A stretch of DNA of 36,272 nucleotides from an uncultured Spartobacteria bacterium. Its GTDB lineage: Bacteria > Verrucomicrobiota > Verrucomicrobiia > Chthoniobacterales > UBA6821. The notes under the pieces are model-generated. The model was not told the origin of the DNA. It searched no databases and saw nothing but the letters and a program-made list of their open reading frames with translations. Every line of letters starts with the position of its first letter. Position 1 is the first letter of the stretch. This document shows, piece after piece, positions 1 through 36,272 of this stretch. The position numbers were made by a program, and so were the translations under genes. The stretch is taken from the NCBI GenBank assembly GCA_903847935.1, contig CAINEX010000129.1, forward strand, positions 1 through 36,272, given 5' to 3'.

Positions 1-615
1 ATCGGAACAAGTTATGGACTGATCGCAGGCTCCGCGCGGGGCGGTTTTGACAATGTTATGATGAGGGTGGTCGACATCCTCTATTCGGTACCCCGCCTCA
101 TCTTCATCCTGATTCTGATCAATGCCTTCAACGAGCGCCTGCAACAATGTGCGAGTAGCCACGGTTGGAACTGGTTGGTCTCCTCTTCACGTATTGTGAT
201 CCTGATCATCAGCCTAGGACTGATCGAGTGGCTGACTATGGCCCGGATTGTGAGGGGACAAACATTGAGTATCAAGGGTCGCTCCTACGTGGCCGCCGCA
301 AAAGTCCTCGGAGAGGGATACTGGACCATCCTATGGCGTCATATTTTTCCCAATCTCGCCGGGGTTGTACTCGTCTACCTTACCCTTGCCATTCCCTCCG
401 TGATTATTGACGAAGCTTTCCTGAGTTTTCTCGGACTGGGGGTCCAGGCTCCCCAATCGAGTTGGGGATCACTTCTCGCGGAGGGGGCCGCCTCCATCAA
501 TCCCCTTCGTAACGCTTGGTGGATGCTTCTTTTTCCCTCCTTCGTGATGCTGCTCACCCTGCTCTCACTCTATAATTTGGGAGAGGCTCTTCGGCGCTCC
601 TTGCAGGCCAGATAA
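1..615 (+). CDS. Peptide-type ABC transporter permease (DppC/OppC family), 5'-truncated
   Basis: The reading frame is open from base 1, so the gene starts upstream of the window and about 204 C-terminal residues are visible. The protein is a polytopic inner-membrane permease of a binding-protein-dependent ABC importer for di/oligopeptides or similar solutes. The cytoplasmic EAA-type loop that docks the ATPase is recognisable (AAAKVLGEGYWTILWRHIFP, nt 295-354). It is followed by the family-typical FLSFLGLGVQAP and SWGSLL segments and a final hydrophobic helix. It is the last gene of its operon; the next gene begins about 60 bases later. An OppF-type ATPase gene lies far away at 33143, so the system may be dispersed or that ATPase may belong elsewhere. 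Family assignment is firm; substrate is unknown. Confidence 0.9.
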   Translation: MGTSYGLIAGSARGGFDNVMMRVVDILYSVPRLIFILILINAFNERLQQCASSHGWNWLVSSSRIVILIISLGLIEWLTMARIVRGQTLSIKGRSYVAAAKVLGEGYWTILWRHIFPNLAGVVLVYLTLAIPSVIIDEAFLSFLGLGVQAPQSSWGSLLAEGAASINPLRNAWWMLLFPSFVMLLTLLSLYNLGEALRRSLQAR

Positions 616-676
616 TTCATCCCGTGCATTTCTTCCCGTCTTGCCCGCAGGGGCCCTGACGGGGCACGATACCGGG

Positions 677-1987
677 ATGAGTGAAGCAGCCGCACGAATG
701 ATTGTGGAGAGACTTCGCGCCAGCGGTTTCGAGGCGCTTTATGCCGGGGGATGCGTGCGTGACACCCTTCTGGGCTTCACTCCCCATGACTATGATGTCG
801 CCACCAGTGCTCGTCCGGAAGAGGTTGAGGCGCTTTTCCCCAGAACGGTCCCCGTGGGGGCTCAGTTTGGAGTTATTCTGGTTCTGGAAGGAGGATCGGA
901 GATCCAGGTGGCAACATTCCGGGGAGATGGGGCCTACCGGGATGGGCGTCATCCGGAGAGTGTTCGATTCACCGATGCAGAGGGGGATGCGCGACGCAGG
1001 GATTTCACGGTCAATGGACTGTTTTACGATCCCCTGAAGGACGAGATCCTCGACTATGTTGGCGGCCGTGAAGATCTCAAGAAGGGCCTCCTTTGCGCAA
1101 TCGGTGTCCCCCAGGAACGTTTCTCCGAAGATAAGCTCAGGATTCTGAGAGCCCTCCGTTTTGCGACGACCTTGGGCTTCACCATCGATGGAGAGACTTG
1201 GAAAGCGGTGTTGAAGCATGCCCCTGAAATCCATGCCGTGAGCGCTGAGAGGATCAGGGAGGAGTTGGTGAAGATTCTTCTCTCGCCAAACCGAGTCCGG
1301 GGCTTCGACCTGCTTGATGAGAGCGGACTCCTCCGCGAGATCCTACCGGAAATGGACCAACTCAAGGGCTGCGATCAGCCTCCTGAATTCCACCCCGAGG
1401 GTGATGTCTTTGTCCACACGCGCCTCATGCTCACACTGCTGGCCCCGGATGCCCCTCTCTCGCTCATCCTCGCGGTCCTCTTTCACGATCTTGGCAAGCC
1501 ATCCACCCGTACGGTGGATGAGACGGGGCGCATCCGCTTCAATGGTCATGAGGGAGTCAGTACAGAAATGAGTCTGAAAATCCTGCAGCGCCTTCGCTTT
1601 CCGAATGAGGTGATCGATGCGGTCTTACCTTCAGTAAGACTTCACATGAGCTTCAAGGATGTCCCCAACATGCGGCTCTCCACGATCAAGCGGATGATGG
1701 CGCGTCCTACCTTTGAGGAAGAACTGGAACTTCACCGCGTCGATTGCCTGGCCAGTCATGGGATGCTTGATAACCATGCCATCCTGATCGCCAAAAGGGC
1801 GGAGTTCGGTCAGGAACCGCTCATTCCCCCTCCCCTAGTGTCGGGTCATGACCTGATTGCCATGGGATGGAGGCCGGGCCCCCGCTTCATGGAAGTTTTG
1901 CAGTCTGTTCAGACACGGCAACTCGAGGGAACCCTTAACTCAAGGGAGGAAGCCCTTGCTTGGATTCGGGCAGAAACTCCCCAATGA
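677..1987 (+). CDS. cca: CCA tRNA nucleotidyltransferase / poly(A) polymerase family protein with HD domain
   Basis: Class II nucleotidyltransferase, expected to add or repair the 3' CCA end of tRNA using CTP and ATP. Counting from the ATG at 677 (436 residues), the family signature GGCVRD lies at 24-29, the metal-binding D-x-D (DYD) at 38-40 and the RRDFTVN motif at 107-113. An HD-type phosphohydrolase motif (FHDLGKP) lies near residue 270, as in the longer HD-containing CCA enzymes. A TTG at 641 would add 12 residues of unlikely sequence, so the ATG is preferred, although neither has a convincing Shine-Dalgarno. A poly(A) polymerase role cannot be excluded from motifs alone. Confidence 0.9.
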   Translation: MSEAAARMIVERLRASGFEALYAGGCVRDTLLGFTPHDYDVATSARPEEVEALFPRTVPVGAQFGVILVLEGGSEIQVATFRGDGAYRDGRHPESVRFTDAEGDARRRDFTVNGLFYDPLKDEILDYVGGREDLKKGLLCAIGVPQERFSEDKLRILRALRFATTLGFTIDGETWKAVLKHAPEIHAVSAERIREELVKILLSPNRVRGFDLLDESGLLREILPEMDQLKGCDQPPEFHPEGDVFVHTRLMLTLLAPDAPLSLILAVLFHDLGKPSTRTVDETGRIRFNGHEGVSTEMSLKILQRLRFPNEVIDAVLPSVRLHMSFKDVPNMRLSTIKRMMARPTFEEELELHRVDCLASHGMLDNHAILIAKRAEFGQEPLIPPPLVSGHDLIAMGWRPGPRFMEVLQSVQTRQLEGTLNSREEALAWIRAETPQ

Positions 1988-2084
1988 CCGAAGTTTGTCA
2001 TTAACACCCCTTTTTACATTGAACATTCGGGTAATCTCCAGTGTCTCTATTGACGGATACTTCTTTCACCATTCTATTCCTCAG

Positions 2085-3848
2085 ATGCCCCCTTTGAAAA
2101 AACACAAAATTAAGGTGACGGTTCTTTCTCTTTCGTTGTCGCTGGTCATGGCAACTGCAACTTTCGCAACACCACCGGCCGTGAATACCAATCATCCGTT
2201 CAGCTTTGGATACTATGTTCCGGCAACTCAGAGCACGAATTTCAATCTTTCCGAATATTTCACGATCTCCAATCCCTCGACCTCGAACAATGTGTTCAGC
2301 AATACGGTGTTGGTAGATAGCACCCTGGGCAATTTTTTCGTCGAACTTTACCCGCAGAGCGCTCCGCAGACCGTGGCCAACTTCCTTAAGTATGTCACCA
2401 ATGGGCTTTACCAGAATATGTTTGTCCAGCGTTCCGTTCCCGGGTTTGTGATTCAAATGGGGGGATTCACCCTTGATCCATCGTATTCGCAGGGCACATA
2501 TTTCCCTGCCATCCCGACCTATCCTGCAGTTCCGAGTGAAGTGTCCTTGTCTAATACCACAGGTACTCTCGCCATGGCTCTTGGTTCCGACACAAATGGC
2601 AACTACCTCACCAACAGCGGTACCAGTCAGTGGTTCGTGAATCTCACTAACAATACCAGTCTTAATCCTTATTTCACTGTCTTTGGCCAGGTCATGGAAC
2701 CCGGGTTGCCTGTGGTGGGTGCCATCGCTGCCTGCAACACCGCAGATCTCAGTAGTTACAGTGCAGCACTTGGCACTGTTCCTTTGTCAGGATGGTCGAC
2801 GAATAGCTCGAACGGCATCTCTTTCACGAACTTCATCTCGATCAAGGAGATGGCGGCCAATCCCACGCTTCCCTACTTTGCGGTCAGTTCTGATCCTGAG
2901 TCCTTCAAGACAACGTTGAAGGGCCCCAACCTGAGCGTGAACTTCGTGAAGTACCCCACAAATCTTGCAACAACGCAGGATTTCGTGAGGATCAGCGTCT
3001 ACGCTTCCGACACTAACGGCAACGTCACCAATACCTCTTTTGTGGTGGTTCCTTATCCCGCCGGGACACAAAGCATCTCTTTCCCTGCTATTCCCCAGCA
3101 GGTCTTCACAACCAACACATTCGATCTCAATAGTCTCTTCGCCAAAGCGCCAAAGGCATCATCCGGATTACCCTTGGAATTCACCACGACGGGACCGATT
3201 AAATCGACAAATGGTCTCTACTACTTCACGGGGACGGGAACAGTGACTGTGACAGCCCAGACACCCAACTCCTCCCCTTACTTCTACTACTACAAGCCTG
3301 CCACACCCGTGACCGTGAACTTCCTAGTCAAGTCCAACTCCCAGACATTGGGATCCTTCGGAACTGTCCCGACATCTCCCTACGGCCAAAACATCCAGGT
3401 CTTTCCTCCCGCCGCAACATCGGGACTCCCTGTCAGCGTCTCCGTAAAATCAGGTCCGGCAAAACTTGGAGGCTTCTCCAATGGGAACTACCTTATCACA
3501 CCGACGGGGATCGGAACCGTGACGCTGGCCGCCAATCAAATCGGAAACCCCTCCTACATCCCTGCTCCCGAAGTCACCACCAGTTTCTCCATCGTCAAGG
3601 GAACTCCAACCGTCACCTTCCCCAGCGTAACCAATATTCCCAGCATCCCCGGAAAGACTTTCAAACTAACGGCTACTTCCTCCGCAAAACTTCCTATCTC
3701 GTTTTCAAGCAGTGACACCAACGTCATCTCGATCAAGGGAAACATAGCAACCGTTAAAAGCCTGGGTTCCAGCACGCTGACAGCCTCCACCCCATCCACA
3801 ACTGACTGGTCTGCAGCCCAGTCATCTCAGGTCGTGACGCCTCAGTAA
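2085..3848 (+). CDS. Secreted cyclophilin-type peptidyl-prolyl isomerase with long Ig-like C-terminal region
   Basis: The 587-residue product starts at the ATG at 2085, where a basic stretch (KKHKIK), a hydrophobic core and a Ser/Ala/Thr-rich cleavage region form a clear signal peptide. Residues about 74-250 are a cyclophilin domain: the hallmark segment reads QRSVPGFVIQMGG, keeping the catalytic Arg and the Phe and Gln positions, and GTLAMAL and SQWFVNL follow. The remaining 330 residues are Ser/Thr/Pro-rich and contain repeated beta-rich Ig-like units (for example FPAIPQQ, FGTVPTSPYGQ, FPSVTNIPSIPGK). No C-terminal anchor or sorting signal is visible. It probably assists folding in the periplasm or outside the cell. 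The reading frame is open upstream of 2085, but that part overlaps cca and is not signal-like. Confidence 0.82.
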   Translation: MPPLKKHKIKVTVLSLSLSLVMATATFATPPAVNTNHPFSFGYYVPATQSTNFNLSEYFTISNPSTSNNVFSNTVLVDSTLGNFFVELYPQSAPQTVANFLKYVTNGLYQNMFVQRSVPGFVIQMGGFTLDPSYSQGTYFPAIPTYPAVPSEVSLSNTTGTLAMALGSDTNGNYLTNSGTSQWFVNLTNNTSLNPYFTVFGQVMEPGLPVVGAIAACNTADLSSYSAALGTVPLSGWSTNSSNGISFTNFISIKEMAANPTLPYFAVSSDPESFKTTLKGPNLSVNFVKYPTNLATTQDFVRISVYASDTNGNVTNTSFVVVPYPAGTQSISFPAIPQQVFTTNTFDLNSLFAKAPKASSGLPLEFTTTGPIKSTNGLYYFTGTGTVTVTAQTPNSSPYFYYYKPATPVTVNFLVKSNSQTLGSFGTVPTSPYGQNIQVFPPAATSGLPVSVSVKSGPAKLGGFSNGNYLITPTGIGTVTLAANQIGNPSYIPAPEVTTSFSIVKGTPTVTFPSVTNIPSIPGKTFKLTATSSAKLPISFSSSDTNVISIKGNIATVKSLGSSTLTASTPSTTDWSAAQSSQVVTPQ

Positions 3849-3938
3849 GAATTATCTTGGCTGACCAACTCAGCCATGGACGAGTGCAAGTAAAGGAATC
3901 AACTTACAGGTAGTCAGGCTCAGGTAGAGGGGCGCACC

Positions 3939-5087
3939 TCACTCCTTCTCCACTGCATTGTGCACCCTGTAACCAGCTACAAATTCTCGGCGGAATTCGG
4001 CAAAGGAGCCGTCCAAAATAGCGCTCCTCATCCGCCTCATCAGAGTCAGGTAAAAGTGGAGATTATGCAGTGAGATCAGCCTCAGCCCAAGAATCTCCTC
4101 AGCCTTCACCAGATGCCTTAAATAGGCTCTTGAAAAGGTCGTGCAGGCGGGACAGGTGCAGCCCTCCTCGATCGGCATCGGATCGTTAGTATAGGGTGCA
4201 TTCTTGAGATTAAGGGTTCCCTTGGCTGTGAAGGCCGTGCCGTTTCGGGCAATCCTTGTTGGCAGAACGCAGTCGAACATGTCGATTCCGCGTGCAACCA
4301 TCTCGACAAGCTGTGGGGGAGTTCCAAGTCCCATCGCATATCGGGGAGAGCTTTCAGGGAGAAAAGGGACACTCGATTCCACCGCCTTCATCATTTCCGG
4401 TTCAGGTTCCCCGACGCTGACCCCTCCCACCGCGTAACCATCAAACCCGATCTCGACCAACGACCGTGCGGCCCGCTCCCGGAGATCGGCGTAGGAACTT
4501 CCCTGAACAATTCCAAAAAGCAGGGGGCGTCCCTCCTCCGGTTGCGTGCGCCACCACTCACGTGAGCGCCCTTCCCAGCGGGTGGTCAATGCCAGACTCT
4601 TTTCAGCTTCTTCGTAGGAGCATGGAAACGGAGGACACTCGTCGAACGCCATGACCACATCACTCCCGAGGTCCCTCTGGATCTGCATCGATGTCTCGGG
4701 ACCGATGAAGGTAGGCGTTCCGTCGAGGTGGTTCTGAAAGTGAACCCCCTCCTCTGTAATCCGCCGTAGCTTGGAGAGTGAAAAAACCTGGAAACCGCCG
4801 CTGTCGGTGAGGATTGCACGATCCCAACCCATGAACTTGTGGAGACCACCCAACTCTCCGATCAGCTTCTCACCCGGACGCACGTGCAGGTGATAGGTAT
4901 TGCTCAAGATGATTCCTGCCCCCATCGCGCGAAGTTCATCGGGAGAGACCGCTTTAACGGTGGCCTGTGTACCGACCGGCATGAAGACAGGCGTCTCCAC
5001 ATCACCCCGGCGGGTGTGCAGGATCCCAGCCCGGGCCCTGCTTTTCGAATCAGTCTTAAGAAGTGTATATGGTTTTAAAGAACTCAC
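3939..5087 (-). CDS. tgt: Queuine/preQ1 tRNA-ribosyltransferase
   Basis: Exchanges guanine at tRNA wobble position 34 for preQ1 (in most bacteria) in GUN-anticodon tRNAs, a step of queuosine synthesis. The 382-residue length is normal. The catalytic Asp sits in TDSGGFQVF (D95), the second catalytic Asp region is FDCVLPTRIARNG near residue 270, and a CxCxxC zinc motif (CTCPAC) near 310 is followed by HNLHFY, supplying the zinc His. The start is GTG at 5087; the frame is closed a short way upstream, so no earlier ATG is available. No other queuosine gene and no preQ1 riboswitch-like element is visible in the window. The gene converges on the cyclophilin gene with a 90-base gap. Confidence 0.95.
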   Translation of the reverse strand: MSSLKPYTLLKTDSKSRARAGILHTRRGDVETPVFMPVGTQATVKAVSPDELRAMGAGIILSNTYHLHVRPGEKLIGELGGLHKFMGWDRAILTDSGGFQVFSLSKLRRITEEGVHFQNHLDGTPTFIGPETSMQIQRDLGSDVVMAFDECPPFPCSYEEAEKSLALTTRWEGRSREWWRTQPEEGRPLLFGIVQGSSYADLRERAARSLVEIGFDGYAVGGVSVGEPEPEMMKAVESSVPFLPESSPRYAMGLGTPPQLVEMVARGIDMFDCVLPTRIARNGTAFTAKGTLNLKNAPYTNDPMPIEEGCTCPACTTFSRAYLRHLVKAEEILGLRLISLHNLHFYLTLMRRMRSAILDGSFAEFRREFVAGYRVHNAVEKE

Positions 5088-5219
5088 AGGGATGACGAAG
5101 AAATACTGTTAAGCTGAAGACTGCATGCTGTAAGTGGGAGAAAAATAACAAAAGAACGGACACCTAGGTTTCCTTATCCCTTTTATCCCCCTATTCCCCT
5201 TGATCCCTCTGCGGTGATC

Positions 5220-6509
5220 TTAGCTCCTGAATCCGCTCTCAAGATCCCAGACAACCTTGCCTCCGACGATCGTGGTGAGAGCTCGTCCGCGAAGAGCAAA
5301 CTCATGGAAAGGAGTATTCCTGGAAAGTGAGGGCGAATCATTCCTATCGTAGGTCCAGGAGTGATCTGGATCCAAGATGGTTATATCCGCAGGCGCACCT
5401 ACTGAAAGGGTGCCACGATCGAGTCGCAGGAGTTTTGCGGGATTCACCGTCAAGAGGGTGATGATCTGAGGCAGGGTCAGTGCCTTGCGTTGGTGCAGGA
5501 GGATTTCCAGGAAAACCGCCAACTCCGTCTCCAGACCCAACATACCAAAGGGAGCCTGATCAAACTCCACCTCCTTCTCGTAGGTGGCATGAGGTGCATG
5601 ATCGCTTGCGAGGATGCTGATGGTTCCATCAGCGATGCCCGCGATGATCGCATCGATATCGGCTGGGGTGCGAAGCGGAGGGTTCACCTTGAAATTTGTA
5701 TCGAAGGTTTTGAGCCGCTCGTCGGTAAGAGAGATGTGGTGGGGGCAGGCCTCAGCCGTGATGGGGACCCCTCTGAGGCGGGCCTCACGCAGGAGACGAA
5801 CACTCCTTGCGGAGCTGATATGCTGGCAGTGGATCGGGTGGCCGGTCTCCTCGGCGAGCAGGATATTGCGGGCAACAATGAGATCCTCGGCTAGTGCAGG
5901 CCAACCGGGGAGACCAAGTCGCGTACTCCATTCCCCCTCGTTCATGACACCATCCGCACTCAGCGTTGCCTCCTGACAATGATCCATCACGGGAAGTCCG
6001 AACTGGCGGGCGTATTCGACGGCACGTCGCATGACCCCGTGATTCTGGATGCAACGACCATCATCGGTCAAAGCAACGACTCCAGCCTGCGCGAGCGCCC
6101 CGATGGGGGACATCTCCTCTCCGGCCAAACCTCGGGTGATGGCTCCCGTGCAGAAAACATTCACGCAGGCGGTCGTTGCGGCTCGTTCCTGAATCCACGC
6201 AATCGTGGAAGGACTATCAGCGACAGGGGAGGTATTCGGCATGCAGACGACAGTGGTGAATCCACCGAATGCTGCGCATCGAGCACCGGTGGCGATGGTC
6301 TCCTTGTGCGACTGCCCCGGTTCACGGAAATGAACGTGAATGTCGATCAATCCAGGAGATACTACCTTCCCAGTGGCATCGATCACCTCCGCATGAGGTG
6401 ATTTTTCGTGAACGAGGATCCCGTCACGGACATTGATGTCGCGGATTTCATCGATGCCATTAGCCGGATCGATCACACGGCCCCCGGTGATGTGCAGTGA
6501 GTGATTCAT
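5220..6509 (-). CDS. pyrC: Dihydroorotase (class I type)
   Basis: Third step of de novo pyrimidine synthesis: cyclises carbamoyl-aspartate to dihydroorotate. Counting from the ATG at 6509 (429 residues), the zinc-binding H-x-H lies in DIHVHFREPG (H58, H60). MDHCQE, HCQHISSARS and ASDHAPH supply the later metal and active-site residues. The TDDGR segment is typical of class I enzymes that use Asp rather than carboxylated Lys. The frame is open to 6692, but that extension runs antiparallel inside pyrB sense coding and is not protein-like. It follows pyrB by five bases and is the last gene of the pyrR-pyrB-pyrC operon. Confidence 0.94.
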   Translation of the reverse strand: MNHSLHITGGRVIDPANGIDEIRDINVRDGILVHEKSPHAEVIDATGKVVSPGLIDIHVHFREPGQSHKETIATGARCAAFGGFTTVVCMPNTSPVADSPSTIAWIQERAATTACVNVFCTGAITRGLAGEEMSPIGALAQAGVVALTDDGRCIQNHGVMRRAVEYARQFGLPVMDHCQEATLSADGVMNEGEWSTRLGLPGWPALAEDLIVARNILLAEETGHPIHCQHISSARSVRLLREARLRGVPITAEACPHHISLTDERLKTFDTNFKVNPPLRTPADIDAIIAGIADGTISILASDHAPHATYEKEVEFDQAPFGMLGLETELAVFLEILLHQRKALTLPQIITLLTVNPAKLLRLDRGTLSVGAPADITILDPDHSWTYDRNDSPSLSRNTPFHEFALRGRALTTIVGGKVVWDLESGFRS

Positions 6510-6514
6510 GAGCT

Positions 6515-7468
6515 TTATTGATCGGTTGCAGAGGAAGCCATGGGAGCCCCTCCGGAGCAGAGGTAAAGAACAGCCATCCGGACGGCGAGCCCATTGGTGA
6601 CTTGGTCGAGGATCACGCTCCCCTTTCCGTCGGCCACAGCACTGTCGATTTCCACCCCTCGGTTCATCGGACCTGGATGCATGATCAGACAATTCTCCTT
6701 GAGGCGTCCGGCCCGTTTTTTTGTGAGCCCGAAACGAGCCGAGTATTCGCCCACTCCAGGGAAGTACTCCTTCCGTTGGCGCTCGTGCTGAATGCGCAGG
6801 AGATTGATCACATCCGATTCCTCAAGAACCTCATCGATACTGTGGGCAATCTCCACTCCAAGGGGTGAGAATGAGGCGGGCACTAGCGTGGGCGGTCCGA
6901 CCAGTGTCACTTTGGCACCTAGTTTCGTCAGAAGCTGAATGTTGGAACGGGCCACGCGGCTGAAAAGGATATCTCCCACGATGGCGACACGAACTCCCTC
7001 GATGTGACCCAACTTTTCACGGATCGTGAAGGCATCCAGCAAACCTTGGGTGGGGTGTTCATGTGCGCCGTCGCCGGCATTGATAACCGAGGCATTGAGT
7101 CGGTCGGCCAGAAAGCGGGCACTTCCTGCGGACTTGTGACGGATAACAATGAGGTCGGCCCTCAGGGCTTCGAGGTTCCGAGCCGTGTCAAGGAGTGTCT
7201 CCCCCTTCTCAAGACTTGATGCCGAGGCCGAGATATTCACCACATCGGCACTGAGTCGCATGGCGGCCAACTCAAAGGAGATTCTGGTACGTGTGCTCGG
7301 TTCGATAAAAAAATTGACCAGTGTCTTGCCCCGGAGTGCAGGCACTTTCTTCAGGTTCCGTTCACCGACCCCTTTGAATGCGGTGGCCGTGTCAAGGATC
7401 GTCATCAATTCCTGGGCCGTGTGATCCGCCAGGGCGCAAAGATCTTTGTGTTGCCAGTTCATTGTCAT
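6515..7468 (-). CDS. pyrB: Aspartate carbamoyltransferase catalytic subunit
   Basis: Condenses carbamoyl phosphate with aspartate, the committed pyrimidine step. The 317-residue product has the carbamoyl-phosphate loop PSTRTR (57-62) and the HPTQGLLDAFTI motif near residue 137; HPGPMNRG near the C-terminus is aspartate-side. The start codon at 7468 overlaps the pyrR stop as ATGA, implying translational coupling. No pyrI regulatory subunit is adjacent, which fits the catalytic-trimer type that accompanies PyrR in other bacteria. Control is therefore expected through PyrR rather than PyrI allostery, an inference from gene content in this window only. Confidence 0.95.
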   Translation of the reverse strand: MTMNWQHKDLCALADHTAQELMTILDTATAFKGVGERNLKKVPALRGKTLVNFFIEPSTRTRISFELAAMRLSADVVNISASASSLEKGETLLDTARNLEALRADLIVIRHKSAGSARFLADRLNASVINAGDGAHEHPTQGLLDAFTIREKLGHIEGVRVAIVGDILFSRVARSNIQLLTKLGAKVTLVGPPTLVPASFSPLGVEIAHSIDEVLEESDVINLLRIQHERQRKEYFPGVGEYSARFGLTKKRAGRLKENCLIMHPGPMNRGVEIDSAVADGKGSVILDQVTNGLAVRMAVLYLCSGGAPMASSATDQ

Positions 7469-8067
7469 CGGGAGGGAGTGGAGGTTCGGATCAGCGTTAC
7501 GGAATCAGGCACCCCGTCGAGTTGCTCGAAGCGGACCCTGATCCGATCGGTGGTCGCGGTGGGAACGTTTTTGCCAATAAAGTCTGCCCTGATGGGAAGC
7601 TCCCGGTGGCCCCTGTCCACCAAGGCGGCAAGTTGGATCCGCGAAGGGCGACCAAAAGAGGCAACGGCGTCCATGGCCGCCCTGCAACTCCTCCCCGTGT
7701 AGAGCACATCATCAATGAGCACCAAGGGACGCCCGTCAAGATCCAGAGGGAGTTCCGTGAGTTCCAACATGCTTACTCTGGCACGAGTCGAGAGATCATC
7801 CCGATGCATCGAGACATCCACGACTCCCAGCGACGGAGAGACACCTTCAATCTCGGCAATATGGGAAACGATCCGCTGGGCAATGATTTTACCACGGGTA
7901 GGAATCCCCGCGATGACAAGTCGTTTCAGGTCCTTATTCTGCTCTATGATTTCATGAGCAATCCGTCGAATCGCTTTCCTGATATCGTCGGCATCCATCA
8001 CCACTGACGCCTCCTCGCCCGAGAAGGCGAGTGATTCAGAGGTTTTTGTAGAGGGTTCGTGTTTCAT
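7465..8067 (-). CDS. pyrR: PyrR: pyrimidine operon RNA-binding regulator / uracil phosphoribosyltransferase
   Basis: PyrR senses UMP/UTP against PRPP and binds a specific mRNA hairpin; it often has weak uracil phosphoribosyltransferase activity. The PRPP-binding loop VLIDDVLYTGRS is at 116-127. IAGIPTRGK, the SMHRDD segment and the basic R-rich surface are family features. From residue 22 on the sequence parallels Bacillus PyrR, so there is an N-terminal extension of roughly 17 residues. The ATG at 8067 is still preferred because a PyrR-binding hairpin with an AAGGA Shine-Dalgarno ends two bases before it. The gene is first in pyrR-pyrB-pyrC and overlaps pyrB by four bases. Confidence 0.95.
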   Translation of the reverse strand: MKHEPSTKTSESLAFSGEEASVVMDADDIRKAIRRIAHEIIEQNKDLKRLVIAGIPTRGKIIAQRIVSHIAEIEGVSPSLGVVDVSMHRDDLSTRARVSMLELTELPLDLDGRPLVLIDDVLYTGRSCRAAMDAVASFGRPSRIQLAALVDRGHRELPIRADFIGKNVPTATTDRIRVRFEQLDGVPDSVTLIRTSTPSR

Positions 8068-8069
8068 TA

Positions 8070-8102
8070 TCCTTGGAGGCCTCGCGGGACCTGTTTAAAG
8101 GA
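8070..8102 (-). promoter_or_regulatory. PyrR-binding RNA hairpin covering the pyrR Shine-Dalgarno
   Basis: Read on the minus strand, the leader folds in order into: lower stem 5' arm UCCUU (8102-8098), bulge UAAAC, upper stem 5' arm AGGUC, hexaloop CCGCGA (8087-8082), upper stem 3' arm GGCCU, CC, and lower stem 3' arm AAGGA (8074-8070). Both stems are five pairs, with one U-G. The hexaloop fits the known CNGNGA consensus, and the core GUCCCGCGAGGC fits GUCCNGNGAGGC. The lower 3' arm AAGGA is also the pyrR ribosome binding site, two bases from AUG. No terminator follows, so PyrR should act by blocking translation rather than by attenuation. Confidence 0.9.
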
Positions 8103-8119
8103 CTCAGGTTTTCGTCCGG

Positions 8120-8350
8120 TTAGATCATTCCTTTTGCCGACAATCTTGCCCGGCGCCAAGCGGTTCTGTGTTTCATCATCCAATCAAGGAGAGCTCTCTC
8201 GAAGCCGATATCACGGCCCGCCTTTTCACTCTCCATCCACTTGTGACGGAGGATCTCCTCCCGCTCAGCAAGAAACTCCCTGTAAATGGTGGAGTTTTTG
8301 AGCAAGCTTCCAGCATCCGTAGATTTTAAGGCACTAGGCACAACTAACAA
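8120..8350 (-). CDS. Small basic protein of unknown function upstream of pyrR
   Basis: A 76-residue frame with a TTG start at 8350; an internal TTG could also serve. I cannot assign a function. The C-terminal two thirds is a charged helical stretch (REFLAEREEILRHKWMESEK, then DIGFERALLDWMMKHRTAWR) with no membrane segment, signal or metal motif. The sequence has the look of a conserved small domain rather than random translation, because aromatic and charged residues are regularly spaced. It ends 18 bases before the PyrR hairpin and is on the same strand, so it may share a transcript with the pyr genes. Confidence 0.55.
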   Translation of the reverse strand: MLVVPSALKSTDAGSLLKNSTIYREFLAEREEILRHKWMESEKAGRDIGFERALLDWMMKHRTAWRRARLSAKGMI

Positions 8351-8495
8351 TATGAAGCATCACCAACCTTCCAGTCAAGTGGAAGAGGGATCCCAACTCT
8401 AATCCATCCCGCTTGATCGTAAGGAGGTACCTCTTTTCCCAATTTCAACACGTCACTTTCTTGCCTCAAGACAGGGATGACTTAAAGTATAGTCC

Positions 8496-9299
8496 ATGAA
8501 GTACGCAGTCATAGGAGGAGGAAATATGGGGGGTGCCCTGATCCGTGGCATGATGGCCTCTGGGATCGCAAAAGGTAATGAGATCATCATCTCCTCAAGC
8601 ACTCCGGCCTCAGCAGAAAAAGCGGCTCTCTCACTCGGTGTTCTATCCTCAGATTCCAATGCTAAAGCCGTCAGTGGCGCAGGGATTGTTTTTCTCTGCG
8701 TCAAGCCCGCTCAGGCACTCTCAGTTGTGGCCTCCCTTGCCGGTGAACTGGCCGGAAAACTCCTGATCTCGATCGTTGCCGGAATCCAATCCGAAGAGCT
8801 TCATCGATCCGCCCTAGGAGCAACGCGTGTCATCAGGACCATGCCCAACACCGCAGTCAGGGTCCGCAAAGGGGTGACGGCAATCGCCCCCCACTCCTCC
8901 TGCACAAGCGAGGATCTCGATCAAGCAAGACACGTTTTTTCCTCGGTCGGTTCAGTTCTAGAAGTCACCGAGAAATCTCTCGATATCGTGACAGCTGTGA
9001 GTGGGAGTGGGCCGGCCTTCGCCCTTCTGATGCTGGAATCACTCGCTCAGGGAGGAATCACTGGAGGTCTGGATCCTGAAACTGCAAAGATTTTTGCCGC
9101 TGGAGCCTTGGCGGCAGCGGCAGCACTCGTTCTGGAAACAGGAGAGTCTCCCCGCGCCTTGCGCGAGCAAATCACAAGCCCATCGGGGACAACGGCCGCT
9201 GGCTTGGGTGTTCTCGAGGAATCAAACTTCTCCAGCATCGTGCAACAAGCTGTTCGTGCGGCTAAGAATCGGTCCGTGGAGCTTTCCAAAAAATCGTGA
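8496..9299 (+). CDS. proC: Pyrroline-5-carboxylate reductase
   Basis: Last step of proline synthesis, reducing pyrroline-5-carboxylate with NAD(P)H. The 267-residue product has the Rossmann nucleotide loop GGGNMGGA (7-14), CVKPAQ, the RTMPNTAVRV segment, the AVSGSGPAF motif and the C-terminal SPSGTTAAGL signature that forms the substrate site in the dimer. The ATG at 8496 puts the Rossmann strand directly at the N-terminus, as in the family. No Shine-Dalgarno is obvious. The stop overlaps the GTG of the next gene (GTGA). The preceding 145 bases (8351-8495) hold only a short inverted repeat of unclear role. Confidence 0.95.
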   Translation: MKYAVIGGGNMGGALIRGMMASGIAKGNEIIISSSTPASAEKAALSLGVLSSDSNAKAVSGAGIVFLCVKPAQALSVVASLAGELAGKLLISIVAGIQSEELHRSALGATRVIRTMPNTAVRVRKGVTAIAPHSSCTSEDLDQARHVFSSVGSVLEVTEKSLDIVTAVSGSGPAFALLMLESLAQGGITGGLDPETAKIFAAGALAAAAALVLETGESPRALREQITSPSGTTAAGLGVLEESNFSSIVQQAVRAAKNRSVELSKKS

Positions 9300-10033
9300 T
9301 CTCCGTAAAACGAGCGGGCTTCCTACCCATGCTGGCCCTCATCAGCATTGCGAACGTCACCATTCCGGTGATCTCTGTAACGGCAGGGACAAACTCTTCC
9401 CCAGCCCGGATTCCTGAAGCCGTAATGTCTCTTGCATCCAGAGCCGAACGCTCATTTGCAGGCGGCAACCTCAAGGAGGCTGCGGCACTCTACGGGGAGG
9501 CCGTAAAGATATCCCCACAGTCCCCTTCCCTTCTCATCAGTTTTGCCGCGGTGGAGACCCGCCTGGGGAAGACTGCCGAGTCCAGAGCCTTGCTCCACAA
9601 GGCACTTTCGCTGGACCTGAACAACGGTTCCGCATGGATGCTTCTCGGAATGAATGCTCTCGAGCAGAAGGAGTATGACGAGGCTGTTGCCGATCTGGCA
9701 CAAGCCACGCTCCATGACGAGAAAAACCCCCGCGCTCACAACTACCTTGGAATGGCCGCCGGGGGAAAGGGGTGGGGTGATGCCTCGGAACAGGAATTGC
9801 GACGGGCTGTGGAACTCGATCCAGGTTATGCAGATGCCAATTTCAATCTGGCGGTTCTCTATCTACGCCGCACTCCTCCGCTGTATGAATTGGCACACCG
9901 CCATTATCAGAGAGCGGTGGATCTGGGGACAACCCGTGACCCGGTGATCGAGAAAATGATTGCCAAATCTGTTGCCACTCCGGCCTCCACTTCTTCAGAT
10001 TCGGCTTCAGCATCATCAGCCCGACTTCCCTAA
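9296..10033 (+). CDS. Tetratricopeptide-repeat protein, probably exported
   Basis: A 245-residue protein beginning with GTG at 9296 that overlaps the proC stop; an ATG at 9329 would shorten it by 11 residues. A hydrophobic N-terminal segment (LPMLALISIANVTIPVISVTA) suggests export. From about residue 45 to 215 there are four or more TPR-like helical pairs, with the usual small/large residue spacing (for example AERSFAGGNLKEAAALYGEA, GMNALEQKEYDEAVADLAQA, NFNLAVLYLRRTPP). TPR domains are protein-binding scaffolds. Location before a D,D-carboxypeptidase gene hints at an envelope role, which is only a guess from context. Confidence 0.75.
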   Translation: MISVKRAGFLPMLALISIANVTIPVISVTAGTNSSPARIPEAVMSLASRAERSFAGGNLKEAAALYGEAVKISPQSPSLLISFAAVETRLGKTAESRALLHKALSLDLNNGSAWMLLGMNALEQKEYDEAVADLAQATLHDEKNPRAHNYLGMAAGGKGWGDASEQELRRAVELDPGYADANFNLAVLYLRRTPPLYELAHRHYQRAVDLGTTRDPVIEKMIAKSVATPASTSSDSASASSARLP

Positions 10034-10043
10034 GTATTCTCAA

Positions 10044-10970
10044 ATGATTCCCGCGCAAACCCTACGACTTACCGTTCTCATTCTGATCACCTGTACTCCT
10101 CTCCTTCGCTCGGCCCAACCCCCAGATGTGAAGGGTGCATCGGTGGTTGTCGTCGATGCCATGACCGGCGAGGTGCTCTACCAGCGCAATCCCGATGAAA
10201 AAAGGCCCGTCGGCAGCACTCAGAAGCTTCTCACCTCGCTGATCGTTGCTGAGAAGGGAGATCTCGACAAGGAAGTCACCATTGATCCGAGTGACGAGAA
10301 CGCCGAACCCACGACACTGCAACTCAAACCAGGCACCTCGTACACGCGGGGCACCCTGCTAACCGCATTGCTGGTGAAGAGTCCAAACGACGTGGCCCGA
10401 GCCTTGGGACGAGACACGGGAGGATCACTCGACGACTTTGCTCAACTCATGAATCAAAAAGCGGCTTCGCTGGGGGCCACCTCCTCCCACTTTGTCAATC
10501 CGAACGGTCTTCCGGCCGACAACCAGTATTCCACCGCGGCCGATATGGCGAAAATCGCGAGGGCGGCATACGCCAATACCACCCTGCGCCCCATCATGGT
10601 CACCAAGTATCTTCCATTCCGCTACGCGGATGGTCACGTTCACATGCTCCGGAACACCAATCAGACCATGCGGGAGAACTGGTTCTGCACAGGAATGAAG
10701 ACGGGATACACCGACAAGGCCAAGCATTGCCTGGTCTCGAGTGGCAGCTATAACGGGAAGGATGTGATCACGGTGATCCTCGGCAGCACCAAGGAGCGCA
10801 TCTTCACGGATTCTGCACGAATGCTCAAATGGGCTCTGGGTCTTCCTCAGGAGACAAAATCACCGGCTGTCAAGGCCACCCGGAAAATCAGAAAACCATC
10901 CCCCACTCCGACACCTCGAAGCTCTCATCATAAAAAGAACTCACCCTCAGGCAATCAGCCGACGACATGA
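10044..10970 (+). CDS. Serine-type D-alanyl-D-alanine carboxypeptidase (low-molecular-mass PBP)
   Basis: Peptidoglycan-trimming enzyme of the DacA/peptidase S11 family. From the ATG at 10044 (308 residues), a signal peptide (LRLTVLILITCTPLLRS) is followed by the penicillin-binding triad: SxxK as S58-T-Q-K61, SxN as S113-P-N115, and KTG at 219-221. The C-terminus is basic and Ser/Pro-rich (RKIRKPSPTPTPRSSHHKKN). It lacks the amphipathic anchor helix of E. coli DacA, and the tail may instead contact the wall or membrane. The frame is open to 9960, but that extension overlaps the TPR gene. The stop overlaps the helicase start (ATGA). Confidence 0.92.
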   Translation: MIPAQTLRLTVLILITCTPLLRSAQPPDVKGASVVVVDAMTGEVLYQRNPDEKRPVGSTQKLLTSLIVAEKGDLDKEVTIDPSDENAEPTTLQLKPGTSYTRGTLLTALLVKSPNDVARALGRDTGGSLDDFAQLMNQKAASLGATSSHFVNPNGLPADNQYSTAADMAKIARAAYANTTLRPIMVTKYLPFRYADGHVHMLRNTNQTMRENWFCTGMKTGYTDKAKHCLVSSGSYNGKDVITVILGSTKERIFTDSARMLKWALGLPQETKSPAVKATRKIRKPSPTPTPRSSHHKKNSPSGNQPTT

Positions 10971-13054
10971 GCCGGAGCTATCAACTCCAGCCCTCAGAGT
11001 CATCGGGCTCGGGAATAGATTTCGCCAAAGTTCTCAATGAACAGCAGTTTGCGGCGGTCACCTCGCCTCCCGGGGCTCATCTGGTAATCGCTGGCGCGGG
11101 TAGCGGTAAGACACGCACCCTCACCTACCGTGTGGGGTGGCTCCTGGAAGAAGGCTACCGTCCGGGTGAAATTCTTCTTCTCACCTTCACTAACAAGGCC
11201 GCGCGCGAGATGTTGGAGCGTGTGAACATGCTTCTTCCCGGAGCTGCTGAAGGACTATGGAGCGGAACCTTCCACTCCATCGGACACCGGATCCTGAGAC
11301 GGCATCCGGAGGCGGTCGGATTCCATCAAGGATTCACCATCATGGATCGCGAGGATCAGGAGGAATTACTTGAATCCGTCGTGGCGCGTCTCGGATTCCG
11401 GACAAATGACAAGCGATTTCCGAAGGGACAGGTGCTGGCGGAACTGATCAGCCTCGGTTGCAATACGGGAGAGACGCTCCGAACCCTGCTGGCACGCCGG
11501 TACCGATATTTCATCGATCTGGAGGACCAGATCGCCCAGGTAGCCACCGCCTACGAGGGCCGTAAAAAAGAGGTCAATGCCTTTGATTTCGATGACCTGC
11601 TCTCCAAGACCCATGAACTTCTCCTCACCAATCCCGAGATCGCCGCAACCTACCAACGGCGCTTCAGGGCGGTTCTGGTAGACGAGTATCAGGATACCAA
11701 CAGGCTGCAGGCTGGACTCATCGATACGCTGGCCTCCGTTCACAAGCACGTGATGGTTGTGGGTGACGATGCCCAGTCAATCTATTCATGGAGGGGTGCC
11801 GACTTCGCCAATATCCTGGAGTTCCCGAAGCGCTATCCCGATTCCATCGTCCATCGGATCGAGACGAACTACCGTAGCGTTCCCCAAGTCCTTGAACTGG
11901 CCAACGCTTCCATACTGAACAACCCGCGCCAGTTTAAGAAAGAGCTCCATGCCGTGCGCAAGCCGGCCATCTCCAAGCCGGCACTTGTTCCACTGGCTAC
12001 GAATAACGAACAGGCATCCTTCATCGCGCAGCGTGTGCTCGAGTTGCATGACGAGGGTATCGACTTCCGCGAGATCGCCGTGCTCTACCGCGCCCATTAC
12101 CACTCCATGGAGATTCAGCTTGAGTTCACCCGACGGGGGATTCCTTTCGGAATCACCAGCGGACTGCGATTCTTCGAGCAGGCTCACATCAAGGATGTGG
12201 CTTCCTTCCTGAAATTTTCGGTCAACCCCAATGATGAGGTCGCGTTTAAGCGAATGACACGTCTCTTGCCAGGCATAGGGTCGAAGACCGCTGAGAATCT
12301 TTGGCAACAAGCGGTGAAGCTTCTGGCAGGTGGACGTAACTTTCCTCTCCTTGAGAAGGGGTGCAAACCTCCCACAAAAGCCTCCGGAGGATGGTCCCAA
12401 CTTGTGACTACCCTTGCCGAACTTGCTCCTAAGGGAGAACCCGCACCGCCTTCCGACATGATCACCACGGTCATGAAATCTCTTTACGATGATTACATGC
12501 AGTCGAAGTTCGCGAATTACGAGGCGCGACGCGATGACTTGAACACACTGGCCAACTACGCGAAGCAGTTCGATCAGACCGATGAGTTTCTAGCTCAACT
12601 CACGCTGCTGGGAGGAACAGAGACCAGCGATGTCACCGGTCGGGATGACGAGGAGGACAAAGTCTGCCTTTCCAGCATCCATCAGGCGAAGGGACTCGAG
12701 TGGCAGGCCGTCTTCCTCGCTTGGCTGACGGAGGGAATGTTTCCCGGAGCCCGATCGATGGAGGATGATGCCGCGATGGAAGAGGAGCGGCGACTCTTCT
12801 ATGTCGGTGTCACCCGCTGCAAGGACGAGCTCTACCTGACCTATCCGGAGCTGCGACTGAACGCCGCCTATGGGGAAGCCTTCCAGCGTCCCTCCCGTTT
12901 TTTGGAGGAGTTACCCGAACAGCTCACCGAGCGCTGGGAGGTAGCCCGAGCCGTCGCACGATTCACCCCGCAGGGAGAACGCCAGGCTCAACGTCATCAA
13001 AAAAGGGAATTTGACCCAGCCGAGGAATCGCAGATTCCCGAGTGGGAGGACTAG
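10967..13054 (+). CDS. UvrD/Rep/PcrA-type ATP-dependent DNA helicase
   Basis: Superfamily 1A 3'-5' helicase of 695 residues, expected in DNA repair or replication restart. Motifs in order: Q-motif region LNEQQFAAV (23-31), Walker A AGAGSGKT (42-49), motif Ia TFTNKAA, motif II DEYQD (about 239-243), motif III GDDAQSIYSWRGA, motif IV TNYRS, motif V SSIHQAKGLEWQ, and motif VI EEERRLFYVGVTRCKDEL. The C-terminal tail after motif VI is about 100 residues of charged sequence. The start overlaps the preceding carboxypeptidase stop. Its stop shares the tetranucleotide CTAG with the stop of the convergent membrane-protein gene. Assignment between UvrD, PcrA and Rep cannot be made by eye. Confidence 0.93.
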   Translation: MSRSYQLQPSESSGSGIDFAKVLNEQQFAAVTSPPGAHLVIAGAGSGKTRTLTYRVGWLLEEGYRPGEILLLTFTNKAAREMLERVNMLLPGAAEGLWSGTFHSIGHRILRRHPEAVGFHQGFTIMDREDQEELLESVVARLGFRTNDKRFPKGQVLAELISLGCNTGETLRTLLARRYRYFIDLEDQIAQVATAYEGRKKEVNAFDFDDLLSKTHELLLTNPEIAATYQRRFRAVLVDEYQDTNRLQAGLIDTLASVHKHVMVVGDDAQSIYSWRGADFANILEFPKRYPDSIVHRIETNYRSVPQVLELANASILNNPRQFKKELHAVRKPAISKPALVPLATNNEQASFIAQRVLELHDEGIDFREIAVLYRAHYHSMEIQLEFTRRGIPFGITSGLRFFEQAHIKDVASFLKFSVNPNDEVAFKRMTRLLPGIGSKTAENLWQQAVKLLAGGRNFPLLEKGCKPPTKASGGWSQLVTTLAELAPKGEPAPPSDMITTVMKSLYDDYMQSKFANYEARRDDLNTLANYAKQFDQTDEFLAQLTLLGGTETSDVTGRDDEEDKVCLSSIHQAKGLEWQAVFLAWLTEGMFPGARSMEDDAAMEEERRLFYVGVTRCKDELYLTYPELRLNAAYGEAFQRPSRFLEELPEQLTERWEVARAVARFTPQGERQAQRHQKREFDPAEESQIPEWED

Positions 13055-14067
13055 CAGGCCACCCGATCTGATCCTGCTCGTTCTACGGCCAATTCTACGG
13101 AACGAAGGGTTTGATCGATCACCCAAAGCACGGATGCCATCACAATCCCTCCCAGAACACTGTAAAGGATGTAGAGTGTTTGATTAAATGACTGGAGTGG
13201 ATGAGGCACCAAGCCGCCACCTGTTAGAAAAATAATCAAAAAGAAAGTGAGAATTGGTGCCAACGAGGGATTCGAGAATTTCAGCCAGTTGATAAACCAG
13301 ACGATGGCCAAGAACGCGGATAAATAAACCATCAAATTATTTGTTGATGCACCGATGATCGATTCAAAAATGACCACTAGTAGCAATCCTGCGATCCCCA
13401 TCACAAACGTCAATGGAAGCCTCGAACGATCCCGTTGGCTGCAAAGAGTGATTCCCCAAACAATTGTCACCATGACAAAGAAAGCAGATGATAAATACTG
13501 GACTGCTAAAGCACCAACAAAGAGGGATATGACGGCACAGGCGCCCAAGTACATAATGTCACGAATAGGAAAGCTAACGTGCGAACTCCCGGTGGCTTGC
13601 GTTGATTTCCTTACGGGAAAGATAATGAAGGAAAAAGAAGCGGCAAGAAGGCCGAACGAACACCAGAAAGCACGAAAGAACCCATCGAAAACAGGTTCGT
13701 TGACGGAGCCTGAATACTGATTCAGAAGCGAACCGCTCATACCGTAAGCGATGATGACCATCGTCGCTTCATCACGACTTTTGGATCCCAGAAAAAAAAC
13801 AAGGCACGTAAGGCCAAAATAGAAGGGAGCGAAAAACCAGGGAGCATCCCGGAAAAGCACCTCCGAGAGCATGCCCACCGCAGCAGCCATCCACATCAGG
13901 AGAAAGCGCTGGCGCATCAATGCACGACGAAATGTTGGCAAGGAAGCGACTAGCGAAGCGCAAAGCAAACCTCTGGCAGCCACAGGGTTCGGATAAATCT
14001 CGATTGCAAACACCGTGATCCCAACAGCCAGTGTACTCCTGAAGGCTTTCCTAACTTGTTCGTTCAC
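13051..14067 (-). CDS. Compact FUSC-like (DUF2955-type) membrane component of an efflux system
   Basis: A 338-residue, almost wholly hydrophobic protein with about 10-12 membrane segments and almost no soluble domain. It resembles the membrane halves of the FUSC/AaeB aromatic-acid exporters and, by length and gene order, DUF2955 proteins. E. coli AaeB is about 650 residues with a large cytoplasmic part, so this is a compact form. The start is GTG at 14067, two bases after the stop of the HlyD-like gene. Base composition is unlike its neighbours: two 60-base lines counted by hand (13201 and 13441) are about 42% and 38% GC, against 55% for a line in the next gene. Assignment rests on context and topology. 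Confidence 0.7.
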   Translation of the reverse strand: MNEQVRKAFRSTLAVGITVFAIEIYPNPVAARGLLCASLVASLPTFRRALMRQRFLLMWMAAAVGMLSEVLFRDAPWFFAPFYFGLTCLVFFLGSKSRDEATMVIIAYGMSGSLLNQYSGSVNEPVFDGFFRAFWCSFGLLAASFSFIIFPVRKSTQATGSSHVSFPIRDIMYLGACAVISLFVGALAVQYLSSAFFVMVTIVWGITLCSQRDRSRLPLTFVMGIAGLLLVVIFESIIGASTNNLMVYLSAFLAIVWFINWLKFSNPSLAPILTFFLIIFLTGGGLVPHPLQSFNQTLYILYSVLGGIVMASVLWVIDQTLRSVELAVERAGSDRVAC

Positions 14068-14069
14068 GG

Positions 14070-15251
14070 CTAGGGAGCAAGCGGCAAATCCTTGGCAGCC
14101 CCCAATGGCGCCCGAAATTCCGGGGCATCCCCTTTTTGAAGCTCTCCCAAGCGTTTCAGGCCAGCCTGCACGTCGCTCTCGGTCCTTACAATAACCGCAG
14201 CAGTCCCCCCCATCCGGAAGGAGTGCTCTTCGGGAGCATCAAGAATGATGCGGACAGGGAAACGCTGGGCCAACAGGATGAAGTCGAGTGTGGGAGAGAC
14301 ATTCTGTAGGATTCCCTGTCCGCCGGAGGCATTCTGTGTCGGGGCAAACTGTGGAGTGATAGCCTTGGGAAGTCCCTGGATGATGCCCTTGATCTTGCGA
14401 TTCGACTCCGCCAGGAGATACACCTCGGCTTCCATACCTGGCCGTATGTTCCGCAGATCGGTTTCACGGAAGTTTGCCAGCACATACCAGATTTTCTGAT
14501 CAACGATCGAGAAGACCTGCTCCCCAACCGCAGCATAGGCACCGGGAGTAATCTGGAGATTCACCACGTAGCCGTCGCATGGAGCGTAGACCTTACAGTA
14601 GGAAAGTTTTAGTTCCGCATCTCGGAGAGTGGCCTCTGCAGCCGTGCGTCGGACATTGATATCTCCCTTTTCACCAAGCAGGTTCCGCGCTTTCTCCAAG
14701 GCAGCCTGATCCTGGGCGACCTTGTCGGTGGCAGTGAGAGCCTCTGTCTGGGCGAGTTGGTTCTTATCGACGGTCACATAAAGATTACCAACCAGCGCCT
14801 GGACCCTTTTGGCATAATCAACTGCATAGGCAGCCTTGGCCTGACTCTGCTTAAGTTCTGCCTCTGCAGCCGTGATCTGATCCTTGTAGGCCTGAATCTC
14901 CAACTCCGTCAATGCTAGCTGTGCCTTCGCCTGCTCGGCTTGTGCCTCGTAAGGTCGTGCATCAAGTTCAAAGAGAAGATCCCCCTTGTGAACCTGCTGG
15001 TTGTCTTTCACGTGGATCGCAATGATGGATCCCCCGACTTGGGGACTCACGCCGATGACATTCGCTCGGACCTGGGCATCCTCGGTGCGTGGATTAACGC
15101 GAATATTATGGTAGACTCCCAGTGAGAGAAGGATGGCCGCTGCATAGACAGCCAGCGAGAGAATCGCTCCCACGACCCTACGACCAGACTGCTCGGGCTT
15201 GGCCACCGGTTCAAACGTCACTGTCGTTGATTTTTCGGTCGTTTCGCTCAT
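14070..15251 (-). CDS. HlyD/EmrA/AaeA-type periplasmic adaptor (membrane fusion protein)
   Basis: Bridges an inner-membrane pump to an outer-membrane channel. From the ATG at 15251 (393 residues) there is a cytoplasmic N-tail and one membrane helix (about 26-47). A first lipoyl half follows (NVIGVSPQVGGSIIAIHVKD, then VHKGDLLFELDARP), then a long Ala/Gln/Lys/Glu-rich coiled-coil hairpin (about 100-215). The second lipoyl half (KVYAPCDGYVVNLQITPGAY) and the beta-barrel region (WYVLANFRETDLRNIRPGME) complete it. The start overlaps the stop of the DUF1656-like gene (ATGA). A longer frame to 15278 is less likely. Gene order matches AaeX-AaeA-AaeB exporters. Confidence 0.9.
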   Translation of the reverse strand: MSETTEKSTTVTFEPVAKPEQSGRRVVGAILSLAVYAAAILLSLGVYHNIRVNPRTEDAQVRANVIGVSPQVGGSIIAIHVKDNQQVHKGDLLFELDARPYEAQAEQAKAQLALTELEIQAYKDQITAAEAELKQSQAKAAYAVDYAKRVQALVGNLYVTVDKNQLAQTEALTATDKVAQDQAALEKARNLLGEKGDINVRRTAAEATLRDAELKLSYCKVYAPCDGYVVNLQITPGAYAAVGEQVFSIVDQKIWYVLANFRETDLRNIRPGMEAEVYLLAESNRKIKGIIQGLPKAITPQFAPTQNASGGQGILQNVSPTLDFILLAQRFPVRIILDAPEEHSFRMGGTAAVIVRTESDVQAGLKRLGELQKGDAPEFRAPLGAAKDLPLAP

Positions 15252-15508
15252 TGGGCGGCAAAGAAAAGCAGCCAGCAACCACAGGTAAGGGCGATATAGA
15301 GCGCCGCGTAAAAAAGAGGAATGGGGATAAAAAAAGGAATCATTTTTGTCCGCAGGAAAACCAGATGAAGAATCCAGAAAGCCATCAAACCGATCAATCC
15401 AGAGAGCAACCAGGCGGGAAAATAAGCTCCCGCGATGTTAATCTGCGGATCACAACCTGTCATCGTCAAGAGGACGAGTAAGAGGGGTAAAATGATCCGG
15501 AATTTCAT
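15248..15508 (-). CDS. Small DUF1656/AaeX-like membrane protein with lipobox-like N-terminus
   Basis: An 86-residue protein with two clear membrane helices. The segment IAGAYFPAWLLSGLIGLMAF recalls the DUF1656 pattern (ligand-facing 'G-x-(Y/F)-(V/F)-P' followed by a helix), and the gene sits directly before the HlyD-like and FUSC-like genes, as aaeX does. It is longer than the usual DUF1656 protein of about 65-70 residues because of an N-terminal hydrophobic stretch ending LTMTGC, which resembles a lipoprotein signal with Cys at 19 and Asp next. In enterobacteria Asp at +2 keeps lipoproteins in the inner membrane. Its biochemical role in the exporters is not established. Confidence 0.7.
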   Translation of the reverse strand: MKFRIILPLLLVLLTMTGCDPQINIAGAYFPAWLLSGLIGLMAFWILHLVFLRTKMIPFFIPIPLFYAALYIALTCGCWLLFFAAQ

Positions 15509-15568
15509 CCCTTCAGGTTACGGGTGGGGCCGAGGCATGGGCAACGCTAATTGATAGCCGCCAAGAGA

Positions 15569-17314
15569 TCAAAGCCCGCCATGTTTCCAGGTCGAGAGGG
15601 CAATGCGCAGGCACATGAATCCCCCCCAACAGAGGCCGACCAACCCGATCACCGGGATATGCCAGATCTTGGGTGGGATTCCCGAGTGAATCAGCAGGGC
15701 CGAGCAGATCAGGACAGAGGCTGCGACAATGGCATTGGCCAATCGATTGGCGATGGAGTCAAGGGTCACACGGAGCGGTTCGATTCCCTTCGCGTCGATA
15801 CGGTGCTGAAGGGGGATGATCACATCACCCCTCTTGATTCGATTCCACAGCATCCTGAAATCGCTTGGAAAAACCTCCAGGAAATCCACCGAGGCGGTGC
15901 CAAGTTTCTTGAGGAGTTCAAACAGGTGGGCAGGCATGTACTTTCCGGCAATCAGCTTCTCGGCATAGGGTCGGCCTAGTTCGACGAAGTTGAGTGCCGG
16001 GTTCAGCGAGCGGCCGACCGCCTCCACTTGGGAAAGGGCCTTGATGCCAAGGTAGAAGCTCCCCTTCATCCGGAGACGGTGCGTCCTCAGAAGTTCGAGC
16101 AGGTTATTCAGAACAACGGAGAGATTGATTTGGGAGAGAGGTTTATTGAGGTGCTTGTCGCTGAACTCCTCGACATCGCGAAGCATCCGGTCGAAGTCTT
16201 CCACATTCCCATCCTCGGAAAGATCGATCAGGGCGAGCATCACCTGCCGGTTGTCCTTTTCGCCGAGACCGGCGATCAGATGAGCCAGATTGGATCGGAA
16301 ACTCGGTGAGAAGGCTCCCATCATCCCATAGTCATAGAGCCCCAACACCCCACCACAGGGCACTTCCTTGGAGGGAATGATCGTCATGTTCCCGGGATGG
16401 GGGTCACCATGGAAGAAACCATGGTTGAAGACCTGCTCGTAGATCAGCCCCGAGATACTCTCCGAGAGGGCGATCGGATCAACGCCATAGGATCTCAACT
16501 CCTCGCTCTTGGTCACGGAGCGCCCCGAAATAAACTCCATCGTCAGGATCTTCTCGCCACTCAGTTTCCTGAAGAGTGCCGGCACCTTAATGAATGGTGA
16601 TCCTCGGAACTGTTGGGCAAAGCGCTCGGCATTCCCCGCCTCATGCGTGAAATCGAGCTCCTTGAGAAGGGTCTCGGCGAACTCCTGCACCACGGCCAGC
16701 GGATTCAAGGAAGCAAGATCGGGAACGTGCTCTTGAACGAACTTCGCCAGATCAACCAGGATGGAAAGATCCTGCTCGACCACGGGACGGATGTCGGGAC
16801 GTTGAACCTTCACAGCTACAGTCACCCCCTCGCGCGTGACAGCGCGGTGAACCTGGGCAATGGAGGCCCCAGCAAGAGGCTTCTCATCGAACTCCAAGAA
16901 GGCCTCGCCAACGGTCATCCCCAACTCGCGGGCGAAGATCTCCTTGGCCAAGCTTCCCGGGAAAGTCGGGACGTTATCCTGAAGCTTGCAAAGTTCCTCA
17001 TAGTAAGTGTCGTTTACGAGATCCCGTCGGGAACTCAGGATCTGTCCGAACTTGATGAATGTCGGCCCTAGTTCCTCCAGAGCGAGGCGGAGACGTTCCT
17101 GGGGTGGTTTGGCTAGGGGGCCGGTGGCGTGCCTTTCCAGCACGGCGCCGCTTCCCATGACCTGCTGCCACGCGACGAGTTTCAGGACATCCGCAAAGCC
17201 ATACTTGAAAAGAATCGTCACAATCTCATTGTAACGGGGCAGTTGCGTGGCAAAACCGACGGCAGAGCGGATTTCAGTAATCACAGGGGGATCAAATCGT
17301 TGTCCCTCCATCAT
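15569..17314 (-). CDS. UbiB/ABC1 (ADCK-like) atypical kinase family protein
   Basis: Membrane-anchored protein-kinase-like ATPase, in other organisms linked to quinone biosynthesis and lipid homeostasis. From the ATG at 17314 (581 residues): KFGQ (88-91, the KxGQ family motif), the Ala-rich loop AGASIAQVH (148-156) replacing the Gly-rich loop, the VAVKVQRP lysine strand, HGDPHPGN near residue 300 and the metal-binding DYG near 328. The C-terminus has two hydrophobic helices. A GGAG six bases ahead supports 17314; a GTG at 17347 would add 11 residues. It splits the efflux genes from the divergent TolC-like gene. No quinone genes are adjacent, so I leave the symbol blank. Confidence 0.9.
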
Positions 17315-17441
17315 GGCAACTCCAATCCCCCCATTCCGCAGCACCACGTTGCTGTTTCTAGAATCAAGGAAGGGGTTGAGTTTGCGGCAAGATCACTCCA
17401 TCGTCTCACCATCCCAACGTATAGAGAGACGAGTCCACCCT

Positions 17442-18914
17442 GTGAGCCTTTCCATCAACAACGCAATACGATTCAAACTGGTGGCACTGCTTCCGGTCCT
17501 GATCTCTGTTGCTTGCGTGTCAAGCCGAGGGAGCGATGCCAACATCATGGCCCCGATCCTGGGGCACCAAAAGACATTCCCTCTCTCCGACCACGTCGGT
17601 TCTTTCGATCAGAATCGTTCCTACGAGCTCTCCTCCCTCATCGAACTGGGTCTAGCCAATAATCCTCAGACCCGCTCCGCTTGGTTCAACGCACTTGCAA
17701 GCAGCGCTCAAGTGGGGCAGGCCAAAGCCCCTTACTATCCAAAACTCTCCCTGGATGCTCAGGGCGGTTATCAGAAAAGTTTTTATCAGATCAATAACGG
17801 CCCCATGGGGCTTAGGCAGACAAGCCTTACTCCGGAACTCGATTTCGAATATCTCCTGCTTGATTTCGGCCGACGCGCCGCCGACGTCCGCCGAACAGTG
17901 GCCCTCTTGGAAGCGGCCAATCTTGCCTTCAGTAGGAATGTCCAGAGCACGGTGTACGCAATCCAGCAATCCTACTTCGCCCACACCGCAGCCCTCTCCC
18001 AGCGGGATGCTGCGAAAGCAAATCTGGAACTGAGTAAAACCATCCTTGCCATGGTCGAGGCCCAGGTGGCCAATGGCCTAGGAACAAAGCCCGAGCTCGA
18101 TACTGCCAGGAAAACCTTTGCCCAAGCCGATTTTGATCTCTCAAGCGCCGATCGGAATGTCGAAGTTACCCTTGGCAATCTACGCGTCGCCACGGGATTG
18201 CAGGCCAATGCTCCGCTCAAGGTCGTTCCGGGAGGCAATGACACGAACGCTGACGCCTCCCCCTACGAGGTGCTTGGTTCGAAAGTGGACACCATGATCG
18301 ATGAAGCCATCCTGAAACGTCCCGATCTGGCAGCGCGAAGAGCCGATATCGCGGCAAGCAGGGCGGCGGTCGAGAGGGCCAAGGCGGACTTCATGCCTAA
18401 ACTCTCCCTCCAAGGAGCCTATTCAAGCGAACCTTATGTCTACACGGCATCCCAGCCCTCTCAAACTGGTACTTTCTATGGCAACGCCCAAGGTTACTCA
18501 GGATTCGCCATCCTAAGTTGGGATCTCTTCGACGGATTCCAGCGTGTGGAAAAGGTCAATCAAAGCCAGGCCGAGGAGTCCCGGGCGAGGGCCAATGCCG
18601 AATCGACCAAGCTGCAGACAACCCAAGAAGTCTGGATAGCCTACAACGACTTCCTCAGATCCAGAAAGAGAGTTGCCTACGCCGACTCACAGGTCTCCTC
18701 CGCGGAGGAAAACTTCAAGTCCGCCAAAGCCGCCTTCGACAATCAGCTTCTTAATATCACCGACCTTATCTCCAATCAGAGCGCGCTTGCCGCCTCCCGC
18801 TTCGATCAGGCAGGGGCAAGGGCCGATTATCTTACGAGCCTTGCGGCCCTCTCCCTCGCCATGGGCCAATTCTCTGTCCCATCATCAACCATGGTCCAAC
18901 CCGCTAAATTGTAA
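17442..18914 (+). CDS. TolC/OprM-type outer-membrane efflux protein
   Basis: Outer-membrane channel of tripartite exporters. The 490-residue frame is taken from a GTG at 17442, which puts a hydrophobic export signal (FKLVALLPVLISVACVSSRG) at the N-terminus; the frame is open further upstream but overlaps the divergent ubiB-type gene. The Cys at residue 25 is near lipobox context, so it may be a lipoprotein like OprM. Two homologous outer-membrane-efflux repeats are visible, with ALA/QAR-rich helices, a GLGTKPELDTARKTFAQA segment in the first and the RADIAASRAAVERAKADFMPKLSLQG motif region opening the second. It is the probable partner of the HlyD-like protein encoded at 14070-15251. Confidence 0.9.
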   Translation: MSLSINNAIRFKLVALLPVLISVACVSSRGSDANIMAPILGHQKTFPLSDHVGSFDQNRSYELSSLIELGLANNPQTRSAWFNALASSAQVGQAKAPYYPKLSLDAQGGYQKSFYQINNGPMGLRQTSLTPELDFEYLLLDFGRRAADVRRTVALLEAANLAFSRNVQSTVYAIQQSYFAHTAALSQRDAAKANLELSKTILAMVEAQVANGLGTKPELDTARKTFAQADFDLSSADRNVEVTLGNLRVATGLQANAPLKVVPGGNDTNADASPYEVLGSKVDTMIDEAILKRPDLAARRADIAASRAAVERAKADFMPKLSLQGAYSSEPYVYTASQPSQTGTFYGNAQGYSGFAILSWDLFDGFQRVEKVNQSQAEESRARANAESTKLQTTQEVWIAYNDFLRSRKRVAYADSQVSSAEENFKSAKAAFDNQLLNITDLISNQSALAASRFDQAGARADYLTSLAALSLAMGQFSVPSSTMVQPAKL

Positions 18915-18954
18915 CTTAATGGGGAGCACGTCTCAGATGAACGGGACGACATAA

Positions 18955-18972
18955 CAGGGATCCTTATCCCTG
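18955..18972 (+). terminator. Inverted repeat, possible terminator after the TolC-like gene
   Basis: A perfect seven-pair stem CAGGGAT / ATCCCTG with loop CCTT lies 40 bases downstream of the channel gene stop. It is followed only by a T-rich but broken stretch (ATGATACGCTTTCTT), so intrinsic termination would be weak. It is the clearest hairpin in any intergenic gap of the window apart from the PyrR element. Confidence 0.4.
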
Positions 18973-19040
18973 ATGATACGCTTTCTTAGAGAAGGCTGAA
19001 ATAACTTGTGCGGAGGGATCCATGTTCTATAGCTCACGGC

Positions 19041-20146
19041 ATGTACACGACCATGCTGCCTGTCAGTTCCGAGGGGGGAGATTCCAGTTTTCAGAACAAT
19101 GTTCCGGATCCCGTTGCCTCCGGGAAAGAACTGCCGACCTTTAAGTTCGAATTGGAGAAATCGATCGGCAAAGTGATAGGAGAAAGTTCGGGTAAGGAAG
19201 CAACAGTAACCCAGTTGCCGATCTCCAAGGCACTAGCCGGTGTCTCGATGAGGATGGAACCAGGCGCGATGAGGGAGTTGCATTGGCATGCGACCGCAGC
19301 TGAATGGGGCTTTGTGACCGAGGGGGCTGTCCGCACGACTGTGATCGATCCTCAGGGATACTCGGAATCCAATGACTTCGGCCCCGGAGAAATCTGGTAT
19401 TTTCCACGGGGACATGGTCACTCCATCGCAACACTCGGAAACGAGCCATGTCACTTCATCCTCGTTTTTTACAACGGGTATTTTTCGGAATTCGGAACCT
19501 TTAGCATCAGTGACTGGATCGGGCATGCGCCCAACGAATTGCTGGCGAAAAACTTCGGCCTTCCAGCCGAAACCTTCTCCTCATTTCCGAAAAAAGAAGT
19601 CTATTTTTCCAAGAGTACAATCCCACCGGCCGAACCTGCCGCGCCACTTCAAGGGTCGAAGACCCCCCCCTGACTCACAAATACAGCCTGCTATCGCAGA
19701 GACCTTACGAGACGTTCCCCGGAGGAACGGAATGGAGGGTTGATGGGGCTCAATTTCCAATCTCGACTACCATGACCGGCGTTGTCTTGGAAATGGAGCC
19801 CGGAGCCCTGCGTGAACTTCACTGGCACCCGAACGCTTCCGAGTGGCAGTATGCCCTCAGTGGAAGTTTTCGCGTGACTCTCTTCGGTTCGGGAGGTCGC
19901 TGGCGTGAGGAGACCTTGGCGCAGGGTGATATCGCATTCATTCCCCAAGGATTCGGACACTCCATCGAGAATATTGGATCAACAAAGGCCCGCATCCTGA
20001 TTGTCTTCAATAGCGGGCACTACCAGACCATCAATCTCTCCCAGTGGATCGCAGGGAACCCCTCGGATGTTTTGGGAGCCAATTTCGGAGTCGACCCATC
20101 GGTCTTTGATCAGTTTCCCAAAAAGGAAGTTTTTCTGACCAAGTAG
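19041..20146 (+). pseudogene. oxdC: Oxalate-decarboxylase-type bicupin interrupted by a frameshift
   Basis: Two cupin domains in different frames form one bicupin. The first (to the TGA at 19671) has HWHATAAEW and PRGHGHS, giving the His-x-His, Glu and His manganese ligands, plus SEFG where OxdC has its SENS lid, so the catalytic Glu is kept. A run of eight C (19663-19670) leads into that stop. In the -1 frame the text continues without a break: PPLTHKYSLLSQRP, FPGGTEWRV, then FPISTTMTG and the second cupin HWHPNASEW/QGFGHS to 20146. One extra C would restore a full-length protein of about 368 residues. An intact OxdC would split oxalate to formate and CO2. The start is uncertain (ATG 19041 or 19053, GTG 19008). 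Sequencing error, real decay or slippage are all possible. Confidence 0.85.
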
Positions 20147-20269
20147 GAATCTCAAGCCAATCAGTCATTGATCAGAGGGGTTCCCTAGAGGATGGTTGCG
20201 ACTTGGGATGTCTTGCAGAAGTTCCTGTAAATACCTTGCCCGGAGTGAAGGTCCCTTTATGAATGAGAG

Positions 20270-21157
20270 ATGAACATCGTCATCCTTGAGCCGATCGGTA
20301 TTAGTTTGGAAGAGTGCCAAAAGCAGCTCGCCGGACATCACGTCACGGAGGTTGATTCCCGGAAATGGACGGATGAACAGGTCATTGATGCGGCAAAGGA
20401 TGCTGAAATCATTGCCATCAGCAATCGCTTGTTACCTGCAACGATCATCGCAAATCTCCCAGTGCTGAAATTCATCTCCGTGGCCTTCACGGGCATTGAT
20501 CAAATCGATGCCACCAGCGTGCGCGAACGTAAGATCACGGTTAAAAACGCCTCCGGTTATGCCAAGACCGCAGTGGCCGAACTCGTGATCGGGCTCATGA
20601 TTGCGTTAGCGCGAAACATCTTGACCAATGCCACGAAAATCAGTCATGGCGGCCTCACCAACACGGGAGCGGAACTCAAGGGAAAGGTCCTCGGCATTAT
20701 CGGATTGGGAGCGATTGGCAATGAGGTGGCAAGATTGGCAACTGCCTTTGGGATGAAAGTCCTGTCACACAACCGTGGAAGCGGGACCCCTTTGAATGAG
20801 CTATTTGACCAATCGGACTTCGTGTCGCTCCATGTACCACTCGTTGAGGAAACACGCGGGCTTGTGAATGAGGCACGTCTGAAGCAGATGAAGCCGACTG
20901 CCTTCATCATCAACACAGCAAGAGGGCCGATCATCGATAGCAAGGCCCTCTTTCAGGCCTTAGAAAAGGGCAGCATTGCAGGTGCGGCAGTCGATGTATT
21001 TGATGTCGAGCCTCCACTTCCGGCGAATTACCCCCTGCTAACAGCTCCCAATCTCATCGCCACACCCCATATCGGCTTTAATACCAAAGAAGCCGTTGAG
21101 GAAAAGGGAAAGATCGCCCTTCAAAATATTTTGGATTTTTTGAAACAAAACCGATGA
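20270..21157 (+). CDS. D-isomer-specific 2-hydroxyacid dehydrogenase
   Basis: NAD(P)-dependent oxidoreductase of 295 residues that interconverts 2-keto acids and D-2-hydroxy acids. The nucleotide-binding loop GLGAIGNEVA starts near residue 144. The catalytic Arg is in NTARGP (near 216), the Glu in DVFDVEPP (near 245) and the His in TPHIGF (near 266), completing the family triad. The N-terminal catalytic half (VAFTGIDQID, NASGYAKTAVAELVIGL) is complete. The gene follows the bicupin by 123 bases on the same strand. If the two work together the substrate could be glyoxylate or hydroxypyruvate, but nothing in the sequence fixes this. Confidence 0.9.
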   Translation: MNIVILEPIGISLEECQKQLAGHHVTEVDSRKWTDEQVIDAAKDAEIIAISNRLLPATIIANLPVLKFISVAFTGIDQIDATSVRERKITVKNASGYAKTAVAELVIGLMIALARNILTNATKISHGGLTNTGAELKGKVLGIIGLGAIGNEVARLATAFGMKVLSHNRGSGTPLNELFDQSDFVSLHVPLVEETRGLVNEARLKQMKPTAFIINTARGPIIDSKALFQALEKGSIAGAAVDVFDVEPPLPANYPLLTAPNLIATPHIGFNTKEAVEEKGKIALQNILDFLKQNR

Positions 21158-21191
21158 GAGTTGCAGTCATTCCCCTCACCATCCTTCCCTT

Positions 21192-22439
21192 TTAGACACT
21201 GCCGAGAATCAGGCACGAGTTAATTCCTCCAAAACCAAAAGAGTTGGAAAGAATCTTGCTCGGTCTTGTCTCGCGCCCGTAATTGGGAATCACATCCAGC
21301 GCACATTCGGGATCAGGGGTCTCGTGGTGAAGGGTCGGCGGCAGATATCCCTCCGACATCGCAAGGCAGCAGATAACGGCCTCCAGCGCACCCGTGGCTC
21401 CGAGCGGATGTGCCGTGTAAGCCTTGGTACCGCTGACGGGAATCGAGGGAGTACTGGCGCCGAAGACTTCGTGGATGCAGCGAGCCTCGTTGAAATCATT
21501 GATCTTGGTGGAACTGCCGTGGGCATTGATGTAGTCGATTTCTTCCGGATTCGTCTCCGCATCGATAAGCGCATCCTTCATGGCCCTGATCGTGGGCTCT
21601 CCATTCGGATGGGGAGAAGTCATGTGATAGGCGTCATTATTATGGGAGAAGCCCAAGATCTCCCCATAGATCCGGGCACCGCGCGCCTTGGCGTGTTCGT
21701 ACTCCTCCACGACTAATGAGGCCGCACCCTCACCCATGACAAAGCCATCCCGATTCAGGTCGAATGGCCTGCACGAGACAGAGGGGTCAGCCTCGCTCAT
21801 GGTCCTGATGTTGGCAAATGCTCCGTAGGTCAAAGGGCTCAAAGGTGCCTCGGAGGCTCCGGCGATCATAACGTCGGCAATCCCGTCGCGGATGTAACGG
21901 AGAGCCTCGCCAAGTGCCACGGTGCCGCTGGCACAGCTGTTGGAGTTCGTCGTGCCGACTCCCTGAAAGCCGCATGTAATCGCGATATTGGAGTGGGCCG
22001 ACCCGCCAAAGACCTGAAGTGCGAGAAGAGGACTGACCGCCTTGAACCCTCCTTTCACAAAGGCATCGTGTTCTTTCTCAGCATTTGAAATCCCGCCAAG
22101 AGCGGTTCCAAAGCTGACTCCACGGCGGGGATCGGGATGATCAGGAGAATAAGTCAATCCGCTGTCCTCAAGCGATAGCAGGGCACTGGCCACGGCAAAC
22201 TGAGCATACCGGTCAAGACGGCGGAGCATCTTGATTGGAAAATAATTCAGTGGTTCAAAGTCATCGACTTGTCCTGACGAGCGGGCTTCCAGTTCACCAA
22301 GATCGAAGCGTGTCAGCTGCGCAATGCCGCTTTTTTCAGCAAGGATACCCCTCCAGAAGGACTCCCTACCAATGCCGATGCAACTGATGGGACCGACGCC
22401 GGTGATAACGGCACGGCGCCGGATAGATCGATCTGTCAT
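21192..22439 (-). CDS. Beta-ketoacyl synthase (FabF/KAS II-like)
   Basis: Thiolase-fold condensing enzyme of 415 residues. The Cys-His-His triad is intact: C169 in SNSCASGT, H307 in NAHGSST and H344 in TAHPLGATG, with K339 before it. The acyl-binding gate FGFGG is at the C-terminus. The start at 22439 has a GGAGG seven bases upstream and overlaps the SRPBCC gene stop (ATGA). No fabD, fabG, fabZ or acyl-carrier gene adjoins it, whereas a cyclase-like protein, a flippase-like protein and a FAD enzyme do. A dedicated lipid or polyketide role is therefore more likely than general fatty acid elongation. Sequence variation around H344 (usual FabF has TGHLLGA) supports a divergent paralog. Confidence 0.88.
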   Translation of the reverse strand: MTDRSIRRRAVITGVGPISCIGIGRESFWRGILAEKSGIAQLTRFDLGELEARSSGQVDDFEPLNYFPIKMLRRLDRYAQFAVASALLSLEDSGLTYSPDHPDPRRGVSFGTALGGISNAEKEHDAFVKGGFKAVSPLLALQVFGGSAHSNIAITCGFQGVGTTNSNSCASGTVALGEALRYIRDGIADVMIAGASEAPLSPLTYGAFANIRTMSEADPSVSCRPFDLNRDGFVMGEGAASLVVEEYEHAKARGARIYGEILGFSHNNDAYHMTSPHPNGEPTIRAMKDALIDAETNPEEIDYINAHGSSTKINDFNEARCIHEVFGASTPSIPVSGTKAYTAHPLGATGALEAVICCLAMSEGYLPPTLHHETPDPECALDVIPNYGRETRPSKILSNSFGFGGINSCLILGSV

Positions 22440-22891
22440 GGTTGGACCTCCAGTAATTTTTTGAATGTCGAGAGCGTTCTCGGAGCCACCCAACCGATCA
22501 TGAAGTCGCCGATGATCGGATTCGCAAGCGGTGCTAGCAAAGGCCAGCGGAATTTCAGTTTGTGATCGATCGTGATCAAGGCACCCGCCGCAGTCTGTTC
22601 GTAAATCCACCTGACCTCCATCCCTTTGGTAAAAGCGCTTAGATGACGGAACCATAGCTCATGCTTTTCCCGTTCGCGCCGAAACTCGGAGGTCCATTTG
22701 ATGGGAATGGCCCCCCGCATCGCCGCCATCTCGACAATACCCTCATCCGGACCACCCTCCAACCAACGAACCCAGCGGTAGTGGGGCAAATAGGCCGGCC
22801 AGCGGATAATGTCGGAGGTCATCGCGTAGATCCTCTCGACAGGCGCATCAATCAGTGTGGAAGACTCGGTGTGCATCAAGACCTTTGCCAC
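22436..22891 (-). CDS. SRPBCC (START/cyclase-like) family protein
   Basis: A 151-residue soluble protein with the helix-grip pattern of polyketide cyclases and coenzyme Q-binding Coq10-like proteins: an opening strand SSTLIDAPVERIYAMTSDII, then WPAYLPHYRWVRWLEG, central strands with VRWIYEQT, LITIDHKLKF, and a long C-terminal helix. Such folds bind hydrophobic ligands or cyclise poly-beta-keto chains. It overlaps the ketosynthase start by four bases and the upstream 98-residue gene by 16 bases, so it is almost surely co-translated with both. The ligand is unknown. Confidence 0.8.
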   Translation of the reverse strand: MAKVLMHTESSTLIDAPVERIYAMTSDIIRWPAYLPHYRWVRWLEGGPDEGIVEMAAMRGAIPIKWTSEFRREREKHELWFRHLSAFTKGMEVRWIYEQTAAGALITIDHKLKFRWPLLAPLANPIIGDFMIGWVAPRTLSTFKKLLEVQP

Positions 22892-23172
22892 TTCTTTTTC
22901 CGAGACCTGATGTAATGAAGACTGGCTATTCCGCTCCCCTCAACCTTGATGGATTTGAGCACGAAACGCTGATCCTCGGAGAGGAATTCTCGAAAGCCGG
23001 TACTCTTTTCCGTTGCCTCCGAAGCCCCTTGAATCACGGGATGGATCCGCACGAATACTTCCGGGGCAGTTTCCAATTCTCTCGCAGGTTCAAATTCTGC
23101 GTGAGATATCACTCTTCCATCCACACTCATGGAATAATCGAGCACCCGCTCCGTTGATCGGGACGATTTCAT
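22876..23172 (-). CDS. Unknown 98-residue protein in the ketosynthase operon
   Basis: I do not recognise this protein. It starts with ATG at 23172, has a Glu/Ala-rich central part (AEFEPARELETAPEVFVRIHP) with beta-type alternation, and ends very basic (RSRKKKWQRS). There is no signal peptide, membrane segment or Cys/His cluster. Its last 16 bases overlap the SRPBCC gene, and 15 bases separate it from the flippase-like gene, so operon position argues that it is a real gene. It could be a truncated accessory domain or a lineage-specific small subunit. Confidence 0.55.
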   Translation of the reverse strand: MKSSRSTERVLDYSMSVDGRVISHAEFEPARELETAPEVFVRIHPVIQGASEATEKSTGFREFLSEDQRFVLKSIKVEGSGIASLHYIRSRKKKWQRS

Positions 23173-23187
23173 GATCGGTTGAGGAGA

Positions 23188-24240
23188 TCAGACTCGATCG
23201 CTAGAGGAGTTTTCCTCTGACTCGATCTGATGCCCGACCGCTTCCACCTGAGCCTCCATCTCACCGATCGAGACGCTTCCACCATCTGCAGGCTTATAGG
23301 TCATGTAAATGATTCCACCGATTAATCCCCATCCAACGCTCAGGGCAAATCCTGTGATTGAAATGAGCACGGCTAAATCAACGGGCGTTCCGTAAAGAGA
23401 ATTGAGCATCACGGAGAAGAGTCCCTCTCGGACTCCGATTCCGGCCAAACTGATCGGCAGGGAACTGATTGTATTGACGATGGGAATGACCGAAGACATG
23501 GCGGCGGCTCCGGGATTTCCCACAAAAGCAAAGGCGGCGAAGATGGCCGTACCGAAGATAAAGGCATTCAACGGCATGGAGATCAGAATGGCCGCCACCA
23601 CGGCTTTCCAGTCGCGTGCATAGATGGAAAAGGCCCCGGCAACATCCAAGATCGCGGCATGGCCCGGCATCTTGGCAGGGAGACGCTTGGCGAGATGAAA
23701 CCGGTCGATGATGAGTCCCATGGCGATCAGACTGAAGAAGGCGCAAAAAATGATGGTAACGGTCAGGAGAAAGGCACGGATCATTGGCAGGGACATCAGC
23801 GGTTTGTAGAACCAGGCAAAGACCCCTGCGGAAACGATGATCAGGGCAAACATCCCAGCGATACGGTCGACAATGATACTCAAAAACACAGCGCTCTTGG
23901 ACTTGGGAGCCTCTCGCATTGCAAAGAATACCTTGATGAGGTCACCCCCCACCCCCCCCGGGAGACAGAGATTGAAAAACATCCCGATCATGACGAGTTT
24001 CCAAACGCGGAACCATCCGAGGGAGATGCCCTGCACCTTCATGAGAAGTTGCCAGCGGAAAGCACCGCAAACCAGGACCAGGCCGAAACAAAGGAAACCG
24101 GGAATCAGCCAGAGGAGATTGGCCGTGTGAAGGGCCTGAACCATTTGGTGACGTCGCACCGGATCGTGAAAGAGCAACCAGAGGAGCAGGAGCGTCACGC
24201 CCGCCTGCACAAGTGTCATGATGGTTTTTTTGAGATTCAT
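23188..24240 (-). CDS. Lysylphosphatidylglycerol-synthase-type (UPF0104) membrane protein, flippase-like
   Basis: Integral membrane protein of about 350 residues with eight or so helices. The family signature NLCLPGGVGGDLIKVFFAMRE and the later SLPISLAGIGVREG loop are characteristic of the MprF flippase domain/UPF0104 group. Such proteins often accompany lipid or glycolipid synthesis genes. Two ATGs are possible: 24240, which shares a base with the upstream stop (TAATG), and 24261, which would add seven residues (MEEHLFL). I prefer 24240 by gene spacing. The C-terminal 40 residues are hydrophilic and acidic. No lysyltransferase domain is present. Confidence 0.85.
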   Translation of the reverse strand: MNLKKTIMTLVQAGVTLLLLWLLFHDPVRRHQMVQALHTANLLWLIPGFLCFGLVLVCGAFRWQLLMKVQGISLGWFRVWKLVMIGMFFNLCLPGGVGGDLIKVFFAMREAPKSKSAVFLSIIVDRIAGMFALIIVSAGVFAWFYKPLMSLPMIRAFLLTVTIIFCAFFSLIAMGLIIDRFHLAKRLPAKMPGHAAILDVAGAFSIYARDWKAVVAAILISMPLNAFIFGTAIFAAFAFVGNPGAAAMSSVIPIVNTISSLPISLAGIGVREGLFSVMLNSLYGTPVDLAVLISITGFALSVGWGLIGGIIYMTYKPADGGSVSIGEMEAQVEAVGHQIESEENSSSDRV

Positions 24241-25151
24241 TAAGAACAGATGTTCTTCCATCGGATCACAGCCGACTTGATGGAAGCGGGTGTGGCCTCG
24301 GGAGATAGTTCAAGGATGTAGGGGAGTGATGATGGCAGAAGAGGAACCAGATGGTCGAAGGGAATCTCGCCTTCAAAAGGCACCAAGTGATCCTCGTCAG
24401 GCCAAGTGGCATCCTGAAGATGAGCGCCAACAGTATAGGGAGCGATCTGGGTCAACCATTGCCCATGATCCAGAAGACCAAGGTAATGCCTCATCTGGGC
24501 ATGACCGAAATCATGCCAGTACCGCAACCGGGGGGAATCAAAGCGCTGCAGGAGTGCAAGCAACTCCCTCTCCGTTGGCAGAGCCTCATAGTTGCTCCGA
24601 TTCTCAACCACAAGGGTGATATCCAGTTTCACGGCCTCCTCAAGAAGGACCTCAAGAGCAGCATTCATTCGGTTGAGGTACACCCTTGCGTGCTCCTCCC
24701 TCCTTCTGACCGAATCCAACTTCAGCCGGTTATAGTAACGGTCGGCAACACCTTTTTCACGCAATCCTTCGAGAAGTGAGCGCGTCATCCCGCGTAGCGG
24801 AAGGATCCGGCCCAGATGAAGCACCACGAAACTGGCACCGAACTCCCGGGCCGTTGCAAGTGACTGCAGAGTGAGCTTGATCGCGCGTTCCCTCTCGGCG
24901 GGACGGTGGGATGTGAACTCATAGCAGTCAGGATTATCGTTCAGAATCTCGACGGGCATCGGGCAGAAATTATGCACGCTGATCACCTTGAACCCTCCCC
25001 TTGCGTAGGCCTCCCTGATCCCGTGCAACTGGGATACCGAAAGCCCATGACCTAACTCGATCGTCTCAAAGCCAAGGCTTATGATTTCCTCCACGATCTT
25101 GTTGCCGTCATGATGACGGCTTGCATTCCAGTTGGTGGAGAAGGCGAGCAT
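24240..25151 (-). CDS. Sugar-phosphate isomerase/epimerase-like TIM-barrel protein
   Basis: A 303-residue member of the xylose-isomerase-like TIM barrel family (AP endonuclease 2 fold). Visible markers are GFETIELGHG near the start, SVHNFCPMP, FVVLHLGRI, the metal-ligand segment LVVENRSN, YWHDFGHAQ, GAHLQDATWPDEDH and the terminal Glu strand YILELSPEA. Together these give the Glu/Asp/His divalent-metal site. The start at 25151 is preferred over a frame open to 25262 because the latter overlaps the FAD enzyme gene. The substrate (a sugar, inositol or other polyol) cannot be told from sequence. Sixteen bases separate it from the preceding gene. Confidence 0.8.
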   Translation of the reverse strand: MLAFSTNWNASRHHDGNKIVEEIISLGFETIELGHGLSVSQLHGIREAYARGGFKVISVHNFCPMPVEILNDNPDCYEFTSHRPAERERAIKLTLQSLATAREFGASFVVLHLGRILPLRGMTRSLLEGLREKGVADRYYNRLKLDSVRRREEHARVYLNRMNAALEVLLEEAVKLDITLVVENRSNYEALPTERELLALLQRFDSPRLRYWHDFGHAQMRHYLGLLDHGQWLTQIAPYTVGAHLQDATWPDEDHLVPFEGEIPFDHLVPLLPSSLPYILELSPEATPASIKSAVIRWKNICS

Positions 25152-25167
25152 TGGAAAACGAGTTGGA

Positions 25168-26526
25168 TTAAAAGGGGAGATGGAGACAATTAAGAACTTC
25201 TTCAGACGTGTCGAGCCCGCTGGCAAGGGCTGAGTCAATGCTTGCATGAGCAACCTGATCACCTGTCAGCCACAGGTTGGGGAGTGGCCGTCTCTCGGGA
25301 CGGAACTTCATGAATCCAGGGGCTTGCGAAGGAAGGGCCTGTCGGATCCTGACTTCTTGTAAAAACTCCCATGCGGCAAAGGAGGGAAGGAGGGCGTTTA
25401 TCTCGGCCCTGACCCCGGTGAGAAGAGTTTCCAAGTCCTCTATCGCATCGTCTCCATCACTCCCCAAGGCCGGATGCAGGATCGTTGCTGTCAGCAAACG
25501 CTTCCCCTTGGGGGCATACTCCGGGGCTGTGTTCGTGAGATCAGTGAAGTGCGTGACGAGTCGTCTCTTTTCCAGGGAGCCACAATCCGATTTGGGAAGC
25601 ACAAGGAGCCTCCCTTCATAAAGCGGGTTATCTCCCGTGAAGTAAAGGGTCGACACCTCCATCCAGGGGCGTCCTGTTGAGTCAGACAAACCGAGCAATC
25701 GATGGGATGTCCGTTCGTCGGTTGCGAGAACTAAAAGATCGCAGGGAATTTTCTCACCATTCTCAAGCCTCACCGCTGATACCCTCTCCCCATTCCGCTG
25801 AAGCGATTCCACCTTGGCTCCATAGCGCAAACGCTCCGAGGGAAGGCGTGATGCCAACTGCTTCGGAATGGCGCCCATTCCTTCGGCAGGAAGGAGTGCC
25901 CGTCCAAGCGCGAATTTTTTCAAATCGTAGCGAAAAATTGAGGCGTCGCTACCAAGGTTGCCATCAAGAAAGACACCGCCAAAAAAGGGCCTCAGAAACT
26001 TTTCCGTGATCGAATGATCAAGCCCCAGGTGCTGAAGTTCCCCCATGGTCGAGAGACCAGCCTCCCTGCCAAGAAGGGAGGCATCAGATCGCGGAAGCTG
26101 GGATCCGGCATACAAACCCAGGGTGATCTTCTCGCGCAGCGAAAATGCTTTTGTAGCCACGGCCGCAAGGAACCAAGAGGGGTGGTGGAGGGGGTTAAGC
26201 AGGCGTTCCCATCCATCCCCAGCGGCTAGCAAGGCACCGCTTTCAAAATAACGGGGTTTCAGTTCCTCCAGATCAAGTAACCGTCGTGCGGTGGGGTAAG
26301 AGTCGAGCAGCACTTGAAATCCATTGTCAATCCGATACCCCTCCGGGGTGAGTTGCGTCCTGACACGCCCTCCTGGATCAGATTCGGACTCGAGTATCAA
26401 CCAATCAACCCCGGCCTCCTGCAACCCTCTTGCACAGGCCAGGCCGGCCAGACCAGCCCCCACAATGACCACTTTGGCAGGCGATTTACTAGGGTTTGTG
26501 ATTGATTCGCCTTGGTTGGAAAACAT
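25168..26526 (-). CDS. FAD-dependent oxidoreductase (amine oxidase/phytoene desaturase-like)
   Basis: A 452-residue flavoprotein. The N-terminal dinucleotide-binding motif VVIVGAGLAGLACARGLQ is followed by the GGRVRT arginine motif and DNGFQVLLDSYP, all typical of the amine oxidase/protoporphyrinogen oxidase/carotenoid desaturase superfamily. The FLRPFFGGVFLD and LPAEGMGAIPKQLA segments mark the middle, and a second FAD-contact strand NLWLTGDQVAHASIDSALASG closes it. GTG at 26529 or ATG at 26526 could start it; ATG is chosen. It is first in the six-gene minus-strand run ending with the ketosynthase, so a redox step on a lipid or isoprenoid-like substrate is plausible but unproven. Confidence 0.85.
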   Translation of the reverse strand: MFSNQGESITNPSKSPAKVVIVGAGLAGLACARGLQEAGVDWLILESESDPGGRVRTQLTPEGYRIDNGFQVLLDSYPTARRLLDLEELKPRYFESGALLAAGDGWERLLNPLHHPSWFLAAVATKAFSLREKITLGLYAGSQLPRSDASLLGREAGLSTMGELQHLGLDHSITEKFLRPFFGGVFLDGNLGSDASIFRYDLKKFALGRALLPAEGMGAIPKQLASRLPSERLRYGAKVESLQRNGERVSAVRLENGEKIPCDLLVLATDERTSHRLLGLSDSTGRPWMEVSTLYFTGDNPLYEGRLLVLPKSDCGSLEKRRLVTHFTDLTNTAPEYAPKGKRLLTATILHPALGSDGDDAIEDLETLLTGVRAEINALLPSFAAWEFLQEVRIRQALPSQAPGFMKFRPERRPLPNLWLTGDQVAHASIDSALASGLDTSEEVLNCLHLPF

Positions 26527-26612
26527 CACGTGAAACCAATAGGAACAGGAGGACCCAAGTCAAAGGAATAACCTGATCCACCGAACATCAGCGTGACGAG
26601 TAACGTGGCATT

Positions 26613-29078
26613 TCAGACAATCACAGGATCAAGTTGCCAGATGTCACGGGCGTACTCGGTGATCGTCCGATCGCTTGAGAACTTGCCCATGCGGGCAGTG
26701 TTTAGGATCGCCATCTCGGCCCAACGAGACTTATCACGGAAGGCGATATCCACGCGCGCCTGGGCGTTGCTGTAGGAGCGAAAGTCCGGCAGGCAGAGAA
26801 AGGGATCACTGAAGACAAGGTTATCACGCAACATGTTGAAGACCCCGTGGGACTCATCAGGGGTGAAATAGTTGGATCCGACCCAATCCACGACGGCTTT
26901 CAATTCCTCATCCGCAGAGAGGAAGTCATTCGGGTTGTAACCCTTTCTCCAGAGTGCTTCGACCTCATCGACGGTCATGCCGCAAATGAAGATGTTCTCA
27001 TCTCCGACTTCCTCCCTGATCTCAACGTTCGCTCCATCCAGCGTTCCGATGGTCAGTGCCCCGTTGAGCGCCAGCTTCATGTTACCCGTTCCTGAAGCTT
27101 CCTTGCCGGCGGTCGAGATCTGCTCGGAGAGATCGGCTGCGGGCACAATCTTCTGAGCTAGCGAGACGCGGTAGTTGGGAAGGAAGACGATTTTCAGCTT
27201 TCCGTTGATCCTTTTGTCCGCATTGATCTTTGCACCGATGGCATTGATCGCCTTGATGATGTTCTTGGCCAGATCATATCCCGGAGCAGCCTTTGCCCCG
27301 AAAATAAAGACCCTCGGGGAGAGATCCAGTCCCGGATTCTGCAAGAGGCGCCGGTAGAGGGCCAGGATATGCAGCAGGTTCAAGTGCTGACGCTTGTACT
27401 CGTGAAGACGCTTGATCTGAACGTCGAAGAGTGCCGAGGGATCGACCTCGATGCCGCATTCCTTCCTGATGATGGCGGCAAGATCGATCTTATTGGCATG
27501 CTTGACCTCCATGAACTGCTTCTGGAATTCGGGATCCTTGGCGTACGCCTCGAGTCCTCTGAGTTCGGCAAGATTGCGCTCCCACCCACGCCCTATCTTG
27601 GAAGTGATCAGTTTGCTGAGTCGAGGATTGCAGGCCAAGAGCCAGCGACGCGGTGTGATCCCATTGGTCTTATTATTGAATTTCCCGGGATAAAGTGCGT
27701 CGAATTCAGGAAAAAGGTCCCTTTTAAGCAGTTGGGTATGGAGCGCGGCCACCCCGTTGACGGAATGGCTGCCGACGACCGAGAGATTAGCCATGCGTAC
27801 CATCTGGGAGTGCCCCTCCTCGATCAGCGAGAGCTTCCGAACCATCTCGACGTCACCGGGCCACATTGCCTCAACCTCTTCAAGGAAGAATTTGTTGATC
27901 GCGAAAATAATCTGTAAATGCCTTGGCAGAACCTTTTGGAAGAGACCGACGCTCCATTTTTCCAAGGCTTCGGGAAGAAGCGTGTGATTCGTGTAGGCAA
28001 ACGTCCTGGTAACGATCCCCCAGGCCTTTTTCCATGGCAAACCATAGACATCGTGAAGGAGTCGCTGAAGTTCCACGACGGCAATGGCGGGGTGCGTGTC
28101 GTTCAACTGTATGGCGACTTTTTCCGGAAATTCGTTCCAATCCTCGTTGTTCTTGCGAAACCGCCGGATGATATCCTTCAGGGAACAAGCGACGAAGAAA
28201 TACTGCTGGATCAACCGAAGTTCCTTGCCGCTCTCGGTCTTGTCGTTCGGGTAAAGGACCTTGGAGATCATCTCGCTGGCGTTTTTATCACGCACGGCCT
28301 CGTCATAACCGCCGCTGTTGAAAGCCTCGAAATTGAAATCCTCGGCAGCCTTGGATGACCAGAGCCTTAGAAAATTGACTGTGTTGGTTCCATATCCTGG
28401 AATCGGAATGTCATAGGGAATGCCGATCAGCTTCTTGGTATCCGTCCACTTGCGGACATAGTTACCCAGGTCGTCGAAGACATTTTCAACCTGACCGTAG
28501 AGCTCAATTTCGGTGGTATGCTCGGGACGAACGATCTCCCAAGGAGTCCCGTACTTCATCCAGTCATCGGGAAGCTCGATCTGATAACCGTTGCGGAACT
28601 CCTGTTTGAAGAGCCCATATTGGTAATGAATGCCATAGCCAATCGCCGGCAGGTCGAGTGTGGCCATGGAATCAAGGAAACAGGCAGCCAGACGACCCAA
28701 TCCGCCGTTACCCAACCCCATGTCGTACTCCTCCTCGCGGAGTTCGTTGAGATCAAGACCTAGTTCCCGGATTGCTTGTTCCATGTTTTCGAAGACGCCG
28801 GCACTGTGGAAGCTATTGATGTAGAGGCGACCCATCAGGAACTCCAGGGAGAGGTAGTAAAGCCTCTTCACGTTACCGTTTCTATGCTTGGTCTGCGTTG
28901 CCATCAGGCGCTCAATGACGAGGCACTGGACCGCCTTGGAGGTGGCCATCCACCAGTCACGCTTGGAGGCGGTCTTGGGATCGCGGGCCAGACCAAAATT
29001 CAGCTGGTTGGTGATCAGGGCCTTGAGTCCTTGGACAGAGGTATCGATACTCGAGTGGAATTCGGAGGTGGACGTCAT
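26613..29078 (-). CDS. glgP: Glycogen/starch phosphorylase
   Basis: Releases glucose-1-phosphate from alpha-1,4-glucan with phosphate, using pyridoxal phosphate. The 821-residue length from the ATG at 29078 is normal. [22 protein letters not shown], the QLNDTHPAI strand, [39 protein letters not shown] and the PLP-lysine region [16 protein letters not shown] (Lys near 666) are all canonical. The frame is open to 29159, but the added 27 residues look like leader translation. No other glycogen gene adjoins. The 209-base divergent gap to the aldo/keto reductase gene must hold promoters for both directions; I see no confident -35/-10 pair there. Confidence 0.96.
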
Positions 29079-29287
29079 TTGTGATGAAGATGGTGAAAAG
29101 GATTGGGGCAAAGCAGGAAGAGAATATCGGTTACGGTGGTACATTCGGCCCACCATCATCGTTAAAATCTAACACAGCCTACCTGGAAGGAAGCAAACTC
29201 TGTTCCAAGTTCCCCAAGTTCATCCTACACATTCCCAATGCGACGGGACTTGGATTGCGCAGCTCACTGCTGTAACGTTAACCAAAT

Positions 29288-30349
29288 ATGAAGTATCGTA
29301 CCCTGCAGGGATCTGACCTAAAAATCAGTGAAGTAGGTTTCGGCCTCTGGACCGTTTCGACCGGTTGGTGGGGTACCTACACTGATGAGGAGGCCGTGGC
29401 ATTGATGCGTCATGCGCTTGAGCAGGGAATCAATCTCTTCGATGCAGCCGACACTTACAGCAACGGCCGCAGCGAGGAACTCATCGCAAAAGCCTTCCCG
29501 GGGAGTGAACGCTCCAATGTCATTATTGCCACCAAGGTAGGATACGACTTCCTGAACCATGGAGATGGTCGGCGCGGTCAGAAGGAAATACCCCAGAATT
29601 TCAGTCCCGAGGCGATCAGGCATGCGGTCGAGTCGGCCCTCCGCCGCCTTGGAACCGATCACATCGATATCCTTCAACTTCACAACATCCGTGAAGATCA
29701 GGTGAACGACGATGCTCTCTGGGAGGTGATGGAGGATCTTCGCTCAGAGGGGAAATTCCGCCACGGAGGGATCGCTTTGGGGCCCGCCATTGGATGGCTC
29801 GGTGAAGGCGGCACAGCAATCGCCCGGCGCAAGCCTGAGGTCGTTCAGCATATCTACAATCTTCTGGAGCAGCACCCCGGCTCCGATCTCCATAAAATTG
29901 CCGAAGCAACCGGCGCCCCCACCAGGTTTTTAATCCGAGTTCCCCACTCGTCGGGAATGCTCGAAGGAAAGTACACGGCTGAGACCGTTTTTCCTCCCAA
30001 TGATCACCGGAACCACCGACCCCGGAGCTGGCTTCTCAATGGTGTGAAGAAAATCGAGCAACTCCGTTTCCTCGAGAGGCCGAACCGCACTATGGGACAG
30101 GCTGCGATCCAGTGGTTGCTGGAAGACCCAAGGACACTCTCGGTCCTGCCAAATATCTACAATGCGGAACAGATAAGCGAATTCGCGGCAACATCGGAGT
30201 GCCCTCCCCTGCAGCCTGATGAACTGCAGCGGATCAAGGAGCTGGTTTCAGAGCACTTCGGACTCGAACCCGAGGAGCCGAAGCAGAAGGGCGACATGAC
30301 GTTGCCTGCCGAATTGGAGGCGATGATCTCCGGTTCGGAGAAAGAATGA
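29288..30349 (+). CDS. Aldo/keto reductase
   Basis: NADPH-dependent (beta/alpha)8 oxidoreductase of 353 residues. The catalytic tetrad is present as D52 (FDAAD), Y57 (TYSNG), K83 (ATKVGY) and H132 (LQLHNI). The GSD...VGFGLW opening and the C-terminal LPNIYNAEQ nucleotide-site strand fit the family. The C-terminal 40 residues are acidic and longer than in minimal members. It heads a seven-gene plus-strand chain; its stop overlaps the next start as ATGA. The physiological carbonyl substrate is unknown. No Shine-Dalgarno is evident before the ATG. Confidence 0.92.
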   Translation: MKYRTLQGSDLKISEVGFGLWTVSTGWWGTYTDEEAVALMRHALEQGINLFDAADTYSNGRSEELIAKAFPGSERSNVIIATKVGYDFLNHGDGRRGQKEIPQNFSPEAIRHAVESALRRLGTDHIDILQLHNIREDQVNDDALWEVMEDLRSEGKFRHGGIALGPAIGWLGEGGTAIARRKPEVVQHIYNLLEQHPGSDLHKIAEATGAPTRFLIRVPHSSGMLEGKYTAETVFPPNDHRNHRPRSWLLNGVKKIEQLRFLERPNRTMGQAAIQWLLEDPRTLSVLPNIYNAEQISEFAATSECPPLQPDELQRIKELVSEHFGLEPEEPKQKGDMTLPAELEAMISGSEKE

Positions 30350-31056
30350 GTGATTCCTCAGACAGCATTCCAAAGAAGGGTTCAATCGACGGGTTGACTC
30401 ATCCTCTTGCCGGTCCCTATCAGCGCCCGGAGATGTATCTCTTCGATTTTGACGGGACCATTGCCGACACCAGGAGTGTGGCTCATGGCATCCTGAATGA
30501 CATGGCACGGGAGTTCGGATTCAAGGAACTTCCCTTGGAACATCTGGAAGCCGCCCGTGCCATGGGAACAAGAGAGTTCATCCGACACTTGGGGATCAGC
30601 AACTGGAGAGTTCCCTCGATCGCAAGAAGGGGGCTTCAACTCCTTCATGAACGCATCGATCAGGTAAATCCAATCATCGGCATGCCGGAGGTCCTCGCAT
30701 CCCTTCACGGACAAGGTCACCGCATCGGTATCCTGACCTCGAATTCCGAAAGCAATGTCGCCGAGTTTCTGCTTCGGCACGACCTTCCCTACTTTCATTT
30801 CGTGAGAACCTCCTCAAAGCTTTTTGGCAAAAGCCGGGAAATGAAAAAAATCCTGCGCGCCGAAAAGGTTACCCCGGAAGCAGTTCTCTATGTCGGGGAC
30901 GAGACTCGGGACATCGAGGCAGCCCACGAAACCGGGCTTCGAATGGCGGCGGTCACCTGGGGATATAACTCTCCTGGAGCGCTGGCAGCGCTCAACCCCC
31001 ACCATCTCATCGGATCTCCCCATGAGCTCCTTGCACTCGGAAAGGAACAACGATGA
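30346..31056 (+). CDS. HAD-superfamily phosphatase (phosphoglycolate phosphatase-like)
   Basis: A 236-residue haloacid-dehalogenase hydrolase. Motif I is FDFDGT (nucleophile D34, general acid D36), motif II is ILTSNS, the motif III Lys lies in GKSREMKK, and motif IV is VGDETRD (about 183-189). A helical cap of the C1 type sits between motifs I and II (about 45-110). The first 29 residues before the catalytic strand are unusual; a start at the ATG at 30433 would remove them, but the 4-base overlap with the upstream stop favours 30346. The substrate is not predictable. Confidence 0.88.
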   Translation: MSDSSDSIPKKGSIDGLTHPLAGPYQRPEMYLFDFDGTIADTRSVAHGILNDMAREFGFKELPLEHLEAARAMGTREFIRHLGISNWRVPSIARRGLQLLHERIDQVNPIIGMPEVLASLHGQGHRIGILTSNSESNVAEFLLRHDLPYFHFVRTSSKLFGKSREMKKILRAEKVTPEAVLYVGDETRDIEAAHETGLRMAAVTWGYNSPGALAALNPHHLIGSPHELLALGKEQR

Positions 31057-31823
31057 AAGGAACAGCCCCAGTCCGCCTTCGTTTGGATCAGCACCTGCAC
31101 GAGGCCGGCCACTTCGATTCCCGCGAAAAAGCCCAACGGGCCATTCTCGCAGGCCAAGTGACGGTGGAAGGTCGGATAGCCGACAAACCGGGCACCAAGG
31201 TCAGTCCTCAAAGTGAGATCCTGATCACGGGAAGGGACCGCTATGTCGGGCGGGGGGGGCACAAACTTGAGGGAGCCATCACAGGTTTCGGTATCGATGC
31301 CACGGGGATGTCCTGTCTCGACCTGGGATCCTCAACAGGGGGATTCACGGACTGCCTCCTTCAACATTGGGCAGCCCATGTCACCGCTGTCGATGTTGGT
31401 CGCGGACAGCTAGCCTGGTCACTGCGACAGGATCCGCGCGTCGAGGTCCGCGAGGGGATTAATGCCCGTTATCTGACCTCTTCGGACTTCGAACGCCGCT
31501 TTGACCTGATTGTCGGGGATCTCAGCTTTATTTCATTGACGAAAATCCTGCCCGCAGCCTTTGAGTTACTGAACCAAAACGGCTCCATGATTGTCCTAAT
31601 CAAGCCACAGTTTGAACTTTCCCGTGCCGAAATCGGCAAGGGAGGGATTGTAAGAGACCCTGAAGCCAGGCAACGTGCCGTTGACTCGATCCGATCCTGG
31701 GTCATCACGGCGGGTCACCGCTTTGACCGAATCATGGAATCTCCCCTGCCTGGCACCTCGGGTAACATTGAATTCCTGGCCCTTCTGAGGCGAGGTGATT
31801 CACAAGCACCCCTACCCGCATGA
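31053..31823 (+). CDS. TlyA-family rRNA 2'-O-methyltransferase
   Basis: Probable S-adenosylmethionine-dependent ribosomal RNA cytidine 2'-O-methyltransferase, sometimes annotated hemolysin A. Of 256 residues, about 7-66 form an S4 RNA-binding domain (RLDQHLHEAGHFDSREKAQR, GQVTVEG, then YVGRGGHKLEGA). An FtsJ-type methyltransferase domain follows: SAM loop DLGSSTGGFTDCLL (about 90-103), AVDVGRGQL, VGDLSFISL and LIKPQFEL, which carries the catalytic Lys. Start and stop both overlap neighbours as ATGA. The tlyA-NAD kinase gene pair is common in bacteria. Confidence 0.92.
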   Translation: MKGTAPVRLRLDQHLHEAGHFDSREKAQRAILAGQVTVEGRIADKPGTKVSPQSEILITGRDRYVGRGGHKLEGAITGFGIDATGMSCLDLGSSTGGFTDCLLQHWAAHVTAVDVGRGQLAWSLRQDPRVEVREGINARYLTSSDFERRFDLIVGDLSFISLTKILPAAFELLNQNGSMIVLIKPQFELSRAEIGKGGIVRDPEARQRAVDSIRSWVITAGHRFDRIMESPLPGTSGNIEFLALLRRGDSQAPLPA

Positions 31824-32674
31824 TGATCGGACTCATCGCACACGCCGGCAAAGAGGGGGCCGGCCATCTGGTGCAGACCATCACCTCCGAACTGGATCTT
31901 AGGCAGGCTCACTACCTGATGGAAAAGCAGACCGCTGCACTTGTCGGGAAAATATCCGATCTCGATGAGAACACACTCGCCGCAAAATGTGATCTCTTGA
32001 TTGTCATGGGTGGCGATGGGAGCATCCTGAGGGCTCTCCATCGCTCGGGTGGTCACATACGCCCAATCCTTGGAATCAACATCGGATCACTGGGATTCCT
32101 GACATGCCTTGGGTCGGACGAATACCGGCGTGCTGTCGACTGCGCTCTGGGAGAAAATTATCTCCTGAGCCAGAGAAGCTTGTTGGATGTCACGATTACA
32201 GGCCCAGAGGGTCTCGTTCCACTGGAACGCGCTCTCAACGAGGTGACGATCAGTCGTGGCGAACGTTCACAATTGGTAAAGTTACAGGCATCCGTGGGGG
32301 GCGAACCACTAACCGAATACCATGCGGATGGACTTATTATCGCCACACCAACCGGATCAACCGCCTATTCGTTGGCAGCCGGAGGACCTATTCTGATGCC
32401 TGACAGCGGGGCCCTCGTCATCACTCCTGTCTGCCCCCACGTTCTTAGCAACCGCTCATTGGTCATTTCGGATAAAAGCGAGGTCATCATCCGGGCCGTC
32501 GGAACACAGGAAGTCTTTGTAAGCGTTGATGGACGTCCTCCCCATGCTCTCAAGCCATCCCAGCATGTTGAGATGAAACTCTCCCCACTGACTCTTCCCC
32601 TGGTCATGATGCCGGGAACCAGTTTTCCGGACATTCTCCGGCAAAAGCTCAAATGGACTGGCAGCAATGTCTGA
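31820..32674 (+). CDS. nadK: NAD kinase
   Basis: Makes NADP from NAD and ATP (or polyphosphate). The 284-residue length is normal. The catalytic GGDGS is at 64-68, the LNEVTISRG strand binds substrate, and the Gly/Thr-rich loop ATPTGSTAYSLAAGGPI with the downstream VITPVCPH region completes the site. The start ATGATG overlaps the tlyA stop at 31820-31823. The 3' end overlaps the PTS IIA-like gene by eight bases, so the two are probably co-translated. Confidence 0.95.
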   Translation: MMIGLIAHAGKEGAGHLVQTITSELDLRQAHYLMEKQTAALVGKISDLDENTLAAKCDLLIVMGGDGSILRALHRSGGHIRPILGINIGSLGFLTCLGSDEYRRAVDCALGENYLLSQRSLLDVTITGPEGLVPLERALNEVTISRGERSQLVKLQASVGGEPLTEYHADGLIIATPTGSTAYSLAAGGPILMPDSGALVITPVCPHVLSNRSLVISDKSEVIIRAVGTQEVFVSVDGRPPHALKPSQHVEMKLSPLTLPLVMMPGTSFPDILRQKLKWTGSNV

Positions 32675-33146
32675 ACGGCAGCCGATGAAAACCCTTTCTG
32701 AATCACTCCTTCCCAAAGATACCCATCTTCTGCTGAAAGGCTCCAACCCGGGAGACATCCTTGAAGAGCTACTGTTACCTCTACGTCACGACTCAAGGGT
32801 TCGTGATTGGGAAATCTTCAGGTCATCCCTAGTTCCCTCCCCCTCGGCTGCAACGCCCGGAGATGATTCCTGCATCATGTCACTCCACCACTGCCGCACG
32901 GACAGCGTCTCCTCGCTGGTCCTGGCAGCTGGAAAATCACAATCCGGAATTGCCACATCTGAAACGGGCATCAAAACTCATCTTTACTTTGTTGCTGGAA
33001 TTCCAAGCGCATTGAACACCGAGTATCTGCGAGTCTTGGGAGCCATCTCAAGGGTCTGCAGGGATCCGGATTCCATCACTGAACTCTTGTCCGCCACGAA
33101 CCCCGTCGATTTTATTTCCATTCTGGAAAAGGGTTGCAGTCGATGA
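32667..33146 (+). CDS. PTS EIIA-2 (fructose/nitrogen type)-like protein
   Basis: A 159-residue protein with the mannitol/fructose/Ntr EIIA pattern: after a variable N-terminus, MSLHHCRTDSVSSLVLAAGK takes the place of the usual 'AIPHARTDAV' active-site block, followed by SGI, the TEYLRVLGAISRVCRD helix and a SILEKG end. A His (74 or 75) is kept where phosphorylation would occur, but the conserved Pro before it is lost. No EIIB, EIIC, HPr or EI gene is in the window. It may be a regulatory EIIA rather than a sugar transporter part. An internal ATG at 32685 is an alternative start. Confidence 0.7.
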   Translation: MSERQPMKTLSESLLPKDTHLLLKGSNPGDILEELLLPLRHDSRVRDWEIFRSSLVPSPSAATPGDDSCIMSLHHCRTDSVSSLVLAAGKSQSGIATSETGIKTHLYFVAGIPSALNTEYLRVLGAISRVCRDPDSITELLSATNPVDFISILEKGCSR

Positions 33147-33991
33147 GCGACCCTTCTGTAGCCATGAAAACCGCCTGTCCTGATCAGCCTCCCCTGTTGG
33201 AAGTTCGGGATCTCAAGGTTCACTTTCCAATCTACTCGGGACTATTGCGCCGCAAAACAGACTCTTTCAAGGCGGTGGATGGCGTGAGCTTCTCCATTCC
33301 CGCCGGTAAAACAGTCGGACTGGTCGGTGAGAGTGGAAGCGGCAAGACAACCATCGGTCGAACGCTGGTCAAGCTGATTTCCCCGACTTCTGGCACGGCT
33401 TTCTGGAAGGGAACGGAGATCCTCTCCATGAGTGAAAAGGAGTTCCGCCCCCTCCGCCGGAAAATCCAATATATTTTTCAAGATCCCTTCGGCTCCCTGA
33501 ATCCTCGCATGACCGTGGGAAAAATCATCGGGGAAGCCCTTGAGATCCATTTTGCAAATCTTGATCGGACCCAGCGTGCGGATCGTGTCGAGAGCCTCCT
33601 CCAACGAGTCGGTCTTAAAGGTGAGATGATGCATCGGCACCCTCACGAATTCAGCGGCGGTCAGCGTCAGCGGATCGGGATTGCCAGGGCGCTTGCCGTG
33701 GAACCCGAGTTCCTCATCTGCGACGAACCGGTCAGCGCGCTGGATGTGAGCGTGCAGGCACAGATCGTGAATCTCCTCCAGGATCTGCAGGAGGAACTTG
33801 GACTGGCCCTCCTCTTCATCGCGCATGACCTCGCAGTTGTGGAGCACATCAGCGACTTCGTACTTGTCCTCCACCGGGGGGAAATCGTCGAGTCCGGCCC
33901 TGCCCGCAATGTCCTGGAACATCCCATTGATCCTTACACCCGCGATCTCCTGGCAGCTGTTCCATGTCTTGAGGAGCCCCTTCTTTCATGA
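33143..33991 (+). CDS. Oligopeptide-type ABC transporter ATP-binding protein (OppF/DppF)
   Basis: ATPase of a peptide-family ABC importer, 282 residues from the ATG at 33143, which overlaps the previous stop (ATGA). The opening VHFPIYSGLLRRKTDSFKAV is typical of OppF rather than OppD. Walker A GESGSGKT is at 62-69, then the Q-loop FQDPFGSLNP, the signature SGGQRQRIGIARAL, Walker B FLICDEPVSALD and the switch His in FIAHDLAVV. The terminal HPIDPYTRDLLAAVP is also OppF-like. No permease or binding-protein gene adjoins; the only permease in the window is the truncated gene at the left end. It lies between an EIIA-like gene and rodA. Confidence 0.92.
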   Translation: MSDPSVAMKTACPDQPPLLEVRDLKVHFPIYSGLLRRKTDSFKAVDGVSFSIPAGKTVGLVGESGSGKTTIGRTLVKLISPTSGTAFWKGTEILSMSEKEFRPLRRKIQYIFQDPFGSLNPRMTVGKIIGEALEIHFANLDRTQRADRVESLLQRVGLKGEMMHRHPHEFSGGQRQRIGIARALAVEPEFLICDEPVSALDVSVQAQIVNLLQDLQEELGLALLFIAHDLAVVEHISDFVLVLHRGEIVESGPARNVLEHPIDPYTRDLLAAVPCLEEPLLS

Positions 33992-35094
33992 ACACCCTCA
34001 TGCTGGCACGCAAATTCCGTGCAATGAACAAGCTCCTGCTCATCCTCACCATGGCGCTGGGCTTCTTCGGGATCTATGCCATTTACAGTGCGACATGGAT
34101 GCGCGACACCCCTTTCTGGACAAGCCAGATCCGCTGGTTACTGATCTGCTTCCCAGTGTTTTTCTTCATCTCGTTCACCGACTATCGCTGGGTACGGATG
34201 GGAGCCGTGCCTATCTACATCGTCAGTGTCATCCTGCTGATCCTTGTTTTTTTCATCGGGGTGAAGGTCTTCGGTGCCAGAAGTTGGCTCAATCTTGGCT
34301 TTGGTAACTTCCAACCCTCTCAGATGGCTATCTTTGGAGGGGTCCTAATCTTCGCCCTCTTCCTGAATGATTCCCAAGAGATGAATCCCGTCTTCAGGAT
34401 CCTCATCTGCCTGACCCTGACGGCCGTTCCCTGTGTATTAATCCTTATTCAACCCTACCTTGGCGGAACCCTTGTCTGGTTGCCGGTGCTCTTCGCGATG
34501 CTCTTTGTGGCAGGCGTTCAGGTTCGTTATTTGGTGACACTTTTCCTGCTCGGCGTTGCCCTGATTCCGCTTGTGGTCAACTTTGGCCTGAAACCTTATC
34601 AAAAGGACCGTATCTTGATCTTTCTTGATCCCTCCCTCGACCCTCGCGGTGCGGGATGGACAATCAACCAATCGCTCAACGCCATAGGAAGCGCCGGTTT
34701 TTGGGGCAAGGGATTCAAGGCCCACAACACGCTCAATGAGCTAGGCTATCTGCCCAGCACCATCGTTCATACAGATTTCATCTACTCTGTCTTCGGCGAA
34801 CAACACGGCTTCATCGGCGCCATACTTCTCATCTCTTCATTTGCAGCGCTGTTGCTCAGCGGTCTGTATATCGCCTCCCAAGCTCAAGATCAGTTGGGAA
34901 GACTGCTCGCTGTAGGTATTGTCATGTTACTCTTCACCCACGTCTTCATGAACATCGGTATGACGGTCGCGGTCACTCCGATCACCGGACTCCCCCTTCC
35001 CCTGGTCAGCTACGGAGGATCCTTTCTACTGATCACGATGGCCTGTCTTGGCCTGCTTCAGAGCATCTGGATTCACAGAAAGTTGGTGTATTAG
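33988..35094 (+). CDS. rodA: RodA-type SEDS peptidoglycan glycosyltransferase
   Basis: Polytopic (about ten helices) SEDS-family enzyme that polymerises lipid II for cell elongation with a class B PBP. The 368-residue length and the motifs GARSWLNLG, PSQMA, LDPSLDPRGAGW, GSAGFWGKG and VHTDFIYSVFGEQ fit RodA; D263 in HTDF aligns with the catalytic Asp of E. coli RodA. The C-terminal GLPLPLVSYGGS is canonical. The usual QPDLGT reads QPYLGGT (Q155-P-Y157), so a normally conserved Asp is replaced. The start overlaps oppF (ATGA); an internal ATG at 34024 is possible. No mrdA/mreB is visible here. Confidence 0.9.
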   Translation: MNTLMLARKFRAMNKLLLILTMALGFFGIYAIYSATWMRDTPFWTSQIRWLLICFPVFFFISFTDYRWVRMGAVPIYIVSVILLILVFFIGVKVFGARSWLNLGFGNFQPSQMAIFGGVLIFALFLNDSQEMNPVFRILICLTLTAVPCVLILIQPYLGGTLVWLPVLFAMLFVAGVQVRYLVTLFLLGVALIPLVVNFGLKPYQKDRILIFLDPSLDPRGAGWTINQSLNAIGSAGFWGKGFKAHNTLNELGYLPSTIVHTDFIYSVFGEQHGFIGAILLISSFAALLLSGLYIASQAQDQLGRLLAVGIVMLLFTHVFMNIGMTVAVTPITGLPLPLVSYGGSFLLITMACLGLLQSIWIHRKLVY

Positions 35095-35132
35095 TCGGGG
35101 ATTGCTAATAGCGAAGGTGATCGGGCATCTTC

Positions 35133-35138
35133 TATAAT
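35133..35138 (+). promoter_or_regulatory. Possible -10 element for trpS
   Basis: A perfect TATAAT lies 53 bases before the trpS start, in the gap after rodA. No good -35 hexamer occurs at 16-18 bases upstream; TTGCTA at 35102 is too far. It is a candidate only. Confidence 0.3.
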
Positions 35139-35190
35139 CGTTCCGTCGTCCTTTACTCACTTTCCCACCTTTCAATTTTCACTTTTCCCC

Positions 35191-36153
35191 ATGCGCATCC
35201 TCTCAGGCATCCAACCCACGGGGCTTCCCCACCTGGGGAATTACTTCGGCATGATGAAACCTGCCATTGAGTTGCAGGAAAAAGGGGAGGCCCTCTACTT
35301 CATCGCCGACCTTCATGCGCTCACCACAGTGCGTGATGCAGGGGCCTTGCGTCAGAATACCCGCGAGATCGCAATCGACTTCCTTGCTTGTGGGCTTGAT
35401 CCGAAGAAAGCATGCCTCTTTCGTCAGAGTGACATCACCTGTATTCCGGAACTCTCCTGGATTCTCTCGACTGTTACCCCCATGGGCCTGCTGGAGCGGT
35501 GCCACTCCTACAAGGACAAACTAGCCAAGGGCCTTCATGCATCACTCGGCCTCTTCTCTTACCCTGTTCTCATGGCTGCAGACATTCTTGCCTACGACAG
35601 CGATGTCGTCCCGGTAGGGCGCGACCAAAAACAACACCTCGAAGTGACCCGTGACATCGCGGTGAAGATCAATGAACTCTATGGGGAGATCTTCAAGCTG
35701 CCAGAAGCCATGATCCGTGATGAATCGGCAGCCCTTCCCGGCACCGATGGGGCCAAAATGAGCAAGAGTTACGGAAATACCGTGGAGCTCTTTTTGGAAG
35801 AGGCCCTACTTAGAAAAAAGATCATGGCAATCCAGACCGACTCCACCCCCGTGGAGTCACCGAAGCCAGTCGAGGGATCGGCGATCCTGGGCATCTATCG
35901 ACATGTCTCCTCACCCGCCGATTATGCCGCTATGGAGGCTGACTTTCTGGTCGGAGGAAAAGGATACGGAGACTTAAAAAAACGTCTTTTTGCCGGTGTT
36001 TGGGAGCACTTTGCCCCCATGAGGGAGGAGCGTGCCCGCATCTCTGCCGATCCTGGTGAGGTGGATCGCATCCTGAACGAGGGTGCAAAGCGCGCCACTG
36101 AAATCGCTACCCCTGTCATGGATAGGCTCAGGAAAGTAATCGGCCTGAGATAG
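35191..36153 (+). CDS. trpS: Tryptophanyl-tRNA synthetase
   Basis: Class Ic aminoacyl-tRNA synthetase charging tRNA-Trp. The 320-residue product opens with RILSGIQPTGLPHLGNYFG, whose PHLGN (13-17) is the HIGH-type signature; KMSKS is at 189-193. The central DILAYDSDVVPVGRDQKQHLE block is the tryptophan/ATP-binding region of bacterial enzymes. The start at the ATG puts the conserved first strand at residue 2. It lies 96 bases after rodA and is followed by a tRNA gene 66 bases later. Confidence 0.97.
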   Translation: MRILSGIQPTGLPHLGNYFGMMKPAIELQEKGEALYFIADLHALTTVRDAGALRQNTREIAIDFLACGLDPKKACLFRQSDITCIPELSWILSTVTPMGLLERCHSYKDKLAKGLHASLGLFSYPVLMAADILAYDSDVVPVGRDQKQHLEVTRDIAVKINELYGEIFKLPEAMIRDESAALPGTDGAKMSKSYGNTVELFLEEALLRKKIMAIQTDSTPVESPKPVEGSAILGIYRHVSSPADYAAMEADFLVGGKGYGDLKKRLFAGVWEHFAPMREERARISADPGEVDRILNEGAKRATEIATPVMDRLRKVIGLR

Positions 36154-36219
36154 ATCCCCGGAAGGCTCTGGTATAAAGACTTGCCCCGTGCGGGTTGTGT
36201 GATAAATTCTATTTATTGA

Positions 36220-36272
<53 letters not shown>

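Follow-up and report, generated by a model that had tools for sequence, protein, structure and literature searches.

A bicupin oxalate decarboxylase gene split by a run of eight C in the genome of an uncultured Spartobacteria bacterium

A gene for an oxalate decarboxylase-like bicupin protein (oxdC) is split by the lack of a single base in a 36,272-nucleotide contig from an uncultured Spartobacteria bacterium, the whole of which is called the window below. The assembly record does contain the frame break: a C run one base short is followed directly by a stop codon and the second cupin half goes on in another frame (Table 1). The explanation favoured here, which stands about an even chance of being correct, is a homopolymer-length miscall, or the consensus of a strain mixture, at a tract of nine C that is prone to slippage, so that the bacterium would encode the full-length enzyme; it is preferred to a fresh mutation of the tract. 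In a draft assembly, the length assigned to one homopolymer may be enough to make an enzyme under constraint seem lost; two genes are split in this way here, and a count of oxalate users drawn from this genome may be wrong.

Table 1. Position of the split gene, its parts and its neighbours in the window
Feature	Position	Strand	Remark
TolC/OEP-family outer membrane protein gene, upstream	17247..18914	+	full-length open frame
First cupin half of the oxalate decarboxylase-like gene	19041..19673	+	stops at TGA 19671-19673
N-terminal Mn ligands His92, His94, Glu99, His138 and lid Glu161	19281..19490	+	hand count on the translation, numbered from GTG 19008
C8 run, nine C needed by the frame	19663..19670	+	TGA directly 3'
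Second cupin half, -1 frame	19670..20146	+	open to TAG 20144-20146
C-terminal Mn ligands His51, His53, Glu58, His97 of the second frame	19820..19960	+	hand count from 19670
D-2-hydroxyacid dehydrogenase gene, downstream	20270..21157	+	

The encoded enzyme and its frame break

Both halves of the gene match the oxalate decarboxylase profile TIGR03404, the first over positions 21-200 (1.3e-52) and the second over positions 214-364 (3.8e-42) of 367. The two cupin domains are thus found across the profile, in two frames; the halves, scored separately, reach 179.1 and 144.7, the curated score for one protein being 254.2 bits. Each half also carries a Cupin_1 match (Pfam). When the two frames are joined, the read-through aligns with Sll1358 (PDB 2vqa), its best solved match, over residues 36-375 of 379 (3.2e-93) and with Bacillus OxdC over residues 42-370 (1.2e-80). 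The residues that we take to be the Mn ligands (HxH..E and a later H) align in both cupins with 2vqa and 5vg3. Sll1358, presumably the protein named MncA, shares with the window gene these ligands and their spacing (HWHAxAAEW), the N-terminal lid Glu and the lack of a C-terminal Glu (IVVVF in Sll1358, ILIVF here), but its lid reads SEGAT instead of SEFGT and the cupins of the window gene lie in different frames. Bacillus subtilis OxdC (1j58, 5vg3) is likewise a bicupin protein with the same ligands and an N-terminal lid Glu; it differs by having one residue fewer between HxH and Glu of cupin 1, a lid that reads SENST and a C-terminal Glu (FLEIF), presumably E333, that is missing from the window gene. 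Judging from these alignments, the window gene is an ordinary bicupin oxalate decarboxylase of the MncA/OxdC type. The original prediction had named this family and had stated that both cupins retain their metal ligands and the lid Glu; the TIGR03404 matches of both halves bear out the former and the alignment agrees with the latter, the N-terminal lid Glu being the only one present.

The eight C that were predicted to split the gene are present and run straight into the TGA. The longest ORF covering the first half (19008-19673) starts at GTG 19008, and the nearest relatives have their start aligned, without gaps, with ATG 19041, downstream of which visual inspection showed nothing resembling a signal sequence. 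Within window positions 19012-19024, a Shine-Dalgarno-like GGAGGG precedes ATG 19022, which opens an out-of-frame ORF of 40 codons. A split enzyme made from two independent genes is unlikely, as the first ATG, GTG or TTG of the second frame is ATG 19772, which falls inside the Cupin_1 match. If the eight C are real, the first product keeps the N-terminal cupin and lacks the C-terminal Mn and half of the fold, and it would not be expected to have useful activity. In one literature search, none of the 15 papers listed out of 551 uses the words oxalate decarboxylase. In Bacillus OxdC, catalysis is assigned to the N-terminal cupin and the C-terminal Mn is a proposed electron-hole donor (PMC8254039).

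Constraint on the gene and its fate in the genus

The window assembly (2.18 Mb, 140 contigs, 95% complete) is one of a set of 16 genomes of the genus that are 76-97% complete. oxdC was matched in only two of the 16, the window genome and G007, and the copy of the latter (400-1102 of locus L007, contig C34) is wrecked. Its start codon has changed from ATG to ATA, it carries a 1-bp deletion and a 1-bp insertion, and the loss of 437 bp has joined cupin 1 to cupin 2, with the same GAC at the two ends of the deletion. This copy thus bears the further damage or loosened constraint expected of a pseudogene. The TolC gene that precedes it is reduced to a remnant, and a relative of the dehydrogenase gene lies on another contig (C62). 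In G008 (736-858 of locus L142, contig C338), the TolC and dehydrogenase genes are only 123 bp apart, TolC stop codon included, the dehydrogenase gene runs off the contig and a search of that genome for oxdC gave zero matches. By its flanks, this junction is an empty or cleared oxdC site. The two matches in 16 genomes, the wrecked copy and the flanks without oxdC together show the gene to be patchy in the genus. A paralogue that would cover the loss can be set aside, since a search of the window genome matches only the window gene itself.

In the window copy, selection is visible on both sides of the break. Compared with G007, half 1 has a dN/dS of 0.122 over 96 codons, half 2 one of 0.049 over 121 codons and the neighbouring dehydrogenase gene one of 0.096. 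Changes were polarised with ten intact relatives taken from 42 loci, six of the ten being close to one another. On the window branch, half 1 took 6 nonsynonymous versus 13 synonymous changes and half 2 took 4 versus 19; on the G007 branch, the counts were 11 versus 16 for half 1 and 6 versus 17 for half 2. One nonsynonymous and five synonymous changes could be assigned to neither branch. G007 lacks the stretch that holds the break (19337-19773), for which a count of invariant columns is the only measure: the window read-through shows 8 changes at 187 otherwise invariant columns, and the ten relatives 0-20. Six of these ten depart 0 or 3 times from the invariant columns, low counts that are probably due to near kin within the set. 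Over the 217 codons alignable to G007, dN/dS and the polarised changes rule out an old decay of the window copy. Of the marks of a pseudogene, it bears a frame-breaking lesion, in the record, and neither relaxed constraint nor further lesions, none of which were seen in it. The original prediction had held that relatives with unrelated frame-breaking mutations would point to simple decay; G007 is such a relative, though it is one genome only, and nothing in the window copy itself suggests long decay.

These data leave room for a very recent and real loss of one C from a tract of nine, by which the window gene would just have begun to turn into a pseudogene, in a genus from which oxdC is disappearing, and its product would be a first cupin ending in Lys-Thr-Pro-Pro, without the second. 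This is quite possible, a close second to a miscall or strain mixture. The rarity of oxdC in the genus, the ruin of its other copy and the G008 junction argue for it, but no other lesion is seen in the gene and another gene of the assembly, itself constrained, is also one C short (see below). Under the assumption of zero nonsynonymous change before the loss, any unconstrained phase took up at most about 17-18% of the window branch. A fresh mutation satisfies this bound, which alone has therefore no power to tell such a mutation from a miscall.

Between the window and G007, dS of oxdC (19041-20143) is 0.71, below the 1.47 of the neighbouring dehydrogenase gene (20270-21154). This lower value may reflect a later transfer of oxdC between lineages.

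The C run among relatives and two unlikely explanations, a switch and recoding

A search of genome_contigs found 42 related loci, 39 of which could be assessed for a linker in one frame. Three were left out: L037 and L050 gave no linker, their matches to both halves lying at the end of the sequence stretch available, and L048 leaves the frame earlier. In this last locus (Verrucomicrobia AV125, about 5001-5593), the first half of the oxdC relative departs from its frame near query residue 150, away from the linker. The linker is 146 nt long in the window, versus 147 or 150 nt in the 39 loci of the 42 that read both halves in-frame, in accordance with the original prediction that one missing C is the only lesion of an otherwise intact gene. 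The longest C or G run of the whole linker is 3-6 in these 39 loci and 8 in the window; in the closest relatives, the prolines at the place of the C run are mostly encoded by CCG. On this comparison, the C run is common to no assessed relative. The closest relatives (among L010-L051) come from Methylocystis, Chthoniobacterales, Planctomycetes and an Acidobacteriaceae bin, a spread that suggests transfer across phyla, some bins being perhaps misassigned. A plasmid copy was discarded, as only two Paenibacillus records were found, covering 17% of the query, and a search of viral_contigs for other copies of the site, with the two flanks set 6-14 bases apart, gave zero matches.

The run stands inside the frame of a constrained gene, one unit away from the in-frame length, and could for this reason be viewed as a reversible phase switch, the tract slipping between eight and nine C and turning the enzyme off and on. 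Such a switch is very unlikely. The comparison of tract lengths in relatives, put forward by the original prediction as a check, speaks against it, since no long run is present in any of the 39 assessed loci. The window holds no more C8 runs than chance would give (3 versus 3.25 expected, sd 2.54), the other two runs lying within open frames of 1119 and 795 nt; neither a tract kept in orthologues nor a tract beyond chance, as expected for slipped-strand variation, is thus found. Moreover, G007 lost the region by deletion, most of the long C or G runs surveyed in the genome lie within open frames, and the product is an enzyme of metabolism, with no signal sequence apparent by eye, rather than a surface structure. 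Surface proteins make up the majority of phase-variable genes, metabolic cases being also named (PMC3711429). The window gene resembles the contingency loci with poly-C or poly-G tracts in its C tract one unit out of frame and differs from them by the lack of conservation of the tract, its chance density and the metabolic role of the gene. If sequencing reads showed real mixtures of eight and nine C, the gene would exemplify slippage variation of a metabolic function in Verrucomicrobiota.

Recoding, which is less likely still, would yield the full-length enzyme from the eight-C gene, either by a -1 ribosomal slip on C CCC CCC at the TGA or by transcriptional slippage. Homopolymeric CCC codons beside a stop could re-pair after a -1 slip, and the sequence downstream of the stop is constrained. 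However, the slippery site is not conserved in relatives and the downstream structure is not unusually stable (z -0.26), so that the pairing of a conserved slippery site with a downstream stimulator that marks programmed -1 frameshifting is not found. As for transcription, insertions in Escherichia coli and Buchnera occurred mainly in A and T runs (PMC5574713), which also tells against slippage on C.

A second split gene and the homopolymer runs of the assembly

A DUF1361 gene of the same assembly (G000:C121:13747-13754; 901-908 of locus L188) also carries eight C where its frame asks for nine. PF07099 matches both halves of this split gene, in which no other damage was seen, and dN/dS is 0.124 and 0.042 on either side of its break, at high dS values of 1.57 and 1.98. 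The gene is whole and stop-free in 11 other genomes of the genus, with a C run of at most five at the site; four (G001, G002, G006 and G011) gave no match, and in G008 an additional, incomplete match lies at the end of a contig. That two constrained genes each lack one C points to a shared cause, either technical or at the level of the population. The pattern would fit a miscall, a mixed-strain consensus or fresh slippage mutations, and not an evolved switch private to oxdC. Least likely of all the readings weighed is that C runs arisen by codon drift act as switches across the species, with oxdC and the DUF1361 membrane protein gene both caught at eight C, nine C being the on state, and both flipping off and on in natural populations. 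Of the three explanations that the original prediction had left side by side, an assembly indel and a fresh mutation therefore survive; a slippage switch is unsupported, given the short tracts of relatives, the chance density and the DUF1361 lesion.

The favoured explanation, a miscall or strain mixture, can be drawn as follows. Codon changes in the linker would have given two CCC proline codons after ACC, a run of nine C arising by chance from these codons. The assembled consensus shows eight C, and the reads would be expected to show nine. The window assembly is a draft, probably put together from a metagenome, of what is taken to be a Chthoniobacterales bacterium. A linker one base short, constraint on both sides and the lack of a conserved tract argue for this explanation; the longer C or G runs (nine to eleven) that the same assembly calls inside open frames argue against it.

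Published surveys bear on both sides of the question. For singleton frame breaks validated by BLASTp, sequencing errors are expected over genuine indels, and singletons are assigned to sequencing error or a recent indel (PMC3711429). The window gene is like these singletons in being broken in one genome, with conserved protein on both sides and a homopolymer at the break, and no tested feature sets it apart from them. Illumina data can contain spurious homopolymer indels, in as many as 1% of the genes of one metagenomic set, and these arise especially above 14 bp (PMC8808543); the C run is shorter than this, which speaks against a miscall.

Among the 30 main ORFs of the window besides oxdC, 29 have a family match in a Pfam scan and no second split gene was recognised. 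At the scale of the genome, runs of at least eight C or G were surveyed in 100 of 111 places, giving 71 distinct runs, an open frame being defined from stop to stop across the run without a homologue check. Two of the 71 split a gene (oxdC and DUF1361) and 61 lie inside spanning open frames, 60 by threshold and one, L187, by eye, in what we take to be an intact CYTH-like gene. The remaining eight (L080, L086, L088, L100, L148, L154, L155 and L157) have no spanning frame judged to be a gene and were set aside by their open frames alone, the translations of L080, L086, L088 and L155 being viewed. Fifteen runs of nine and four of ten or eleven are called inside open frames; of the 17 coding tracts that need nine bases to stay in frame, two are called as eight. 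Among shorter and A/T runs, 28 of 30 C7/G7 runs (from 30 of 146 places) and 16 of 27 A8+/T8+ runs (from the first 30 of 139 places) lie in open frames. Three of the 13 C7 or A8+ runs outside open frames were inspected (L241, L260 and L269) and none looked split, the A8 run of L241 standing, by eye, at what is presumably the start of SecA. A general failure of the assembly at homopolymers is thus unsupported, given the runs of nine to eleven C or G and the C7/G7 and A8+/T8+ runs called in open frames.
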